DNA of 64,000 nt from Nitratireductor soli (lineage in GTDB: Bacteria > Pseudomonadota > Alphaproteobacteria > Rhizobiales > Rhizobiaceae): NCBI RefSeq assembly GCF_001050155.1, contig NZ_LFVY01000012.1, forward strand, positions 124,001 through 188,000, written 5' to 3'. Shown piece after piece: positions 1 through 64,000 of this stretch. Below the pieces are notes generated by a model. That model was not told the origin of the DNA, ran no database searches, and saw only the letters and a list, made by a program, of their open reading frames with translations. The first letter of the stretch is position 1; the number at the start of each line of letters is the position of its first letter. The position numbers and the translations under genes are program-made.

Positions 1-465
1 TTTCAGTGTTTCGGGTTCGGCGAAATAATTGCCGTCATGATGGGCGACCGGGCAACGGATGATCTGCCCGGGCTGGTAGCCGCGCGTGAAGGCCGTGTTG
101 GCGTTGGTGACTTCCAGCTTGACCTCGCGGCAGACGAATTTCAGCGACGCGTTGCGCATCAGCGCGCCCGGCAGCAGGCCCATTTCGAGCAGCACCTGGA
201 AGCCGTTGCACACCCCCATCACCAGCACGCCCTGGCGCGCCTTCTCGGCCACCGCGGCCATCACCGGCATGCGCGCGGCGATCGCCCCGCAGCGCAGATA
301 GTCGCCGTAGGAGAAGCCGCCGGGAATGACGATCAGGTCGACATCGGGCAGTTCGGTCTCGGTCTGCCAGACCGTCTGCGGCGCCTTGCCGGAAATCTTG
401 GTCAAGGCGGCGATCATGTCGCGGTCGCGGTTGAGGCCGGGAAGCTGGATGATGGCTGATTTCAT
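1..465 (-). CDS. purQ: Phosphoribosylformylglycinamidine synthase subunit PurQ (3' end cut by window)
   Basis: Glutaminase subunit of FGAM synthase, the fourth step of purine synthesis. It releases ammonia from glutamine for the PurL synthetase, with PurS as partner. The class I amidotransferase nucleophile is in GVCNGFQ (Cys86), preceded by [14 protein letters not shown] near residues 47-60, which is typical of PurQ. The start ATG at 465 overlaps the stop of the upstream small gene (ATGA), so the two are probably translationally coupled. About 155 residues are visible; the family is about 220, so roughly a third, including the catalytic His/Glu, lies outside the window. Identity is secure. 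Confidence 0.95.
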
Positions 466-731
466 GAGCTCGGATCGTAGAGGTTCTGAGGGCCTTCGGC
501 CATTTCGCGCAGTTCAAGTCGGCGTTCGATGCGGTCGAGACGCTGGTCCTGGCGGGCCAGCGTGCCGTAAATATTGTGGATATCGCCATGCACGGCGACC
601 ATGGTGCCGCGAAGATTGTTCACTTCGGCTTTCAAGTCACTGAGCGCGAAGTCGACCTTGTCGAAACGCTCCTGCATCTTCTTCAGGAGCTCAAACATGA
701 ACTCGTTTGTCGCCTCGACCATTTTTCCCAT
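462..731 (-). CDS. Small predicted coiled-coil protein between purS and purQ
   Basis: An 89-residue charged protein of unknown function. Residues about 8-75 show heptad-like spacing of hydrophobic residues ([16 protein letters not shown], then [15 protein letters not shown] and [12 protein letters not shown]), suggesting a long helix or coiled coil; there is no signal peptide or membrane segment. It lies between purS and purQ on the same strand and overlaps the purQ start by ATGA, so it is almost certainly translated with the purine genes. Whether it acts on the PurSQL complex is not shown by the sequence. No known domain was recognised. Confidence 0.75.
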
Positions 732-746
732 CTCCAGAGCGCAACC

Positions 747-989
747 TCAGGTAATGGCGACAGTGTAGTCTTCAATCACGGTGTTCGCCAGAAGCTTCTC
801 GCACATGGCGGTCAGTTCGCTCTCGGCCTTGGCCTTGTCCGACCCGGAAAGTTCTAGGTCGAACACCTTGCCCTGGCGCACGCTGTCGACGCCGGAAAAG
901 CCGAGCGTCGACAGGGCGCCGCCGATCGCCTTGCCCTGCGGGTCGAGCACGCCGTTCTTCAACGTCACGGTGACGCGGGCCTTGATCAC
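747..989 (-). CDS. purS: Phosphoribosylformylglycinamidine synthase subunit PurS
   Basis: Small (80 aa) subunit that bridges PurQ and PurL in the three-subunit FGAM synthase of alphaproteobacteria and Gram-positives. The protein begins (V/M)IKARVTVTLKNGVLDPQGKAI and contains LGFSGVDSVRQGKVFDLEL, the PurS signature. I chose the GTG start at 989 because an AGGGAG ribosome binding site lies about 8 bases upstream and the family starts here; the frame stays open further upstream but the extension looks non-coding. It follows purC closely on the same strand, in the order purC-purS-small gene-purQ. Confidence 0.92.
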   Translation of the reverse strand: MIKARVTVTLKNGVLDPQGKAIGGALSTLGFSGVDSVRQGKVFDLELSGSDKAKAESELTAMCEKLLANTVIEDYTVAIT

Positions 990-1024
990 GATGAAACTCC
1001 CTGCTTGTCCGTCTTCCGCGCAAT

Positions 1025-1813
1025 CTAGTGGCGCGTCTTGTTGTCCTTCGAGGAAACGAGCACCGGGCCGCCCGAACGCGGCGGCTCGTTCTCGTTCATG
1101 ATGCCGAGACGGCGCGCCACTTCCTGGTAGGCCTCGACGAGACCGCCCATGTCGCGGCGGAACCGGTCCTTGTCCATCTTGTCCTGGGTGACCGTGTCCC
1201 ACAGCCGGCACGAATCAGGCGAAATCTCATCGGCCACGACGACACGCATCATGTCGTTTTCCCACAGCCGGCCGCATTCGATCTTGAAATCGACGAGCTG
1301 GATGCCGACGCCGAGGAACAGGCCGGTGAGGAAGTCGTTGACGCGGATGGCAAGCGCCATCATGTCGTCGATCTCCTGCGGGCTCGCCCAGCCAAACGCG
1401 GTGATGTGCTCTTCGGAGACCATCGGGTCGTCCAGCGCGTCGGCCTTGTAGTAGAACTCGATGATCGAGCGCGGCAGGACCGTGCCTTCCTCGATGCCGA
1501 GCCGCTTGGCCAGCGAACCGGCGGCGATGTTGCGCACGACGATCTCGAGCGGAATGATCTCGACTTCCTTGATCAGCTGCTCGCGCATGTTGAGGCGGCG
1601 GATGAAGTGCGTCGGAATGCCGATGCGGTTCAGATGCTCGAAAATATACTCCGAGATCCGGTTGTTCAGCACACCCTTGCCGTCGACCACCTCGTGCTTC
1701 TTCTTGTTGAAGGCGGTGGCGTCGTCCTTGAAGAACTGGATCAGCGTGCCCGGCTCCGGTCCTTCGTAAAGGATCTTGGCCTTGCCTTCGTAGATGCGGC
1801 GACGACGGTTCAT
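1025..1813 (-). CDS. purC: Phosphoribosylaminoimidazole-succinocarboxamide synthase
   Basis: SAICAR synthase: ATP-dependent ligation of aspartate to CAIR in purine synthesis, cytosolic. The 262-residue length and start ([18 protein letters not shown], a glycine-rich ATP-binding start) fit. Family motifs present include [36 protein letters not shown] and the metal-binding DFKIECGR...[15 protein letters not shown]. It is the first gene of a purine set on the minus strand (purC, purS, small gene, purQ). A gap of about 270 bases separates it from the divergent zeta-inhibitor gene, so both promoters should lie there. Confidence 0.96.
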
Positions 1814-2084
1814 GGCTTTCCCTGGTGCCTTGACGGGAAAGCTTCGCGAGGAAGCTTCGCGGCGCGGCTTTTCTTGAAGATGCGTTATGTCACGCGGTCT
1901 CTAGCGCAAACCCGCCCGCACCACAATTGCCATTTGCTCCTGCCGGCGTCTTTCTCCCATGCGCGGAAACGCGCGCCTGCGCCAAACGAGCGTATTGACC
2001 CGGGGCGGGCCTTCTGGTTTTTGCTTTCCAACCCAGTTGTTTCTTCGCATCGCCACGGCGGTGCCCGAGCCGGAGGACGTTAGG

Positions 2085-2405
2085 ATGGCCAATATGAAAG
2101 ACCGCGAGGACGCGTTCGAAAACAAGTTTGTCCACGATGAAAACATGAAGTTCAGGGCGATGGCGCGCCGCAACAAGATGCTTGGCCTGTGGGCTGCCGA
2201 AAAGCTCGGCAAGACCGGCGACGAGGCGGAAGCCTATGCACGCGAAGTGGTCAACTCCGATTTCGAGGAAGCCGGCGACCATGACGTGTTCCGCAAGGTG
2301 CGCAAGGATTTCGATGCGGCCGGCGTCGACCAGTCCGACCACCAGCTTCGCCGCACCATGGACGAGTTGCTCAACCAGGCCATCGAGCAGGTGAAAAGCG
2401 AGTAG
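2085..2405 (+). CDS. F1-ATPase inhibitor zeta subunit (DUF1476 family)
   Basis: A 106-residue protein of the alphaproteobacterial zeta family, which blocks reverse (ATP-hydrolysing) rotation of the F1 ATP synthase, as shown for Paracoccus denitrificans. The hallmark N-terminus MKDREDAFENKFVHDE and the ARRNKMLGLWAAEKLGK stretch are clear. The middle carries acidic residues around the EVVNSDFEEAGDHDVFRKV segment, and the C-terminus is helical. The ATG at 2085 has a GGAGG site 8 bases upstream; the ATG at 2094 is a possible alternative. It stands divergent from purC, a common neighbourhood in this order. Ends 7 bases before the next gene, so cotranscription is possible. Confidence 0.9.
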   Translation: MANMKDREDAFENKFVHDENMKFRAMARRNKMLGLWAAEKLGKTGDEAEAYAREVVNSDFEEAGDHDVFRKVRKDFDAAGVDQSDHQLRRTMDELLNQAIEQVKSE

Positions 2406-2411
2406 CATCAC

Positions 2412-3191
2412 ATGTCGCTCGCTGCACGGCTCGAGGCCGGTGAAACGGTCTTCTCCGCCTGGTCCGGCATTCCCGATTCGCTGACCGTCGAATTGGTTGC
2501 CGGGCTCGGCTTCGATGCCGTGACGCTCGACATGCAGCATGGCGGTCATCACGAGGACAGCGTGTTGCGCGGCATCGCCGGGGTCCGTCTGCATGGTGCG
2601 CATCCGCTGGTGCGCATTCCCGTCGGGCGGTTCGATATGGCGAGCCGGGCGCTCGATTTCGGCGCCGAAGCGGTGATCGCGCCGATGATCAATACGGTCG
2701 AGGACGCGGCAGCCTTCGCCGCGGCGATGAAATACCCGCCCGTTGGCGCCCGTTCCTGGGGGCCAAGCTTCGCCATGCCGCGACAGGGCGCGGCGGACGC
2801 GCAGAAATGGCTCGAAACCGCGAATCGCGAAACGCTGGCCTTCGCCATGATCGAGACGCGCGCGGCGCTTGCCGCGGTCGATGCGATCCTGGCTGTCGAC
2901 GGCATTGACGGCCTGCTGGTCGGGCCGTCGGATTTCTCCATCGCCTGGTCGCAGGGCCGGGTCGTCGATCCTGCGTTGGAAGAGATGATGCCGGCCATAG
3001 CGTCGATCGCCGAAAAGGCGCGCGCCGCCGGCAAGCATGCGGCGATCTACGTGGTCGATCCACGGCTCGTCGGACGATACCACACAATGGGCTACCGGCT
3101 TTTTGCGCTTGGCTCGGAAGCGGCCTATATGGCGCGCGGCGCCACGGCCATGCTCGACGCCGCACGTGGTTCCATCACGGCGATGGGTTAA
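2412..3191 (+). CDS. HpcH/HpaI aldolase/citrate lyase family protein
   Basis: A 259-residue class II (metal-dependent) pyruvate aldolase. The family cleaves 4-hydroxy-2-oxo acids or 2-keto-3-deoxy sugars acids to pyruvate and an aldehyde. Features seen are LDMQHGGHH (general base region near residues 39-47), the phosphate/substrate loop APMINTVEDAAAFAAAMKYPP followed by GARSWGP, the metal-ligand pair in IETRAALAAVDAI and GIDGLLVGPSDFSIA. Length fits the family. The substrate cannot be read from sequence. It lies just downstream of the zeta gene, and its stop overlaps the convergent hydrolase gene by 4 bases. Confidence 0.85.
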   Translation: MSLAARLEAGETVFSAWSGIPDSLTVELVAGLGFDAVTLDMQHGGHHEDSVLRGIAGVRLHGAHPLVRIPVGRFDMASRALDFGAEAVIAPMINTVEDAAAFAAAMKYPPVGARSWGPSFAMPRQGAADAQKWLETANRETLAFAMIETRAALAAVDAILAVDGIDGLLVGPSDFSIAWSQGRVVDPALEEMMPAIASIAEKARAAGKHAAIYVVDPRLVGRYHTMGYRLFALGSEAAYMARGATAMLDAARGSITAMG

Positions 3192-3736
3192 AGCTGACGC
3201 AGGAAATGCGCGAAGGTCATCGAGCCTTCGGGCCACGGGCCAAAGCCCGATTCGGCATTGATATGGCCAGACTCGCCCGCATCGAGAAACATCGAGCCCC
3301 AGGCGGCGGCGATGTCCTTCGCCGTTTCGAAAGCGCTGAAGTGATCGTTGCGGCTGGCGATGGTGATCGACGGAAAGGGCAGTGGATCGCGCGGATAGGG
3401 CCCAAACGTCATCAGGTGCTTCGGCCTGATTTTGGGATTGGCCACATCCGGCGGCGCGACGAGGAAGGCGCCGGCCACCGGCTTGCGGAATTCAGGGATC
3501 GCCTGGATGGCGGCGGCGACGCCCAGTGAATGGGCGACCAGCACGACCGGCTTCTTTGCCTCGTTGACCGCTTCGGCGACCTTTGCCACCCAATCCTCGC
3601 GCACCGGCTTCGACCAGGCGTCCTGCTCGACGCGGCGCGCCGTCGACAGCCGCGATTGCCAGCGCGTCTGCCAGTGCTCCGGTCCCGAATTGGTGTAGCC
3701 GGGGATGATGAGAATGTCGGCGTCTGATGCTTTCAT
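3188..3736 (-). CDS. RBBP9/YdeN family serine hydrolase
   Basis: Small single-domain alpha/beta hydrolase (182 aa). The typical N-terminal strand and loop ILIIPGYTNSGPEHWQTRWQ is followed by the nucleophile elbow VAHSLG, then an Asp in ASRNDHFSAF and a His in ESGHINAESGFGPWPEG, giving a full Ser-Asp-His triad. Members are cytosolic esterases with poorly defined substrates. I chose the ATG at 3736 (MKASDADILIIPG); the longer open frame upstream is arginine-rich and unlike the family. It runs convergently with the aldolase gene and overlaps its stop. Confidence 0.82.
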   Translation of the reverse strand: MKASDADILIIPGYTNSGPEHWQTRWQSRLSTARRVEQDAWSKPVREDWVAKVAEAVNEAKKPVVLVAHSLGVAAAIQAIPEFRKPVAGAFLVAPPDVANPKIRPKHLMTFGPYPRDPLPFPSITIASRNDHFSAFETAKDIAAAWGSMFLDAGESGHINAESGFGPWPEGSMTFAHFLRQL

Positions 3737-3983
3737 GGCCGCGCATGTAGCCATGCGGCGGCGCCGATGCAACCGTTCCAGGACGCGGTGCTCATCAAGT
3801 GATAAAATTGAACAAGAATTCTGTATTGGTATCAATATAGTGAACAGGCTGTTCGAAGTCCGGTGCTTGCGGGTGTTGCGAAATAGGTCCAGCTATAGGC
3901 GAAACGATGAACCGGTCTAGCGCGATCCGTGACCTGCCGGCAGGTGATTCGATCTGTCAGGATCGAGCCTCAGGAGATTGAAA
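3737..3983. other. Divergent intergenic region with no gene
   Basis: About 250 bases between two divergent genes. It contains a locally AT-rich patch around 3796-3845, unusual for this GC-rich window, which is a reasonable place for the promoters of both neighbours. No coding potential or strong hairpin was seen. Confidence 0.4.
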
Positions 3984-4796
3984 ATGAACGATTTACCCTT
4001 CGCAGCAACCCGGCCCGTCAGCGTATCGAGCGTTGGCCTGAAGGCGCGCGACGGCGATGCGCTGGCGAAATTCTACCGCGACACGCTGGGCCTTGCCGAG
4101 CTGGCGCGGCAGGCCGGCGTCATTGCCCTGGGCGCCGGCGGGCGTACCCTTCTGGAGATCGAGGAGGACGTCTCGGCCAGCCCGGACAATCCGCGTGAAG
4201 CCGGGTTGTTCCACACGGCTTTCCTCCTGCCACAACGTGCCGACCTGGCGCGCTGGGCGCTGTTTGCCCGCGACAGCAATCTGCGGCTGGAAGGCGCTTC
4301 CGATCATCTGGTCAGCGAGGCGATCTACCTGTCGGACCCGGAAGGCAACGGCATCGAGATCTACGCCGACCGGGCGCCCGAAAGCTGGTCGAAGACCGCC
4401 GAAGGCATCGCCATGGCGACCAATCCGCTCGATTTCCAGAGCCTGCTCGGCACGCTGCCGGATGGCGATCAAGGCTGGCAGGGCGCGCCGGAAAACACGG
4501 TGATCGGCCACGTGCACCTGCGCGTCGGCGATCCGGCCGCCGCCGAGGAATGGTGGCATGAAGCCCAGGGCTTCGACACCATGGCGCGCTATGGCGATCA
4601 GGCGGTGTTCCTGGCGACGGGCGGCTACCACCACCACATCGGCGCCAATTCCTGGCGCAGCGCCGGCGCAGCAAAGCGCGACCCGCATCGGGCCGGCCTT
4701 TCCTGGGTGAAACTGCGCAGCAGCGCCGCCACCGCGCAGAAGGAATTCGCCGATCCGTGGGGCACGCTGATCCGCGTCGCGCCGGCGGTGGCCTGA
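3984..4796 (+). CDS. VOC family ring-cleavage dioxygenase-like/glyoxalase-fold protein (CatE-like)
   Basis: A 270-residue protein with two vicinal-oxygen-chelate modules: residues about 10-130 (VSSVGLKARDGDALAKFYRDTLGL ... SEAIYLSDPEGNGIEIYADR) and about 165-265 (IGHVHLRVGDPAAAEEWW ... GGYHHHIGANSW). Candidate metal ligands are the His in HVHLRVGD, the His cluster in YHHHIG and the Glu of GIEIYAD. The layout matches CatE-type proteins annotated as catechol-2,3-dioxygenase-like, but the substrate is unknown. The ATG at 3984 has a CAGGAG site at 3971; the TTG at 3978 is rejected. Confidence 0.8.
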   Translation: MNDLPFAATRPVSVSSVGLKARDGDALAKFYRDTLGLAELARQAGVIALGAGGRTLLEIEEDVSASPDNPREAGLFHTAFLLPQRADLARWALFARDSNLRLEGASDHLVSEAIYLSDPEGNGIEIYADRAPESWSKTAEGIAMATNPLDFQSLLGTLPDGDQGWQGAPENTVIGHVHLRVGDPAAAEEWWHEAQGFDTMARYGDQAVFLATGGYHHHIGANSWRSAGAAKRDPHRAGLSWVKLRSSAATAQKEFADPWGTLIRVAPAVA

Positions 4797-4799
4797 GGT

Positions 4800-6107
4800 T
4801 TACGCTTCGCCGAACACCCGGCGGAAGATCGTCTCCACATGTTTGGTGTGGTAGCCGATGTCGAACTTGTCGCGGATCTCCTCTTCGGAAAGTGCGGCGC
4901 GCACATCTTTGTCCGCCAGCAGTTCTTCCAGGAAGTCCGCGCCCTGTTCCCACACCCGCATGGCGTTGCGCTGCACGAGGCGGTAGGAATCCTCGCGGCT
5001 GACGCCTGCCTGGGTCAGCGCCAGAAGCACGCGCTGCGAATGAACGAGGCCGCGGAAGCGATCCATGTTCTTCTGCATGGTCTCAGGATAGACGACCAGC
5101 TTTTCCATCATGCCCGTCAGGCGGCCGAGCGCGAAATCGAGCGTCACAGTCGCATCGGGGCCGATCATCCGCTCGACGGAAGAGTGCGAAATGTCGCGCT
5201 CATGCCACAGCGCCACATTCTCCATGGCCGGCATCGCATAGGCGCGCACCATGCGGGCAAGGCCGGTCAGGTTTTCCGACAGCACAGGGTTGCGCTTGTG
5301 CGGCATGGCCGACGAACCCTTCTGGCCGGGTGAAAAATACTCTTCCGCCTCCAGAACCTCGGTGCGCTGCAAATGGCGCACCTCGGTCGCCAGCCGCTCG
5401 ATCGACGAGGCGATGACGGCAAGGGTGGCGAAGAACATGGCGTGCCGGTCGCGCGGGATCACCTGGGTGGACACCGGCTCGGGCTTCAGGCCCATCTTGG
5501 CCGCCACATGCTCCTCGACACGCGGGTCGATGTTGGCGAAGGTGCCGACGGCGCCGGAAATGGCGCAGGTGGCGATTTCCTCGCGCGCGTGGACGAGCCG
5601 TTCGCGGCAGCGCTCGAATTCGGCATAGGCCTGCGCCAGCTTGACGCCGAACGTGGTCGGTTCGGCATGGATGCCATGGCTGCGGCCGATGGTGACGCTG
5701 TCCTTGTGCTCGAAAGCGCGCTTCTTGAGCGCGGCAAGCAGCGCGTCGAGATCGGCGAGAAGCAGGTCACTGGCGCGCGCCAGTTGCACATTGAAACAGG
5801 TGTCGAGCACGTCGGACGACGTCATGCCCTGATGCACGAAACGCGCTTCCGGACCGACGATTTCGGCCAGATGCGTCAGGAAGGCGATGACGTCGTGCTT
5901 GGTCTCGCGTTCGATCTCATCGATGCGGTCGATGTCGAAAACGGCCTTGCCGCCCTTGTCCCAAATGATCTTCGCCGCTTCCTTCGGCACGATGCCGAGT
6001 TCGGCCATGGCGTCGGCGGCATGCGCCTCGATTTCGAACCAGATGCGGAACTTGGTCTCGGGCGACCAGATGGCGACCATTTCCGGCCGCGAATAGCGCG
6101 GGATCAT
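4800..6107 (-). CDS. purB: Adenylosuccinate lyase
   Basis: 435-residue member of the fumarase/aspartase superfamily. It removes fumarate from SAICAR and from adenylosuccinate, in the pathway of purC above. The superfamily signature GSSAMPHKRNP is present, with HGIHAEPTTFGVK and MTSSDVLDTCF upstream and the C-terminal ADL helix bundle (SREDSYRLVQRNAMRVWEQG). Start MIPRYSRPEMVAIWS is the canonical rhizobial PurB start. It stands 3 bases from the convergent VOC gene, so there is no room for a separate terminator. Confidence 0.96.
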   Translation of the reverse strand: MIPRYSRPEMVAIWSPETKFRIWFEIEAHAADAMAELGIVPKEAAKIIWDKGGKAVFDIDRIDEIERETKHDVIAFLTHLAEIVGPEARFVHQGMTSSDVLDTCFNVQLARASDLLLADLDALLAALKKRAFEHKDSVTIGRSHGIHAEPTTFGVKLAQAYAEFERCRERLVHAREEIATCAISGAVGTFANIDPRVEEHVAAKMGLKPEPVSTQVIPRDRHAMFFATLAVIASSIERLATEVRHLQRTEVLEAEEYFSPGQKGSSAMPHKRNPVLSENLTGLARMVRAYAMPAMENVALWHERDISHSSVERMIGPDATVTLDFALGRLTGMMEKLVVYPETMQKNMDRFRGLVHSQRVLLALTQAGVSREDSYRLVQRNAMRVWEQGADFLEELLADKDVRAALSEEEIRDKFDIGYHTKHVETIFRRVFGEA

Positions 6108-6167
6108 GCGTGCCTTGCCTTCGTTGCGATTGAGTTGGCGCTTCCGTATCAGAGGTGGACGCTTTGC

Positions 6168-6665
6168 TCAACGCGGCTTGGCCGCATAGAGGATGCTGAG
6201 CAGGAAAAGGGCGGCAAATCCCCAGGGAAAATAGATTCTGAGCCCGAGCACGGCAAACTGATAGAACGCGCCCAGCGTTGTGAAGACGAACTCGAAGGCC
6301 CATTGGAGCGACAACAGGTCGCCATGCCATTGCGCGTAATAGATACGGTACTGCAACGCGTAAAGGAGGGCCGTTGCGCCGACCGTGGCGAGGGAAAAGG
6401 CGAGGAAAGCAGCGGCAAAACGGGTTTCGGCACGGTCGCCCCGACACAAAATCCGGTAGGCCACATGGCCGATGGGAAAGGCGGTCGCCGCGCCAAGCGC
6501 GAAGATCAGCGTGACGGCGGCGGCCCGCCGCGGGGTCTGCCATTCGGACAGCCACAGGAACCCGAAGGCGTTGAGGCCCATCAGCACACCCCAGCCGAGC
6601 GCGCCCAGGAGCGCCAGGCGGGGCGAGGGGAGCCATTGGCCGGCGGCGGCGAGCAGGCCGGTCAT
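6168..6665 (-). CDS. Hypothetical inner-membrane protein
   Basis: 165 residues with about four predicted membrane segments: residues about 17-38 (LALLGALGWGVLMGLNAFGFLWL), 47-70, 83-104 (FAAAFLAFSLATVGATALLYAL) and 136-160 (VLGLRIYFPWGFAALFLLSILYA). No catalytic motif or known domain is recognised. It lies between purB and a DUF2259 gene on the same strand, with a gap of about 40 bases on the upstream side, so cotranscription with the DUF2259 gene is possible. Function unknown. Confidence 0.65.
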   Translation of the reverse strand: MTGLLAAAGQWLPSPRLALLGALGWGVLMGLNAFGFLWLSEWQTPRRAAAVTLIFALGAATAFPIGHVAYRILCRGDRAETRFAAAFLAFSLATVGATALLYALQYRIYYAQWHGDLLSLQWAFEFVFTTLGAFYQFAVLGLRIYFPWGFAALFLLSILYAAKPR

Positions 6666-6704
6666 GTGCGCCGTCGCGAGCTGCCGCGCCGAAAAGTCAT
6701 CGCC

Positions 6705-7430
6705 TCAAAGCTGGCCCGTTATGGCGATGAAGCGATGGTCCGGGCCTTCGAAGCCAAGCGCCCGGATGGCGATGATGACGGCAAACACCGGTGCACCGCC
6801 GGCCGGATGGAAAGTCTGCACGCCGGCCAGGCTGTAGCCGAGCGGGCAGCCCCGGCTCGTTGGAATGGTGGTGTCTTCGTGCACCACATCGCTCTGCGTA
6901 CCGGGCGCCACGCCGATGCGCGTCAGGCGAAAGCCCACCGCTTCGCCGAACCCGTGGCACTCGGCGGCATCCGGCATGGGCAGTTCGGCGAGGCGGAACT
7001 CGAGCGCATCGTCTATGGCCGGAAAGACCGGCCGTGGGTTGACCTCCAGGCGGAACGGGTCGGTCGAAAGTTCCGTCACGGCGTTCCAGCCGGCGGTGAA
7101 GCCGCGGTTTTCGGCAAGGATGGCGTCGTCGATCACCGATTGGCCCTGGGCGCGCGCCTGCGCCCGCGCATCGGCGAGTGCCGCGCCCTCCTGGTCCAGC
7201 CTGACACGCACCGGCGTGCCGGGCAGGAAGCTGTCATTGGTCGTGTTGATGTAATAGCGGTTGGCATAGGGAAAACCCGAACCGTCCTGCACGCCGTATT
7301 CCTCGAAGGCGAAAATGTCGCCATCGGCGCTGAAGCCGAGCATTTCCACCGTTGCCGTGTCGCCCGCCCGCGCCGCGCCGCAGGCCATCACGAACAGCGC
7401 CGCGCCGGCGATGAAACGAAGAAGTCTCAT
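6705..7430 (-). CDS. DUF2259 family secreted protein
   Basis: A 241-residue protein with a clear signal peptide (MRLLRFIAGAALFVMACGAARAG, cleavage likely after ARA). The mature part has the DUF2259 pattern: a conserved ...GFSADGDIFAFEEYGVQDGSGFPYA... opening, then an extended beta-rich region ending with GYSLAGVQTFHPAGGAPVFAVII. No enzymatic residues are recognised; function is unknown. Cysteines near CHGFGEAVGF and RGCPLGY may form a disulphide in the periplasm. It is followed on the same strand by the small membrane protein. Confidence 0.75.
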   Translation of the reverse strand: MRLLRFIAGAALFVMACGAARAGDTATVEMLGFSADGDIFAFEEYGVQDGSGFPYANRYYINTTNDSFLPGTPVRVRLDQEGAALADARAQARAQGQSVIDDAILAENRGFTAGWNAVTELSTDPFRLEVNPRPVFPAIDDALEFRLAELPMPDAAECHGFGEAVGFRLTRIGVAPGTQSDVVHEDTTIPTSRGCPLGYSLAGVQTFHPAGGAPVFAVIIAIRALGFEGPDHRFIAITGQL

Positions 7431-7457
7431 GGTTACGATCCTTTCTTAGTGTCCTGC

Positions 7458-7486
7458 CCCAGCCAAACCGAAGGTTTGGACTGGGA
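7458..7486. terminator. Hairpin with 12-bp stem, possible terminator or repeat
   Basis: CCCAGCCAAACC pairs with GGTTTGGACTGGG around a GAA loop, with one bulged base. It lies between the P1-hydrolase gene and the DUF2259 gene. There is no long T tract on either side, so intrinsic termination is uncertain; it may instead protect transcript ends. Confidence 0.4.
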
Positions 7487-7525
7487 CCAGCAGGCCACTA
7501 AAATATTGATTCTAGTGCAACTTTG

Positions 7526-7566
7526 CTTCAATTGAAATGAATGCAAAGCCTTCATTTCAATTGAAG
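7526..7566. repeat. Perfect 16-bp inverted repeat over the 3' end of the P1-hydrolase gene
   Basis: CTTCAATTGAAATGAA (7526-7541) is repeated perfectly as its reverse complement at 7551-7566, with a 9-base spacer. The right arm encodes the last codons and the TGA stop of the P1-family gene. The arms are AT-rich against the surrounding DNA. It may be a terminator-like or regulator-binding palindrome; no T tract follows. Confidence 0.6.
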
Positions 7567-8619
7567 CTTTGCACCAGCCTTGCGCTCGGCCATCCACCGG
7601 CCGGCCCGCGTCTCCCATGCCGGACTTATATCACCTTCAGCCGCTGGTGCCGCGTAAACACCGCGTGCAATGGCGCGCGCCATGGTGCTGGCCGCCGCCG
7701 CGCCAAGATCGATCATGTCGGCGAGATCGAGCGGCGTTTGGTTGCGGCCCGTGGCGAGTGCAAAGACCAGATCGCCATCCACCGGCGTGTGCGCCGGCCA
7801 GATGGCGCGGGCGAACCCGTCATGGGCGGCGATCGCCAGCCGTTTCGCCGCTGCCTTGTCCAGCTTCGCATCCGTGGCGATCACGCCGATCGTCGTGTTG
7901 GAGCCGGCGGCCGCGCGCATCTTGGTGATCACCGCTTGGGCGTCGGCGGGCAGGGGGTGCGGCAGGCCGAGCCCGCCGAATTCATCGCCGATCTCGAATG
8001 GTGCCGCCCAGAAATGCGGCGTGTCGCCGATGGTCACCGAACCGACCGCGTTGACGGCCACCAGCGCGCCGACCGTGATGCCGTTGTCGAGCACGGTGGA
8101 GGCGGACCCCAGCCCGCCTTTCAGGCCGGCGGTGGTGGCGCCGGCGCCGGCCCCGACGCTGCCGAGCGCGAAATCCTCGCCCGTTGCCATTGCAGCGGCA
8201 AAACCATAATCGCGATAGGGCGGGAACCGGCCCCAGTCCTTGTCGCCGCCATTCGGCAGGTCGAACAGGATCGCCGCCGGCACGATGGGCACGCGAAAGC
8301 CGAGGATTTCAAATCCCTTGCCCATTTCGCGCAGGGCCGCCTGGACGCCGGCGGCGGCATCGAGGCCGAAGGCGGACCCGCCCGACAGCGTAACGGCATC
8401 GACCGCCTCGACCAGATTGTGCGGTTCGAGCAGATCGGTTTCGCGCGTGCCCGGCGCGCCGCCCAGAACCTGGACCCCGGCCACCGCCGGCTGGTCGCAG
8501 ACGATGGCCGTGACGCCCGACTTGACGACGGCGTCGGAATGGTTGCCGACCGTCAGCCCGGCAACGTCGGTGATCAGGTTGCGCGACCCTGTACGCCACA
8601 TCCCCGGGCGCCGCATCAT
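7552..8619 (-). CDS. P1 family peptidase (DmpA/NylC-type N-terminal nucleophile hydrolase)
   Basis: 355-residue Ntn-fold hydrolase made as a precursor that cuts itself into two chains. Seen: opening NLITDVAGLTVGNHSDAVVKSGVTAIVCD, the glycine-rich TLSGGSAFGLDAAAGV, GAGAGATTAGLKGGLGSAS, and the processing site AGSNTTIGVIATDA. By family analogy the cut is between Asn241 and Thr242, with Thr242 becoming the nucleophile. Relatives include DmpA and BapA aminopeptidases and nylon oligomer hydrolase NylC. Its start overlaps the stop of the upstream solute-binding protein gene by ATGA, so the two are coupled; this hints that the imported solute is its substrate (inference). Confidence 0.85.
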   Translation of the reverse strand: MMRRPGMWRTGSRNLITDVAGLTVGNHSDAVVKSGVTAIVCDQPAVAGVQVLGGAPGTRETDLLEPHNLVEAVDAVTLSGGSAFGLDAAAGVQAALREMGKGFEILGFRVPIVPAAILFDLPNGGDKDWGRFPPYRDYGFAAAMATGEDFALGSVGAGAGATTAGLKGGLGSASTVLDNGITVGALVAVNAVGSVTIGDTPHFWAAPFEIGDEFGGLGLPHPLPADAQAVITKMRAAAGSNTTIGVIATDAKLDKAAAKRLAIAAHDGFARAIWPAHTPVDGDLVFALATGRNQTPLDLADMIDLGAAAASTMARAIARGVYAAPAAEGDISPAWETRAGRWMAERKAGAKLQLK

Positions 8620-9689
8620 TGCACCTCCACGAAGCTTTCGCCGTCGAAGCGGAACAGGCGGTAGAAACCGGTCGTCGCATCGCCCTTGGCGTCGAAGGAG
8701 AGGGACCCCAGCGCCGTTGCGAAGGAGCCGGAGGAGAGCGCCGCGCCAACCGCGCCATCGGCGCCCGCATCGCGCATGGCCGCGACGGCGATCTCGGCGG
8801 CGGCGAAGCCCGGCAGCACGTAGCCGTCCGGCTCCACCTCAGCCTCGGCCAATGTGGCCAGGGCGTCCTTCGTGGCGATGTCGGCCCAGCGCGGCAGGCC
8901 GATCATCAGCGTGCCGACCGCCAGCGGCACCACACTGTCTTCGGCCCGCAGCGCCTCGCCGCCGGCAACCGTAATGGCATAGTCCATGCCTTTGGCGTCG
9001 CGCGACAGAATGGCGATGTCGCTGCGGTCTCCGCCGACGAAGATATGCGTGGCGCCGGCGCGCTTCAGCCGTCCCGCCAACCCGATCTGGTTGTCGAGCT
9101 GCGGCCGGAACGTGTCGACGAAGACCGGCTTCAACTCGCGCAGTTCGGCGGCGACGCGCAGATTTTCCGCCAGTTCCCGCCCGTAGATCGTGCCATCGTC
9201 GACGATGGCGAAAAATACCTCGCGCCAGCGCGGCACGAGAATGGCGGCAATCGCCTCGCGCTCGGCATCGGCACGCGGTGCGATGCGGAACACCGGCCAG
9301 CCGGTGCGCTCGCGCTGATCGGTCAGCGTCGCGGTCCGCACACCCGGCGTGACGACCGGGATGCCCGCCTCCTTGAACAGCGGCAGGGCGCTTTCGATGG
9401 CGTCCGTGCACAGGAAGCCGATGACGATCCTGACCTTGCGATCGATCAGCATGCGCGCGGCCTCAACGGCGCCCTCGCTGCTGCAGGAGGTGTCTGCCTC
9501 GACGATGGCATTCTCCCCCAGGCCCTGGCGTTTCGCCGCCACGCGCGCGCCGTCGAGCATCTGCTGTCCCAGTGCTGCAAATCCGCCGCTCAGCGGTGCG
9601 GCCACGCCGATCGACATCTCCTGGGCGCGCGCCTGCAGCGGCCACAGGGCCGCCAGATGAAACAGGACGATGAGAGCGAGGCAACGCAT
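8616..9689 (-). CDS. ABC transporter substrate-binding protein, Leu/Ile/Val-receptor type
   Basis: A 357-residue periplasmic binding protein of the type I fold used by branched-chain amino acid and amide importers. Signal peptide MRCLALIVLFHLAALWPLQARAQ; then MSIGVAAPLSGGFAALGQQMLDGARVAAKR, the typical N-lobe start, and VIGFLCTDAIESALPLFKEAGIPVVTPG. I chose the ATG at 9689 because the signal peptide begins there. No permease or ATPase gene is adjacent, so it either uses a remote transporter or acts as a sensor. Its stop overlaps the start of the P1-family hydrolase gene. Confidence 0.82.
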   Translation of the reverse strand: MRCLALIVLFHLAALWPLQARAQEMSIGVAAPLSGGFAALGQQMLDGARVAAKRQGLGENAIVEADTSCSSEGAVEAARMLIDRKVRIVIGFLCTDAIESALPLFKEAGIPVVTPGVRTATLTDQRERTGWPVFRIAPRADAEREAIAAILVPRWREVFFAIVDDGTIYGRELAENLRVAAELRELKPVFVDTFRPQLDNQIGLAGRLKRAGATHIFVGGDRSDIAILSRDAKGMDYAITVAGGEALRAEDSVVPLAVGTLMIGLPRWADIATKDALATLAEAEVEPDGYVLPGFAAAEIAVAAMRDAGADGAVGAALSSGSFATALGSLSFDAKGDATTGFYRLFRFDGESFVEVQ

Positions 9690-9737
9690 GTCTGGAGATC
9701 GATCACCCGGTTGATGGTCACGCAGTAGTGGTGCGAT

Positions 9738-9841
9738 CCCAACAGATGTTGCCATCTGTTGGGAAAAATCGCCCCACCAGATCAATAGCTTGTGGGCTGA
9801 CTTGTCGAAACAGATGGATACCATCTGTTTCGGTCAGACCG
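9738..9841 (-). repeat. Intergenic dyad repeat, GGTCTGACC family, copy 1
   Basis: Two perfect palindromes lie here: an 11-bp stem at 9738-9748/9753-9763 (CCCAACAGATG) with a 4-base loop, and a 12-bp stem at 9806-9817/9821-9832 (CGAAACAGATGG) with a 3-base loop. Both share the core ACAGATGG. Read on the minus strand, it starts GGTCTGACC, then AAACAGAT, and ends near a GGGGCGATTTTTCCC stretch, matching a second copy at 50858. The remainder of 9690-10055 shows no gene. The element sits between divergent genes. Confidence 0.65.
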
Positions 9842-10055
9842 CTAGCATGAGAATCAGGCCGCCCGCACGGCAGCTTAAACCCAAAAGCCGCAGAACTGGT
9901 AAAGCGCCATCGCCTCGCCGGCAAGCGGGTCCACGCGGCGGACCATGGCTCGTGGCGTACTGCTTTCTGCCGATTTGGCCTGTCGGCACCGCCGTCTCCT
10001 TGGTAAGGCTCTTGTCCAAACCTATATCGCACGTGAAGAGCTGGAAGATTTGATT

Positions 10056-10550
10056 GTGCTGAAGACCAACGAGATCGAGCCGCGCCATTACCGCGACGCC
10101 ATGGCCCGCTTTGCCGGCGCCGTGCACGTCGTCACCACCGATGGCCCCGCCGGGCGGCGCGGCGTCACCGCCATCGCCGCCTGTTCGGTCTCCGACAATC
10201 CGCCGACCGTGCTCGTCTGCCTCAACCGCGAAAACCCCAACAATGCGTGCTTTGTTGAAAACGGCGTCTTCGCGCTGAACACGCTGGCCGCCGGCCAGGA
10301 AGAGATTTCCAACGCTTTCTCAGGCCTCACCGGCCTGCCGCCGGAGGACCGTTTCGGGCTCGCCGAATGGGAAACCATCGCCACGGGTGCGCCGACCCTG
10401 CCGGGTTCGGTCGCCGTGTTCGACTGCCACATCGTCGAAACGCTCGATCTGGCGACGCACCGGGTCTATTTCGGCCGCGTCGCGGGTCTCAGCATCGGCG
10501 CGAATTTGCGCCCGCTCATCTATCATGATCGCGGTTACCGGGTATTGTAG
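10056..10550 (+). CDS. RutF-like NAD(P)H:flavin reductase
   Basis: A 164-residue protein of the HpaC/RutF flavin reductase-like FMN-binding fold. It would supply reduced FMN to a partner monooxygenase. The stretch EIEPRHYRDAMARFAGAVHVVTTDGPAGRRGVTAIAACSVSDNPPTVLVCLNR matches the family start, and FALNTLAAGQEEISNAFSG, ETIATGAPTLPGSVAVFDC and PLIYHDRGYRVL complete it. The open frame extends upstream to 9945 but family length suggests the GTG at 10056; ATG 10101 is too late because it loses conserved residues. No monooxygenase gene is adjacent, so the partner is unknown. Confidence 0.8.
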   Translation: MLKTNEIEPRHYRDAMARFAGAVHVVTTDGPAGRRGVTAIAACSVSDNPPTVLVCLNRENPNNACFVENGVFALNTLAAGQEEISNAFSGLTGLPPEDRFGLAEWETIATGAPTLPGSVAVFDCHIVETLDLATHRVYFGRVAGLSIGANLRPLIYHDRGYRVL

Positions 10551-10576
10551 AGCGACGAGAAACGCACAGGGGCACG

Positions 10577-11491
10577 ATGTCAAACGCAAAACCCCACCGC
10601 ATGCCGCAATCCATCGACGAGACGCTGGAACTGCTGACCGCCGGCGGCTATGTGGCCGACCGTGCCCTGGCGACGGTCCTGTTCCTCAGCCTGACCATGC
10701 AGCGCCCGCTGTTCCTCGAAGGCGAGGCGGGCGTCGGCAAGACCGAGATCGCCAAGGTTCTGGCCGCCGGCCTCGGTCGCCGGCTGATCCGCCTGCAGTG
10801 CTATGAGGGCCTCGACGTTTCCTCGGCCGTCTATGAATGGAATTACGCCGCCCAGATGATCGAGATCCGCATGGCGGAAGCCGCCGGCATCCATGACCGC
10901 TCGGAGATGGAAAGCGGCGTGTTCTCCGAAAAATACCTGATCCGCCGCCCGGTGCTGGAAGCGCTGGAAGGCGGCATTGGCGGCGCGCCCGTCTTCCTGA
11001 TCGACGAGCTCGACCGGGCCGACGAGGCGTTCGAGGCCTATCTCCTCGAGGTCCTGTCCGATTACCAGGTCAGCGTTCCCGAACTTGGCACCATCCGCGC
11101 CGAGGAGCCGCCGATCGTCGTCATCACCACCAACCGGACGCGCGAGATACACGACGCGCTGAAGCGCCGCTGCCTCTATCACTGGGTCGATTATCCCGAC
11201 GCCGCGCGCGAACTGGAAATCCTTGTCCGCAAGGCGCCGCATGCCAACCGGCAGCTCGCCGGAGAGGTGGTGGCCTTCGTCCAGAAACTGCGCCAGCTCG
11301 ACCTTTTCAAGGCCCCCGGCGTTGCCGAGACGCTCGATTGGGCAACCGCGCTGACGGCGCTCGGCAAGGATCGGCTCGACGCCGAGACCATGTCCGACAC
11401 GATGGGCGTGCTGCTGAAATACCAGGACGACATTGCGCGTCTGGAGGAAGGCGAGGGCCGGCGCATCCTCGACGAGGTGAAGGCCGGTTAG
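10577..11491 (+). CDS. MoxR-type AAA+ ATPase (CoxD-like)
   Basis: A 304-residue MoxR-family ATPase. Walker A is GEAGVGKTE (about residues 49-57), Walker B is VFLIDELDRADEAF, sensor 1 is VVITTNRTREIHDAL and the arginine-finger region is ALKRRCLYHWVDYP. MoxR proteins work as metalloenzyme chaperones with a VWA partner. The next gene is exactly such a partner, and XdhC and MobA-like genes follow, matching the CoxD role in inserting the sulfurated Mo/Cu site of carbon monoxide dehydrogenase-type enzymes. First gene of a tightly packed operon that runs to 16314. Confidence 0.9.
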   Translation: MSNAKPHRMPQSIDETLELLTAGGYVADRALATVLFLSLTMQRPLFLEGEAGVGKTEIAKVLAAGLGRRLIRLQCYEGLDVSSAVYEWNYAAQMIEIRMAEAAGIHDRSEMESGVFSEKYLIRRPVLEALEGGIGGAPVFLIDELDRADEAFEAYLLEVLSDYQVSVPELGTIRAEEPPIVVITTNRTREIHDALKRRCLYHWVDYPDAARELEILVRKAPHANRQLAGEVVAFVQKLRQLDLFKAPGVAETLDWATALTALGKDRLDAETMSDTMGVLLKYQDDIARLEEGEGRRILDEVKAG

Positions 11492-11522
11492 GATGACGCC
11501 CGGCAGCGACAGGACAACGACC

Positions 11523-12752
11523 ATGAACCAGCCGCAATCCGCGCGTCTGGCGGACCGGATCGTCGGCTTTGCCCGCATGCTGCGCCGCGCCGGCATGCGT
11601 GTCGGTCCGGCCGCCGTGATGGACGCCATCCAGGCCGTGCTCGCGGTCGGCATCGAGCGGCGTGAGGATTTTTACTGGACCCTGCACGCGACGCTGGTCT
11701 CGCGCCACGAGGACCATGCGCTGTTCGAGGCGGCGTTCCGTCTCTATTGGGCGCGCCGCGAGGATCGCGACGATGCCGCGGACGACGATGGCGAAGAGGC
11801 CGAGGTGCTGCGCGAGAAGCCGCGCGCCGCCGACCGCCGCGCCGAGGATGCGCTGGACGAGGAGCGCCGCGGCATTCTGCGCAAGCGGCCCGAATTCGAG
11901 CTCGACGCGCGTCTCTCCTTCACGGCGATGGAGGTTCTGCGCAACAAGGATTTCGCCCAGATGTCGGCGGCGGAACTGGCCGAGGCGCGGCTTGCGCTGC
12001 GCGATCTCGTCCTGCCGTTCGACCGGGTGGCGACGCGCCGCTTCAGGCCCGATCCGCACGGCGTCCGTATCGACCCGCGCGCCATGCTGCGTGTCAGTCT
12101 CAGGACCGGCGGCGATCTGATCCTGCCCAAATTCCGCTCGCCTCGGCGCGTTTCTCCACCACTGGTCGCACTTGTCGATATCTCCGGCTCGATGAGCCAG
12201 TATTCGCGCATCTTCCTGCATTTCCTCCATGCATTGACCGAAAAGCGCCGCCGCGTGGCGAGCTTCACCTTCGGCACGCGGCTCACCAACATCACCCGCC
12301 CGCTCACCCGCCGCGATCCCGACGAGGCGCTTGCCGAGGCGTCGAGGGCGGTACGCGACTGGTCGGGCGGCACGCGCATCGGCGCGGCGCTGGAAGAGTT
12401 CAACCGCCTGTGGTCGCGCCGCGTTCTGGGGCAGGGGGCGATCGTCCTGCTGATCACCGACGGGCTGGAGCGCGACCACATCGACGTCTTGTCGCGCGAG
12501 ATGGAGCGGCTGCACAAATCCTGCCGCCGGTTGATCTGGCTCAACCCGCTGCTCGGCTTCGAGGGGTTCGAGCCGCGCGCGCGGGGCATGCGCGCCATGC
12601 TGCCGCATGTCGACGAACTGCGCCCGGTCCACACGCTCGACGCGCTGTCGGACCTTTGTGCCGCCCTCGTCGGCACGGCCACGCTCCGCGGGGACTTGGC
12701 ACCCGGCCATCAGCATGCCCATATGGGAAGTGGGAGAAATGCCTATGTCTGA
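11523..12752 (+). CDS. VWA domain protein, CoxE family
   Basis: About 409 residues. The N-terminal part (RLADRIVGFARMLRRAGMRVGP) is the start of the CoxE-like domain, followed by a charged linker rich in Asp, Glu and Arg (around residues 80-125). The C-terminal von Willebrand factor A domain has the MIDAS motif DISGSMS, then a Thr in GGTRIGAAL and an Asp in LLITDGLERD. It is the partner of the preceding MoxR ATPase. ATG 11493, one base after the moxR stop, is an alternative start; I prefer 11523 for its AGGA site and family length. Its end overlaps the xdhC-type gene by 8 bases. Confidence 0.85.
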   Translation: MNQPQSARLADRIVGFARMLRRAGMRVGPAAVMDAIQAVLAVGIERREDFYWTLHATLVSRHEDHALFEAAFRLYWARREDRDDAADDDGEEAEVLREKPRAADRRAEDALDEERRGILRKRPEFELDARLSFTAMEVLRNKDFAQMSAAELAEARLALRDLVLPFDRVATRRFRPDPHGVRIDPRAMLRVSLRTGGDLILPKFRSPRRVSPPLVALVDISGSMSQYSRIFLHFLHALTEKRRRVASFTFGTRLTNITRPLTRRDPDEALAEASRAVRDWSGGTRIGAALEEFNRLWSRRVLGQGAIVLLITDGLERDHIDVLSREMERLHKSCRRLIWLNPLLGFEGFEPRARGMRAMLPHVDELRPVHTLDALSDLCAALVGTATLRGDLAPGHQHAHMGSGRNAYV

Positions 12753-13095
12753 CACAAATGAACAGTTCGGCAAACAAACCCGTCAGGACGATCCGCTGAT
12801 GATCGCCGAGGACTGGATGAAGGCCGGCCGTGATGTGGCGATCGCCACCGTGGTCGAGACCTGGGGCTCGGCGCCGCGCCCGGTCGGCAGCCATCTGGTG
12901 ATCGACGCCGAGGGCAATTTCGAAGGCTCGGTCTCCGGCGGCTGCGTCGAGGGCGCTGTCGTGGCCGAGGCCGCCGACGTGCTGGCGCAAGGCACGCCGC
13001 GCATGCTCGAATTCGGCGTCGCCGACGAGACCGCCTGGGAAGTTGGTCTGTCCTGCGGCGGCCGCATCAAGGTTTTCGTCGAAAGGCTCGGCTAG
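12745..13095 (+). CDS. XdhC/CoxI family protein, N-terminal domain only
   Basis: A 116-residue stand-alone XdhC_CoxI domain. Diagnostic residues are ATVVETWGSAPRPVGSHLVID and the SGGCVEGAVVAEA loop with the conserved Cys. XdhC binds molybdenum cofactor, protects its sulfurated form and delivers it to xanthine dehydrogenase-type enzymes. Here the usual C-terminal Rossmann part is encoded separately by the next gene, whose GTG start overlaps this stop. I take ATG 12745 because a GGGAG site lies 8 bases upstream; ATG 12739 is too close to it. Confidence 0.87.
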   Translation: MSDTNEQFGKQTRQDDPLMIAEDWMKAGRDVAIATVVETWGSAPRPVGSHLVIDAEGNFEGSVSGGCVEGAVVAEAADVLAQGTPRMLEFGVADETAWEVGLSCGGRIKVFVERLG

Positions 13096-13814
13096 TGGAT
13101 CCGCTGTCGCTGAAAAAACTCAACGCGCTGCGCCGTGAGCGCCGGGCGGCGATCCTGCTGACCGAACTAACCGACGGCCGCGACCGCGTGATCCGCGAGG
13201 GCGACCCGGTGGCAGGTAGCCTCGGCGAGGCCGTCGCCCGCGCCTTCCGCTCGGGCCGCTCGGGTGCCGTCGAGATCGACGGCAACAGCTTCTTCCTCAA
13301 CGTGCACCTGCCGCCGCCGCGCCTGGTGGTGATCGGCGCCGTCCATATCAGCCAGGCGCTGGCGCCGATGGCCCGCATCGCCGGTTTCGACCTGACGATC
13401 ATCGACCCGCGCACGGCCTTTGCCTCGCCCGACCGCTTCCCCGGCGTCGACCTGCATGCCGAATGGCCCGACGAGGTGCTGAAAAGCGCCCCGCTCGATG
13501 CCTATACGGCGCTGGCCGCGCTCACCCACGATCCGAAGATCGACGATCCGGCCATCCTGGCGGCGCTGAAGGCGGAATGTTTTTACATCGGTGCGCTCGG
13601 CAGCCGCAAAACCCACGCCAAGCGGGTCGAGCGGCTGATGGCCGCCGGCGCAAAAAGCGAAGCCGTCGCGCGCATCGAAGCGCCCATCGGCCTCGACATC
13701 GGGGCGTCGACCCCGGCGGAGATCGCCGTGGCCGTGCTTGGTTCGGTCATCGCCGCGTTGCGCTCGCGCGGGCTGATGGCCAAGGATGGAACTGGCAAGG
13801 AACAGGCGGCGTGA
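13095..13814 (+). CDS. XdhC family protein with Rossmann domain (C-terminal half)
   Basis: 239 residues. Residues about 75-110 hold the Rossmann-like LVVIGAVHISQALAPMARIAGFDLTIIDPR; then ALTHDPKIDDPAILAALKAECFYIGALGSRKTHAKRVERL and IEAPIGLDIGASTPAEIAVAVLGSVIAA, all hallmarks of XdhC_C. The canonical GAG/GxGHVA loop reads GAVHISQA. Start is GTG at 13095, sharing bases with the upstream TAG, and the end overlaps the next GTG (GTGA). With the preceding gene it forms a split XdhC, as in CoxF/CoxI-type systems. Confidence 0.87.
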   Translation: MDPLSLKKLNALRRERRAAILLTELTDGRDRVIREGDPVAGSLGEAVARAFRSGRSGAVEIDGNSFFLNVHLPPPRLVVIGAVHISQALAPMARIAGFDLTIIDPRTAFASPDRFPGVDLHAEWPDEVLKSAPLDAYTALAALTHDPKIDDPAILAALKAECFYIGALGSRKTHAKRVERLMAAGAKSEAVARIEAPIGLDIGASTPAEIAVAVLGSVIAALRSRGLMAKDGTGKEQAA

Positions 13815-15421
13815 AATTCGGGCCGGTTTCCATCGACGATGCGGAAGGCGCGGTTCTGGCGCACGCGACGCTCGCCGGCGACAAGCGGCTGCGCAAGGCG
13901 CACCGGCTGACGGCTGAGGACATCGCGTCGTTGAAGGCAGCGGGCGTCGAGACGGTTGTCGCCGCGCGTCTGGCTCCAGGCGATCTCGGCGAGGATGCGG
14001 CGGCCGAACGGCTGGCGCGCCTCTTCGTCACGCCGGGCATCAATGCGCGTGCGCCCTCGACGGGGCGGGTCAATCTCTACGCGGTCACCGCCGGCCTGTT
14101 CACCGTCGACAAGGCGGTGATCGACGCCTTCAACCGGGTCGATCCGGCGATCACCATCGCCACCTTGTCGCCTTTCGCCGCCGTCGGCGCCGGGCAGATG
14201 GTGGCGACCGTCAAGATCATCCCCTTCGCCGTTGCCGAAGCGCGCGTCGCCGAAGCCGCCGAGACCGTGGCCGGCCGGGAAGCCTTCGCCGTCCGGCCCT
14301 TCACGGCCCGGCGTATCGGCGTGGTGCAAACGGTGCTGCCCAGCCTGAAGACGAGCGTGCTCGATAAGACGACGCGCATCACCGCCGAGCGCCTGGCGCG
14401 CTCGGGCAGCACGGTGGGCCGCGAATTGCGCCCGATGCACGAGGAAGAGGCCGTCGCTGGCGCCATCGGTGCTCTGGTTGACGAAAGCGATCTCCTGCTG
14501 GTGTTCGGTGCTTCGGCGGTCTGCGATGCGGACGACGTGATCCCGGCGGCCATCCGCCGCGCCGGCGGGCATGTCGAGCGTGTCGGCATGCCGGTCGATC
14601 CGGGCAACCTTCTGGTGCTGGGCGAGATTGCCGGCAAGCCGGTGATCGGCGCGCCCGGCTGCGCCCGCAGCCCGAAGATCAACGGGTTCGACTGGATTCT
14701 CGACCGGCTGATGGCTGACCTCGACGTTTCGGCGTCGGACATGGGAGGCATGGGCGTCGGCGGTCTCCTGGCGGAAATTCCGACCCGCCCGCAGCCGCGC
14801 GAAACATTGCGGCAGGCGCGGCCCCTGCCGGTGTGGGGCGTGCTGCTGGCCGCCGGCCAGTCGCGGCGCATGGGCGCGCGCAACAAGCTGCTGGCCGATT
14901 TCGCCGGCACGCCCCTGGTGCGCCGCACAGCCATCGAGCTTGCCCGAAGCCATGCCGACGGTGCGGTTGCCGTGCTCGGCCATCAGGCCGACCGTCTGCG
15001 CGCCGCGCTGCAGGGGCTCGATCTGCTCGAAGTCGTCAATCCGGCCTATGCGGATGGCCTGTCGACCTCGCTGCGCGCCGGAGTCAAGGCGCTGCCGGAG
15101 GATGCCGCCGGCGCCTTGATCGTGCTGGCCGACATGCCCGGCATTGCAGCGAGCGCTCTCGACCGGTTGATCGATGCCTTCCGCAAGGCGGGCGGCAACA
15201 GCGTGGTGCGCGCCACGCACAATGGCAAGCGCGGCAATCCCGTGCTTCTGCCGCGCGCCCTGTTTGCCGAGATCGAGCGCCTGCGGGGCGATACGGGCGC
15301 CCGTCATGTGGTCGAGCAAGGGCTTTTCGCCGTCATCGACGTGGAGATCGGTGCTGCCGCCCACCTTGACGTGGACACGCCGGAAGCGCTCGAGCAAGCC
15401 GGCGGCGTGCTGACTCTATGA
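13811..15421 (+). CDS. Fused molybdopterin-binding protein and MobA-like nucleotidyltransferase
   Basis: 536 residues in two parts. Residues 1 to about 340 form a MoaB/Mog/MoeA-like molybdopterin-binding region (opening VSIDDAEGAVLAHATLAGDKRLRKAHRLTAED; core LLLVFGASAVCDADDVIPAAIRRAGGHVERVGMPVDPGNL). Residues about 345-536 form an NTP-transferase of the MobA/MocA type with the nucleotide loop LAAGQSRRMGARNKLLADF and the later LADMPGIAASALDRLI and GNPVLLPRALF. It likely attaches CMP to molybdopterin to make the MCD cofactor used by molybdenum hydroxylases. GTG start overlaps the previous stop; its own stop overlaps the next start. Confidence 0.88.
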   Translation: MKFGPVSIDDAEGAVLAHATLAGDKRLRKAHRLTAEDIASLKAAGVETVVAARLAPGDLGEDAAAERLARLFVTPGINARAPSTGRVNLYAVTAGLFTVDKAVIDAFNRVDPAITIATLSPFAAVGAGQMVATVKIIPFAVAEARVAEAAETVAGREAFAVRPFTARRIGVVQTVLPSLKTSVLDKTTRITAERLARSGSTVGRELRPMHEEEAVAGAIGALVDESDLLLVFGASAVCDADDVIPAAIRRAGGHVERVGMPVDPGNLLVLGEIAGKPVIGAPGCARSPKINGFDWILDRLMADLDVSASDMGGMGVGGLLAEIPTRPQPRETLRQARPLPVWGVLLAAGQSRRMGARNKLLADFAGTPLVRRTAIELARSHADGAVAVLGHQADRLRAALQGLDLLEVVNPAYADGLSTSLRAGVKALPEDAAGALIVLADMPGIAASALDRLIDAFRKAGGNSVVRATHNGKRGNPVLLPRALFAEIERLRGDTGARHVVEQGLFAVIDVEIGAAAHLDVDTPEALEQAGGVLTL

Positions 15422-16314
15422 GTTCGATTTCTCCTGCAAGCCTTTGTTACTACGTGGTTTTCTTGGCGCTCTTTGCGGCCGCATCACTGCTGCCGGCGCA
15501 GGCGCTTGAACTCGTCCCGCAGAAGGATCGCCTGTTTGCCTATCCGGCCCTCTTGTCGTCAAGCGGCGACGGCGCCTACCGCGTCGTCGACTATCGCGAG
15601 ATGCGCGACATCAACGGGCGCGACGACATTCCCGAAAAGCGGGTCAATGGACGCTACATCTCCACCGGAGTGCGCCGTATGCAGCAGGATCTGGCGCTGG
15701 AAACGCCGGTCGGCACCATTCGCCATATCGCCGTTGGCGCGCAGGAAGACGCGAGCGCCATCGTGCTCTACCTGCATGGCCAGGGCGGCAGTCGCCGCCA
15801 GGGTGCCGACGATTTCACCTTCGGTGGCAATTTCAACCGCATCAAGAACCTGATGGCCAACAGCGGCGGGCTGTATCTGTCGCCCGACTTTTCCGACTTC
15901 GCCGACCAGGGCGCCCGCGAGATCGCCACGCTGATCGCCCATTACGCAGCCCGCTCGCCGGCTGCGCCCGTTTTCGTCGCCTGCGGCTCGATGGGCGGCG
16001 CGCTGTGCTGGGCGCTGGCGCGCGATGAAAAAACGGCAAGTCGTCTCGGCGGCCTGTTGCTGTTGGGATCAATGTGGGACGAGGCGTTCTTGAAAAGCCC
16101 GGCCTTTGCCGCGCGCGTGCCCGTCTTCTTCGGCCATGGCAGCCGCGACCCGGTGTTCGCCGTCGACAAGCAGGAAGCCTTCTTCAACCGCATCCGCCAG
16201 GGCGCGTCGAACTATCCGGCCCGCTTCGTGCGGTTCGAGACCGGCACGCACGGCACGCCGATCCGCATGACCGACTGGCGCGAAACGCTGAACTGGATGC
16301 TGGCCAGCCGTTGA
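15418..16314 (+). CDS. Secreted alpha/beta hydrolase
   Basis: 298 residues with an N-terminal hydrophobic signal (YYVVFLALFAAASLLPAQALE). Catalytic features: oxyanion region VLYLHGQGGSRRQGAD, nucleophile elbow ACGSMGGALC, Asp in GHGSRDPVFAV and His in ETGTHGTPIRM, giving a complete triad. The enzyme should act in the periplasm or be membrane-tethered; substrate unknown. The start overlaps the stop of the molybdenum cofactor gene (ATGA), so it rides on that operon although no link to cofactor work is evident. A RIME-like repeat begins right after its stop. Confidence 0.78.
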   Translation: MSSISPASLCYYVVFLALFAAASLLPAQALELVPQKDRLFAYPALLSSSGDGAYRVVDYREMRDINGRDDIPEKRVNGRYISTGVRRMQQDLALETPVGTIRHIAVGAQEDASAIVLYLHGQGGSRRQGADDFTFGGNFNRIKNLMANSGGLYLSPDFSDFADQGAREIATLIAHYAARSPAAPVFVACGSMGGALCWALARDEKTASRLGGLLLLGSMWDEAFLKSPAFAARVPVFFGHGSRDPVFAVDKQEAFFNRIRQGASNYPARFVRFETGTHGTPIRMTDWRETLNWMLASR

Positions 16315-16315
16315 G

Positions 16316-16380
16316 TTCTATCTCTTTGTTTTTCCGCATTTATGCGGACGCCAGGTGATTCCACCTGACTGCAAAATGCT
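16316..16380. repeat. RIME-like palindromic repeat, copy A (half element)
   Basis: About 65 bases holding the half made of CCGCATTTATGCGG-type and CAGGTGATTCCACCTG-type palindromes and ending GCAAAATGCT. It lacks the second half (the CGTGCG...CGCACGG palindrome) seen in fuller copies at 28334, 34433 and 51301. It fills the gap between convergent genes, touching the stop of the DUF1176 gene. Confidence 0.75.
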
Positions 16381-17409
16381 CTACGGCCCGGTGTGGTAGT
16401 CGAGCAGGGTGATGGGATCGACCTCGCCATTGTAGGACGCGTCCACGTCATACTTGACCAGCGAGAAACTGCCCTCGCGGAAGATCCACGTGCCGCTTGC
16501 CGACGCGTCGCCGATGCCGCGCCATTTGGCATAGGAGGTCAGCGTCAGCGTTTGCGGATCATAGTCGGAATTTACCAGCTGGCGGTCGGCCTTGTAGCCG
16601 ATGATGCGCACCTCCTCGACCTTGCCGTCGGTGTCGTCGTTCTCGTACTGGACATCGATCTCGGGCGTCGCAAACTGCAACAGCGATACGCTGCCTTCCT
16701 CATTTGCCATCAGGTAGACATGCAACGCGTTATAGGCGCCGCGATCGCAATGGAAACGGAACAGACGCGCCTCGTGCTTGGGCGTGTCCTCGCTCTCGTA
16801 TGAATAGTTGAACGGGATCGAATAGGCCCGTGGTTCGGCCTCCGCCGTATCGCTCGGCGCCGTGCAGGTCTGGCCATAGGCGGAGGCGAACAGCGCCTTG
16901 GCATCAGCCAGCACGACATCGCTTTCGACCGGATCACCTTCGCCACAGCTTGCCGGCAGCGCATCCTCCAGGTCGCCTTCGGCAGGCTTCAGCGCGGCCT
17001 TTTCGATGTGCATCGGGGTGTAGGGCGTGCCCTGGATCTGCGGGTTGGAGAGGCGCAGCGTGTAGCAGCCGGCAAAAACCTGCTCGCCGCCATCCTTCGC
17101 CGTGGCGCGGATCGCCACCGGCAGCGCATAATAGATGCTGCCCGCCGCGCCCTGTGACGTGGTGGTGCCGGTTGCCAGCGTCACACGGTCCGTGTCGGCG
17201 AAGCCTTCCTGATAGGTATCGAGGCTGGCGGCCGGCGGTGTCGAGAAATAGTCGAAGGCGCGCGCATATTCCTGGCGATTGACGGCGTTGTACAGGGAGC
17301 GCAGCAGCGCCTCCGGGCTCGACCTGTCGTCGAGATAGGCGTCCTGCGCCAATGCCGGCGTCTGCAGGGCGGCGATCAGAACGGCGGTCACGATTGCGGG
17401 TCTCGTCAT
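16381..17409 (-). CDS. DUF1176 family secreted protein
   Basis: A 342-residue exported protein. Signal peptide MTRPAIVTAVLIAALQTPALAQ; residues about 28-80 hold a segment with paired helices (SSPEALLRSLYNAVNRQEYARAFDYF). The C-terminal DUF1176 part is recognised by KWRGIGDASASGTWIFREGSFSLVKYDVD. I chose ATG 17409 because the signal peptide starts there; the frame upstream is unlike coding sequence. No function is known for the domain. The RIME repeat abuts its TAG stop. The 226 bases upstream, to the divergent J-domain gene, have no other gene. Confidence 0.78.
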   Translation of the reverse strand: MTRPAIVTAVLIAALQTPALAQDAYLDDRSSPEALLRSLYNAVNRQEYARAFDYFSTPPAASLDTYQEGFADTDRVTLATGTTTSQGAAGSIYYALPVAIRATAKDGGEQVFAGCYTLRLSNPQIQGTPYTPMHIEKAALKPAEGDLEDALPASCGEGDPVESDVVLADAKALFASAYGQTCTAPSDTAEAEPRAYSIPFNYSYESEDTPKHEARLFRFHCDRGAYNALHVYLMANEEGSVSLLQFATPEIDVQYENDDTDGKVEEVRIIGYKADRQLVNSDYDPQTLTLTSYAKWRGIGDASASGTWIFREGSFSLVKYDVDASYNGEVDPITLLDYHTGP

Positions 17410-17635
17410 GGGATCTCCTCTGCGTTCGGCGAGCGCGAGCCTATCGGAAGGAACGGCGAATCGGAATCGATAATAAAACCGCCAGCATGGGTGCATTATG
17501 TCATCATCCGCGCCGCGTGCATTTCGCCGATGCTTCAAATAGACTGTTGCGCGGCAGATGTTTTTTAACCGCCTGCGGCTAACAATCCGCCTTGGCAGCA
17601 CAAGGCAGGCCGGCGGTTCAAGGGTGACAAGAGGC

Positions 17636-18121
17636 ATGGCGACGGGGGCGCGCCGCGATTTTGCGGCATTTCTTGACGAGCTTCTGAGCGAGGACACCGA
17701 GGACACTGGGGCTGCCGATGTCGCCGGGCCGCCGCGTTCGCTCGACTATCTGTCGGTCGCCGACGAGCTTCATTCCGGCCGCATCAATTTCACCGACAAG
17801 CGGGCCGAGGCCGAGTACCGCGCCCATCAGGCCGCGCCGCGCCCGGATGGCGCGCGGCCGCAGAAGCCGCCCAAGCCGGCCGCGAAACTGCCCTCGACGG
17901 ATCCCGAAAAGATCGCCGAGGAACTGGGCCTTTCCGCGGGGTTCGCTCCGAAAAATCTCGACCGGCTGCGCCGTGACTTCGCTTTCCTCAATCACCCCGA
18001 CCGGGTGCCGGCGCATCTGCGCGCCAATGCGATGATCCGCATGCAGGTCGCCAACATGCTGATCGACGAGGCGAAGCGAAAGCCGTTTAAGAAGCCGGGG
18101 GCCGGTAAAGCCAGGGCATGA
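17636..18121 (+). CDS. Small J-domain-like protein
   Basis: 161 residues. An acidic N-terminus (LDELLSEDTEDTG), a Pro/Ala/Lys-rich middle (about residues 70-105) and a C-terminal helical segment LDRLRRDFAFLNHPDRVPAHLRANAMIRMQVANMLIDEAKR. The HPD tripeptide between two helices is the signature of J domains that stimulate DnaK-type ATPases, with the basic helix before it. A full J domain of 70 residues is not obvious, so partial similarity is also possible. ATG 17636 gives the best start. The last 35 bases overlap the convergent MATE gene. Confidence 0.65.
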   Translation: MATGARRDFAAFLDELLSEDTEDTGAADVAGPPRSLDYLSVADELHSGRINFTDKRAEAEYRAHQAAPRPDGARPQKPPKPAAKLPSTDPEKIAEELGLSAGFAPKNLDRLRRDFAFLNHPDRVPAHLRANAMIRMQVANMLIDEAKRKPFKKPGAGKARA

Positions 18122-19496
18122 GCATGCTGCGGCGCTGCCAGCGCACGAACAGCATGACCGAGACCACCGCCAGGCCGCTGACCAGGCCAAGCCAGATGCC
18201 GACGCCGTTGAACTCCAGCGGGAAGGCCAGAACGACGCCGAGCGTCATGCCGATGCCCCAATAGCCCAGCAGCGAATAGATCATCGGCCATTTGGTGTCG
18301 TGCAGCCCGCGCAGCATGCCGGCGGCGACCGCCTGCGCGCCGTCAAAAATCTGGAACAGGGCGGCCAGCGCCAGGAAGGACACGGCGAGCTGGATCACCA
18401 CCTGGTTCTCCGGCAGGTCGAGATCCAGAAACCCGCCGATCAGCACTTTCGGCATCAGGATCATCACCAGCCCCATCAGCGCCATGAAGCCGACGCCGAT
18501 CACATAGGCCGTCCAGCCGGCGCGGGTGATGGCCTCGGTGCTGCCGGCGCCGAAGGCGCGGCCGACGCGCACCGTGGCGGCCTGGCTAAGCCCCATCGGC
18601 ACCATGAAGCTGATCGAGGCGATCTGGATGGCGATGGCATGGGCGGCCAGAGCCGGGGCGCTGATCAGGCCCATCAGCAGCGCTGCGGCGTTGAAGATCG
18701 TCACCTCGAAGGTCATCGAGCCGGCGATCGGCAGTCCGAGGCGTAAAAGCTCGCGGAAACGCGGCCAGTCGGAACGCCAGAAGCGGCCGAAAAGCTGGAA
18801 GCGGCGGAACCGGCGCTCCAGTGACACCACGGCCACCATGCCGAAGAACATCATCGCGCTCGACAGTGTCGTCGCGATGCCCGATCCCGGCACGCCGAGC
18901 GCTGGAAAGCCGAGATTGCCGAACATCAGGCACCAATTGGCGAAGACGTTGAAGGCGACCATGATGAACATCATGCCGAGCGCCCAGCCGGGCCGCTCCA
19001 GTGCCGAGATGAAGGACCGCAGCACGACATAGCCGAAGAAGGGCAGGGCGGCCCATTGCAGCGAACGCACATAGCTGGCTGCGACCGTGGCCAGTGCCGG
19101 GTCCTGTCCCATCCACACGAGGAACGCCTCCGCCTGCCACAGGATCAGCCAGATCGGGATCGACACGGCGACGGCCAGCCACAGCGCCTGGCGCACGGTG
19201 CGCCGCACGTCGCGCACCGCATGCAGCTTGCGGCCGAGCGCGCTCGCCATCATCGGCGATGCGGCAAGCAGCAGGCCGAGGCCGAAGATCAGCGGGGCGA
19301 AGTAGAGGTTGTAGCCGAGCGTGCCGGCGGCCAGCGCCTGCGGCCCGAGCCGTCCCATCATCATGACGTCCGTGGTGGTCATGGCGATCTGCGCCAGATT
19401 GGTCAGCACCATCGGCCAGGCGAGCGCGAGCGTAGCGCGCACTTCCGCGATCCACGGATTGGCCGGCGCGCGAGCGCCGGAGGCAAGCACCGTCAT
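18087..19496 (-). CDS. MATE family multidrug/metabolite exporter (NorM-like)
   Basis: 469 residues with about 12 membrane segments in two related halves. Opening ATLALAWPMVLTNLAQIAMTTTDVMMMGRLGPQALAAGTLGYNLYFAPLIFG is the canonical MATE start, and the second half shows LPIAGSMTFEVTIFNAAALLMGLISAPALAAHAIAIQIAS and MGLSQAATVRVGRAFGAG. The exporter should be driven by Na+ or H+; the substrate is not predictable. ATG 19496 chosen; the upstream frame looks random. Its 3' end overlaps the J-domain-like gene in convergent orientation. Confidence 0.9.
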   Translation of the reverse strand: MTVLASGARAPANPWIAEVRATLALAWPMVLTNLAQIAMTTTDVMMMGRLGPQALAAGTLGYNLYFAPLIFGLGLLLAASPMMASALGRKLHAVRDVRRTVRQALWLAVAVSIPIWLILWQAEAFLVWMGQDPALATVAASYVRSLQWAALPFFGYVVLRSFISALERPGWALGMMFIMVAFNVFANWCLMFGNLGFPALGVPGSGIATTLSSAMMFFGMVAVVSLERRFRRFQLFGRFWRSDWPRFRELLRLGLPIAGSMTFEVTIFNAAALLMGLISAPALAAHAIAIQIASISFMVPMGLSQAATVRVGRAFGAGSTEAITRAGWTAYVIGVGFMALMGLVMILMPKVLIGGFLDLDLPENQVVIQLAVSFLALAALFQIFDGAQAVAAGMLRGLHDTKWPMIYSLLGYWGIGMTLGVVLAFPLEFNGVGIWLGLVSGLAVVSVMLFVRWQRRSMLMPWLYRPPAS

Positions 19497-19638
19497 GTCG
19501 TCTACCTCGTGACGGCTGGCGGAAGTCTCGACGCCGGCCGAAAACTGACGCGGAAGGAGAATGCCCTCGGCGATCAAACGCTTTTAATGCCTTGCCATCG
19601 GCAGGCAAGGCGGATTCGATTGGTCCAGTGGCCTGGCG

Positions 19639-20658
19639 TCAGCCCCGCGTGCGGCGCGTGCGCCGGCCGGCCGGTGCGCTGGCGGCACCGCTTTGCGCGG
19701 CGCTCTTGTTGCGCATCGGGCCGACGCGGGCCTCGATTTCGGCGATGCCCGGGCGCTCCGCCGGCTGCTTGTGCCCGTCCAGCGCGACACGCATGGCGGC
19801 CAGATGCTCGAACGAGGTGCCGCAGCAGCCGCCGACGATCTTCGCCCCGCCATCGACGGCCAGACGGACATATTCGCTCATCAGCTCGGGTGTGCCGGAA
19901 TAATGAACTTCAGTGCCGCGAAACTCGGGAATGCCGCAATTGCCCTTGACCACGATGGTCGCCTCGGGCTTCGCCTCGGACATGTCGAGGAGCGCTGCCA
20001 GGATGTCGGGCGCGCCGACGCCGCAATTGGCGCCGACCGCGACCGGCGCATCGGCAAGCCCGTCGACCACGCCGTGGATATCCTTCGGCGCCAGTCCCAT
20101 CATGGTGCGGCCCGCCGTGTCGAAAGAGCCGGTGTAGGTGTAGGGCATGCCGACCTTGATCGCCGCTTCGGCCGCCGCGCGGATTTCGTCGGGCGCCGAC
20201 ATGGTCTCGATCCAGGCGACCTCCGCGCCGCCGGCCTTCAGGCCCTCCATCTGCTCGGCGAAGGCCGCGACGGCGTCCTCATAGGTCATGGCGCCGAGCG
20301 GCACCAGAAGCTCGCCCGTCGGGCCAACCGAGCCGGCGACGATGACGCGCCGCCCGGCCTTGGCCGCCACGGCGCAGGCGATTTCGGCCGCCTTCTTGTT
20401 GAGCTCGAAAACCCGGTCCTGCGCATGGTGCAGCTTCAGCCGATGGCGCGTGCCGCCGAAGGAATTGGTCAGGATGATGTCGGCGCCCGCGTCGACGAAG
20501 CCCTGGTGCAGGGCCTCGATCTTCTCCGGCGCCTGCTCGTTCCACAATTCCGGCGCGTCGCCCGACTGGAGGCCCATGGCGAACAGGTTCGTGCCTGTTG
20601 CCCCGTCTGCGAGCAGGATTCCCTTTTCGGCGATGAGCGCGTCAATGGGGTTTTGCAT
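19639..20658 (-). CDS. bmt: Betaine--homocysteine S-methyltransferase
   Basis: About 339 residues of the zinc-dependent homocysteine S-methyltransferase family, close to the rhizobial BMT that turns glycine betaine plus homocysteine into dimethylglycine and methionine. Seen: ILLADGATGTNLFAMGLQSG, NSFGGTRHRLKLHH, and zinc ligands in VGANCGVGAPD and VGGCCGTSFEHL (one Cys plus a Cys pair). A basic tail (AGRRTRRTRG) is unusual. I prefer ATG 20658, which has GAAGG upstream; ATG 20679 would place the operator candidate very close. The product dimethylglycine could feed the DMGDH-like enzyme at 23563. Confidence 0.85.
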   Translation of the reverse strand: MQNPIDALIAEKGILLADGATGTNLFAMGLQSGDAPELWNEQAPEKIEALHQGFVDAGADIILTNSFGGTRHRLKLHHAQDRVFELNKKAAEIACAVAAKAGRRVIVAGSVGPTGELLVPLGAMTYEDAVAAFAEQMEGLKAGGAEVAWIETMSAPDEIRAAAEAAIKVGMPYTYTGSFDTAGRTMMGLAPKDIHGVVDGLADAPVAVGANCGVGAPDILAALLDMSEAKPEATIVVKGNCGIPEFRGTEVHYSGTPELMSEYVRLAVDGGAKIVGGCCGTSFEHLAAMRVALDGHKQPAERPGIAEIEARVGPMRNKSAAQSGAASAPAGRRTRRTRG

Positions 20659-20702
20659 GGCGGCGGCCTTCGATTTCATCGGAGTTGTTGTCGAAAGATA
20701 AG

Positions 20703-20724
20703 GATATAAACAAGTCTTTATATC
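20703..20724. promoter_or_regulatory. AT-rich palindrome upstream of bmt, candidate operator
   Basis: GATATAAA and TTTATATC form a perfect 8-bp inverted repeat with a 6-base spacer, 45 bases upstream of the preferred bmt start. In a GC-rich genome such an AT palindrome is conspicuous. AT-rich palindromes of this shape are typical for ArsR-family regulators, including those controlling the S-adenosylhomocysteine/methionine cycle; that assignment is inference. Confidence 0.45.
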
Positions 20725-20759
20725 AGGTCAATGCAACTGTCTTCTCCGCCGCGCATTTT

Positions 20760-21611
20760 CTACCCCAGCCGCAGGCCCTTGACGAAGTCGGCCGCCTCAT
20801 GCGCGTTGATCTCGGCGCCGCGGATCAACCCGTCGAAATGGCGCGTCAGCGTGGTGACCGAACTGGTGGCGCTCAGCACCAGATACATGCCGCCCATGTA
20901 GAGCGCGGCCCGGAACGGGCCAAAAATCGTGTACGGCGCCGAGTAGCGCTTGCGCCCATCGTAGAGAAACAGGCGGAAGGTCGGGTAGAGATCGTCGAGC
21001 AGCCGCGCCATGTGGACGGTCTGCTCGGCGCGCACATGTTCGGGCAGGTTGCGCCACAGGCCTTCGCCCTTGGCGAACAGTTCCAGCGTCTGGCGCGGCA
21101 TGCAGACTTCCATGTCGGTCTCCGGACGCCGGTTGTAGTCGACCCGGTATTGCGCCTCGCTGATCTGCGTTGTCCTGCTTTGCGGCATCGCCTCCGCCTC
21201 GTAGAGGATGACGGCCTCGGTGCGCAGGAGATCGGGAATGCCGGCCGGCACGTAGCGGATTTTCGTGCCGACCGCTTCTGCGTGCCATTTGGCCAGCAGC
21301 GTGTCGTTGAAGCCGCCCTCCGCCTCGGTGATCTCCAGGCTCTGGCGCAATTCCCCGGTGATGCCCTCATCCTGGCTGAGGCCAAGCAGCCAGTCGAGCG
21401 ACACCTGGTGCTCGGCGGCGATGTTGAGCAGGGTCTCGGCGCGCGGCAGGCGCGCCGAGGTGCCGGAGAGAAGTTGCGACAGGGCCGACCGGTCGATCCC
21501 GACAGCGGCGGCGAAGGCCGATTGATTGAGGCCCGAACGCTGCAGCAGGCCCTTGAGCCGCTCGCGGAACGTGCCGGAGAGATCGCGCTTGTCGACGGAT
21601 GTTCTTTCCAT
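20760..21611 (-). CDS. XRE family transcriptional regulator
   Basis: 283 residues. The N-terminal helix-turn-helix is at about residues 13-75 (FRERLKGLLQRSGLNQSAFAAAVGIDRSALSQLLSG ... LLNIAAEHQVSLDWLLGLS). The remaining 200 residues (FNDTLLAKWHAEAVGTKIRYVPAGIPDLLRTEAVILYE ... FGPFRAALYMGGMYLVLSA) look like a ligand-binding or oligomerisation domain that I do not recognise by name. It is divergent from the desaturase gene with a 190-base gap containing direct TGCGCATT repeats and a hairpin, so it may control itself and/or the desaturase (inference). Confidence 0.8.
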   Translation of the reverse strand: MERTSVDKRDLSGTFRERLKGLLQRSGLNQSAFAAAVGIDRSALSQLLSGTSARLPRAETLLNIAAEHQVSLDWLLGLSQDEGITGELRQSLEITEAEGGFNDTLLAKWHAEAVGTKIRYVPAGIPDLLRTEAVILYEAEAMPQSRTTQISEAQYRVDYNRRPETDMEVCMPRQTLELFAKGEGLWRNLPEHVRAEQTVHMARLLDDLYPTFRLFLYDGRKRYSAPYTIFGPFRAALYMGGMYLVLSATSSVTTLTRHFDGLIRGAEINAHEAADFVKGLRLG

Positions 21612-21722
21612 TCGATCCCGGATTCGATGACTTCATCTGGCAAATGTAGCTCTTGGTAAACAAATGATAGGTTGTATGCGCATTGTCAACGTTTTGTGCG
21701 CATTCTCGCATTGAGGTCGGCC

Positions 21723-21761
21723 GGCGCTCCTGACATTCTCCTGTCAGGAATCAGGAGCGCC
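21723..21761. promoter_or_regulatory. Perfect 11-bp hairpin in the desaturase leader region
   Basis: GGCGCTCCTGA at 21723-21733 pairs with TCAGGAGCGCC at 21751-21761, and a second register, TCCTGACA (21728-21735) with TGTCAGGA (21742-21749), overlaps it. It lies in the gap between the XRE regulator and the desaturase, 40 bases before the desaturase start. It could be an operator, a leader hairpin or a repeat remnant. Confidence 0.4.
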
Positions 21762-21801
21762 GCTGTTGCGGGTTTGGGTGCGGCGCAGAATTGGGACAGC
21801 A

Positions 21802-22815
21802 ATGAGCATGACGACCAAGCGTCGGGGCGGCGGCCACCCGGCGATTGAATGGCCTACATTTATTCTCGTTTTCGCCTGTTATGGCCTGTGGCTGGCGGCC
21901 GGCTGCTTGCTGTGGCCCCAATGGCCTCTGGCGGCGATGGCGCTCCTGACAATCACTGTCGCGCTGCAGTCATCGCTGATGCATGAGTGCCTGCACGGCC
22001 ACCCGACGCGCAGCGCCCGGTTCAACGAAGCCCTGGTGTTTCTGCCCGTCGGCCTCGTCTATCCCTACCGTCGTTTCAAGGCCCTGCACCTGCGCCATCA
22101 CGCCGATGAGCGCCTGACCGATCCGTTCGAGGATCCCGAAAGCTATTACAAGGCGCTCTGGCACTACGAGGAACTGCCGCGCTGGGCGCAGGCGGTCCTG
22201 ACCGTCAACAACACGATGATCGGCCGCTTCGTGCTCGGACCGCTCATCATGAACATCGGCTTCGTCGCGTCCGAGGCGAAGCTGATCGGCCAGGGCGACC
22301 GGTCGGTGCGCAAGGCCTGGATCCTGCATCTGGCGGGACTGGCGATCGTCATGCCGCTCATCGCCTATGGGTTTTCCATGCCTTTGTGGCTTTACGTTCT
22401 GGTGCCCGCCTGGCTCGGCCAGTCGTTGATTTCCGTGCGCACCTTCGCCGAACACCAATGGTCGGAGCGGCCGGATGGCCGCACCATCATCGTCGAGCGC
22501 TCGCCGCTCGCACTCCTCTTCCTCAACAACAACCTGCATCTGGTGCATCACAAGATGCCGACGGCGCCCTGGTATCGTCTGCCGGCGCTGTTCCGCGCCC
22601 GCCGCAGGCATTGGCTGGAGATGAATGGCGGCTATGCCTATCCCCATTATTGGGCAATGCTGAAGGACTTCGCCTTCCGCGCCAAGGAGCCGGTGCCGCA
22701 TCCCGTGCTGCGCCGCGCGGCCGACCAACCGCGCGCCTTCAGCCCACGCGCCCGCGGCCGCTCCATCGGTGGGGCGGGCAGCGTGCCGGTGCCGGCCAAG
22801 CCCGCCAAGGAATAG
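21802..22815 (+). CDS. Membrane fatty acid desaturase
   Basis: About 337 residues with four or so membrane helices and the three histidine boxes of the di-iron desaturase/hydroxylase family: HECLHGH, HLRHH, and NNNLHLVHH. These bind the two irons used to remove hydrogens from, or hydroxylate, an acyl or carotenoid chain with O2. The C-terminus is Pro/Arg-rich and variable. The exact substrate cannot be read. ATG 21802 (MSMTTKRR) is preferred; ATG 21808 is also possible. Divergent XRE regulator upstream. Confidence 0.82.
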   Translation: MSMTTKRRGGGHPAIEWPTFILVFACYGLWLAAGCLLWPQWPLAAMALLTITVALQSSLMHECLHGHPTRSARFNEALVFLPVGLVYPYRRFKALHLRHHADERLTDPFEDPESYYKALWHYEELPRWAQAVLTVNNTMIGRFVLGPLIMNIGFVASEAKLIGQGDRSVRKAWILHLAGLAIVMPLIAYGFSMPLWLYVLVPAWLGQSLISVRTFAEHQWSERPDGRTIIVERSPLALLFLNNNLHLVHHKMPTAPWYRLPALFRARRRHWLEMNGGYAYPHYWAMLKDFAFRAKEPVPHPVLRRAADQPRAFSPRARGRSIGGAGSVPVPAKPAKE

Positions 22816-22856
22816 TTTTGCTTGCCATCGCGCCGATTATCGCCGGATATGGCGGG

Positions 22857-23612
22857 ATGAACCCCTTGATCGCTGCCTTGCCCATGTATGATTGGCCCGA
22901 ACGCCGTGCCGAGGTCGATGCCGAATGGCACAGGCTGCGCGATGCGCTGCATGCGGGCGGCATAGATGCGCCAGCGGAACTGACCCGGCCCTGCAACGAC
23001 CTGTTCGCCGTCTGGCGCGATCCGCGCCTTCTGTTCGCCCAGACCTGCTGGGGCCCGATGCAGACCGGCTTGCAGGATCATGTCCAGCTCGTCGGTCAGC
23101 CCGATTATTCCGATTGCGAAGGTGGGAAGGGCGCATTCTATTCGAGCGTCATTCTCATGCGCGCCGGCGATGCAGGCGATGCGGTCGCCGCGCCGGCCGA
23201 CGGAACGGCGCAAATTCCCGTCGCGCTGTTGCGCGGCAAGCGGTTCGCCTACAATGATCCGCTTTCCATGTCCGGCCTGCTCGCCCTGTCCAACGATCTG
23301 GAGGCGCTGGGCGCCGGCCTCGACATTTTCACCCCGCGCATCATGACGGGCGCGCATCGCGCCTCGATCCGTTCCGTCGCGGCGCGCAAGGCGGACGTCT
23401 GCGCCATCGACTGCCGGTCCTGGATGCTGGCGCAGGCATTCGAACCGGCGGCCCGGCACCTGCGGGCCGTTGGCTGGACCGCGCGGCGCCCGGGTCTGCC
23501 ATACATCACCGCGCGCGACACGCCGGACGAGGCCGTGGCCCTGTTGCGCCGGATGAGCGCGGTTAGCCCCGCATCCGCTCCCCTTCCGGATCGAACGGCG
23601 GCAGCGTATTGA
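22857..23612 (+). CDS. PhnD-like phosphate/phosphonate-binding domain protein without signal peptide
   Basis: 251 residues similar in layout to ABC-type phosphate/phosphonate periplasmic binding proteins: start IAALPMYDWPERRAEVDAEW, WGPMQTGLQDHVQLVGQPDY, LRGKRFAYNDPLSMSGLLAL (typical of PhnD: N-D-x-x-S-x-S-G) and ADVCAIDCRSWMLAQ. There is no export signal, so the protein may be cytosolic, and no ABC permease lies nearby. Function unknown. It begins 42 bases after the desaturase stop, and its last 50 bases overlap the convergent DMGDH-type gene. Confidence 0.7.
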   Translation: MNPLIAALPMYDWPERRAEVDAEWHRLRDALHAGGIDAPAELTRPCNDLFAVWRDPRLLFAQTCWGPMQTGLQDHVQLVGQPDYSDCEGGKGAFYSSVILMRAGDAGDAVAAPADGTAQIPVALLRGKRFAYNDPLSMSGLLALSNDLEALGAGLDIFTPRIMTGAHRASIRSVAARKADVCAIDCRSWMLAQAFEPAARHLRAVGWTARRPGLPYITARDTPDEAVALLRRMSAVSPASAPLPDRTAAAY

Positions 23613-26148
23613 TCCGTGCTCGGCGACGCTGGCCGAGAATCTCGATCTCGAACAGGCCGTCGCCTTCATCCTCGGCGAGCGCCGCCGGCACATAGCCCTG
23701 CGCCATGGATTTCTCCACATGATGCGCATAGCCGCCAGAGGTCACCCAGCCGACGACGCGCCAGTCGCCGTCCTGAATGCCACGGATGGCGGCGGCGTCC
23801 GCTTCATGGCCGTTCGCAACGCCGCCATCGATCTGTTTGCCGGTGGCGTCGAAACGCGGTGCGCCATAGCCATGCGGCTTCTCCACCGTGCCGAAATCCC
23901 TGGTCCCCACCTTGGCCCAGATCGGCTCGTCGCCCATCACGTCGGCGTCTCCCGCCTCGATCATGAAGGAGACGCGGCGCAGCTTCGGCCCTTCGGCGAG
24001 TTCGCGGGCGGCTGCTTCCCGGCCGATGAAATCGTTCTTCTCAAGCTTGATGAACCGTTCCATCGCACCCTCGAAGGGACCGTAGATCGGCCGTAATTCG
24101 CGGAACCAGGTTGGAAAATTTTTCTCAAGCCGCATGCACAGCAGTGCCCGCATGCCGAAATCGACGATGCCGAATGCCGCGCCGGCTGCCTTGATCGCTT
24201 CATAGACGCGCCTTTGATAAGCGGGCGGCATCCAGATTTCGTAGCCCAGATCGCCCGTATAGGTGAGCCTGTTGACCATGCAGGGAGCGCCGGCCACGGC
24301 CATCTCGCGAAAATCCATGAACCGGAAAGCGTCCTTCGATACATCGGTGTCGACAAGTTGCTCCAGCACCGCCCGCGCTTGCGGACCGGCGATCGACAGG
24401 CCGACCAGCGTCTGGTCGAAGCGGTGGATGCGCACCGAGCCATCCTTCGGCTGATGCTTCTCGAACCAGCGCATGTGATAGATCTGCGCCGCCGACGAGC
24501 CCCACACCATGAAACGGTCGCCACCGGCATTGGCTATGGTGAAGTCGCCGATCAGCTTGCCGAACGCGTTGAGCATCGGCGACAGCACGATGCGGCCGGG
24601 CTTCGGCATGCGATTGGTCATCAGGCGATTGAGGAAATCTGCCGCACCCGGGCCGGATACCTCGTACTTGGCGAAATTGGCGATCTCGGTGACGCCGACG
24701 CGTTCGCGCACGGCGCGCACCTCATTGCCCACATGCTCGAAATCGTTCGAGCGATGGAAGGAGACGATGTCCTTCGCCTCCGTGCCTTTCGGCGCAAACC
24801 AAAGCGGCGTCTCCAGCCCCCAGCTGTCGCCCATCACCGCATTGTTGTCGCGGCTCATGATGTCGTAGAGCGGTGTGGTCTGTGCCGGGCGGGCCGCCGG
24901 CAGCTCCTCGTTGGGAAAGCGGATCGAAAAGCGCCGCGAATAGTTTTCGCGCACCTTGGCGTTGGTGTAGCGCAGGCTCGCCCATTCGCCGAAGCGCGCC
25001 ACGTCCATGCCCCACACGTCGAAGCCCGGATCGCCGTCGACCATCCAGTTCGCCAGCGCCAGCCCAACACCGCCGCCCTGGGAAAAGCCGGCCATCACCG
25101 CGCAGGCGCACCAGAAATTGGTCAGCCCCTGCACCGGTCCGACCAGCGGGTTGCCGTCCGGCGCGAAGGTGAAGGGGCCGTTGATGACCTGCTTTATGCC
25201 GGCATTCTGCAGCGCCGGGAAATGGCGGAATCCCACCTCCAGCGACGGCGCGATGCGGTCGATGTCGGGCTCCAGCAGCTCATGGCCGAAATCCCACGGC
25301 GTCTGGCGCGGCGACCAGGGCTTGGCGGCTTTCTCATAGGTGCCGAGCAGAATGCCGTTGCGTTCCTGGCGCGTGTAGATCTCGCCCTTGAAATCGATCA
25401 CGCCGATCATCTCGCGGCCGGTCGCGCGGTTGAATTCCTCTACCTCGGGCATCGGCTCGGTCAAAAGATACATGTGCTCCATCGCCAGGAGCGGCAGTTC
25501 GAGGCCGACCATGCGGCCCACCTCGCGCGCCCACAGCCCGCCGCAATTGACCACGTGCTCGGCCTTCACCGTGCCTTGCTCTGTGACGACATTCCAAGTG
25601 CCGTCAACCTCTTGCGTCAGTTCGATGACTCGGTTTCTCAAGACGATTTCCGCGCCCAGCTTGCGCGCCGCCTTGGCATAGGCATGGGTCGTTCCCGACG
25701 GGTCGAGATGGCCTTCCACCGGATCCCACATGGCGCCGACGAAATGGCGCTCGTCCATCAGCGGGAACATGGCCTTGGCTTCCGACGGCGTGATGAGTTC
25801 CGTCTCCATGCCGAGATAGCGGCCCTTGGCGTGCGCCAGGCGCAAAAAATCCATGCGCTCGGGACTGTCGGCCAGCATCACGCCGCCCGTCAGGTGCAGC
25901 CCGCAGGATTGTTCCGAAAGGTCCTCGATCTCCTTGTAGAGCTGCACCGTATAGGCCTGCAGCTTGGCGACGTTCGGATCGCCGTTCAGCGTGTGGAAAC
26001 CGCCGGCCGCATGCCAGGAAGACCCCGAGGTCAGCTCCGAACGCTCGATCAGCATCACGTCCTGCCAGCCGGCGCGGGCCAGATGATAGAGCACCGAGCA
26101 GCCGACGACACCACCGCCGATGATCACAGCTTTTGCATGATATTTCAT
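23563..26148 (-). CDS. Dimethylglycine/sarcosine dehydrogenase-type flavoprotein with GcvT-like domain
   Basis: 861 residues in the DMGDH/SARDH layout: FAD-binding DAO domain at residues 1 to about 380 (VIIGGGVVGCSVLYHLARAG, then SSWHAAGGFHTL, where the conserved His is the usual covalent FAD site), an FAO_M linker, then aminomethyltransferase (GcvT) N and C domains from about 450 to 850 (VTEIANFAKYEVSGPGAADFLNRLMTN, GDLGYEIWMPP, SGGYAHHVEKSMAQGYVP). These enzymes oxidise N-methyl groups and pass the formaldehyde unit to tetrahydrofolate. ATG 26148 has GGGGA upstream. Substrate (dimethylglycine, sarcosine or another N-methyl amine) is not fixed. Confidence 0.85.
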   Translation of the reverse strand: MKYHAKAVIIGGGVVGCSVLYHLARAGWQDVMLIERSELTSGSSWHAAGGFHTLNGDPNVAKLQAYTVQLYKEIEDLSEQSCGLHLTGGVMLADSPERMDFLRLAHAKGRYLGMETELITPSEAKAMFPLMDERHFVGAMWDPVEGHLDPSGTTHAYAKAARKLGAEIVLRNRVIELTQEVDGTWNVVTEQGTVKAEHVVNCGGLWAREVGRMVGLELPLLAMEHMYLLTEPMPEVEEFNRATGREMIGVIDFKGEIYTRQERNGILLGTYEKAAKPWSPRQTPWDFGHELLEPDIDRIAPSLEVGFRHFPALQNAGIKQVINGPFTFAPDGNPLVGPVQGLTNFWCACAVMAGFSQGGGVGLALANWMVDGDPGFDVWGMDVARFGEWASLRYTNAKVRENYSRRFSIRFPNEELPAARPAQTTPLYDIMSRDNNAVMGDSWGLETPLWFAPKGTEAKDIVSFHRSNDFEHVGNEVRAVRERVGVTEIANFAKYEVSGPGAADFLNRLMTNRMPKPGRIVLSPMLNAFGKLIGDFTIANAGGDRFMVWGSSAAQIYHMRWFEKHQPKDGSVRIHRFDQTLVGLSIAGPQARAVLEQLVDTDVSKDAFRFMDFREMAVAGAPCMVNRLTYTGDLGYEIWMPPAYQRRVYEAIKAAGAAFGIVDFGMRALLCMRLEKNFPTWFRELRPIYGPFEGAMERFIKLEKNDFIGREAAARELAEGPKLRRVSFMIEAGDADVMGDEPIWAKVGTRDFGTVEKPHGYGAPRFDATGKQIDGGVANGHEADAAAIRGIQDGDWRVVGWVTSGGYAHHVEKSMAQGYVPAALAEDEGDGLFEIEILGQRRRARINTLPPFDPEGERMRG

Positions 26149-26591
26149 GGAGTTGTCCCCGTCTTTAAAGTTGGTGGATTGACGGTATGGACGTAGCGAA
26201 GGTCTGGTGCCGCAACGTTTTCGCTCAGTCGACCGTCGAGAGCAGCAAGGATGGTTTCGCAAACCGCAGCGCGCTGTTTGAGAATATCGAGGCTCCAGAA
26301 ACGCAAGATGGAGAAGCCACGCCGCCGCATATCCTCATCGCGGCGGCGGTCATAGGCGCTGTCGGCGTGTTGACTGCCGTCGATCTCGACCACGAGCCGT
26401 CGTTCGCGGCAGGCGAAATCGGCAAAGTAGGACCCGATGGGGAACTGGCGGATAAACTTGAAACCACCCAGCCCGCGGCGTTTCAGCTCGAGCCAAAGCA
26501 GGGCCTCGGCTTCGTTGCCACTCTGGCGCAGTTGTCTTGCGCGCTTCGTGGTGCCGGCTGTTCTACGGCTTCGCGTTGCGCCATCCCCCAC
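26145..26591 (-). CDS. DUF559 (VSR-like nuclease fold) protein
   Basis: About 148 residues with the DUF559 core: RARQLRQSGNEAEALLWLELKRRGLGGFKFIRQFPIGSYFADFACRERRLVVEIDGSQHADSAYDRRRDEDMRRRGFSILRFWSLDIL. The Glu, the Asp of FADFAC and the ExDGSQH motif resemble the PD-(D/E)xK-type very-short-patch-repair nuclease fold. Function is unproved. The start is uncertain: GTG 26591 fits the family, while the frame continues to 26732 through the palindromic repeat. Its stop overlaps the start of the DMGDH-type gene (ATGA). Such genes in this order often travel with the repeat beside it. Confidence 0.7.
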   Translation of the reverse strand: MGDGATRSRRTAGTTKRARQLRQSGNEAEALLWLELKRRGLGGFKFIRQFPIGSYFADFACRERRLVVEIDGSQHADSAYDRRRDEDMRRRGFSILRFWSLDILKQRAAVCETILAALDGRLSENVAAPDLRYVHTVNPPTLKTGTTP

Positions 26592-26717
26592 TCCGTCCCT
26601 TTGGGCCACCTCTCCCCCCGGGGGGGGGAGAGGAAGGGTGCCGACGATCTCCGCCAGCGCTTCCTCTCCCCCGTCGAGCGGGGGAGAGGTGGTCCGCGAA
26701 GCGGATCGGAGTGGGGG
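26585..26717. repeat. Nested palindromic repeat (CCTCTCCCC type)
   Basis: Outer arms CCCCCACTCCG (26585-26595) and CGGAGTGGGGG (26707-26717) enclose two inner hairpins of the CCTCTCCCC...GGGGAGAGG type, one with a nine-G run and one with a GTCGAGC loop. It lies upstream of the DUF559 gene, reads through in its frame, and separates it from the MttB-family gene. Nothing else was seen in this 150-base gap. Confidence 0.7.
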
Positions 26718-26741
26718 TCGACTGCGCCTCATTAAGACCTC

Positions 26742-28310
26742 TCAAAAATCCGTCGGCGCGCCGCCTTCGCGGATGCGGCGTTCGACGAACGCGTCGAGTT
26801 CTTCGCGAATGGCCTCGTCCATCGGCGGCGGCTCATACATGGCGAGCCGCTCCTTCCACAGCCGGTTGGCGTGATCGATGGAGGTCGGCGAGCCAGCCTG
26901 CGCCCAGCTCTCGTAATTGCGCCAGTCGGAGATGATCGGCGCGTAGAAGGCCGTCTTGTAGCGCGCCTGCGTGTGCGGCGAGCCGAAGAAATGGCCGCCG
27001 GGACCGACCTCACGGATCGCCTCGACGCCGAGCGCGTCCTCGGAGAGGTCGAGTGGTGTGAGGAACTCGGCCATCATCTGCAACAGATCGATGTCGAGCA
27101 TCATCTTCTCGTAGGAGCAGCATAATCCGCCCTCGAGCCATCCGGCCGCATGCTTGATCAGATTGGCTCCGCCCTGGACACAGCCCCACAGCGAGAAGAC
27201 GCTTTCATAGGCCGCCTGCGCGTCCACCGTGTTGGCGGCGCAGACATTCGAGCTGCGATAGGGAATGGCGTAGCGCCGGGCAAGCTGCCCGCCGAGCAAT
27301 TGCGCCTTCATGTATTCGGGCGTGCCGAAGGCCGGCGCGCCCGAGCGCATGTCGACATTCGACGTGAAACCGCCATAGCCGACCGGCGCGCCTTTCCTGA
27401 CCATCTGCGCGAAGGCGAGTGCTGCCAGCGCCTCGGCATTCTGCTGCACCACCGCGCCGGCGACGGTGACGGGCGCCATGGCGCCGGCCAGCGTGAACGG
27501 GGTGACGATGACCGCCTGGCCGTGCCTGGCCATCTGGATGATGCCCTCCATCATCGGAATGTCGAGCTTCAGTGGCGAATTGGTGTTGATGATGGTGAAG
27601 CAGGAAACCTCGTTCTCGAACTGCTCGCGGCTGACGCCACGGGCGATGCGGGCGATTTCGATGCCGTCCAGATTGCGTTCCTTGCCGAGCGAATAGATGT
27701 GGAACGCCTTGTCGGTCAGCGTGACGATGTCGCGCAGGCATTCCAGATGACGGATGCCGGCATGGATGTCGACCGGCTCGACCGGGTAGCCGCCCTGACA
27801 CTGGACGATGTTGTGCATCTGCGAGAGTTTGACGAAGTTGCGGAAATCCTCCTGATTGCCGGGGCGGCGCCCGCGGTCGACATCGGAACAATTCGGCGCC
27901 GAGGCCATTTCGGCGACGATGATGTTCCTGCCGCCCATGCGCAGATTGTGCGCGGGGTTGCGCGCATGCACGTCGAACTCGCTGGGGCAATGGGCGACGA
28001 AGTCGAGGACCAGCGCCGGGTCGAAATGCACCCGGTGCGTGTCTTCGCGCACATCGGCGCCATGCGCCTTCATGATGGCGCGCGCTTCGTCGTGCAGCAC
28101 CTCGACGCCGATATCCTTGAGCACGGTCAAAGAGGCGTTGTGGATCGCTTCCAACTCATCCTCCGAGACGATCCGCGTCGGCTCGAAGGGGTTGACCAAT
28201 TGCCGGAAGGCCGGTTGCTCGAACGAACTCGAACCGCTGCGTTTTCCGGCGCGTCCACCACGGCGTGAGCGGCCCGGAAGCGTATCGGCGGTGGCGAGAT
28301 CGTCGGTCAT
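26742..28310 (-). CDS. MttB-family methyltransferase without pyrrolysine (trimethylamine methyltransferase-like)
   Basis: 522 residues of the MttB superfamily, which demethylates trimethylamine, glycine betaine or other quaternary/tertiary amines onto a corrinoid protein. Seen: IVSEDELEAIHNASLTVLKDIGVEVLHDEARAIMKAHGADV, RNIIVAEMASAPNCSDVDRGRRPGNQEDF, GGYPVEPVDI and the C-terminal GPGGHFFGSPHTQARYKTAFY. No in-frame amber codon interrupts the gene, so it belongs to the non-pyrrolysine branch, whose best known member is the MtgB glycine betaine methyltransferase. No corrinoid (MtbC-like) or RamA gene is in the window. It lies just upstream, on the same strand, of DUF559 and the DMGDH-type gene. 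Confidence 0.85.
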   Translation of the reverse strand: MTDDLATADTLPGRSRRGGRAGKRSGSSSFEQPAFRQLVNPFEPTRIVSEDELEAIHNASLTVLKDIGVEVLHDEARAIMKAHGADVREDTHRVHFDPALVLDFVAHCPSEFDVHARNPAHNLRMGGRNIIVAEMASAPNCSDVDRGRRPGNQEDFRNFVKLSQMHNIVQCQGGYPVEPVDIHAGIRHLECLRDIVTLTDKAFHIYSLGKERNLDGIEIARIARGVSREQFENEVSCFTIINTNSPLKLDIPMMEGIIQMARHGQAVIVTPFTLAGAMAPVTVAGAVVQQNAEALAALAFAQMVRKGAPVGYGGFTSNVDMRSGAPAFGTPEYMKAQLLGGQLARRYAIPYRSSNVCAANTVDAQAAYESVFSLWGCVQGGANLIKHAAGWLEGGLCCSYEKMMLDIDLLQMMAEFLTPLDLSEDALGVEAIREVGPGGHFFGSPHTQARYKTAFYAPIISDWRNYESWAQAGSPTSIDHANRLWKERLAMYEPPPMDEAIREELDAFVERRIREGGAPTDF

Positions 28311-28333
28311 GATGATCCTTTTCGGCTGCGGCG

Positions 28334-28436
28334 CTAGAGCGCCGTGCGCCCATTCGAACGCACAATGGACGCTCTATCTTTTTGTTTTTCCGCATTTATG
28401 CGGACGTCAGGTGTTTCCGCCTGACTGCAAAATGCT
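28334..28436. repeat. RIME-like palindromic repeat, copy B (full)
   Basis: About 103 bases with both halves: CTAGAGCGCCGTGCG, a CCATTCGAACGCAC region, GCTCTATC, then CCGCATTTATGCGG and CAGGTG/CGCCTG palindromes, ending GCAAAATGCT. It lies in the divergent gap before the aminotransferase gene. Confidence 0.8.
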
Positions 28437-28744
28437 GTTGCCCGCATGATGGCGGCAAATGCCGCGTGGGTAGGCCGGCCTGGCGACCCTTAGCGCTACA
28501 GATGCGACACATGCTCTGTCGCGACAGCGACGCTTGTGCCGACAATGCGCCCGGGGCTAAACTCGCCGCATGAACACAGAGCGCCACCCGCACTGGCCGG
28601 CTTTCCCGGCGCAAAATCCGTCGCCGCGCACGCGGCACGCGGAGCTTTTGCGGCTGTGCGCGCGCATCGGATATTCGCCGCCCGTCTCGGTTTGAACCAC
28701 CGTTCGGCACCCGCCGAAAACCTTCAAACGGAGAGAACACTCAC
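28437..28744. other. Intergenic region with no convincing gene
   Basis: About 300 bases between the RIME repeat and the aminotransferase. A 41-codon open frame (28570-28695, MNTERHPHWPAFPAQ...) is present but has no ribosome binding site and no recognised similarity. The promoter and RBS (GGAGAG near 28730) of the aminotransferase should lie here. Confidence 0.4.
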
Positions 28745-30124
28745 ATGACGTACCGGAATTTTTCGCTTGCCCAGCTCCAGGCGATGGACGCGGCGCACCA
28801 TCTGCATCCCTTCACCGACCACAAGGATCTGCGCGAAGCGGGTTCGCGCATCGTCACGCGCGCCAACGGCGCCTTTGTCTACGACACCGAGGGCAGGGAG
28901 ATCCTCGACGGCATGGCCGGCTTGTGGTGCGTCAACATCGGCTATGGCCGCGACGAACTGGCCGAGGCGGCGTTCGAGCAGATGAAGGAACTGCCCTATT
29001 ACAACTCCTTCTTCCGCTGCTCGACGCCGACGCCGGTGCTTCTGGCACGGAAGCTGGCGGAACTCGCGCCGGACAACATCAACCAGGTCTTCTACGGCTC
29101 ATCGGGATCCGAGGCCAATGACACGGCGTTGCGTCTCGTGCGCCACTATTGGGCGCTGGAGGGCAGGCCGCAGAAGAACCGCATCATCTCGCGCCAGTGG
29201 GCCTATCACGGCTCGACGGTCGCCGGCACCTCGCTTGGCGGCATGGGCGCCATGCACGAGCAGCTTCATGGCGCGGTGCCGAACATCGACCATGTGATGC
29301 CGCCCTATGCGTTCGAACTGCGCCGGCGGGGCGAAAGCGACCATGATTTCGGCCTGCGCGCGGCCAAGGCCGTCGAGGACGCCATCCTGGAGGCCGGCCC
29401 CGACACCGTCGCCGCCTTCATCGGCGAGCCGGTGATGGGGGCGGGCGGGGTAAAGATTGCGCCGGAAAGCTACTGGCCGGCGATCGACCGCATCTGCAAG
29501 CGACACGATGTGCTTTTGATGCTCGACGAGGTGATCACCGGCTATGGACGCACCGGCGCATGGTTCGCCGCCAACAGGCTTGGCCTCGAACCCGACACCA
29601 TCACCACCGCCAAGGCGCTGACCTCGGGTTACCAGCCGCTGTCGGCGCTTCTGGTCGGCGACCGCATCGCCAGAACGCTGGTCGACAAGGGCGGCGAGTT
29701 CTATCACGGCTACACCTATTCGGGCCACCCGGTGGCCTGTGCCGTGGCGCTGAAGAACCTGGAGATCATCGAGCGCGAGGGATTGGTCGAGCGCGTGCGC
29801 GACGATACGGGGCCGTATTTCGCCACCGCCCTGAACGAGCGGATCGCCGGGCACGGCATTGTCGGCGAGGTGCGCTCCTACGGTCTGATGGGGGCGATAG
29901 AGATCGTCGCCGACAAGGAAACGCGTGAGCGGTTTCCCGGCCAGGGTGCGGCGGCGGCCCGCCTGCGCGACCATGCCATCGAGGGCGGCCTGATGATGCG
30001 CGCCGTTGGCGATACGATGATCCTGTCGCCGCCCTTGATCTGGACGCGGCAGACCATCGACATGGCTTGCGAGCGCATCGTGGCGGCGCTCGACAAGGCG
30101 GAAGGCGATTTGCGCAAGGGGTGA
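28745..30124 (+). CDS. Class III PLP-dependent aminotransferase (omega-amino acid/putrescine--pyruvate type)
   Basis: 459 residues. The start FSLAQLQAMDAAHHLHPFTDHKDLREAGSRIV is characteristic of omega-amine:pyruvate transaminases (SpuC-like, beta-alanine:pyruvate). PLP site: LLMLDEVITGYGRTG (Asp that contacts the ring) and the Schiff-base Lys in TTAKALTSGYQPLSALLV. SGSEANDTALRL and HGYTYSGHPVACAVAL complete the fold. The amino donor could be putrescine, beta-alanine or a related amine; neighbourhood with N-methyl-amine genes suggests amine catabolism (inference). Preceded by a GGAGAG site. Confidence 0.88.
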   Translation: MTYRNFSLAQLQAMDAAHHLHPFTDHKDLREAGSRIVTRANGAFVYDTEGREILDGMAGLWCVNIGYGRDELAEAAFEQMKELPYYNSFFRCSTPTPVLLARKLAELAPDNINQVFYGSSGSEANDTALRLVRHYWALEGRPQKNRIISRQWAYHGSTVAGTSLGGMGAMHEQLHGAVPNIDHVMPPYAFELRRRGESDHDFGLRAAKAVEDAILEAGPDTVAAFIGEPVMGAGGVKIAPESYWPAIDRICKRHDVLLMLDEVITGYGRTGAWFAANRLGLEPDTITTAKALTSGYQPLSALLVGDRIARTLVDKGGEFYHGYTYSGHPVACAVALKNLEIIEREGLVERVRDDTGPYFATALNERIAGHGIVGEVRSYGLMGAIEIVADKETRERFPGQGAAAARLRDHAIEGGLMMRAVGDTMILSPPLIWTRQTIDMACERIVAALDKAEGDLRKG

Positions 30125-30222
30125 GGCGGCTGCTGCATCGGTCTGAAAATCGGAATCGATTTTCAGAAAGCACGACGCATGTCGATTTTGGTCGTGCTTG
30201 ATCTTGTGGCAACAGCGTTGCA

Positions 30223-30343
30223 CGTGGTTCGACAAGCTCACCATGAGGGAGGTTGAATTTGGCAGGGAGCCTGTTTCCGAGACGCTGCAGATGGGCGACT
30301 TTGCCACCATATGTCCCCCTCATGGTGAGCTTGTCGAACCACG
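30223..30343. repeat. 121-bp inverted-repeat element, copy 1
   Basis: 27-bp terminal arms beginning CGTGGTTCGACAAGCTCACC and reading inward to CATGAGGG, perfectly repeated in reverse at 30317-30343. The centre has TTGGCAGGGAGCCTG, TCCGAGACG and GCAGATGGGCG, shared with copy 2 at 52070. Homology continues outward on the left side, through a GCAACAGCGTTG block and a GAAAATCG/CGATTTTC palindrome (30147-30167). Confidence 0.8.
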
Positions 30344-30416
30344 CACCGGGGTAATGCAACGGGGTGCAAACTGTCTTGTCGTGTACAATAGTGCCCTGTT
30401 GGACGCGCGGCGCCCG

Positions 30417-30455
30417 AAAGAAAAACCGCGCTTCTTCGGGCGGGAAGAGACGCGG
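30417..30455 (-). terminator. Rho-independent terminator
   Basis: On the minus strand, CCGCGTCTCTTC pairs with GAAGAAGCGCGG (12-bp stem, one mismatch, one wobble) around a 6-base loop and is followed by TTTTTCTTTC. It would end transcripts from the 3-hydroxyisobutyrate dehydrogenase gene or from the RNA candidate upstream. Confidence 0.65.
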
Positions 30456-30585
30456 CTTTACGCTATTCTGACACGTGCCTTCGCGTTACTCATACGCTGC
30501 GAAGGCTTCCCGCTCCGGTACGCGAGACCTTATCCGGGGCCGGGGAGGCCGTTTATTGCTGCCTCGTCCCCTTTCTAGCGGCTCA
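30417..30585 (-). ncRNA. Candidate structured RNA, possibly 6S-like, or a long structured 3' UTR
   Basis: A gene-free region downstream of the 3-hydroxyisobutyrate dehydrogenase gene on the same strand. Read on the minus strand it holds a GGGGACGAGG/CCTCCCC stem, a GGTCTCGCGTACC block, a GGGAAGCCTT segment, a perfect 8-bp hairpin (GCCTTCGC/GCGAAGGC, 30477-30506) and a strong terminator. GAAGCCTT also occurs in E. coli 6S RNA, and the length (about 170) fits a 6S RNA, but I could not confirm the closing stem. The 5' end is a guess. Alternatively it is only the terminator region of the upstream gene. Confidence 0.35.
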
Positions 30586-30638
30586 TGGTTACCGGGAAGT
30601 TAGCAGGATGCTTAAATTCGATCTTTTTTGCCGGCGTC

Positions 30639-31532
30639 CTATTTTTTGTCGTCCGGCTGGCCGCGCAGAAAATTGATGATGCCGGAGAAGTCGGTCCCCT
30701 CGTGGCCCATGGCGTTGAACAGCGTGTAGAGCTGCGTGGCCTCGGCGCCGAGCGGCGTCGCAGCACCCGCGCTTTGCGCCGCCTCCTGCGACAGGCGCAG
30801 ATCCTTCAGCATCAGGCCGGCGGCAAAGCCTGGCTTGTAGCCGCGGTTGGCCGGCGAGGCGGGCACGGGCCCAGGCACCGGGCAGTAGCTCGTCAGCGAC
30901 CAGCACTGGCCCGACGAGGTGGAGGCGACGTCGAACAGCGCCTGGTGCGACAGGCCGAGCTTTTCGGCCAGCACGAAGGCCTCGCCGACGGCAATCATCG
31001 AGATGCCCAGGATCATGTTGTTGCAGATCTTCGCCGCTTGCCCGGCGCCGCCTTCGCCGCAATGGACGACGCGGCCGGCCATCGGCTGCAGGATCGGCTC
31101 GGCCTTGGCGAAGGCTTTCTGCGCGCCGCCGGCCATGAAGGTCAGCGTGCCGCCCTCAGCCCCGCCGACACCGCCCGAGACCGGCGCGTCGATCGACAGG
31201 AGCCCGTGATCGGCGGCGATGGCATGTGCCTGCTTGGCCGAATCGACGTCGATCGTCGAGGAATCGATGAACAGCGTTCCCCTGGCCGCTTTCGGCGCGA
31301 TGTCGCGATAGACCGACAGCACATGCTTGCCGGCAGGCAGCATGGTGATGACGATCTCGGCGTCCTTCACCGCCGCATGGGCGTTGGCCATGATGATGAC
31401 GCCATTGCGCGTCGCTGTCTCCAGATTCTCGGTCACCAGATCGAAGCCCTGCACGGCGTGCCCGGCCTTGACCAGATTGGCGGCCATGGGGTTGCCCATA
31501 TTGCCCAGGCCGATGAATGCGATGGTTGTCAT
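30639..31532 (-). CDS. mmsB: 3-hydroxyisobutyrate dehydrogenase
   Basis: 297 residues of the beta-hydroxyacid dehydrogenase family. It oxidises 3-hydroxyisobutyrate to methylmalonate semialdehyde with NAD+ in valine breakdown. Seen: N-terminal NAD site TIAFIGLGNMGNPMAANLVKAG, substrate-binding DAPVSGGVGGAEGGTLTFMAGG, and the catalytic Lys in GGAGQAAKICNNMIL. A GGAGGA site precedes the ATG. The acyl-CoA dehydrogenase upstream (31671-32837) is the matching earlier step; the hydratase and 3-hydroxyisobutyryl-CoA hydrolase that come between are not in this window. Confidence 0.9.
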   Translation of the reverse strand: MTTIAFIGLGNMGNPMAANLVKAGHAVQGFDLVTENLETATRNGVIIMANAHAAVKDAEIVITMLPAGKHVLSVYRDIAPKAARGTLFIDSSTIDVDSAKQAHAIAADHGLLSIDAPVSGGVGGAEGGTLTFMAGGAQKAFAKAEPILQPMAGRVVHCGEGGAGQAAKICNNMILGISMIAVGEAFVLAEKLGLSHQALFDVASTSSGQCWSLTSYCPVPGPVPASPANRGYKPGFAAGLMLKDLRLSQEAAQSAGAATPLGAEATQLYTLFNAMGHEGTDFSGIINFLRGQPDDKK

Positions 31533-31566
31533 TTGAATTCCTCCGGACGGCGGGAAGCGATGGGTG

Positions 31567-31667
31567 GTGAGCAGCGAATAGGGAACAGCGAGTAGCGAGT
31601 AGAAGATTCACCGTTCCTCGCAAGCAAGCAGATTTCCCCTACTCGCTATTCCCTATTCGCTACTCAC
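31567..31667. repeat. 29-bp imperfect inverted repeat between valine-catabolism genes
   Basis: GTGAGCAGCGAATAGGGAAC... at 31567-31595 pairs with its reverse complement at 31639-31667 (27 of 29 positions), around a 43-base spacer. The arms themselves contain internal repeats of (G/T)AGCGA and GAATAGGGAA. It occupies nearly the whole gap between the acyl-CoA dehydrogenase and mmsB. Confidence 0.7.
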
Positions 31668-31670
31668 TCC

Positions 31671-32837
31671 CTACCGTCCCACCAGATGCCGCGCGATGAT
31701 GACGCGCATGATTTCATTGGTGCCTTCCAGAATCTGGTGCACGCGCAGGTCGCGCACCAGCTTCTCCACGCCGTATTCGTGCAGATATCCGTAGCCGCCA
31801 TGCAGTTGCAGCGCATCGTTGGCGACATCGAAGCAGGTGTCGGTGACGAAGCGCTTGGCCATTGCCGACCATTTCGAGGCGTCGGGCGCCTTGGCGTCCA
31901 GCTTGGCGGCGGCGGTGTAAAGCATCATGCGCGAGGCCTGGATGCCCGTCTCCATGTCGGCCAGCTTGAACTGCAACCCCTGGAAACGGTTGATCGCCTG
32001 GCCGAAAGCCTGCCGCTCGGCCGTGTAGGACAGCGCCCTGTCGAGCGCCGATTGCGCCCCGCCCAGCGAACAGGCGGCGATGTTCAGCCGCCCTCCGTCG
32101 AGGCCGGCCATGGCGATGCCGAAGCCCGCGCCCTCGCTCGCCAGCAGGTTTTCCGCCGGCACCTTGCAATCCTCGAAGATCACCTGGCGGGTCGGCTGCA
32201 TGTGCCAGCCCATCTTGTGTTCGGCCGGCCCGAAGGAGAGGCCCGGCGCGTCCTTCGGCACGACGATGGTCGACACGCCCTTCGGCCCGTCGTCGCCGGT
32301 GCGCGCCATGGTGACGTAGATGTCGTTGTCGCCGGCGCCGGAGATGAACTGCTTCGAGCCGTTCAGCACATAGTCGCCGCCCGATTTCACCGCCCGCGTC
32401 TTCAACGCCGCCGCATCCGAGCCCGCGCCCGGCTCCGTCAGGCAATAGCTCGCCAGCCACTCCATGGACGTGAGTTTCGGCAGGAAACGCTGGCGCTGTT
32501 CCTCGCTGCCGAACCTGTCGATCATCCAGCCGGCCATGTTGTGGATCGAGATGAAGGACGAAAAGCCGGGGCAGGCGGCGGCCAGCGCCTCGAAGATCAG
32601 CACCGCGTCGAGCCGGCCGAGGCCCGAGCCGCCGACATCGTCGCCGATGTAGATGCCACCGAAGCCGAGCGGCCCGGTCCGGCGCACCACATCGGCTGGA
32701 AAATGCTTTTCGCGGTCCCAGTCAAGCGCGTGCGGTGCCACCTCTTCTGCGGCGAAGCTTTGCGTCATTTCCTGGATGGCGCGTTGATCGGCGTTCAACT
32801 CGAACTGATCCGTCGCCTGCGAAACACTGGCATCCAT
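31671..32837 (-). CDS. Acyl-CoA dehydrogenase, likely isobutyryl-CoA dehydrogenase
   Basis: 388 residues with the full acyl-CoA dehydrogenase pattern: YCLTEPGAGSDAAALKTRAVKSGGDYVLNGSKQFISGAGDNDIYVTMARTG (FAD loop), GGRLNIAACSLGGAQSALDRALSYTAERQAFGQAINRFQGLQFKLADMET, and the catalytic base Glu in HQILEGTNEIMRVIIARHL. The association with mmsB points to isobutyryl-CoA as substrate, but short branched chain or butyryl-CoA cannot be excluded. ATG 32837 has a GGGAGGA site 5' of it. Confidence 0.87.
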   Translation of the reverse strand: MDASVSQATDQFELNADQRAIQEMTQSFAAEEVAPHALDWDREKHFPADVVRRTGPLGFGGIYIGDDVGGSGLGRLDAVLIFEALAAACPGFSSFISIHNMAGWMIDRFGSEEQRQRFLPKLTSMEWLASYCLTEPGAGSDAAALKTRAVKSGGDYVLNGSKQFISGAGDNDIYVTMARTGDDGPKGVSTIVVPKDAPGLSFGPAEHKMGWHMQPTRQVIFEDCKVPAENLLASEGAGFGIAMAGLDGGRLNIAACSLGGAQSALDRALSYTAERQAFGQAINRFQGLQFKLADMETGIQASRMMLYTAAAKLDAKAPDASKWSAMAKRFVTDTCFDVANDALQLHGGYGYLHEYGVEKLVRDLRVHQILEGTNEIMRVIIARHLVGR

Positions 32838-32962
32838 GACGTCCTCCCGAGACGTTGTTCTTTCCTGTCGGTCGAGTTTAGTGCATTGAGTGTGCCGCGC
32901 AATGCGAGGCGCGGCACAGGCGCTGTGCGTCAAACGCGGATGACGGATAACAGGCGGGGTTC

Positions 32963-34462
32963 ATGGCACGCGCCATCATGCTGCAAGGAACGGGATCGGA
33001 TGTCGGCAAATCGGTTCTCGTTGCCGGCCTGTGCCGGGTGGCGAGGAATCGCGGCCTGACGGTGCGCCCCTTCAAGCCGCAGAACATGTCGAACAACGCG
33101 GCGGTGGCCGCCATCCCGGGCACTGCGGAGATGGGCGAGATCGGCCGCGCGCAATGGCTGCAGGCGCTCGCCTGCGGCGTCGCGCCGACCGTCGACATGA
33201 ACCCGGTGCTGATCAAGCCGGAAAGCGACACGGGCGCGCAGCTCGTCGTGCAGGGCCTCGCGCGCGGCGCGTCGAAGGCGCGCGATTATCAATCCCGCAA
33301 GGGCGAACTTCTCGGCGCCGTGCTGCAATCCTTCAAACGGCTTTGCGCGGATGCCGATCTCGTCATCGTCGAAGGCGCCGGCTCGCCGGCGGAAATCAAC
33401 CTGCGCGCCCGCGACATTGCCAATATGGGCTTTGCGACACGGGCTGACGTGCCGGTCGTGCTGGTCGGCGATATCGACCGGGGAGGGGTGATCGCCGCCC
33501 TTGCCGGCACGCACCTCATCCTCGATGAGGAGGACCGGCGCATGATCATCGGCACCATCGTCAACAAGTTCCGCGGCGACATTTCGCTGTTCGACGAAGG
33601 GCTGGCCGCCATCAATCGCTTCACCGGCTGGCGCTCCTTCGGCGTCGTGCCGTGGCTGGCCGATGCGGCACGCCTGCCGTCGGAGGATTCGGTGATGCTG
33701 GCGCGCCGCGCCAGCCCCATGGCGGCAAAGCTGAAGGTCGCGGTGCCGATGCTGTCGCGGATCGCCAATTTCGACGATCTCGATCCCTTGTCGGCCGAAC
33801 CGGAGGTCGAGGTGGTGTTCGTCCCGCCCGGCGAGCGCCTGCCGCGCGATGCGGGCCTGATCGTCATTCCCGGCTCCAAATCGACCGTCGCCGATCTTGC
33901 CTTCCTGCGCCGGCAGGGCTGGGCCGACGACATCGCCGCGCATCGCGCCCGCGGCGGCCATGTGGCCGGCCTGTGCGGCGGCTACCAGATGCTCGGGCGC
34001 CTCATCGATGATCCCGATGGTTTCGAGGGCGCTTCGGGTCGTGTCGACGGGCTCGGCCTGCTCGACATCGAAACGGTCATGCAGCCGCAGAAGGCGGTGC
34101 GCGAAGTGGCCGCGCATTCGCCGCGCTACGACACGCCGATCTCCGGTTACGAGATTCACATCGGGCGCAGCGACGGACCGGATTGCGCCCGGCCCGTGGC
34201 GATGATCGGCGACCGCCCCGACGGGGCGATCTCGCAGGACGGCCGGGTGTTCGGCACCTATATCCATGGTCTGTTCGGCGACGATGCCTTCCGCGCGCGC
34301 TTCCTGCGCGATTTCGGCATCGAGACCGGCGGCGTCAACCACCGCCGGCAGGTGGAGGCGGCGCTCGACGCCATTGCCGCGCAACTGGAAACGCATCTCG
34401 ATTGCGATGCGCTCCTGGCTGCCGCGCGTTATAGCGTTTTGCAGTCAGGTGGAATCACCTGA
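32963..34462 (+). CDS. cobQ: Cobyric acid synthase
   Basis: 499 residues. Amidates hydrogenobyrinate/cobyrinate a,c-diamide at four side chains in cobalamin synthesis, using glutamine and ATP. The N-terminal P-loop GTGSDVGKSVLVAGLCRVARN, FKPQNMSNNAAV, and the DRGGVIAALAGTH segment belong to the synthetase; the amidotransferase half has IIVIPGSKSTVADLAFLRRQG and the nucleophile in VAGLCGGYQMLG, then SGYEIHIGRSDG. The last nine or so codons (SVLQSGGIT) and the stop come from a RIME repeat, not from ancestral cobQ sequence. Divergent from the acyl-CoA dehydrogenase gene; no cobalamin riboswitch was seen in the 125-base gap. Confidence 0.94.
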   Translation: MARAIMLQGTGSDVGKSVLVAGLCRVARNRGLTVRPFKPQNMSNNAAVAAIPGTAEMGEIGRAQWLQALACGVAPTVDMNPVLIKPESDTGAQLVVQGLARGASKARDYQSRKGELLGAVLQSFKRLCADADLVIVEGAGSPAEINLRARDIANMGFATRADVPVVLVGDIDRGGVIAALAGTHLILDEEDRRMIIGTIVNKFRGDISLFDEGLAAINRFTGWRSFGVVPWLADAARLPSEDSVMLARRASPMAAKLKVAVPMLSRIANFDDLDPLSAEPEVEVVFVPPGERLPRDAGLIVIPGSKSTVADLAFLRRQGWADDIAAHRARGGHVAGLCGGYQMLGRLIDDPDGFEGASGRVDGLGLLDIETVMQPQKAVREVAAHSPRYDTPISGYEIHIGRSDGPDCARPVAMIGDRPDGAISQDGRVFGTYIHGLFGDDAFRARFLRDFGIETGGVNHRRQVEAALDAIAAQLETHLDCDALLAAARYSVLQSGGIT

Positions 34463-34534
34463 CGTCCGTAAAATGCGGAAAAACAAGGAAATAGAGCGTC
34501 CTTTGTGCGTCCGAATGGACGCACGGCGCTCTAG
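34433..34534. repeat. RIME-like palindromic repeat, copy C (full, overlapping two stop codons)
   Basis: About 102 bases with both halves in reversed order to copy B: GCGTTTTGCAGTCAGG, the GGTGGAATCACC palindrome, AAAATGCGG, then GAGCGTCC and CGTCCGAATGGACG to GGCGCTCTAG. It contains the cobQ stop at 34460-34462 and the TAG of the convergent VOC gene at 34531-34533. Confidence 0.85.
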
Positions 34535-34965
34535 CCGTCGTCGGGTCGTTCGTGCGCTTTCGGCCAATAGGTGCCGAAACACCAGACATTGCCTTCCGGG
34601 TCGCTGCAGATGAAATCGCGGCTGCCATAGTCGCAGTCAGTCAGGCCCTCGAGGATGTCCGCCCCGGCGGCCTGCGCGCGCGCGAACAACGCATCGGCGT
34701 CATCGACGGCGATGTAGAGCGATTTGCCGCCCGCATGTCCGGGCCCGCCGACCATCGCGCCATAGGCGTCGTCGGCGGTTTCGCCGAGCATGATCATCGA
34801 TGAGCCGAGCGCCAGCTCGGCATGCACGGTTCGCCCGGCATTCTCGTGTCTGGAGTGGATCCTGAAGCCGAAGGCCTCGACGAGCCAGTCGATCATGCGG
34901 GCCGCGTCGCGGTAGCGGAAGGTCGGGTAGATGCGTGGCGGTTCGATGGACATGTCATGGGTCAT
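34531..34965 (-). CDS. VOC family protein (glyoxalase-like)
   Basis: 144 residues of the one-module glyoxalase/bleomycin-resistance fold (PhnB-like): IYPTFRYRDAARMIDWLVEAFGF, HAELALGSSMIMLGE, SLYIAVDDADALFARAQAAGADILEGLTDCDYGSRDFICSDPEGNVWCFGTY. The pattern, with no canonical metal His-Glu pair, suits binding or transcription-associated VOC proteins. An AGGAGG site lies 6 bases before the ATG. It follows an AraC-type regulator on the same strand by 110 bases, and its stop is within a RIME repeat. Substrate unknown. Confidence 0.82.
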   Translation of the reverse strand: MTHDMSIEPPRIYPTFRYRDAARMIDWLVEAFGFRIHSRHENAGRTVHAELALGSSMIMLGETADDAYGAMVGGPGHAGGKSLYIAVDDADALFARAQAAGADILEGLTDCDYGSRDFICSDPEGNVWCFGTYWPKAHERPDDG

Positions 34966-35074
34966 GGAAAGCCTCCTTTGCCTCGGAACGCTTCACACTG
35001 GCAGAGGGTTGCCGCCCGGTCTTGAAGGAATGTTACCTTTGCCGCCGGCAGCAGCAACCCGAACAAGTGGACGT

Positions 35075-35926
35075 TCAAACGAGGCGCGCCTGCCAGTCGG
35101 ATGGCGTTTCGCCGGCGAACGCGACGAACTCGCGCACCAGATGGGCCTGATCCGCATAGGCGCATTCGGCGGCGATGTCGGCCCAGCGCGGCGTGCCGGC
35201 GCGCGCCAGCCGAAGCACGCTGTGAAAGCGCATCATGCGGGCGACGGTTTTCGGGGAAAGTCCGATCTCCTCGCGAAACCGCTGCGCCAGATGCTTGCGG
35301 CTCCAGTCCAGTTCGCCGGCAATGTCGGAGATGCGCACCGTGCCTTCGCTGACATGGAGGCGCTGAAGCGCCCGGTGAACGGCGGGCGAGGGCGCTGCCC
35401 GCTCGTCAAGCCGGCGATAGACGAAGGCCTCGGCGAGATCCAGGCGGCGCTGCCAATCGGTCTCCTCGCCAAGCCTTTGCCGCAGCCGGTCGGCGCTATC
35501 GCCAAGGAGCGCGTCCAAGGGCACCAATTGTCCTGTCAGTTCGTGCATCGGCAGGCCGAAGAAGCGGCGCGCGCCTTGCGGCGTGAAATTGACCTGGATG
35601 CAGGCCGATGCGCCGAAGGAATCGATCACCGCCGGCCCGGCGAAAAGTCCCGCCGCAAACGTCCCGAAACATTCGTCCGGTTGCGGCGCGCGGCCAAGGG
35701 CGATGGCGAACGGGGCGTCGAAGCTGATGATCATCGGCACGACCAGCGATGCCGCATCGCGCTGGCGAAAATGTCCCGGCAGCGATTCCGAATAGAAGAT
35801 GAAGTCGTCGACCGCATGGCGATAGGCTGGCAGAGCGCTGCGGCGGCGCAGGAAAAAGCCATCCATCGCCGGTGGAACGGGACCGGTGGGCGAATCCTTC
35901 CATTGATCGGTGGCGCAAGCCTGCAT
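35075..35926 (-). CDS. AraC family transcriptional regulator
   Basis: 283 residues. The C-terminal AraC HTH domain spans about residues 190-283 (VRISDIAGELDWSRKHLAQRFREEIGLSPKTVARMMRFHSVLRLARAGTPRWADIAAECAYADQAHLVREFVAFAGETPSDWQAR), with both helix-turn-helix units. The N-terminal part resembles the DUF6597-type effector domain (FFLRRRSALPAYRHAVDDFIFYSESLPGHFRQRDAASLVVPMIISF). It is followed by the VOC gene on the same strand, which it may control (inference). Confidence 0.85.
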   Translation of the reverse strand: MQACATDQWKDSPTGPVPPAMDGFFLRRRSALPAYRHAVDDFIFYSESLPGHFRQRDAASLVVPMIISFDAPFAIALGRAPQPDECFGTFAAGLFAGPAVIDSFGASACIQVNFTPQGARRFFGLPMHELTGQLVPLDALLGDSADRLRQRLGEETDWQRRLDLAEAFVYRRLDERAAPSPAVHRALQRLHVSEGTVRISDIAGELDWSRKHLAQRFREEIGLSPKTVARMMRFHSVLRLARAGTPRWADIAAECAYADQAHLVREFVAFAGETPSDWQARLV

Positions 35927-36057
35927 CGCTGCAGCCTATCGCATTTCGCCGGCCGGCGAAACGCCCCGCACCGCCCGAAGGCGCATCCGAGGGAAGAGGG
36001 TGTCTTGCCGCGTCCCCGGGATCATACGCATCCCCGGCAAGCATGCCCGCGCCGGGG

Positions 36058-36228
36058 CTAAAGCCCCTTGAACACCACGCCGGCGGCGAGCAGCACATAG
36101 GCGATCGTCATGATCCATACGGCCGGCAGCGGCACGAAGGACAGGACGTTCAGCGCGACGATCAGCGCCACCAGGGCGATGATCAGGCTCAGGAGAAAGA
36201 TGAGTTTGGTCGGTGGGTTGAGTGCCAT
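36058..36228 (-). CDS. Small two-helix inner-membrane protein (56 aa)
   Basis: An open frame too short for most gene lists: MALNPPTKLIFLLSLIIALV, then a second hydrophobic segment VWIMTIAYVLLAAGVV and the end FKGL. It has two membrane helices of about 20 and 17 residues separated by a short PLPA turn, with an AGGAT ribosome binding site (GAGGATCCA) before the ATG. A short basic tail and small size suggest a membrane accessory protein. It lies alone between the AraC gene and the TSUP gene. No family name recognised. Confidence 0.6.
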   Translation of the reverse strand: MALNPPTKLIFLLSLIIALVALIVALNVLSFVPLPAVWIMTIAYVLLAAGVVFKGL

Positions 36229-36280
36229 TGGATCCTCGCGGAAAGTGTTTCAGCGAGCATTCAGTAGCGGCAAGGGAGGC

Positions 36281-37066
36281 TTATAGGCCAATAGAGCGCA
36301 ACAGCGGGTTGTCGGCATCCATCAGGAGGCGCACCGCCAGCGCCAGACAGACCAGCACGAGAAGCGGCTTGATCAGCCCCGATCCCCGCTTCATGGCGAA
36401 GGACGCGCCGATGCGCGCGCCGGCGATCTGCGCCACCCCCATCACCAGCCCCGTCTTCCAGGAGACCGCGCCGATGGCGGCGAATGCGGCGAAGCCGCCG
36501 ATATTGGAGGCGAAGTTGAGAAACTTGGTGTGCGCCGTGGCCTTCAGCAGGCCCTGGCCCGCCAGGCTGACGAAGGCCAGCATGAGGAACGAGCCGGTGC
36601 CCGGGCCGAAGGCGCCGTCGTAGAGGCCCAGAAGCGGTGCGATGGTCAGCCCGAAAAGAAGCGGCGAAATGCGTTCCGCCCGGTCGATATCGCCGAGATT
36701 GGGCTTGAAGACGAAATAGAGCGCCACGGCAATGAGCAGGACAGGCATCATGCCGCGCAGCAGCGCCGCCGGCAGGACGGTGGCGATCAACGCGCCGACG
36801 ATCGATGCCAGAAAGGCGAGAAAGCCCGGCAGGAACTGGCGCTTGACATCGACGTGGCCACCCTTGGCATAGGCATAGGCGGCGGCCCCGGTGCCGAAAA
36901 GCCCCTGCAGCTTGTTGGTCCCCAGCGCTTGGACCGGCGGAAAACCGGCCAGAAGCAGGGCCGGTATCGTCACCAGCCCGCCGCCACCGGCTATGGCATC
37001 CATGAAGCCGGCGAAGAAGGCGGCCAGCGTGAGGAGAAGCAGGATTTCAATCGATACGTCAAACAT
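36281..37066 (-). CDS. TSUP (TauE/SafE) family sulfite/sulfonate exporter-like protein
   Basis: 261 residues with about eight membrane segments in the TSUP repeat layout. Start LLTLAAFFAGFMDAIAGGGGLVTIPALLLAGFPPVQALGTNKLQGLFGTGAAAYAYAKGG is the family signature, and the second half repeats it as GLTIAPLLGLYDGAFGPGTGSFLMLAFVSLAGQGLLKATAHTKFLNFASNIGGF. Members move sulfite, sulfoacetate or other anions across the inner membrane. The substrate cannot be read from sequence. It follows a 175-base gap from a MITE-like element. Confidence 0.87.
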   Translation of the reverse strand: MFDVSIEILLLLTLAAFFAGFMDAIAGGGGLVTIPALLLAGFPPVQALGTNKLQGLFGTGAAAYAYAKGGHVDVKRQFLPGFLAFLASIVGALIATVLPAALLRGMMPVLLIAVALYFVFKPNLGDIDRAERISPLLFGLTIAPLLGLYDGAFGPGTGSFLMLAFVSLAGQGLLKATAHTKFLNFASNIGGFAAFAAIGAVSWKTGLVMGVAQIAGARIGASFAMKRGSGLIKPLLVLVCLALAVRLLMDADNPLLRSIGL

Positions 37067-37241
37067 TCAGCACACTTCGCCTGCATCAGCTGGATCTGGA
37101 CATCGGAAAGGCAATTCATTGGGGGCGGGCGCGAGGCAGCAAACTCGGCGCTTGCATCACACCGGGTGCATTTCTGCAAGCATAATTGCCCGCAGCCGCA
37201 CTTGACGTGAACTCTGCTTCAACCAAATGCCGTCATGTACG

Positions 37242-37499
37242 GTCAGGACCTATTGATCTTGCAGGATTGGCGAACGATGGACACGGAAATGCAAGGAGAG
37301 ACGCGCAGGGCGGGCTTACGCCCGGCCAGGCGGCTCGACGCGGCAGTTCAAAGTCCATCGCCCGTTCCTTCGGGATATGGCCAATTTGCCTGGAGAGAGC
37401 GTTGCGAGCCTTTGAAAACCGGATGGTTTCCTGCAGGCTTGCGCCTCCTCTCCAGGCAAATTGACTCATACCAATCCAGCAAGATTAATGGGGCCTGAC
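37242..37499. mobile_element. 258-bp MITE-like element with 29-bp inverted repeats and a long inner hairpin
   Basis: Terminal repeats GTCAGG...GGATTGG (37242-37270) and their reverse complement at 37471-37499 match at 25 of 29 positions. Between them a near-perfect hairpin runs from 37382 to 37463 (15-bp perfect outer stem CAATTTGCCTGGAGA plus AAACC/GGTTT and AGCCT/AGGCT inner pairs). No transposase or credible open frame is inside. It looks like a non-autonomous element; no second copy is in the window to prove mobility, and a target duplication was not obvious. Confidence 0.5.
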
Positions 37500-37525
37500 C
37501 CTGGTCTGGGAGAACGGGAAGGAAC

Positions 37526-37948
37526 ATGATGCCGCGAGCGCCAGGACATGGAAAGGAACTGCCTGCCGGGACCGGGGCTGCAATGCAGGCGGCGTTGAGC
37601 GCCGATCTGTTGATGCTGCTGCGTCTGGCGCTTTCTGATGACGCGCTGGGCATGCGGGAGAGCGAGGTGCTGCGGCGCGTCGCACGGGATGCTTTCGGCA
37701 TCGCCGATCTCGACGAGGAAGGCCTGTTCGACGCCCTCGACGGGTTTGGTTCCTCGGCAAATGCCTTCCAGGCACGCCAGGTCCTGCGCGGCGGCGGCCG
37801 CGAATACGGCATCACGCTGGCGCGATTGCTCCACACCATTGCCGAAAGCGATGTTGAACTCATGCGGCGGCGTGACCGCCTCGGCACGCGCGTCGCCGAT
37901 ATTCTCGATCTCTCCCCCGATGAGGTGAAAGCGCCTGCGGACCGCTGA
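37526..37948 (+). CDS. Small TerB-like or hypothetical helical protein
   Basis: 140 residues, mostly helical. A conserved-looking core is ADLLMLLRLALSDDALGMRESEVLRRVARDAFGIADLDEEGLFDALDGFG, followed by REYGITLARLLHTIAESDVELMRRRDRLGTRVADILDLSPDEV. The repeating acidic loops resemble TerB/DjlA N-terminal helix bundles, but the match is weak. No signal or membrane segment. An AAGGAA site precedes the ATG, which is 27 bases after the MITE-like element, so the element may influence its expression. Ends 15 bases from the convergent LysR gene. Confidence 0.6.
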   Translation: MMPRAPGHGKELPAGTGAAMQAALSADLLMLLRLALSDDALGMRESEVLRRVARDAFGIADLDEEGLFDALDGFGSSANAFQARQVLRGGGREYGITLARLLHTIAESDVELMRRRDRLGTRVADILDLSPDEVKAPADR

Positions 37949-37963
37949 AATGTGCCGCTGCCG

Positions 37964-38863
37964 CTATGGGGCGGTTTCCTCCGCTGCGATCTGCGCCAGA
38001 ATCCAGGACCGGAAGGCGGAAATCTTGGGAATGTTGCGCCGGCTTTCAGGATAGACGAGCCAGAAGGCGTTGCCGTCCGTTGCGGTCAGGTCGAATGGCT
38101 GGACGAGCATTCCGCTGGCCAATTCCGCATGAAAGAATGCCGGCGTCAGGATGGCCGCGCCCTGGCCGCTCATTGCCGCTCGCGCGTCGCTTGTTTGTGA
38201 TCCCGTCCGCATTCCGGCGCGCTTTGCCGGCGGTCGGTAGGCTGTGCCAGCCGCCTCACACCACATTTGCCAGCGTTTATCCTCCGGATCGATGAAGGGC
38301 AGCCGCAACAGGTCTTGCGCCGTCCGGACACCGCCAATGGATGCAGCCAGTTGCGGGCTCAACAAAGGCGTGAACTCCGTACGCATCAGACGATGCGCGC
38401 GGAGCCCCGGCCAATGGCCGTCGCCGACGCGGATCGCCACGTCGAAGGGGTCGCGCGCGAAATCGATCCGACGTTGCGTGTTGTCGAGGCGCACGGCCAT
38501 GTGCGGATGCCTGACCTGGAACGTTCCAAGCCGCTGGGCGAGCCAGTTGCTGGCGAAAATCGGTACCGTGCTGAGGGCGAGCGTGGTTGTGGTGTTGGTT
38601 CGCGCCGTGGCGAAGGCGGCTTCCATACGGGCGAAGGAATCGATGATCGCCGGGGCGAGCGCCCGACCCGTTTCCGACAGTGCGACGGCGCGCGAATGCC
38701 TCTCGAACAAACGGTCGCCGAGACGCTCTTCCAAAAGCTTGATCTGATAGCTCACCGCCGCCTGCGTCATTCCAAGCTCTTCGGCGGCGCGCGTGAAATT
38801 CTCGTGCCGTGCCGCCGCCTCGAACACGCGAACGGCTGCCATCGGTGGCATCCGAGCATTCAT
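37964..38863 (-). CDS. LysR family transcriptional regulator (GcvA-like)
   Basis: 299 residues. The winged HTH is at residues about 7-66 (MAAVRVFEAAARHENFTRAAEELGMTQAAVSYQIKLLEERLGDRLFERHSRAVALSETG), typical of the GcvA subgroup; the rest is the substrate-binding domain (TLALSTVPIFASNWLAQRLGTFQVRHPHMAVRLDNTQRRIDFARDPFDVAIRVGDG). Divergent from the small DUF1127 gene with a 112-base gap, so this gene may control that gene. The effector is unknown. Confidence 0.88.
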   Translation of the reverse strand: MNARMPPMAAVRVFEAAARHENFTRAAEELGMTQAAVSYQIKLLEERLGDRLFERHSRAVALSETGRALAPAIIDSFARMEAAFATARTNTTTTLALSTVPIFASNWLAQRLGTFQVRHPHMAVRLDNTQRRIDFARDPFDVAIRVGDGHWPGLRAHRLMRTEFTPLLSPQLAASIGGVRTAQDLLRLPFIDPEDKRWQMWCEAAGTAYRPPAKRAGMRTGSQTSDARAAMSGQGAAILTPAFFHAELASGMLVQPFDLTATDGNAFWLVYPESRRNIPKISAFRSWILAQIAAEETAP

Positions 38864-38975
38864 AGGAACAAGCTCTCCTTATGATTGTGCATCCGTATTT
38901 AATTGGTAATCCGTTGTAATATGGGGAACGCTGCGCAGACACTTAAGTAGAGCTGATACCAAGGCGGATGTCAAA

Positions 38976-39179
38976 ATGCCGATCCTCTCCATACTGCGCT
39001 TCCGCCTGCCGACGAAGAACAACGTGATCGAAGGCCAGTCGCGGCGATACCGGAATATCCACATCGACTCATTGTCGCCGCAGCTCAGACGCGACCTCGG
39101 CCTGCACGAGCAGATGCCGGCCGGCAAACACGACCGGCCCCGTCTGAGCGCCGGGTCGTTGTTGGATTTGTTTCGGTAG
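38976..39179 (+). CDS. DUF1127-like small protein
   Basis: 67 residues. The C-terminal half of a DUF1127 (YjiS-like) motif is visible as YRNIHIDSLSPQLRRDLGLHEQ. DUF1127 proteins are small, basic, and often RNA- or stress-linked regulators in alphaproteobacteria. The N-terminus is a basic helix (PILSILRFRLPTKNNVIEGQSRRYRN). Lies divergent from the LysR regulator and just before the convergent ABC ATPase gene. Confidence is limited by size. Confidence 0.6.
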   Translation: MPILSILRFRLPTKNNVIEGQSRRYRNIHIDSLSPQLRRDLGLHEQMPAGKHDRPRLSAGSLLDLFR

Positions 39180-39217
39180 AGGCCGGTTCGATCTCCGCCA
39201 GCGATGTTGCGGCGGCT

Positions 39218-40837
39218 TCAGGTCCGCATGCGCGCGGCGAGCGCCTGTTCCAGATCGGGTGCGGCCTCGACCAGGGCGCGTGCGGCCGGGGTCGCGGGAT
39301 GCTTCAATACTTCGCGCGTCGGGCCCCGCTCGACGATGCGCCCCTCATCCATCACCATCACTTCGTCGGTGATCGCCCGCGCCACCGTCAGGTCGTGGGT
39401 GATGAACAGATAGGTCAGGCCGAGCCGCTGGTTGAGATCGGCGAACAAATCAAGGATCTGCGCCCGGATCGACACGTCGAGCGCCGACACCGGCTCGTCG
39501 GCGACGATCAGCTTCGGACGCGTGATGATGGCGCGGGCGATGGAGATGCGTTGCCGCTGGCCGCCGGAAAACTCATGCGGGAACTTGTCCATGTCGGCCG
39601 GCGCCAGCCCGACCTCGTCGAGCGCCTGCGCCACCAGATCGCGCCGCTCAGCCGCGCTCGGCTGCGTGTCGAGCAGATGCAGCGGTTCGGCCACCAGCCG
39701 CTCGACGCGATGGCGCGGGTCGAACGAGCCGTAGGGGTCCTGGAACACCACCTGCATGTTGCGCCGCGCGCCGCGCAATTGCGCCTCGCTCTTGCCGGCC
39801 AGCGTCTCGCCCATCAGGCGAATTTCGCCGGCGGTGGGCCGGTCGAGCGCCAGGATCATGCGGGCGAGCGTCGATTTTCCGCAGCCCGAACGGCCCACCA
39901 GCGCCACGGCGTGGCCGGCTGGCATTGAAAAACTGACCGCGTCCACGGCGCGGAACGGCTTGTCCTGGGCGAACAGCCCTCTGCGCCGGCCCGGATAGTC
40001 GCGCGTAATGCCGGAGACCTCGAGCAGCGCCGGCGCGGCTTGCACCACTGCGCGGCCGTTGGCGCGCGCCGGCACATGGGTCGAGGCTTCCGCCAGTTGC
40101 CGCGTATAGGGATGGCGCTTGGCGCTGAGGATATCGGCCGTCGGCCCGGCTTCCATCACCTCGCCGCTCCGCATGATCGTCACCCGGTCGGCCATTTCGG
40201 CGACGACCGCCAGATCGTGCGAGATCAGAAGCAGCCCCATGCGGCTTTCGTCGACCAGGTCGCGCAGAAGGTCGAGGATCTGCGCCTGCAGCACCACGTC
40301 GAGCGCTGTCGTCGGCTCGTCGGCGATCAGCAGTTTCGGCTTCAGCGCGCAGGCAATGGCGATCACCACGCGCTGCCGCTGGCCGCCGGAAAGCTCGTGC
40401 GGAAAGCGCGACAGGGGGAATTGCGCCTCGGGCAGGCCGACCCGGTCGAGGATGGCGCGGGCGCGCGCCTCGGCATCGGCGCGGTTGGCGCCGGTATGCC
40501 AGCGTATGCCCTCTGCCACCTGCTCGCCGATGGATTTGACCGGGTTCAGCGCCGTCATCGGCTCCTGGAACACCATGCCGAGATCGTCGCCGCGCAGCCG
40601 GCACATGGCTTCTTCGGGAGCCGCCAGAATGTCGATGCCGTCGAAGGTGACGCGACCCCTGGCGCGCGCGGCCTCCGGCAGGAGCTGCATAATGGTCAGC
40701 GCCGTCATCGACTTGCCGGAACCCGATTCGCCGACCAGCCCCAGCACCTCGCCGGATGCGATCGTCAGGTCGATGTCCTTCAATATGGTCGCCTCGCCGA
40801 TCTCCAGCGACAGGTTCTCGATCGACAGCAGGCTCAT
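39218..40837 (-). CDS. Double ABC ATPase of peptide importer (DppDF/YejF-like)
   Basis: 539 residues with two complete ATPase cassettes in one chain, instead of separate DppD and DppF. First: Walker A GLVGESGSGKSMT, signature LSGGQRQRVVIAIACALKPKLLIADEPTTALDVV. Second: Walker A VGRSGCGKSTL, signature FSGGQRQRISIARAIITRPKLIVADEPVSALDVS. Its start overlaps the stop of the permease gene upstream by ATGA. It powers the importer formed by the next three genes. Confidence 0.93.
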   Translation of the reverse strand: MSLLSIENLSLEIGEATILKDIDLTIASGEVLGLVGESGSGKSMTALTIMQLLPEAARARGRVTFDGIDILAAPEEAMCRLRGDDLGMVFQEPMTALNPVKSIGEQVAEGIRWHTGANRADAEARARAILDRVGLPEAQFPLSRFPHELSGGQRQRVVIAIACALKPKLLIADEPTTALDVVLQAQILDLLRDLVDESRMGLLLISHDLAVVAEMADRVTIMRSGEVMEAGPTADILSAKRHPYTRQLAEASTHVPARANGRAVVQAAPALLEVSGITRDYPGRRRGLFAQDKPFRAVDAVSFSMPAGHAVALVGRSGCGKSTLARMILALDRPTAGEIRLMGETLAGKSEAQLRGARRNMQVVFQDPYGSFDPRHRVERLVAEPLHLLDTQPSAAERRDLVAQALDEVGLAPADMDKFPHEFSGGQRQRISIARAIITRPKLIVADEPVSALDVSIRAQILDLFADLNQRLGLTYLFITHDLTVARAITDEVMVMDEGRIVERGPTREVLKHPATPAARALVEAAPDLEQALAARMRT

Positions 40838-41706
40838 CGCTGGCGCCTCAATCGTGGATCGAGCAGGTCGCGCAGGCCGTCGCCGAGCAGGTTCAGGCCG
40901 AGCACGGTGACGACGATGGCAAGGCCTGGAAAGATCGCCAGATGCGGCGCGACGATCATGCGCGTCTGCGCCTCGAACAGCATCCGCCCCCAGGAGGGCA
41001 TGGGCGGCTGCGCGCCGAGGCCGAGATAGGACAGGCCGGCCTCGGCAAGGATGCCCAGCGCGAACTGGATGGTGCCCTGGACGAGCAGCAATGCGGTGAT
41101 GTTGGGCAGGATATGCTCGATGGTGATCAGCGCCTTGCTCTTGCCGGCGGCGCGGGCGGCGAGGGTGAACTCGCGTGGCCAGATCGACAGCGCGCCGGCG
41201 CGCGCCACGCGGGCGAAGACCGGCACGTTGAAAATGCCGATGGCGATGATGGCGTTGAGCGCGCCGGGGCCGAAAATGGCCGTGATCATGATTGCCGAAA
41301 GCAGCGCCGGGAAGGCGAAGACCAGGTCGTTGAAGCGCATCAGCACCTCATCGACCAGCCCGCCACGCGCAGCCGCCCACGCGCCCAGCGGCACGCCGAT
41401 CCCCATGCCGATGACGACGGCGACGATGGCGACGGCGATCGAGTTGCGCGCGCCGATCATGATCATCGACAGGATGTCGCGGCCCAGATGGTCCGTGCCG
41501 AGGAGATGGCTCGACGACAGCCCTTTCAACCGGTCGGCGACAGTGAGGTTTGTGATGTCGTAGGGCGTCCAGAAGAAGGACAGAAGCGCCATGCCGGCAA
41601 TCATGAGCGTGATGGCGCAGCCGATCAGGAAGGAGCGGTTGGCCAGGGCCAGCCGCAGGAAACGGCGTTCAGGCGCCGCGCCGGGCAGGGCGGGGTCGAG
41701 GCTCAT
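40834..41706 (-). CDS. Peptide-type ABC importer permease (DppC-like)
   Basis: 290 residues with about six membrane segments and the binding-protein-dependent permease EAA loop (FTLAARAAGKSKALITIEHILPNITALLLVQG). The N-terminal segment SFLIGCAITLMIAGMALLSFFWTPYDITNLTVADRLKG... SSHLLGTDHLGRDILSMIMIGARNSIAVAIVA is the DppC/OppC hallmark. ATG 41706 overlaps the stop of the DppB-like gene (ATGA); the frame open further upstream is noise. Pairs with that permease to form the channel. Confidence 0.92.
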   Translation of the reverse strand: MSLDPALPGAAPERRFLRLALANRSFLIGCAITLMIAGMALLSFFWTPYDITNLTVADRLKGLSSSHLLGTDHLGRDILSMIMIGARNSIAVAIVAVVIGMGIGVPLGAWAAARGGLVDEVLMRFNDLVFAFPALLSAIMITAIFGPGALNAIIAIGIFNVPVFARVARAGALSIWPREFTLAARAAGKSKALITIEHILPNITALLLVQGTIQFALGILAEAGLSYLGLGAQPPMPSWGRMLFEAQTRMIVAPHLAIFPGLAIVVTVLGLNLLGDGLRDLLDPRLRRQR

Positions 41707-42650
41707 CGGCGTGTCCTCAGCCGCGGATCGACGATGGCGTAGCCGATATCGACCAGAATGTTGACCAGGACAATGCTGGCGACGAGCAGCATCACCACGC
41801 CCTCGACGACGATCAGGTCGCGTTGCGTGATGGCCTGGAACACCAGGCGTCCGAGGCCTGGCAGATAGAACACGTTCTCGATGATGATCGTGCCGGCAAG
41901 CAGGAAGGAAAATTGCAGGCCAAGAATGGTCAGCACCGGGATCAGCGCGTTGCGCAGCGCGTGATGCCACAGCACGATGCGCCGTGGCATGCCCTTGGCG
42001 CGCGCCGTGCGGATGTAATCCTCGCCGAGCACTTCCAGCATCGCCGAGCGCGTCACGCGGGCAAGAATCGCCGCCTGCGGCAGGGCGAGCGCCACGGCCG
42101 GCATGATCAGCGCCTTGATGGCCGGCCAGACGCCGGCGCCCCAGCCGGGAAATCCGCCCGCCGGCACCAGCCTCAACCAGACGGCGAACAGGTAGATCAA
42201 CAGCAGCGCGAACCAGAAATTGGGGATCGCCACGCCCACCTGCGCGACCCCCATGACCATGGTGTCGGCCGGCCTGCCGCGCCGCGCGGCGGCAAAGATG
42301 CCGACGGACAGGGCGATCACCGTCGAAAGGACAAGCGCCATGATGGCGAGCGGCAGCGAGACGAGCACCCGTTCGCCGATCAGGTCGATGACCGGCGAGG
42401 AATAGGTGTAGGAGCGGCCGAAATCGCCCACCGCCATGCCCGACACCCAGTCGAGATAGCGCAGCAGGATCGGCTGGTTGAGCCCCATCTGTTCACGCAG
42501 CGTGGCCAGCGCCTCGGGCTCGGCGTTCATGCCGAGCATCAGCAGCGCCGGATCGCCGGGCACGATTTCCAGCACGCAGAACACCACGGCCGACGCCACG
42601 ATCAGCGTGACGAGGCCGATGGCGAGCCGCTTGGCGAGATAGGCGGTCAT
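41703..42650 (-). CDS. Peptide-type ABC importer permease (DppB-like)
   Basis: 315 residues with the typical DppB/OppB pattern: MTAYLAKRLAIGLVTLIVASAVVFCVLEIVPGDPALLMLGMNAEPEALATLREQMGLNQPILLRYLDWVSGMAVGDFGRSY, then membrane helices and the EAA region (LARVTRSAMLEVLGEDYIRTARAKGMPRRIVLWHHALRNALIPVLTILGLQFS). It follows the solute-binding protein gene by about 45 bases and is ATGA-coupled to dppC. Confidence 0.93.
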   Translation of the reverse strand: MTAYLAKRLAIGLVTLIVASAVVFCVLEIVPGDPALLMLGMNAEPEALATLREQMGLNQPILLRYLDWVSGMAVGDFGRSYTYSSPVIDLIGERVLVSLPLAIMALVLSTVIALSVGIFAAARRGRPADTMVMGVAQVGVAIPNFWFALLLIYLFAVWLRLVPAGGFPGWGAGVWPAIKALIMPAVALALPQAAILARVTRSAMLEVLGEDYIRTARAKGMPRRIVLWHHALRNALIPVLTILGLQFSFLLAGTIIIENVFYLPGLGRLVFQAITQRDLIVVEGVVMLLVASIVLVNILVDIGYAIVDPRLRTRR

Positions 42651-42695
42651 CGGCGCGATGGGTGTGCGCTGCGCATCTGGTACGAAGCCGCGCCG

Positions 42696-44177
42696 CTAGT
42701 CGGCCCACCGCACCTCGGTCAGGTCATTGGCCTGGATCGGCGAGTTCTCCCACAGGCCCTGGAGCTGGGCGTCCCACACGCCGATCTTCGGTAATTGGAA
42801 CAGGAAGCCGTTCACCGCGTCCTCGGCGATGATCTTCTGCGCCGTCTTGTACAGTTCGATGCGCTTGGCGGGATCAGCCGTCGCCTCGAGCGTGTTCATC
42901 ACTTCCTTGAAGGCCGGGTTGTTGTAATCGAAGTAGTAGTCGTCGCGCGCGTAGATGTTGATGTCGTTCGGCTCGGTGTGCGAGATGATCGTCAGGTCGA
43001 AATCCTTGTTCTTGAACACCTGTTCCAGCCATTGCGCCCATTCGACCGGGATGATCTCCAGATTGATGCCCACCTGGCGCAACTGCGAGGCGACCACTTC
43101 ACCGCCCTGGCGCGCATAGGGTGGCGGCGGCAGCTTGAGCGTCGCCGTGAAGCCGTCCGGATAACCTGCCTCGGAAAGCAGCGCCTTGGCCTTTGCCGGA
43201 TCGTAGGGATAGGTGCCGGTCAGATCGACATAGGCCTCGTTGGCCGGCGAGAAATGCGTACCGATCGGCGTGCCGTAGCCCGAGCCGTTGCCGGCGACGA
43301 TTTCGTCGCGGTTCAGCGCATGGGCGATGGCCTGGCGCACCTTGATGTCGTTGAAGGGCTCTTTTCCGTTGTTGATCGACAGGAGGGTCTCGCCCTCCGT
43401 CGCGCCGATCTTGACGGTAAAGCGCGGGTCGCTCTCGATCTGCGCCAGCGCGTCGCCGGCGGGCATTTGCGGGAAGGCTTGCACGTCGCCCGATAAGAGC
43501 GCCGGAATGGCGGCGGCCGCGTCGGGGATGATGCGGAACTCCGCCTTGTCCAGCCCGGCCGCGTTACCCCAATAGTCGGGATTCTTCGTCAGCTTCACCG
43601 CCGAGCCCTTGGCCCAGCTGTCGAATTTGAACGGCCCGGTGCCGATCGGATTTTCCTTGTTGGCATCGGCCGTCTCCGGCGCCACCATCACCGCGTCGCC
43701 CCAGCCCATATTGTAGAGGAAGGAGCCCTGCGGCGCTTTCAGCGTCACTTTGACCGTGGCCGGATCGACCACCTCGACCGTGTCGATGGCGGTGAAAAGC
43801 TGTTTTTGCGCATTGGTCGAATCCTCGGCGCGCGCCCGGTCGAGCGAGAATTTCACATCCTCCGCGTCGAAGGCGCTGCCGTCATGGAATGTGACGCCCT
43901 TGTGCAGCTTGAACGTATAGACCTTGCCGTCGTCGGAAACGTCCCAGCTTTCGGCCAGCGACGGCACCACCTCGCCATTGCGGCCGACGCGCGTCAGCCC
44001 CTGGAAGACATTGGCGTAGACGATCTCGTCGATGGCGGCTGCGGCACTTGCGGTCGGGTCGAGATGCGGCGGCTCTAAGACGACCCCGACGACCAGGTCG
44101 GTGCGTGCGGCGAAGACTGCGGTGCCCGTTGCCAGCAACAGCGCCGCACCACCGATGATGGACTTTATCGTTTTCAT
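42696..44177 (-). CDS. ABC importer solute-binding protein, peptide/nickel family (SBP_bac_5)
   Basis: 493 residues. Signal peptide MKTIKSIIGGAALLLATGTAVFAAR; then TDLVVGVVLEPPHLDPTASAAAAIDEIVYANVFQGLTRVGRNGEVVPSLAESWDVSDDGKVYTFKLHKGVTFHDGSAFDAEDVKFSLDRA, the classical DppA/OppA start. This family binds peptides, nickel chelates, heme, opines or glutathione; the ligand is unresolved. The start is ATG 44177 after the RIME tandem. It should deliver its ligand to the permease pair below; the M20 hydrolase upstream suggests the imported solute is a peptide or N-acyl amino acid (inference). Confidence 0.9.
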   Translation of the reverse strand: MKTIKSIIGGAALLLATGTAVFAARTDLVVGVVLEPPHLDPTASAAAAIDEIVYANVFQGLTRVGRNGEVVPSLAESWDVSDDGKVYTFKLHKGVTFHDGSAFDAEDVKFSLDRARAEDSTNAQKQLFTAIDTVEVVDPATVKVTLKAPQGSFLYNMGWGDAVMVAPETADANKENPIGTGPFKFDSWAKGSAVKLTKNPDYWGNAAGLDKAEFRIIPDAAAAIPALLSGDVQAFPQMPAGDALAQIESDPRFTVKIGATEGETLLSINNGKEPFNDIKVRQAIAHALNRDEIVAGNGSGYGTPIGTHFSPANEAYVDLTGTYPYDPAKAKALLSEAGYPDGFTATLKLPPPPYARQGGEVVASQLRQVGINLEIIPVEWAQWLEQVFKNKDFDLTIISHTEPNDINIYARDDYYFDYNNPAFKEVMNTLEATADPAKRIELYKTAQKIIAEDAVNGFLFQLPKIGVWDAQLQGLWENSPIQANDLTEVRWAD

Positions 44178-44250
44178 TGGTCTCTCCCGGGAAGCCTCCG
44201 ATTTCGGAGGATTGAAGCGCGATTTCTCGCCTGAGTAAATCATTCGTCTT

Positions 44251-44362
44251 TAGCATTTTGCAGTCAGGTGGTTTCACCTGACGTCCGCACAAATGCGGAA
44301 ACTTAGCATTTTGCAGTCAGGTGGTTTCACCTGACGTCCGCACAAATGCGGAAAACAAGAAG
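44251..44362. repeat. Tandem pair of RIME-like half elements, copies D1 and D2
   Basis: Two nearly identical units of about 53 bases (44251-44303 and 44304-44356 onward), each TAGCATTTTGCAGTCAGG, the GGTGGTTTCACC palindrome, TGACGTCCGCAC and AAATGCGG. They stand head to tail, so a recent duplication is likely. They lie between the M20-type gene and the solute-binding protein gene, inside an otherwise coherent transport operon. Confidence 0.8.
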
Positions 44363-44373
44363 ATGGACCCGGT

Positions 44374-45657
44374 TCAGCCGGGCGGACTGGCTCCGCGCAA
44401 AAGCGCATCCAGGCTCATCGCCATGACGGTCGCCGACTGAACCATATCCTCGATGCCGATCCACTCGTCGGGCTGGTGCGCCAGGTCGAGAATGCCCGGT
44501 CCGTAGGCGACGCAATCGTGCAGATGGCCGATGCGGGCAATGTGCTTCTGGTCGTAGGTGCCGGGCGAGATGATGTATTCCGGCTCCTTGCCGAACACTT
44601 CGCGGATACCGGCGGCGATGGCCGTCGGCACCGGTGCATCGCGCTCGGTCATCAGCGGCAGGACCTCCATCAGGTCGCGCAGGGCGTAGTCGAACTTCGG
44701 CCGTTCCCGCTTCAGCCGCTCGAGAATGGCGACGACCTCGCCCTTTACCTCGGCCAGATCCTCCTCGATCAGGAAGCGCCGGTCGAGCACGAGGCGGCAG
44801 GAATCGGCGACATTGGGCGCCGGCAGGCCAGGAAAGAAATCCTCGGTCTGGCCGCCATGCACGGAGTTGAGGTTGAGCGTCGAGCGCCTTGCGCCTTCCG
44901 GCACCACCGGCATCTGCGTCTGCTTGCGGTCGAGCGCCGGGAACAGCTCTTCCTCGAAGGCGGTGAGCACCGCCCCCATGTGGCGGATCGCCGAATCGCC
45001 GAGGAACGGCATCGCCCCATGGGCGATCGCCCCATGCGTCTCGATCTCCGCCCACCAGACGCCGCGATGACCAAGGCAGATGCGGTCCTTGTTGAGCGGT
45101 TCGGGTATGATGACGTGATCGACACGCGGCTTCGAGAAGAAGCCCTGGCGCGCCAGGTAGGCGACGCCGCCGAAACCGCCCGATTCCTCGTCCGCCGTGC
45201 CGGAAATCTCGATGGCGCCCGGATAATCGGGATAGACCTCGATGAACGCCTCGGCTGCGATGATCGAGGCGGCAAGCCCGCCCTTCATGTCGCAGGCGCC
45301 ACGGCCGAAAACCTTGCCGTCGCGGACGATTCCGGCAAACGGATCGACCGTCCAGCCTTCGCCGGCCTCCACCACATCGATGTGCGAGTTGAAATGCACC
45401 GTTGCGCCGGGACCGCGCCCCTCGCGCCGTGCCACCATATTGGCGCGCGGATAGCGTTCCGAATCGCCGGGCGTGCCGGTGCCGCGGATCAGCTGTGTGG
45501 CGAAGCCGTGTCGCTTCAGCCTTGCGGCGATATACTCGGCACAAGGCGTATAGGCTTCGCCCGGCGGGTTCACGGTCGGGAAGCGGATGAGATCGGCGGT
45601 GAGGGCGACGAGGTCTTCGACGCGGCCGCGAACGGCTCGTGCAAGCTGGTCATTCAT
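44374..45657 (-). CDS. M20 family deacetylase/peptidase (ArgE/DapE-like)
   Basis: 427 residues. Metal-dependent amidohydrolase: first metal site VHFNSHIDVVEAGEGWTVDPF, then GRGACDMKGGLAAS, the catalytic Glu pair in SGTADEESGG, and a later His in GTYDQKHIARIGHLHDC. The family includes acetylornithine deacetylases, succinyl-DAP desuccinylases and carboxypeptidases. Here it is next to a peptide importer on the same strand, so its substrate is likely an imported peptide or N-acyl amino acid. ATG 45657 chosen; an upstream extension has no coding character. Confidence 0.87.
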   Translation of the reverse strand: MNDQLARAVRGRVEDLVALTADLIRFPTVNPPGEAYTPCAEYIAARLKRHGFATQLIRGTGTPGDSERYPRANMVARREGRGPGATVHFNSHIDVVEAGEGWTVDPFAGIVRDGKVFGRGACDMKGGLAASIIAAEAFIEVYPDYPGAIEISGTADEESGGFGGVAYLARQGFFSKPRVDHVIIPEPLNKDRICLGHRGVWWAEIETHGAIAHGAMPFLGDSAIRHMGAVLTAFEEELFPALDRKQTQMPVVPEGARRSTLNLNSVHGGQTEDFFPGLPAPNVADSCRLVLDRRFLIEEDLAEVKGEVVAILERLKRERPKFDYALRDLMEVLPLMTERDAPVPTAIAAGIREVFGKEPEYIISPGTYDQKHIARIGHLHDCVAYGPGILDLAHQPDEWIGIEDMVQSATVMAMSLDALLRGASPPG

Positions 45658-45843
45658 GGCATGCAATAGAGCGGGCGGCGGGCCGCTTTGCAAGATCGTC
45701 AACACGCGATTGTGAGTGTGCCAAACTTGCACCACTAGCCGGAGCATAGTTCACTGAGCACTGTTCATTTTAGGTTTTGTTATGATTTTCTCGTAACTTG
45801 AGTGGTGCGAGACGCAGATTCACCGACAGAGCGGGGGGCGCTC

Positions 45844-46275
45844 ATGAAAAGCTTTTTTTACGCCTTGGCGGTTGCCGGCTTGCTCTTGGCGGGCGGCGCT
45901 GCTGAAAGCGCGGCTGCCAACCTGGTTGCCCGGGTCAGTCTTTCCAAGCAGACGATGACGGTCACGCATCAAGGGCGCGTCCTGCATCGCTGGCGTGTTT
46001 CCACGGCGCGCCGCGGTTACGTGACGCCACGCGGCCAGTGGCGGCCCAAGCGCATGCATCGCATGTGGTACTCGCGCAAATACGACATGTCGCCGATGCC
46101 CTATTCGATCTTCTACCATGGCGGTTATGCGATCCACGGCACCAACGCCGTATCCAGGCTTGGCCGTCCGGCCTCGCATGGCTGCGTGCGGCTCGACACG
46201 GCCAACGCCGCGCGGCTTTATGCGCTGGTCCGCAAGATCGGCCCCGGCAACACGCGAATCATCGTCACGGATTGA
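45844..46275 (+). CDS. L,D-transpeptidase (YkuD domain)
   Basis: 143 residues with a signal peptide (MKSFFYALAVAGLLLAGGAAESAAA). The YkuD catalytic block is IHGTNAVSRLGRPASHGCVRLDTANAARLY, where the Cys of SHGCVR is the nucleophile and the first His helps it. It forms 3-3 peptide crosslinks in peptidoglycan or anchors proteins, in the periplasm. Short compared with proteins having LysM repeats, so it is a minimal member. The gene is convergent with lpxXL, 15 bases apart. Confidence 0.9.
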   Translation: MKSFFYALAVAGLLLAGGAAESAAANLVARVSLSKQTMTVTHQGRVLHRWRVSTARRGYVTPRGQWRPKRMHRMWYSRKYDMSPMPYSIFYHGGYAIHGTNAVSRLGRPASHGCVRLDTANAARLYALVRKIGPGNTRIIVTD

Positions 46276-46290
46276 ACGTCGGGACGCAGG

Positions 46291-47211
46291 CTACATCGCC
46301 CAGCGCTTGTGGAACCACATCCATTGGCCGGGGTCCTCGCGAACCCAGCCCTCGACGATGTCGTTCAGCATTTGCGCGCTCGCCGCGATGTCGATCGCGC
46401 CGCCCTCATTGCGCGGCAGGGTGATCTTGTCCTGGACCTCGAGCCGGTAGCGGCCGCCGGGCAGGCGGATGCAGCGCGCCGGATAGACATCGCACTCATA
46501 CTGGCGCGCCAGCTTCGGCAGAAGCGGATTGGTCAGGCATTGGCGGCCGAAGAACCGCGTGCGCACGCCTTTCTGGAACTTCTGGTCGACCAGCACCCCG
46601 ACATTGCCGCCATCGTCGAGCACGCGCGCCAATTGCAGCGCGGCCCCCGCCTGCGAGGGCACCAGGCCGCCCATCGCCCCACGCCGTGTCCGCAGGATGT
46701 AGTCGGCGACATACGGATTGTTGGGCGGGCGGAACAGCGAGGTGGTGGCCAGATCGAATTTCGATGCGGCGATCGGCAAAAACTCGAAATTGCCCAGATG
46801 CGCGGTGAAGAAGATGTGCGGTGTGCCTTTCTCCTCGCGCAGCCGCAGGAACACGTCGCGCCCCGACACTTCGACACGCCCCGGCGTGTCGCTCTCAGGG
46901 TCGAAGTCGAACAATTTGTCGAGGAAGACATATTCGGCGGCGAGCCGCGCCATGTTCGCCCACATGTCCGAGGCGATGGCCTCGATCTCGGCCTCCGATT
47001 TTTCCGGATAGGCGTGGCGCAGATTGCTGACGGCAAGCCTGTGCCGGCCGACCCATGGGCCGGCCTTCCGCGCGACCGTTTCGGCCAGATCGAGCGCCTT
47101 TTCCGGCGGCAGCTGGCGCAACAGGGTCAGGACGGCGATGACGAGCTTGCCGGTCAGCCAGTATTCGGCGGCTTTCAGCCGCCTGGCGAAACGAATGAGA
47201 AAGCGCTGCAT
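46291..47211 (-). CDS. lpxXL: Very-long-chain acyl transferase to lipid A (LpxXL)
   Basis: 306 residues of the LpxL/HtrB acyltransferase family. It transfers 27-hydroxyoctacosanoate (C28) from AcpXL to lipid A in rhizobia and Brucella. Motif: HLGNFE (H-x4-E) inside FFTAHLGNFEFLP, PPNNPYVADYILRTRRG, DGGNVGVLVDQKFQKGVRTRFFGRQ, and a final GWVREDPGQWMWFHKRW. N-terminal membrane segment about residues 19-35. Placement at the end of the acpXL set confirms LpxXL over the ordinary LpxL. Confidence 0.9.
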   Translation of the reverse strand: MQRFLIRFARRLKAAEYWLTGKLVIAVLTLLRQLPPEKALDLAETVARKAGPWVGRHRLAVSNLRHAYPEKSEAEIEAIASDMWANMARLAAEYVFLDKLFDFDPESDTPGRVEVSGRDVFLRLREEKGTPHIFFTAHLGNFEFLPIAASKFDLATTSLFRPPNNPYVADYILRTRRGAMGGLVPSQAGAALQLARVLDDGGNVGVLVDQKFQKGVRTRFFGRQCLTNPLLPKLARQYECDVYPARCIRLPGGRYRLEVQDKITLPRNEGGAIDIAASAQMLNDIVEGWVREDPGQWMWFHKRWAM

Positions 47212-47219
47212 CGCGCCGG

Positions 47220-48248
47220 TCAGCCGACGCGCAGGATGATCTTGCCGAACACGTCGCGGCCTTCCATGCGCGCCAGCGCCGTGTCGATGGCGTCGAACTC
47301 GACCACCGTGTCGATGACCGGCGAGACGAGGCCCGCCGCCATCTTCTGCATCGCGTCGGCCATGTTTTCCATGCGGCAGCCGAACGAACCGATGAGCCGC
47401 AATTGCTGCTGGAAAAGCTGCATCAGGTTCATGCTGGTCGAGACGCCGGAGGTCGAGCCGCAGGTGACGAGCCGCCCGCCGCGTTTCAGAGACAGCATCG
47501 AACCGGCCCAGGTGTCGGCGCCCACGTGCTCGAACACCACATCGACGCCACGCTTTTTGGTCAGCTTGCGCACCACGCCTTCGAAGCGGTCCTCGCGATA
47601 GTTGATGACGTGGTCGGCGCCGAGCGCCCTGGCTTTGTCGATCTTGTCGTTGGAGCCGACCGTGGTGATGACGGTGCAGCCCATCCGCTTGGCAAGCTGG
47701 ATCGCCGCCGAGCCGATGCCCGAGCCGCCGGCCTGCACGAGGATCGTCTCGCCGGGTTCGAGCTTCGCATTGTCGAACAGCATGTGTTCGACCGTGCCGA
47801 AGGTGACGGGCGCCACCGCCGCGCCGATTTCGTCGACACCGGGCGGGGCCGGCACCAGAAGGCGCGCCGGCAGGTTGATCTTTTCCTGGGCGAAGCCGTC
47901 GAGATGGAAGCCATGCACGCCGGAGACATGTTCGCACAGATTGTCGCGGCCCTCGCGGCAGGGGCGGCAAAGTCCGCAGGTGCGCGCGCCATAGATCGAC
48001 ACGAGCTGGCCGGGCAGGAGGTTGCCGACGCCCGCGCCGACGGCCTCCACTTCGCCGGAAGCCTCCGCCCCGACGACCAGCGGCATTTTCCGCTTGGCGA
48101 ACGCCATGCCGCGCCAGCCCCAGACATCGATATGGTTGAGCGCGACGGCGCGGATCTTCACCGTCACCTCGCCCTGGCCGGGCGGCGGCGGAGAAGGGAG
48201 ATCGACGGTTTCAAGCTGGCGATCCGCGACGAGTTGCAATGCGCGCAT
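47220..48248 (-). CDS. adh2XL: Zinc-binding dehydrogenase of the VLCFA cluster (Adh2XL)
   Basis: 342 residues of the zinc-type medium-chain dehydrogenase/reductase superfamily. Seen: structural zinc cysteine cluster (GARTCGLCRPCREGRDNLCEH), NADPH site LVQAGGSGIGSAAIQLAKRMGCTVITT, and the catalytic core HIDVWGWRGMAF...LVVGAEASGEVEAVG. In Rhizobium leguminosarum and Sinorhizobium meliloti the orthologue belongs to the acpXL-fabF2XL-fabF1XL-adh2XL-lpxXL set that makes the C28 acyl chain. It presumably acts as an enoyl or keto reductase on the ACP-bound chain; the exact step is inferred. Confidence 0.85.
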   Translation of the reverse strand: MRALQLVADRQLETVDLPSPPPPGQGEVTVKIRAVALNHIDVWGWRGMAFAKRKMPLVVGAEASGEVEAVGAGVGNLLPGQLVSIYGARTCGLCRPCREGRDNLCEHVSGVHGFHLDGFAQEKINLPARLLVPAPPGVDEIGAAVAPVTFGTVEHMLFDNAKLEPGETILVQAGGSGIGSAAIQLAKRMGCTVITTVGSNDKIDKARALGADHVINYREDRFEGVVRKLTKKRGVDVVFEHVGADTWAGSMLSLKRGGRLVTCGSTSGVSTSMNLMQLFQQQLRLIGSFGCRMENMADAMQKMAAGLVSPVIDTVVEFDAIDTALARMEGRDVFGKIILRVG

Positions 48249-48282
48249 GGGTTCAGGTTCCGTCAAGAGTGCGTTGTAGTTG

Positions 48283-48328
48283 GTGAATGGTGAATGGTGA
48301 GAATCTTGTCTTTCCATTCACCATTCAC
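48283..48328. repeat. 15-bp perfect inverted repeat between fabF1XL and adh2XL
   Basis: GTGAATGGTGAATGG (48283-48297) and its reverse complement (48314-48328) with a 16-base spacer. The arm is itself a tandem GTGAATGG. It sits in the gap just before the adh2XL start, inside the VLCFA cluster; role unknown. Confidence 0.55.
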
Positions 48329-48334
48329 GCTCTT

Positions 48335-49603
48335 TCATTCCGGTTCGCGCGCCATGACAAGGCAGGTGTTCTGGCCGCCAAAGCCGAAGGAATTCGACAG
48401 AACGGTGGAAACCTGCGCCTCGCGCTTCACATTCGGCACCACATCGAGCTCGATCGCCGGGTCCGGCGTGTCGTAATTGATCGTCGGCGGAAGGATGCCT
48501 TCGCGCATGGTCATCAGCGAGAAGACGGCTTCCACGGCGCCCGCCGCCGACAGCGTGTGGCCGATCATCGACTTGTTCGACGAGACCGGCACATCCTTGA
48601 TCCGCTCGCCGAACACGGTCGACAGCGACAGATGTTCCATCTTGTCGTTTTCCGGCGTCGAGGTGCCGTGCGCGTTGATGTAGTCGATCTCGCCTTCGGC
48701 CATGCCGGCATCCGACAGCGCGGCCCTGACGGCGGCGATGGCTGGCGAACCGTCAGGTTTGGAGCGGGTGCGGTGGAAATCGTCCGATTTCTCGCCGCAG
48801 CCGCGCATGATGCCCAAAATCTCGGCGCCGCGGGCCAGCGCGCTTTCCAGCGATTCCAGCACCAGCGCGCCGGCGCCCTCGGCCAGGACGAAGCCGCTGC
48901 GGTCCTTGGAGAAGGGGCGCGAGGCTTTTTCCGGCACGTCGTTGTGCGTCGTCAGCGCCGAAAGCAGCGAAAAGCGGATCAGTGCCTCCGCCGTTGCCGA
49001 GCCGTCGGCGCCGATGGCCAGCGCCCGGTCGCATTCGCCGCGGCGGATCGCCTCGATGCCGAGCTGGATCGCCGTCGCGCCCGAGGCGCACGCCGTCGAC
49101 AGCGTGATCGGCAGGCCACGCGTGCCGTATTGCTCGGCCAGCCGGTCGGCGATGGTGGCGAACTGGCTTTCGTCGAACATCCGCATGGCGTGCGCCGTGC
49201 GCGCCGCCTCGATCAGGCTCTTGTTGCCATTATGGTCGCGCGCGCCGGCATAGAGCGACAGGCGATGCCGCCAGTCCAGCTCGACGGGCGGAGCTGCCAG
49301 AAACAGCGGTCCGGCGAAATCGTCCGCCGGCAGGCCCGATTGCCCGACCGCTTCGGCGGCGGCCAGATTGGCAAGCTCGAAGGTCAGCGCGCTGGCGCCG
49401 TCATTGCTCGACGGCAGGAAATCGACCGTGCCGGCAATGGTCGTCGCCAGGTGATCGACGGGAAAGCGCGTGATCGGGTGAATGCCGGAGCGGCCACCAA
49501 TCAGCGCGTTCCAATTGTCCTCGCGGCCCTGGCCGAGCGATGTGACGACGCCCATGCCGGTGACGGCCACAACGGGTCTTGCAAAACTGTCGGTCGTTTT
49601 CAC
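48335..49603 (-). CDS. fabF1XL: Beta-ketoacyl-ACP synthase of the VLCFA cluster (FabF1XL)
   Basis: 422 residues of the KAS II family with all catalytic residues: Cys172 in LSTACASG, His312 in YINAHGTSTPEND and Lys344/His349 in SSNKSMIGHTL. Start PVVAVTGMGVVTSLGQGREDNWNALIGGRSG is canonical. It elongates AcpXL-bound chains toward C28. It stands between fabF2XL and adh2XL on the same strand, 39 bases after fabF2XL. The neighbour FabF2XL is catalytically degenerate, so FabF1XL is probably the active half of a pair. Confidence 0.92.
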   Translation of the reverse strand: MKTTDSFARPVVAVTGMGVVTSLGQGREDNWNALIGGRSGIHPITRFPVDHLATTIAGTVDFLPSSNDGASALTFELANLAAAEAVGQSGLPADDFAGPLFLAAPPVELDWRHRLSLYAGARDHNGNKSLIEAARTAHAMRMFDESQFATIADRLAEQYGTRGLPITLSTACASGATAIQLGIEAIRRGECDRALAIGADGSATAEALIRFSLLSALTTHNDVPEKASRPFSKDRSGFVLAEGAGALVLESLESALARGAEILGIMRGCGEKSDDFHRTRSKPDGSPAIAAVRAALSDAGMAEGEIDYINAHGTSTPENDKMEHLSLSTVFGERIKDVPVSSNKSMIGHTLSAAGAVEAVFSLMTMREGILPPTINYDTPDPAIELDVVPNVKREAQVSTVLSNSFGFGGQNTCLVMAREPE

Positions 49604-49642
49604 CAGATCGATCTCTTATCCTGCGGGCCAGAAGGCAACGGC

Positions 49643-50830
49643 CTAAGCCTTGGTGACGAGCCCCATTCCTTCAAAACAATGATAGCCGATCGCCGTCGCC
49701 AGCACAGCCTCCGGCACGCCGTCGAACGCCGCTTCCTTGTCCGTGTCGAAAGCGGGATAGGCCTTGCCGTGCCGCACGGCCAGCGCGGCCAGCGCCACGG
49801 CGAAGGGAAACTGCGCTTCCTTCATATGCCCGGTCAGCGAGGAAAAGCCGCGCGGGACCAGCCTGCCGTCCCGGCTCAGCGCCTGCTCTTCGGCCTGCGT
49901 CGCCGCATGCGCCCCCGAGGCACCCGAAACCGCCAGCAGCGGCCCCTCGGGCAGGGACATCCGGTCGAGCATGGCGCCGATGCCGTCGGCAAGCGGTTCG
50001 CTGTTGCGTCGGCTGCGGCGCGAGACGACGGGACCGATGCTGGCATAGGCTTCGCGGCCGCGCCGTTGCGCATGCTCGCGCGATTCCAGGACGAGGAACG
50101 CTGCGCCCGAACCCGTGATGACGCCACCGCCTTGCGAAGCCGCGCGCTGCCAGACCGGCTTCCAGTCGTCGCGATGCAGGAAGCCCGCCAGTTCATAGGC
50201 AAGCAGCATATCGGAATGTTCGGTCTGAAAGGCGCCGCCGACCAGCAGATGCGAGGATTGGCCGGCGCGAATGCGCGCGGCCGCCGTCTCGATCGCCGAA
50301 ACGCCGGAACCTTCCTCGCCCATGAAGGTGCGCGAGGAGCCTGTCACCTTGTGAACGATGGAGATGTTGCCGGCCAGAAGATTGGAAAGCTGCGCCAGGA
50401 ACAGCGTCGGCCGCAGTTCCGTTGTGAGTTTCTCGTTGAGCAGCACATCATGGTCGTTGCGCGTCAGCGAGGCGTCGAGGATCGCCTGGTCGACGGCTTC
50501 GTCGCGCTCGCCGCCGCCGGCCGCCACCACCAGGTCCATCGCCGCGCACAGGGCCTCGTCGCCCTTCATCCCGGCATCGTCCAGCGCCAGTCCGGCCGCA
50601 TAGGTGCCTAGGCGCTGCCAGGTCTCCATCTGCCGCTGGTCGCCGCGCCGCGGAATCTGCTGGCTCCAGTCGATCTCCGGCAGGGGATGGATCGTGTAGG
50701 GCGCGAAGCGCTCCCGGTCGAGAACCGGCGCCGGGGAAGCCGCGGTCAGCGCCCGCCAATGGGCATCCGCGCCTTCGCCAAGCGAGGAGACAATGCCCAT
50801 CCCGGTGATGACGACGTCGCGCGGGCTCAT
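49643..50830 (-). CDS. fabF2XL: Degenerate ketosynthase-like protein of the VLCFA cluster (FabF2XL)
   Basis: 395 residues of thiolase fold (SPRDVVITGMGIVSSLGEGADAHWRALTAASPAP is the KS start; MDLVVAAGGGERDEAVD; GGAFQTEHSDM), but the active site is altered. Where KAS enzymes have ACASG, this protein has GEEGSG, so the catalytic Cys is replaced by Glu173; the first catalytic His region reads AVSGASGAHAAT, without the NxHGT motif. The second GH is kept (LTGHMKEA) but the preceding Lys is not seen. The protein may act like a chain-length factor with FabF1XL (inference). ATG 50830; ATG 50884 gives an unlikely extension. Confidence 0.85.
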   Translation of the reverse strand: MSPRDVVITGMGIVSSLGEGADAHWRALTAASPAPVLDRERFAPYTIHPLPEIDWSQQIPRRGDQRQMETWQRLGTYAAGLALDDAGMKGDEALCAAMDLVVAAGGGERDEAVDQAILDASLTRNDHDVLLNEKLTTELRPTLFLAQLSNLLAGNISIVHKVTGSSRTFMGEEGSGVSAIETAAARIRAGQSSHLLVGGAFQTEHSDMLLAYELAGFLHRDDWKPVWQRAASQGGGVITGSGAAFLVLESREHAQRRGREAYASIGPVVSRRSRRNSEPLADGIGAMLDRMSLPEGPLLAVSGASGAHAATQAEEQALSRDGRLVPRGFSSLTGHMKEAQFPFAVALAALAVRHGKAYPAFDTDKEAAFDGVPEAVLATAIGYHCFEGMGLVTKA

Positions 50831-50857
50831 ACTATCCTCATCAACTCTGCTTCTGGT

Positions 50858-50899
50858 GGTCTGACCCAAACAGACGGGTACCATCTGTCAGGGAAGATC
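50858..50899 (+). repeat. GGTCTGACC dyad repeat, copy 2
   Basis: Starts GGTCTGACC, then AAACAGACGG, and TACCATCTGT and continues into GGGAAGATCGCCCCC. It shares the core with copy 1 at 9738-9841 (opposite orientation). The palindrome ACAGA(C)GG...CCATCTGT is less perfect here. It fills the 90-base gap between acpXL and fabF2XL, exactly where fabZ is expected in related genomes. Confidence 0.6.
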
Positions 50900-50921
50900 G
50901 CCCCCAAGGACGCATTCGGAC

Positions 50922-51200
50922 TCAGCCGGCCTTGGCGGCGACCAGATCGTCGATCTTGGCGCACAGGTTCTTCATGACGAAATACTCCTCCGTCGAAGCC
51001 TTGCCGTCATTGACCTCCTGGGTCCATTTCTCGAGCGGCACCTTGATGCCGAATTCCTTGTCTATGGCAAAGACGATGTCGAGGAAGTCCAGGCTGTCGA
51101 TGCCCAGGTCGTCGATGGTGTGGCTTTCGGGCGTAATCTTCTCGCGGTCGATCTCGCTCGTCTCGGCGATGATGTCGGCAACCTTGTCGAATGTCGTCAC
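50922..51200 (-). CDS. acpXL: Acyl carrier protein for very-long-chain fatty acids (AcpXL)
   Basis: 92 residues. The 4'-phosphopantetheine attachment Ser36 is in [12 protein letters not shown], and the start [28 protein letters not shown] plus the extended C-terminal [16 protein letters not shown] are characteristic of AcpXL. The C28 hydroxy acid is assembled on this carrier for lipid A. Start is GTG at 51200, with GAGG upstream; the frame opens to 51356 but the extension looks random. It is the head of the acpXL-fabF2XL-fabF1XL-adh2XL-lpxXL block. Confidence 0.93.
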
Positions 51201-51300
51201 TTGGGGGCCCTCGGTCTGGGGAGATTCTTTTGAATCGAATGATTGTGGGGTCTCTAATCGGTTTTCACCGGCAGGAAAAGGGGTGTTCCTTGTTCGCCGG

Positions 51301-51396
51301 AGCGCCATGCGTCCATTCGGACGCCCAAAGGACGCTCTGTTCTTGTTGTCCCGCATTTATGCGGACGCCAGGCAATCGCCTGACCACAAAACGCTA
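51301..51396. repeat. RIME-like palindromic repeat, copy E (diverged full)
   Basis: About 96 bases with both halves: AGCGCCATGCGTCCATTCGG, GGACGCTCTGTTC, CCGCATTTATGCGG, CCAGGCAATCGCCTG palindromes, ending AAAACGCT. Several bases differ from copies A-D. It is in the gap between acpXL and the histidine phosphatase gene, and just upstream of acpXL's promoter region. Confidence 0.75.
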
Positions 51397-51407
51397 TCAG
51401 CCAGCGA

Positions 51408-51959
51408 TCAGTTGAAGGTGATGCGCCCGGCGGCACGCAGATTGTCGCTTCCTCGTGACAAAATAATGGCCTCGCCCTCACGCGCCGAGCCGCCGATCAT
51501 CGCCTCGATGATCGCCAGATGGGTCACCATGACGAGATTGCCGGAGCCGGTATAGGCGTCAATCCTGGCCAGGATTTCCGCCTTCTGTGCTTCCGCGGCT
51601 GCGTCATCGGGCGGGATGTCGAGCGCATCGAAGAGTTCCACCAACTCCGCGCCGAAGGCCATGACGGCCGTGTCGCGGGCGCGGCAATAGCGGCTGGTCA
51701 ACACTTTCTCGACGGGGGCGGCGCGTGCGTCGTACAGGGCGCCGATACGGCGTGCCTGCTGCCGCCCGCGATCCGACAGGTTGCGCTGCGTGCCGCATTT
51801 CTCGATGTCGAAATTCGCCGGGTCCCCGGTGCCCGGCGCGTTTGCATGCCGCATCAGCACCACTTGTCCGCCGTTGCGCAGCAATGCCCAGCCGGCTTCT
51901 GTCGCCTGGGCGGGAAGGGTGAATAAAAACAACGCAATGGCGATGAACATACGAAACAT
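51408..51959 (-). CDS. Secreted histidine phosphatase family protein
   Basis: 183 residues with a signal peptide (MFRMFIAIALFLFTLPAQATE). The phosphoglycerate-mutase-like fold shows the RHG-type motif as VVLMRHANAPGTGDP (catalytic His) and the second His in VMVTHLAIIEAM. Acid-phosphatase-type enzymes of this sort work in the periplasm. The second arginine is seen in TSRYCRARDTAV. Substrate unknown. The 365 bases upstream hold only a repeat element (52070-52188) and no gene. Confidence 0.82.
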   Translation of the reverse strand: MFRMFIAIALFLFTLPAQATEAGWALLRNGGQVVLMRHANAPGTGDPANFDIEKCGTQRNLSDRGRQQARRIGALYDARAAPVEKVLTSRYCRARDTAVMAFGAELVELFDALDIPPDDAAAEAQKAEILARIDAYTGSGNLVMVTHLAIIEAMIGGSAREGEAIILSRGSDNLRAAGRITFN

Positions 51960-52069
51960 GCGGCAATCCTCAAATAATGCTTTCTAGCATATAGGCCGTC
52001 GCACGCATCATGAAAGAAGCGGGCATCGTACACACACGATGCTCTACACCCCTTTGCATTGACCTTGTG

Positions 52070-52188
52070 CGTGGTTCGACAAGCTCACCATGAGGGCGAT
52101 TGGGCTTGGCAGGGAGCCTGGCTCCGAGACGTGGCAGATGGGCGTTGCAACCATAGATCTCCCCTCATGGTGAGCTTGTCGAACCACG
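52070..52188. repeat. 119-bp inverted-repeat element, copy 2
   Basis: 27-bp arms (52070-52096 and 52162-52188) beginning CGTGGTTCGACAAGCTCACC as in copy 1 at 30223. The core also matches (TTGGCAGGGAGCCTG, CCGAGACG, GGCAGATGGGCG). Homology extends to the right over CAACGCTGTTGCC and GATCAA and onward to a GAAAATCGATACCGATTTCG palindrome near 52281. Gap between 51960 and 52324; no gene here. Confidence 0.8.
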
Positions 52189-52324
52189 CACAACGCTGTT
52201 GCCGCACGATCAAACGCGATCGAGGCCGCAACGTTGTGGCGGAAGGACCTGGATCATTGGATCGGCGGTTGCTGTCCAGCGAAAATCGATACCGATTTCG
52301 CCGGTGATGGGTTAAGGCGGACCC

Positions 52325-53269
52325 ATGTCCCCGCTTGTCGAAACAGTTTCCTTCGTTTTTGGTCTTGTCGCTTTCGGTTACGCCGCCGGCTGGAGCGGGT
52401 TGCTGAAACCGCAGATCGGCGACGCGCTGACCGACTTCGCCGTCTCCATCGCCGTGCCGCTCCTGCTTTTCCGCACCATGGCCAGCGCCGGCTTCGACGG
52501 CAGCATTCCCTGGCAATTGTGGATCGCCTATTTCACCGCCGTCGCCATCGCCTGGATCGCCGGACAGTTGACGATCACGCGCCTTTTCGGCCGCGACGCG
52601 CGCGCCGGCGTTGTTGCCGGCTTGTCCACCAGTTTCTCCAACCTGGTGCTGCTCGGCATTCCGTTCATGCTCGGCGTCTACGGTCAAAGCGGCTTCGAGG
52701 TGCTGTCGCTGATCGTCTCGATCCATTTGCCGATCATGATGGGCGTGTCGATCCTGCTGTTCGCCCTGCTCGGGCGCAGCGGCGGCGGGGGGCTTGCCGG
52801 CCTGGCGCGCGAATTCCTGACGAACCTGTTTTCCAACCCGCTGATCATCGGCATCATCGCGGGTCTCGCCTGGCGCATTTCCGGCCTCGAAATGCCGGCG
52901 CTCGGCACCCGGTTCGTCGATGCGCTGGCCAATGTGGCGGGTCCGACGGCATTGTTCGCCATGGGGCTCGGGCTGCGCAAATTCGGCATCTCCGGCGATA
53001 TTCGCCCGGCCATCGTCATTGCCGGGCTGAAACTTTTCCTCATGCCGGCCGTTGCCCTGGCGATGGCGAAAATCCTTGGCCTGCCGCTGCTCAGCGCCCA
53101 GGTGGCCGTGGCGGCGGCGTCCATGCCGTCCGGGGTCAATCCCTATCTGATCGCCAACCGCTTCGGCACCGGACAGGCGCTTGCCAGCAATTCGATGACG
53201 ATCGGCACGCTGTTTGCCGTCGCCACCACGGCCTTCTGGCTGTCGGCCGTCCATTGGGCCTATCCGTAA
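52325..53269 (+). CDS. AEC (auxin efflux carrier) family transporter
   Basis: 314 residues with about ten membrane segments. The family start (MSPLVETVSFVFGLVAFGYAAGWSGLLKPQIGDALTDFAVSIAVPLLLFRTM) and the second-half motif (ITRLFGRDARAGVVAGLSTSFSNLVLLGIPFMLGVYGQSG) match AEC/MdcF-like carriers; the end PSGVNPYLIANRFGTGQALASNSMTIGTLFAVAT carries the conserved P-S-G-x-N. These carriers move organic anions such as malonate or malate. The substrate is not clear; downstream is an aldehyde dehydrogenase. Confidence 0.86.
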   Translation: MSPLVETVSFVFGLVAFGYAAGWSGLLKPQIGDALTDFAVSIAVPLLLFRTMASAGFDGSIPWQLWIAYFTAVAIAWIAGQLTITRLFGRDARAGVVAGLSTSFSNLVLLGIPFMLGVYGQSGFEVLSLIVSIHLPIMMGVSILLFALLGRSGGGGLAGLAREFLTNLFSNPLIIGIIAGLAWRISGLEMPALGTRFVDALANVAGPTALFAMGLGLRKFGISGDIRPAIVIAGLKLFLMPAVALAMAKILGLPLLSAQVAVAAASMPSGVNPYLIANRFGTGQALASNSMTIGTLFAVATTAFWLSAVHWAYP

Positions 53270-53346
53270 AGCAACCCACTCCCTAATCTGCCGATCCGAC
53301 AGTGCAGGGGCGTGCAGAAATTCCGCACCGATACGAGGAGAAACCG

Positions 53347-54804
53347 ATGCTTCAGAAAACCAGCCACTTCATGCGCCAGGCGAATTTCATCGACGGCGCC
53401 TGGGTCGGCGCCGATTCAGGCAAGTCCATCGACGTCGTCAATCCGGCGACGGGCTTGACGATCGGCACCGTGCCGCGCTGCGGCCGGGCGGAGACCCGGC
53501 GCGCCATCGAGGCTGCGGAACGGGCCTTTCGGTCGTGGAAGAAGACGTCGGCCGACCACCGCGCCAAACTGCTGCGCAAGCTGCATGACGCGATCATGGA
53601 CAATCAGGACGCGCTGGCCGAACTGCTGACGCTGGAACAGGGCAAATCCTTCGCCGAGGCCAAGGGCGAGGTGGGCATGTCGGCCGCCTATGTGCTGTGG
53701 TACGCCGAGGAGGGCAGGCGGGTCTATGGCGATGTCGTGCCGTCGCCCTGGGCCGACCGCCGCATCCTGGTGACCAAGGAGCCGGTCGGCGTCATCGGCG
53801 CCGTGACGCCCTGGAATTTTCCCTCCTCCATGCTCGCCCGCAAGCTCGGGCCGGCGCTGGCCACCGGCTGCACGGCGGTCGCCAAACCCGCTTCGCAAAC
53901 ACCCTTCTCCGGTCTTGCCTGGGGTGTCCTGTGCGAAGAAGTCGGCTTTCCCAGGGGCGTGGTGAACATCGTCACCGGTTCGGCCGGCGAAATCGGCGAT
54001 GAGCTGTGCGAAAACCCGCTGGTGCGCAAGCTGACCTTCACCGGCTCGACCGAGATCGGCAAGATGCTGATCCAGAAGACCGCCGGCACGGTCAAGAAGG
54101 TTTCGATGGAGCTCGGCGGCAATGCGCCGTTCCTGGTCTTCGACGATGCCGATCTCGACCGCGCGGTGGAAGGCGCCATGGCCGCCAAGTACCGCAATTC
54201 CGGCCAGACCTGCGTTTGCACCAACCGCTTCTTCGTCCAGGCAGGCATTTATGACCGTTTCGTCGAAAGGCTGGCCGCCGAGGCCGACAAGCTCCGCGTC
54301 GGCCCCGGCATGGACGAGGGCACCCAGCAGGGGCCCTTGATCGATGACAAGGCGGTCGAGAAGGTCGAGGAACTGATCGGCGATGCCAGGGAGAAGGGCG
54401 GCAAGGTGGTGGCGGGCGGCGCGCGCCACGCGCTCGGTGGCTCCTTCTTCCAGCCGACGGTCATCTCCGGCGCCACGCCCGCCATGCGCTTCATGCAGGA
54501 GGAGATTTTCGGCCCCGTCGCGCCGGTCTTTCGCTTCGAAACCGAGGAGGAGGCGATCAGCCTTGCCAACGACACGGTGTTCGGCCTCGCCTGCTATTTC
54601 TACACCGGCGATCTCGGCCGCGCTTTCCGCGTCATGGAAGGGCTGAAATATGGCCTGGTCGGCGTCAACGAAGGCATCATCACCACGGTCGAGGCACCCT
54701 TCGGCGGCCTGAAGGAATCGGGCATCGGCAAGGAAGGCGGGCACCAGGGCATCGAGGACTATCTCGACACGAAATATGTCTGCATCGGCGGGCTTGGGCT
54801 TTAG
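53347..54804 (+). CDS. gabD: Succinate-semialdehyde dehydrogenase-type aldehyde dehydrogenase
   Basis: 485 residues with an intact ALDH active site: Glu255 in SMELGGNAPF and Cys289 in RNSGQTCVCTNRF, 34 residues apart as usual. NAD(P) site residues VTPWNFPSSMLARKLGPALATGC are present. Closest in type to GabD (succinate semialdehyde, GABA breakdown), though other semialdehydes are possible. ATG 53347 follows a GAGGAG site; the upstream in-frame ATG adds an unlikely leader. Stands 78 bases after the AEC transporter gene. Confidence 0.87.
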   Translation: MLQKTSHFMRQANFIDGAWVGADSGKSIDVVNPATGLTIGTVPRCGRAETRRAIEAAERAFRSWKKTSADHRAKLLRKLHDAIMDNQDALAELLTLEQGKSFAEAKGEVGMSAAYVLWYAEEGRRVYGDVVPSPWADRRILVTKEPVGVIGAVTPWNFPSSMLARKLGPALATGCTAVAKPASQTPFSGLAWGVLCEEVGFPRGVVNIVTGSAGEIGDELCENPLVRKLTFTGSTEIGKMLIQKTAGTVKKVSMELGGNAPFLVFDDADLDRAVEGAMAAKYRNSGQTCVCTNRFFVQAGIYDRFVERLAAEADKLRVGPGMDEGTQQGPLIDDKAVEKVEELIGDAREKGGKVVAGGARHALGGSFFQPTVISGATPAMRFMQEEIFGPVAPVFRFETEEEAISLANDTVFGLACYFYTGDLGRAFRVMEGLKYGLVGVNEGIITTVEAPFGGLKESGIGKEGGHQGIEDYLDTKYVCIGGLGL

Positions 54805-54807
54805 CGT

Positions 54808-54860
54808 TACAGTTGCGATTTACCGCGGCGTCCCTTCGCGCCATCTGGATCGCAACTGTA
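54808..54860. repeat. 12-bp perfect inverted repeat after gabD
   Basis: TACAGTTGCGAT at 54808-54819 matches its reverse complement ATCGCAACTGTA at 54849-54860, with a 29-base spacer. It begins four bases after the gabD stop. No T tract follows. Possibly a transcript-ending or processing structure. Confidence 0.5.
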
Positions 54861-54954
54861 GAATTAGGCGCCGAACCCATCGCTCGTGCTGGATTTATGT
54901 GGCCTGTCTGCATTGCGCCAGGTTAGATACCGCCTGCGTGAATCGGAGGTCGCA

Positions 54955-55410
54955 ATGCCAGCGCAATCGGAAACCGGGAACAGCCGCCTCGTCAAAAGCC
55001 TCCTGGGCGTTGTCGTCGCGGCGATCGCCGTCTATGCCGGCTGGAACCTGCTTGCGCCGCCGCCGCCGCAAGTCGATGTCGCCTACAACACGGTCAGCGC
55101 CGACGGACTGTACCAGCTGATGTTCGAAACCGATGTCGAGCCGATCCCGGTCGGCCAGACCCATTCATGGGTGCTGACGCTGACGACGCCCGACGGCGCG
55201 CCCGTGACCGATGCGACGATCCGCGTCGACGGCGGCATGCCGGCGCATGGCCATGGGCTGCCGACCGCGCCGCAGGTTTCAACGAATCCGGGCGAGGGGC
55301 GCTACCGCATCGAGGGCATGCGCTTCAACATGGGCGGTCATTGGGAGATCCGCATCGCCATCAGCGCGCCGCCCGGCGACGACGCGGCAGTTTTCAATAT
55401 CGAGCTGTAG
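54955..55410 (+). CDS. FixH/YtkA-like membrane-anchored protein
   Basis: 151 residues. N-terminal membrane anchor about residues 14-31 (LVKSLLGVVVAAIAVYAGWNLL), then a beta-rich domain with TPDGAPVTDATIRVDGGMPAHGHGLPTAPQV ... IEGMRFNMGGHWEIRIAISAP, resembling the YtkA/FixH domain; the MPAHGHG loop may bind copper or another metal. It is followed 2 bases later by a MauG-like cytochrome peroxidase gene, so the two are cotranscribed. GGAGG site before ATG 54955. Function unknown. Confidence 0.7.
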   Translation: MPAQSETGNSRLVKSLLGVVVAAIAVYAGWNLLAPPPPQVDVAYNTVSADGLYQLMFETDVEPIPVGQTHSWVLTLTTPDGAPVTDATIRVDGGMPAHGHGLPTAPQVSTNPGEGRYRIEGMRFNMGGHWEIRIAISAPPGDDAAVFNIEL

Positions 55411-55412
55411 CC

Positions 55413-56636
55413 GTGCGGGCGCGCGGCAGGGCGGGCATGCTTGCGCTTCTGGCCGGCCTGCTGTTGCCCGCCTGCGCGCCGGACGATTTCAGCACCGACG
55501 AAAAGAAGATCATACGGTCCCTGTCGCTGGCCGAACTGGCGCCTTTGCCAGCAGATCCGAGCAACCGCCATGCCGATGACCCGCCGGCCGCGGCGTTTGG
55601 CGCCAGCCTGTTCTTCGACCGGCGATTGAGCGGCGATGGCCAGGTCTCCTGCGCCACCTGTCACAAGATCGACCGCCAGTTCCAGGATGATCTGCCGCGT
55701 GGCGTCGGGGTCGCGCAGACCGATCGCCGCACCATGCCGCTGGCGGGCGTGGCCTGGAGCCTGTTCCTGTTCTGGGACGGGCGGCGCGACAGTCTCTGGG
55801 CCCAGGCGCTGACACCGCTCGAGGACCCGCGCGAACATGCGGGGAACCGCACGGCCTTCGCCCATCACATGGCCGCCACCTATGGGGAGCGCTATCGGCG
55901 CGTATTCGGCCCCTTGCCGCCGCTGTCGCATCTGCCGGCGGATGCCGGACCGAAAGGAACGCCGGCCGAGCGCGCCGCCTGGCGGGCGATGGCGGCTGCG
56001 GACCGCAAGGCGGTCGATGGCGTGTTTGCCAACCTCGGCAAGGCGTTGGCCGCCTTCGAGCGCTCGATCCGCCCGCCGCGGACACGCTTCGATCGTTTCG
56101 CCGAGGCGATCGGCAGGGGCGAGGAACCGAAGGGAGAGGCAGCCTTCACGGCGCTCGAACGGGAGGGGTTGAAATTGTTCATCGGCAAGGCGAATTGCCT
56201 TGAATGCCACAACGGGCCGCGCTTCACCGACGATCATTTCCACAACACCGGCGTGCCGCAGCTCGAGGATGCACCCGTTGACCGGGGCCGGGCGCGTGCT
56301 GTCGCGGAACTTCTCGCCGATCCGTTCAACTGCCTCGGCGCCTTCAGCGATGCGCCGGCGGCTGCCTGCACGGCGCTGCGTTTCATGCGGCCCGACGAGG
56401 CGTCGATGGAGCGCGCCTACAAGACGCCGTCGCTGCGCGGCGCGGCGGGCCGTCCGCCCTACATGCATGCCGGTCAGATACCCACGCTCGACGATGTGAT
56501 CGATCACTACAGCCGCGCGCCGCAAGCGCCCGCCGGCACAAGCGAATTGCGCGGCGTCGTTTTCACCGAACGCGGGCGCAAGGCTCTGGTCGCCTTCTTG
56601 AAAACCCTCGACCCCGTGGATTCTAGCGATCCTTGA
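55413..56636 (+). CDS. MauG-like di-heme cytochrome c peroxidase family lipoprotein
   Basis: About 407 residues with a lipoprotein signal (LLAGLLLPACAPDD, lipobox LPAC). Two heme c motifs are CATCHK and CLECHN. The family includes bacterial cytochrome c peroxidases and MauG, which modifies protein tryptophans. A conserved ASLFFDRRLSGDGQVSCATCH opening is seen. Start may be GTG 55413 or ATG 55437. The upstream YtkA-like gene is adjacent by 2 bases, a pairing also seen with secreted MauG homologues, but the physiological target is unknown. The last 14 bases overlap the putR-type gene. Confidence 0.82.
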   Translation: MRARGRAGMLALLAGLLLPACAPDDFSTDEKKIIRSLSLAELAPLPADPSNRHADDPPAAAFGASLFFDRRLSGDGQVSCATCHKIDRQFQDDLPRGVGVAQTDRRTMPLAGVAWSLFLFWDGRRDSLWAQALTPLEDPREHAGNRTAFAHHMAATYGERYRRVFGPLPPLSHLPADAGPKGTPAERAAWRAMAAADRKAVDGVFANLGKALAAFERSIRPPRTRFDRFAEAIGRGEEPKGEAAFTALEREGLKLFIGKANCLECHNGPRFTDDHFHNTGVPQLEDAPVDRGRARAVAELLADPFNCLGAFSDAPAAACTALRFMRPDEASMERAYKTPSLRGAAGRPPYMHAGQIPTLDDVIDHYSRAPQAPAGTSELRGVVFTERGRKALVAFLKTLDPVDSSDP

Positions 56637-57075
56637 CCGTCTCCATGGTGACGAATGTGGATGTGCGCGCCACATGCGGCAGGGCGGATATCTTCTCGCC
56701 CAGGACCTTGCGGTAGCTGGCGATGTCGCGCGTGCGCACCTTCAACAGATAGTCGAAGCCGGCCGCCGTCATGTGGCATTGCTCGATCTCCGGCACGGCG
56801 ATCACCGCCTTGTTGAAGGCGGCCAGCGCCGAGGAGCGCGTGTCGGACAATTCCACCTGGACGAAGGCGATGTGGCCCTCGCCGATGCGCGCCCGGTCGA
56901 TGATGGCCGAATAGCCGCGAATGTAGCCGTCCTTCTCCAGGCGGCGCAGCCGCGCCTGCACCGGCGTCTTGGACAGTCCGACACGGCGCGCCAGCTCGGC
57001 GATCGACAAGCGTCCGTCCTGGGTCAGGGCGTCGAGGATGTTGCGGTCGATGCGGTCTACACGTTCTGTGGACAT
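56623..57075 (-). CDS. putR: Lrp/AsnC family regulator, likely PutR
   Basis: 150 residues. N-terminal winged HTH (VDRIDRNILDALTQDGRLSIAELARRVGLSKTPVQARLRRLEKDGYIRGYSAII) and C-terminal ligand-binding RAM domain (VPEIEQCHMTAAGFDYLLKVRTRDIASYRKVL). It stands divergent to putA across a 163-base gap, as PutR does in Agrobacterium and Rhodobacter, where it activates putA in the presence of proline. The proline-sensing role is inferred from that position. ATG 57075 used; a TTG 6 codons upstream is possible. Confidence 0.88.
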   Translation of the reverse strand: MSTERVDRIDRNILDALTQDGRLSIAELARRVGLSKTPVQARLRRLEKDGYIRGYSAIIDRARIGEGHIAFVQVELSDTRSSALAAFNKAVIAVPEIEQCHMTAAGFDYLLKVRTRDIASYRKVLGEKISALPHVARTSTFVTMETVKDR

Positions 57076-57238
57076 GGGCGAAGACAGTCTCAAAGAGGAG
57101 AAAGCGACCTGTAGGATAGATCAATTACGCTGCCAGTTGCAATCAATCAGCACGAAATGACGATGCGGCTGTGCTATCTTCCGGTGAAGACCGGTGCCGC
57201 GCGTTCCGCGCTGCCGACCCAAATCGTTCGAGGTCCAC

Positions 57239-60200
57239 ATGCCTGAGACTGCAAACGCAGCGCTGAGAAGCGCCATCCGCGCCCATTATCTGGCCGACGA
57301 GGCGCAAGCCGTGGACAATCTGGTGCGGCTTGCCGGCCTTTCGTCCACCGACCGGCAGGCCATATCGGACAACGCCGCCGATCTTGTGCGCGCCGTGCGT
57401 GGGTCGGGCGACATGCATCTGATGGAGGCGTTTCTGTCCGAATACGGGCTGTCCACGCGAGAAGGCGTTGCGCTGATGTGCCTGGCCGAGGCGCTGCTGC
57501 GCGTGCCCGATGCCGAAACGATGGACGATCTGATCCGCGACAAGATCGCCCCGCATGACTGGTCGGCCCATTCGGGCGAATCCGCCTCGATCTTCGTCAA
57601 CGCCTCCACCTGGGCGCTGATGCTGACGGGCCGCGTGCTCGACGAGGAAGGCGAGGGCGTCGAGGCGACGCTGCGTGGCCTCGTGCGGCGTCTCGGCGAG
57701 CCGGTCATCCGCAAGGCCGTGTCGAAGGCGATGCGCGAGATGGGCGAGCAGTTCGTTCTCGGCCGCACCATCGACGAGGCGATGAAGCGCGGCCAGCCGA
57801 TGGTCGCCAAGGGCTATTCCTATTCCTACGACATGCTGGGCGAGGCGGCCCGCACCGAGGCCGACGCGCTGCGCTATCACAAGGCCTATGCGGACGCCAT
57901 CGCCGCGCTGAAGCGGCATTCCAATCGCGATGACATCCGCGCCAATCCGGGCATCTCGGTCAAGCTGTCGGCGCTGCACCCGCGCTATGAAGAGGCGCAG
58001 AAGGAGCGCATGCTGCCGATCATGGTCGAGCGCCTGACAAGCCTGGCGCTGGATGCCCGCGACGCCCGCATGGGCCTCAACATCGACGCCGAGGAGGCGG
58101 ATCGGCTCGACCTGTCGCTCGACGTGATCGAGACGGTGCTTGCCGACGAGGCTTTTGCCGGCTGGGATGGCTTCGGCGTCGTCGTTCAGGCTTACGGCCC
58201 GCGCGCGCCCTTCGTTCTCGATTGGCTGTATGATCTCGCGGAGCGGCTCGACCGGCGCATCATGGTGCGCCTGGTCAAGGGCGCCTATTGGGATACGGAG
58301 ATCAAACGCGCCCAGGTGATGGGGCTGGAGGGCTTTCCGGTCTTCACCCGCAAGGTCAACACCGATGTCAGCTACATCGCCTGCGCGCGCAAGTTGATCG
58401 GCATGACCGACCGCGTCTATCCGCAATTCGCCACCCACAACGCGCATACGGCGGCGGCGATCCTCGCCATGGCGCCCGACCGCGCGGCGTTCGAGTTCCA
58501 GCGCCTGCACGGCATGGGCGAGGCGCTGCATGAGACGGTGCGCAAGCGCGAGGGCACGCGCTGCCGCATCTACGCCCCGGTCGGCGCGCATCAGGACCTG
58601 CTCGCCTATCTTGTGCGCCGGCTCCTGGAAAACGGCGCCAACTCTTCCTTCGTCCACCAGATCGTCGACACGGCGGTCAGCGCCGAGACGATCGCCACCG
58701 ATCCTTTCGCCGGCGTCGAGGGGCAGCCCGCCGCCAATCCGGCGATCCAGCGCCCGCTCGAGATTTTTGGTGCCGGACGGACCAATTCCAGGGGATGGGA
58801 CATCACGGATCCACTGACCCTGGCGGCGCTCGATGCGGCGCGCGCGCCCTTCGCGGCACCGCATGTCTGGCGGGCTGAGTCCATCACCCGCGCCAAGGGC
58901 AAGGGCGACATGCGCCCTGTCGTCAATCCGGCTCAGGTTTCGGAACAGGTCGGCACGGTGCGCGACGCGACACGGCAGCAGGCCGGCGAGGCGGTCGGCC
59001 TGGCGCTCGAGGCGCAGCCCGCATGGGCGGCGCGGCCGGTCACCGAGCGCGCCGCGATCCTGCGCCGCATTGCCGACCTCTACGAGGCGCACGCCGCCGA
59101 GTTCTTCGCGCTGGCCACGCGCGAGGCCGGCAAGACACTGGCCGACGGCATTGCCGAAGTGCGCGAAGCGGTCGATTTCCTGCGGTATTATGCAAGCGAG
59201 GCAAGGCAGGCGGAAAGGGACACCGAGGCGCGCGGCATCATCGTCTGCATTTCGCCCTGGAACTTTCCGCTCGCCATCTTCACCGGGCAGATCGCTGCGG
59301 CGCTGGTCACCGGCAATGCGGTGATCGCCAAGCCGGCCGAGCAGACCTCGCTGATCGCCGCGCGCGCCGTGGCGCTGATGCACGAGGCAGGCATTCCCAT
59401 CGATGTGATCCAGCTTCTGACCGGCGACGGCCCGACGGTCGGCGGTCCGCTGACGGCTGATCCACGCATCGCCGGCGTCTGTTTCACGGGCTCGACCGAG
59501 GTGGCGCGGCTGATCGAGCGGCAACTGGCCACGCACGCCGCGCCCGATGCCATGCTGATCGCCGAGACGGGCGGGCTCAACGCGATGATCGTCGATTCGA
59601 CCGCGCTGCCCGAGCAGGCGGTGCGCGACATCGTCGCCTCGGCCTTCCAGAGCGCCGGCCAGCGTTGCTCGGCATTGCGCATGCTCTACATCCAGAAGGA
59701 TGTGGAGAAGCGCATGCTGGAGATGCTGGAAGGCGCCATGCGCGCGCTGACGATCGGTGACCCATGGCAGATTTCCACCGATGTCGGGCCTGTCATCGAT
59801 GATGAAGCGCTGCAGGGCATTGCCGACTACAATCGGCAGATGACCGACAGGGGGCGGCTCATCGCCGCGCTCGACGCGCCGGAAGGTGGCCGCCATGTGG
59901 CGCCCACGGCTTTCAAAGTGTCGGGCATCGGCGAATTGGAGCGCGAGGTGTTCGGCCCCGTCCTGCATGTGGCGAGCTTCGATGCCGATGCCATAGACGA
60001 CGTTATTTCCGCTGTTAACGCAAAGGGTTACGGGCTGACCTTCGGCCTTCACACACGCATCGATGCGCGCGCACAGCATGTCATCGACCATGTCCATGCC
60101 GGCAACATCTATGTCAATCGCAACCAGATCGGCGCTGTCGTCGGCGCGCAGCCCTTCGGCGGCGAAGGGTTATCGGGCACCGGCCCCAAGGCCGGCGGTC

Positions 60201-60850
60201 CGCACTATCTGCGCCGCTTCCGCCGCACTGTGTCCGATGGCGGCTCCGCCGTGGAAGGCGCGCCGCTGGCGGGCGCCGCTGTTGCCGGCCTGATGCCGAA
60301 GACCGACAGGGCATGGATCGGGCGTGCCGACCGTCTGGCCACGTTGCGCCGGCTTTTGCGCGGCAAGGCGACGGACGCCATGGCCGCAGCCGCCGGTCTC
60401 GACCAGGGGCCGATCGACCTGCCGGGACCGACGGGCGAGGCCAACACGCTGATGCTGACGCCGCGCGGCCGGGTTCTGTGTCTTGGCGCCGACGCGGACG
60501 CGCTGTTGGCCCAGGCGGTTCAGGCGCTGGCCGCCGGCAATGCGGTGCTGGCGGTCCATCCCGATGCCTCGCGCGTGCTGAAACCGCTTCTGGGCCAGGG
60601 CTTGCCCGTGGCGGCGGCCGATGGCGTTGTGGAGCCGGCAAGCCTGGCCGGCCTGCCGCTTGATCTCGTTGCCGCAAACGGCGCCGACGCATGGCTGAAA
60701 GCCTTGCGTATGGCGCTCGCCGAGCGCGCCGGCGCCATCGTGCCGCTCGTCACGGAAACGCTGTATCCGGCAGCCTACGCCCATGAACGGGCCATCTGCG
60801 TCGACACCACTGCGGCCGGCGGCAATGCCAGCCTGCTTGCCGCCGTCTGA
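57239..60850 (+). CDS. putA: Bifunctional proline dehydrogenase/P5C dehydrogenase
   Basis: 1203 residues. Residues about 130-460 are the FAD-linked proline dehydrogenase barrel (NPGISVKLSALHPRY, GVVVQAYGPRAPFVLDWL, RLVKGAYWDTEIK). Residues about 530-990 are the aldehyde dehydrogenase with Glu776 in LIAETGGLNAM and Cys810 in FQSAGQRCSALR, 34 apart. The C-terminal 200 residues are the lid domain. It converts proline to glutamate. It lacks the ribbon-helix-helix DNA-binding domain of the E. coli enzyme, consistent with control by the divergent Lrp-type regulator. ATG 57239 has GAGG upstream. Confidence 0.95.
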   Translation: MPETANAALRSAIRAHYLADEAQAVDNLVRLAGLSSTDRQAISDNAADLVRAVRGSGDMHLMEAFLSEYGLSTREGVALMCLAEALLRVPDAETMDDLIRDKIAPHDWSAHSGESASIFVNASTWALMLTGRVLDEEGEGVEATLRGLVRRLGEPVIRKAVSKAMREMGEQFVLGRTIDEAMKRGQPMVAKGYSYSYDMLGEAARTEADALRYHKAYADAIAALKRHSNRDDIRANPGISVKLSALHPRYEEAQKERMLPIMVERLTSLALDARDARMGLNIDAEEADRLDLSLDVIETVLADEAFAGWDGFGVVVQAYGPRAPFVLDWLYDLAERLDRRIMVRLVKGAYWDTEIKRAQVMGLEGFPVFTRKVNTDVSYIACARKLIGMTDRVYPQFATHNAHTAAAILAMAPDRAAFEFQRLHGMGEALHETVRKREGTRCRIYAPVGAHQDLLAYLVRRLLENGANSSFVHQIVDTAVSAETIATDPFAGVEGQPAANPAIQRPLEIFGAGRTNSRGWDITDPLTLAALDAARAPFAAPHVWRAESITRAKGKGDMRPVVNPAQVSEQVGTVRDATRQQAGEAVGLALEAQPAWAARPVTERAAILRRIADLYEAHAAEFFALATREAGKTLADGIAEVREAVDFLRYYASEARQAERDTEARGIIVCISPWNFPLAIFTGQIAAALVTGNAVIAKPAEQTSLIAARAVALMHEAGIPIDVIQLLTGDGPTVGGPLTADPRIAGVCFTGSTEVARLIERQLATHAAPDAMLIAETGGLNAMIVDSTALPEQAVRDIVASAFQSAGQRCSALRMLYIQKDVEKRMLEMLEGAMRALTIGDPWQISTDVGPVIDDEALQGIADYNRQMTDRGRLIAALDAPEGGRHVAPTAFKVSGIGELEREVFGPVLHVASFDADAIDDVISAVNAKGYGLTFGLHTRIDARAQHVIDHVHAGNIYVNRNQIGAVVGAQPFGGEGLSGTGPKAGGPHYLRRFRRTVSDGGSAVEGAPLAGAAVAGLMPKTDRAWIGRADRLATLRRLLRGKATDAMAAAAGLDQGPIDLPGPTGEANTLMLTPRGRVLCLGADADALLAQAVQALAAGNAVLAVHPDASRVLKPLLGQGLPVAAADGVVEPASLAGLPLDLVAANGADAWLKALRMALAERAGAIVPLVTETLYPAAYAHERAICVDTTAAGGNASLLAAV

Positions 60851-60853
60851 CCG

Positions 60854-61741
60854 TCAACGCTTGAAAGCGAGCGGCACCGTAAAGCCCCAGGACGAGCGGC
60901 CGGCATCGGCCGGTATCGATGGGAAGGGGGCGGCACGGTGCACGGTTTCGATCGCCGCCTTGTCGAGCACCGGCGAGCCGGAGCTGCGCACGACGCGCAC
61001 GCCGCTCACCGCGCCGTTTTGCGCCACCGTAAAGCGCACATGCGCTTCGCCGCGCAGCCGCTCGCGCTTGGCCGCGCTCGGATAGCGCAGGGAACGGCGC
61101 AGCTTCGAGACGATCTTGCCGGGATAGTTCGACGTCCGCGCGTTGCCGCTTTGCGAAGCGCGCGCCGTCTGCCGCCCCTTCGCCGCCTCGCCGGCATTCT
61201 GCCTGCCGGACGCGCTGCCGCGTTGGGCGTCCTGCCTGTCCTGCCCGCGCGACCCCGAGGTTCGCGGCTTCTTCTGCCGGGTCTCCGCCTTGCGCGTCTC
61301 GCGTGGCTGCGGCTTGCTCTCCTGCACCGTTTTCCTGGGCGGCACGTAATCGGGCCGGGGGGTCGGAAGGGGCGCATCGGCGGCCACCACGGCAATCTCC
61401 GCTTGCTCTACCGGCTCGACCGTTTCGACGGGTGTCTCGGCTACCGCGACCTCCACCGCTTCGCTTTCGACCGGCGTCGCCGTCGGTTCGGGAGCGATCT
61501 CCGTCGCGGTTTCAGGCTCCACCGCGGCGGGTGTCTCATCGATGACCGGCGCGACCTCGTCGATCGTTTCGCCGGACGACAACTGGTCGGCGAATGCGTT
61601 GCCGGCGATGGCGATTTCGGTGGTGCCGCCGCCGGCGATCTCCACCTGCGGCGCGCGCAGCCCGATGAAGCCGGCGGCTCCGGCGTGAAGGCTGAGAGAA
61701 ATGGCGATCGCCGCCGTCCATTTCAGTGTCCTGGCGTTCAT
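60854..61741 (-). CDS. TonB-type energy transducer
   Basis: 295 residues. N-terminal membrane segment (WTAAIAISLSLHAGAAGFIGL), a long Pro/Glu/Ala-rich periplasmic stretch (residues about 60-190, with an Arg/Lys/Gln-rich section toward its end), and a C-terminal TonB domain (YPSAAKRERLRGEAHVRFTVAQNGAVSGVRVVRSSGSPVLDKAAIETVHRAAPFPSIP). It would couple ExbBD proton flow to an outer membrane receptor. Start ATG 61741 overlaps the stop of the second exbD by ATGA. 3 bases from the convergent putA stop. Confidence 0.88.
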   Translation of the reverse strand: MNARTLKWTAAIAISLSLHAGAAGFIGLRAPQVEIAGGGTTEIAIAGNAFADQLSSGETIDEVAPVIDETPAAVEPETATEIAPEPTATPVESEAVEVAVAETPVETVEPVEQAEIAVVAADAPLPTPRPDYVPPRKTVQESKPQPRETRKAETRQKKPRTSGSRGQDRQDAQRGSASGRQNAGEAAKGRQTARASQSGNARTSNYPGKIVSKLRRSLRYPSAAKRERLRGEAHVRFTVAQNGAVSGVRVVRSSGSPVLDKAAIETVHRAAPFPSIPADAGRSSWGFTVPLAFKR

Positions 61742-62148
61742 GGTTCCGCCCGTTCCGTGACAATGCTGATCTTGCCGGCGCCGGCCGCCCTGAGCGCGCC
61801 GACGATGTCGACCAGCCGGGCGGCAGGCAGGTCGCGGTCGGCCGCCACCCGGATTTCCAGCGTTTGCCCGCTCTGCATGTCGGCCTCGGCATGGTGCCGC
61901 GCAACGAAGCCGGCGGCATCGACCACCGTTCCTTCCGCGCGCATCTCGCCATCCTTGGTGACGAACAACGCGCCGGGTGGCTCCGAACGCTCCGCATCGC
62001 TGGTCGAGATCAGCGCCACCGCATTGTCGAGCGGCGGCGTCAGCGTTCCCGCCACCAGGAAGAAGATCAGCATCAGGAAGACGATGTTGATCAGCGTGAC
62101 CGTGCTTTCACGCGGCCGGGTTTGACGGGGGCGGGCAAGACGCAGCAT
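61738..62148 (-). CDS. ExbD/TolR family proton-channel protein (second copy)
   Basis: 136 residues with one N-terminal membrane helix (INIVFLMLIFFLVAGTL) and a periplasmic domain. The helix lacks the conserved Asp, since the usual LxDxxF pattern reads LINIVFLMLIFF; this contrasts with the first exbD, which reads LIDVIFLLLLFF. This may be the accessory partner that lets ExbB form a mixed complex (inference). It lies 3 bases after the first exbD and overlaps the tonB start. Confidence 0.85.
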   Translation of the reverse strand: MLRLARPRQTRPRESTVTLINIVFLMLIFFLVAGTLTPPLDNAVALISTSDAERSEPPGALFVTKDGEMRAEGTVVDAAGFVARHHAEADMQSGQTLEIRVAADRDLPAARLVDIVGALRAAGAGKISIVTERAEP

Positions 62149-62151
62149 GGG

Positions 62152-62541
62152 TTATCTCGCAATCGACAGGGTTAGCGTGGTGTCCTTGCGGATGCGCTCG
62201 ACGGCGCTCACCAGGGCCTGCGACGTCAGCGCGCCGCGCACCAGAAGCACCGCCGTGTCGGCGCCGCTCTCGTCGAGACGCGCCAGTTCGGCGATGGCCT
62301 CCTCCTCGGGCAAGGACAGGCCGTTGATGCGCCAGCCTTCGGCATCATCGACGCGAACCAACACATCTGGTGTCTTGCCGCCGGCCGATGTCGCCGCCGG
62401 GCCGCCGGAAATCTCCACTTTCGCGAAGCGCGTGAAGGTCGACGACAGCATGAAGAACAGCAGCAAGAGAAAGATCACGTCGATCAGCGAGGTGAGCGAC
62501 AGCGGCCGGCGCCGATGGATCGCCTGGGCGTCAATGCGCAT
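62152..62541 (-). CDS. ExbD/TolR family proton-channel protein (first copy)
   Basis: About 129 residues. N-terminal helix SLTSLIDVIFLLLLFFMLSS contains the conserved proton-pathway Asp of ExbD (in LIDVIF). The periplasmic part ends ALVSAVERIRKDTTLTLSIAR. The start is either ATG 62541 or ATG 62553; both overlap the end of the exbB gene. It pairs with ExbB in the inner membrane to use the proton gradient. Confidence 0.88.
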   Translation of the reverse strand: MRIDAQAIHRRRPLSLTSLIDVIFLLLLFFMLSSTFTRFAKVEISGGPAATSAGGKTPDVLVRVDDAEGWRINGLSLPEEEAIAELARLDESGADTAVLLVRGALTSQALVSAVERIRKDTTLTLSIAR

Positions 62542-63232
62542 GGCGGGCCCCATGCAACATGGCCGGCGCCGGGGATGTGGCCGCCGGCTGCTCGGCCTCG
62601 CCGGACATACTGTGCGACAGGACTGAGCTTGTCATCGTCTCGATCGCCACCCGCTCGTTTTCCAGCCGGGTTTCGAACCAGGTGAGGACCAGCGAGATGG
62701 GCATCGCCACGGCCAGGCCGCAAGCCGTGGTCAAAAGAGCGACCCAGATGCCGCCGGCCAAAAGGGATGGATCGACATTGTTGCCGGCCTGCTGCAATTG
62801 CTGAAAGGCGTCGATCATGCCGAGCACCGTGCCGAACAGGCCGAGCAGCGGTGCCACCTGGGCAATGGCGTCGAGGGCGCGAAAGCCACGCTGCAATTCA
62901 TGCAGCCGGCTGAGCACGATGCGGCTCACCTCGTCCTCGACCGCGTCCTTGGTCGTGCCTGAGCCCGCCAGCCGGATGGCCGCCGCCAGCGCTTCCTCCA
63001 GCGGCGAGCGGGCATTGCCGAGGGCGGCGCGCGCTTCGCCATGGTTGCGGTGGAACCAGGCATGCAGGGCGCGCTTGGCCCGCCCGCGCCGGCCGATGCG
63101 CTCGCGCTGGAACTGCGCCAGCTTCAGGAGAATCAGCGCCACGGCGAAAACCGACAGCACCAGCAGGATCGCCACGACGGGGCCGCCGAGCTTGAGGAAG
63201 GAGCCGATTGTGGTGGCGAGGCCGTCGATCAT
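62531..63232 (-). CDS. ExbB/MotA/TolQ family proton channel
   Basis: 233 residues with three membrane helices: about 17-38 (GPVVAILLVLSVFAVALILLKLAQFQ), about 108-133 (LDAIAQVAPLLGLFGTVLGMIDAFQQL) and about 145-172 (ALLTTACGLAVAMPISLVLTWF). LLGLFGTVLGMIDAF and TACGLAVAMPI are the ExbB signatures. It is the first gene of the exbB-exbD-exbD-tonB group downstream of the receptor gene. Its N-terminal region MIDGLATTIGSFLKLGGP is membrane-proximal. Confidence 0.92.
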   Translation of the reverse strand: MIDGLATTIGSFLKLGGPVVAILLVLSVFAVALILLKLAQFQRERIGRRGRAKRALHAWFHRNHGEARAALGNARSPLEEALAAAIRLAGSGTTKDAVEDEVSRIVLSRLHELQRGFRALDAIAQVAPLLGLFGTVLGMIDAFQQLQQAGNNVDPSLLAGGIWVALLTTACGLAVAMPISLVLTWFETRLENERVAIETMTSSVLSHSMSGEAEQPAATSPAPAMLHGARHAH

Positions 63233-63307
63233 GATGTGTATTCCTGTCGTTTCCGTTGGGTCGGCTGTTTGCCGAAGCTGCTCCGGTTGCTTGCCGAAGA
63301 CGCCCGG

Positions 63308-63769
63308 TTATTTTCCAAAGGCAATGTCGCTGCGCGTCGTGGGCGTCAGCCTGGCGATGCAATCGCCGGTTTCGATGCGGTCGCCTTCGCAGGCGGTGGC
63401 GTCGTTGATCAGCACGCGGCCGATCTGTGCGCAGTCGGCATCGGCCAGATCGAAGCGGCGTACCTTGGTCTTTTCCGCCGGCAGATCCTGGAAATCGAGC
63501 ACCATCAGGCGGTCGACCAGCCCTTGCTTGTCGAACAGGGCGATTTCATAGGCCGCCTTGTCGATGTCGTGTTCCAGCCCGTTCTGCACCACGAAGGCGA
63601 TGCGGCAGCCCTTGTCGCTGGCTTCGAGGGCGTTGAGTTCGAGATTGATTGTTTTCGCCGGCGCCGTTTCCTGCGCCGGCGCGCCTAACGGCATCATCAC
63701 GGCCATTCCCGCCGCCAGCGCAAGGCCGGCGGCGGGCAGGGAGGTGCGGATCGGGTTGATGGATGACAT
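63308..63769 (-). CDS. Small secreted protein of TonB system locus
   Basis: 153 residues with a signal peptide (residues 1 to about 33, LPAAGLALAAGMAVMMPLGAPAQ). Mature part: INLELNALEASDKGCRIAFVVQNGLEHDIDKAAYEIALFDKQGLVDRLMVLDFQDLPAEKTKVRRFDLADADCAQIGRVLINDATAC. Four cysteines may give two disulphides. I do not recognise a family name, but similar exported proteins stand beside TonB-dependent receptor genes in this order. It begins 5 bases after the receptor stop, so it is in the same transcript. Confidence 0.7.
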   Translation of the reverse strand: MSSINPIRTSLPAAGLALAAGMAVMMPLGAPAQETAPAKTINLELNALEASDKGCRIAFVVQNGLEHDIDKAAYEIALFDKQGLVDRLMVLDFQDLPAEKTKVRRFDLADADCAQIGRVLINDATACEGDRIETGDCIARLTPTTRSDIAFGK

Positions 63770-63774
63770 GGCGC

Positions 63775-64000
63775 TCAGCCTCCCAGGCGCATGGTTGCGC
63801 CGACCTTCACGGTGAGGCCGGGCTGGTTGTATTTGCCGCCGGAGATGTCGGCCATCGGCAGCATGTATTTCTCGTCGAGGAGGTTATCGACGCGGAAATC
63901 GAAGCGCAGATTCTCGGTCGCCTGATAGTTGGCGTAGAGGTTCACCAGCGTGTAGTCCTCGGCGAATGTCGACCCCTTGGGCGCCTTGTTGAACTGAACC
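63775..64000 (-). CDS. TonB-dependent receptor, C-terminal end (gene continues beyond window)
   Basis: The last 74 codons of an outer-membrane receptor. TFAEDYTLVNLYANYQATENLRFDFRVDNLLDEKYMLP is the canonical second-to-last beta strands with the FRVDNLLDEKY motif, and the end GLTVKVGATMRLGG is the last strand. The substrate (siderophore, heme, or other) is not visible. It heads the putative operon receptor-secreted protein-exbB-exbD-exbD-tonB, a self-contained uptake unit. Confidence 0.9.
   Translation of the reverse strand, partial: VQFNKAPKGSTFAEDYTLVNLYANYQATENLRFDFRVDNLLDEKYMLPMADISGGKYNQPGLTVKVGATMRLGG

Follow-up and report, generated by a model that had tools for sequence, protein, structure and literature searches.

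Indirect evidence for FabF2XL as a chain-length-factor-like pseudoenzyme that partners FabF1XL in making the lipid A fatty acid

The analysed window, a stretch of 64,000 nucleotides from Nitratireductor soli, carries on its minus strand a gene cluster in the order acpXL-fabF2XL-fabF1XL-adhXL-lpxXL, as established by open reading frame calls and profile matches. This cluster serves the synthesis and transfer of the very-long-chain fatty acid (VLCFA) of lipid A. The gene under study, fabF2XL (49643..50830, minus strand), runs from an ATG at 50830 to a stop codon that ends at 49643 and encodes 395 amino acids; a second in-frame ATG lies upstream at 50884, but the match of the family model begins at residue 2 of the 395-residue form. 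The product is a member of the NCBIfam family NF005084 (PRK06519, "beta-ketoacyl-ACP synthase"; 596.9 bits, curated cut-off 320), and among named relatives the nearest are N. pacificus, N. indicus and other Nitratireductor, whose FabF2XL proteins share 82-89% identity with it. The neighbouring fabF1XL (48335..49603, minus strand) starts with GTG and encodes an intact ketosynthase of 422 residues (NF005076, 735.4 bits) with C172, H312, K344 and H349 present. FabF1XL matches both Pfam ketosynthase halves, whereas FabF2XL matches just the N-terminal PF00109; a Pfam profile search of FabF2XL gave no match to the C-terminal ketosynthase domain PF02801.

The remaining genes of the cluster lie on the same strand. 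AdhXL (47220..48248), a zinc-type dehydrogenase with an inferred start, matches PF00107 and PF08240 and occupies the same place in the S. meliloti gene order, and LpxXL (46291..47211, start likewise inferred) is the lipid A acyltransferase (NF005120, 469.7 bits). AcpXL (50922..51200), the acyl carrier protein of the pathway, comprises 92 residues from a GTG start that was inferred from the family model (NF005079, 182.9 bits). Its longest open reading frame has an extension of 52 residues (51200-51356) outside the family model, and the GTG at 51200 yields the usual 92 residues. The interval between acpXL and fabF2XL (50831-50921), the place of fabZXL in S. meliloti, contains no fabZXL. With S. 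meliloti FabZXL as query, clear orthologs (79-81% identical) were found in three of 12 genomes of the family; the other nine, the window's own included, gave weak matches only (32-39%), presumably to the housekeeping FabZ. The absence may already be known, as a table in the available part of PMC7663294 uses the S. meliloti fabZXL in place of one from M. loti. No RNA families were detected in 44000-53500. The promoter scan returned 0 promoters, and the terminator scan 5 terminators against 4.1 expected.

The catalytic residues of FabF2XL were evaluated by two kinds of alignment, phmmer searches against PDB chains and MAFFT alignment with E. coli FabF, and were counted over 197 distinct FabF2XL/FabF1XL pairs from 233 loci, identical copies and two short pairs (L084, L136) having been dropped. 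The best PDB chain for FabF2XL by phmmer was 2gfv, the C163Q mutant of E. coli FabF. Both alignments placed Glu172-Glu173 of FabF2XL (50312..50317, minus strand, codons checked) on FabF positions 162-163, which are Ala-Cys in FabF. Glu stands at the position of the nucleophile C163 in 196 of 197 FabF2XL sequences and Asp in the remaining one, and the preceding A162 position is Glu in all 197. His303 of the NxHGT motif is missing throughout the family (197/197; a gap in two alignments, Gly in a third), and the window protein has Gly303-Gly306 (GASG; 49913..49924, minus strand, codons checked) in its place. At the Lys335 position Gly, Ser, Ala, Gln, Thr or Pro was found in every member. Of the residues expected in an active KAS II/FabF enzyme, FabF2XL thus lacks Cys163, His303 and Lys335 and has kept the second His, His340, which is present in 172 of 197 sequences and corresponds to His335 in the window (49826..49828, minus strand), a retention that the sequence-only reading did not point out. 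FabF1XL has retained the complete set: its nucleophile, Cys172 in the window (49088..49090, minus strand, codon checked), is Cys in 196 of 197 sequences, with one unreadable base in the last, and the catalytic His, Lys and His are each present in 197/197. The sequence-only reading had claimed that Glu173 replaces the catalytic Cys, that the NxHGT motif is lost and that the FabF1XL next door is intact, and these counts bear out all three observations.

A Cys elsewhere in FabF2XL at the nucleophile site would have spoken against this assignment, and the alignment contained none. The protein of the window contains two Cys, C95 and C385; across the family, Cys reaches at most 86 of 197 members in any one column, and 37 of 197 have no Cys whatsoever, so that another Cys was rejected as the nucleophile. 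Chance or decay, with FabF2XL as a pseudogene, was likewise rejected: dN/dS values against five relatives were 0.09-0.21 for FabF2XL and 0.07-0.23 for FabF1XL, which shows that both genes are under purifying selection.

The distribution of the two genes was surveyed with the curated cut-offs; at an E-value of 0.001 all 150 genomes of the order matched through their other ketosynthases. FabF2XL exceeded its cut-off in 38 of the 150 genomes, and the same 38, name by name, hold FabF1XL; neither protein exceeded its cut-off in the other 112. In a survey of the phylum, FabF2XL was found in 35 of 398 genomes, 34 of them of the same order and one of another order in the class. FabF1XL lies directly downstream on the same strand for 208 of 213 FabF2XL copies (gaps of -16 to 364 bases, with a median of 22), a number that refers to loci, near-copies included, and not to independent events. 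Of the five copies without an adjoining FabF1XL, four (L105, L156, L157, L158) are truncated where the contig or locus stops. The fifth is the only true exception to adjacency: genome G046 carries a lone FabF2XL (L141:2519-3811) and a lone FabF1XL (L182:957-2240), together with a normal pair on a third contig. The two genes also duplicate as one unit, since four neighbourhoods (L175-L178) show the order acpXL-fabZXL-F2-F1-adh-F2-F1 and another (L149) contains two F2-F1 units.

Conservation along the chain was compared among 30 FabF, 197 FabF2XL, 197 FabF1XL, nine CLF (chain length factor) and nine KS-alpha sequences, and percentiles were determined among the 25-residue windows of each family. 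The CLF and KS-alpha sets are small and stem from plasmid records; the former comprises six annotated CLFs and three proteins (from Azospirillum, Priestia and Lactobacillus) assigned by position and missing Cys, and two Streptomyces partners (L150, L152) reading Ala-Asp at 162-163 were excluded from it. The segment corresponding to FabF 126-150 is the top-conserved stretch of FabF2XL, and it was picked once this peak was known, with the FabF, CLF and KS-alpha controls run later. Its mean conservation was 0.89 in FabF (88th percentile), 0.89 in FabF2XL (95th) and 0.68 in CLFs (92nd), against 0.44 in FabF1XL (15th) and 0.50 in KS-alpha (0.5th). The narrower segment 134-147 gave percentiles of 89 for FabF, 98 for FabF2XL, 15 for FabF1XL, 98 for CLF and 19 for KS-alpha, and nearly every row aligned over the segment without gaps. 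Gly144 does not vary in FabF, FabF2XL or CLFs and is lost in FabF1XL and KS-alpha. The opposite distribution was seen for the catalytic segments 299-307, 331-345 and 394-404, with conservation of 0.89, 0.91 and 0.97 in FabF1XL versus 0.57, 0.58 and 0.69 in FabF2XL, and the strand 151-172 did not separate the partners (0.76 and 0.86).

FabF segment 126-150 presumably reaches the acyl cavity of the partner in FabF dimers (through Phe133 of the other subunit). We looked for literature support for the position of this segment in ketosynthase dimers and found none; the known KS-alpha/CLF pairs provide the comparison with an empirical control that is independent of that assumption. The available text of PMC8358021 describes the cavity of KS-CLF complexes as lined by both subunits. 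The simplest reading of the complementary pattern is that each subunit would retain just its half of one composite active site, FabF1XL the chemistry and FabF2XL the wall. The top-conserved residues 140-160 of FabF2XL (FabF 130-150; 50351..50413, minus strand) would then face FabF1XL. This comparison of complementary conservation is cheap and could be applied to further adjacent ketosynthase pairs.

FabF2XL shares several features with the CLFs, the KS-beta subunits of type II polyketide synthases (actinorhodin CLF, PDB 1tqy chain B; Iga12; AntE; ApeC), which have a ketosynthase fold and have likewise lost the nucleophile. All nine classical CLFs carry an acidic residue (Glu or Asp) at 162 followed by Gln, His or Arg at 163, where FabF2XL has Glu-Glu, and ketosynthases, Ser-Ala-Cys types included, differ from both in reading Ala/Gly-Cys. 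As with CLFs, FabF2XL is encoded beside an intact ketosynthase and co-occurs with it, and the division of conservation between FabF2XL and FabF1XL is that between CLF and KS-alpha, unlike homodimeric FabF. There are also differences. The replacement of the nucleophile in CLFs is classically Gln, and none of those examined has the Glu of FabF2XL; Lys335 is kept and His340 mostly lost in CLFs, whereas the reverse holds for FabF2XL; and the pathway is lipid A fatty-acid synthesis rather than polyketide synthesis. A sequence profile of FabF2XL reached 1tqy_B at E 9e-8, and its best PDB sequence matches were FabF. Compared with FabF (KAS II), FabF2XL keeps the segment 129-150, including N140 and G144, but is without the nucleophile, the first His, the Lys and a PF02801 match. 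Between FabF positions 98 and 134 it has 47-62 residues versus 37 in FabF and CLFs, and this longer loop lies near what we take to be the position of the CLF gate residues. A second parallel is the cispentacin pair AmcF-AmcG, likened here from its published description, which also combines a ketosynthase with a partner ("cyclization factor") devoid of functional motifs. It differs in performing a single elongation with cyclisation chemistry in another pathway. FabF1XL scored 236.9 bits with the AmcF model, below the cut-off of 325, and several FabF/KAS models matched it as well. According to the available part of PMC10698177, the AmcF-AmcG heterodimer has been shown experimentally.

Together, these data make it highly probable, as judged from sequence comparison, that FabF2XL is a non-catalytic, catalytically dead ketosynthase partner of the intact FabF1XL, and they support, indirectly, a CLF-like role for this pseudoenzyme in making the lipid A fatty acid. 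The sequence-only reading had suggested that the two proteins may work as a KS/CLF-like heterodimer, and had named decarboxylating ketosynthases as the other enzymes in which the nucleophile is replaced in this way. The KS/CLF-like pair is the best-supported reading because of the identical occurrence, the adjacency, the pairwise duplication, the CLF-like motif of an acidic plus a non-Cys residue, and the complementary conservation, which resembles that of KS-alpha and CLF. The loss of the first His and the Lys, besides that of the nucleophile, weakens the decarboxylating alternative. In KSQ domains the nucleophile is replaced by an acidic or amide residue, Gln with both His kept. A KSQ-like FabF2XL would decarboxylate malonyl-AcpXL to acetyl-AcpXL or to a priming nucleophile, and the replaced nucleophile as well as the His340 equivalent of most members agree with such a function. 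Known decarboxylating ketosynthases retain, to our knowledge, both His; FabF2XL has Glu in place of Gln, lacks the first His, has Lys335 replaced throughout and is poorly conserved in its catalytic segments. The VLCFA pathway, moreover, lengthens chains that already exist and does not require a new primer. We consider this function very improbable.

It is, in our view, just as improbable that FabF2XL uses Glu172-Glu173 to catalyse another reaction altogether, such as hydrolysis or chain release. The invariance of Glu172 and near-invariance of Glu173 in 197 sequences would fit an active residue pair, but conservation is lacking in the remainder of the site, namely the first His, the Lys and the gating loop, and the acidic residue at 162 in all nine classical CLFs argues for a structural or interface role. 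Somewhat less remote, yet still unlikely, is the idea that FabF2XL forms its own homodimer, a pseudoenzyme or scaffold for binding AcpXL or for gathering the enzymes of the pathway, and shares no active site with FabF1XL. This explanation, too, is compatible with the lost catalytic residues, with the co-occurrence and with the one genome that has an unpaired FabF2XL copy (L141). It leaves unexplained why FabF1XL is variable in exactly the segment that FabF2XL conserves, which is the pattern of KS-alpha and CLF and not of homodimeric FabF, and it explains neither adjacency nor pairwise duplication.

For the KS/CLF-like pair, the evolution of both genes suggests one pair with a single active site, similar to the chain-length partners of polyketide synthesis, and as far as the evidence goes there is indirect support for FabF2XL working like a CLF. 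In the proposed mechanism, FabF1XL alone would bind the growing acyl chain, through Cys172, and would carry out its condensation with malonyl units, probably on AcpXL. The partner FabF2XL, which has the acidic Glu172-Glu173 at the place of its own nucleophile, would supply the other wall of the acyl cavity with its residues from about 129 to 160. We infer a physical heterodimer with a composite cavity. In helping this cavity to accept a chain of C26-C30, FabF2XL might influence the final length. The earlier suggestion of a chain length fixed at C28 by the pair finds a more guarded answer: a chain-length role of FabF2XL is plausible, at about even odds.

Trees, structure models and coevolution were examined as further sources of evidence. 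In a tree of 78 proteins, FabF2XL and FabF1XL each formed one group with a support of 100. Trees placed FabF2XL beside the CLFs with SH-aLRT values of 73-79, which fall short of firm support, also when the active-site columns and segment 126-150 were removed, and a union of FabF2XL and FabF1XL in one clade was not rejected (p-AU 0.436). FabF2XL may have arisen from CLFs, from FabF1XL or independently of both. Single-chain AlphaFold2 models from shallow alignments (42 and 41 sequences) were poor, with mean pLDDT values of 71.4 and 59.1, and the fold contributes little. Confidence was low around the presumed interface of FabF2XL, which carries no weight here because the FabF1XL control scored worse. 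Foldseek returned 6kxd_A, of the ishigamide KS/CLF complex (E 1.5e-17), ahead of E. coli FabF (2.0e-17), values that do not discriminate between CLF and FabF. With about 97 effective sequences, coevolution scores between the proteins rose to z 9.0, compared with 11.3 within proteins, and did not stand out from noise. The top 50 were not enriched in FabF 100-172 (3 versus 5.9 expected for FabF2XL, 8 versus 9.6 for FabF1XL), a region whose conserved segment could hardly contribute since nearly invariant columns were excluded.

In the parts of the genetic papers available, an insertion in fabF2XL of A. fabrum leaves lipid A devoid of VLCFA, a defect that a plasmid-borne copy of the gene corrects in part (PMC11901934); the same source reports fabF2XL, fabF1XL, adh and lpxXL as one transcript, so that the insertion is possibly polar on fabF1XL. 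Mutants of Bradyrhizobium ORS278 in acpXL, fabZXL, fabF1XL or fabF2XL proved unobtainable (PMC5613085), and S. meliloti mutants in fabF1XL and fabF2XL show a growth disadvantage (PMC5539429). The available part of PMC7663294 lists both proteins as beta-ketoacyl-ACP synthases. The term "chain length factor" was not found in the accessible portions of the literature naming fabF2XL with acpXL. A search combining it with 27-hydroxyoctacosanoic acid found no literature, and one combining it with lipid A and VLCFA found only work on cockroaches. Mutant studies in S. meliloti or R. leguminosarum beyond the literature covered may have noted the missing Cys of FabF2XL.

The question on which this pair bears is how elongation in rhizobia and related bacteria ends at C26-C30, a length well past that of the usual FabF products. 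The annotation of the two genes is that of ordinary 3-oxoacyl-ACP synthases, and if one partner is dead, single-gene biochemistry on either would mislead. In that case chain length would become directly testable through swaps or mutations of FabF2XL, and the KS/CLF principle would extend beyond polyketide synthesis to a lipid pathway of the outer membrane. Where a neighbourhood has two F2-F1 units, each pair may elongate towards a product of its own. On a Bradyrhizobium plasmid, a fabF2XL-fabF1XL pair (L153:5965-8486) stands beside a gene for a SAM-dependent methyltransferase, with neither acpXL nor lpxXL in the stretch shown, and a methyltransferase-like open reading frame also precedes the lone FabF1XL of L182.
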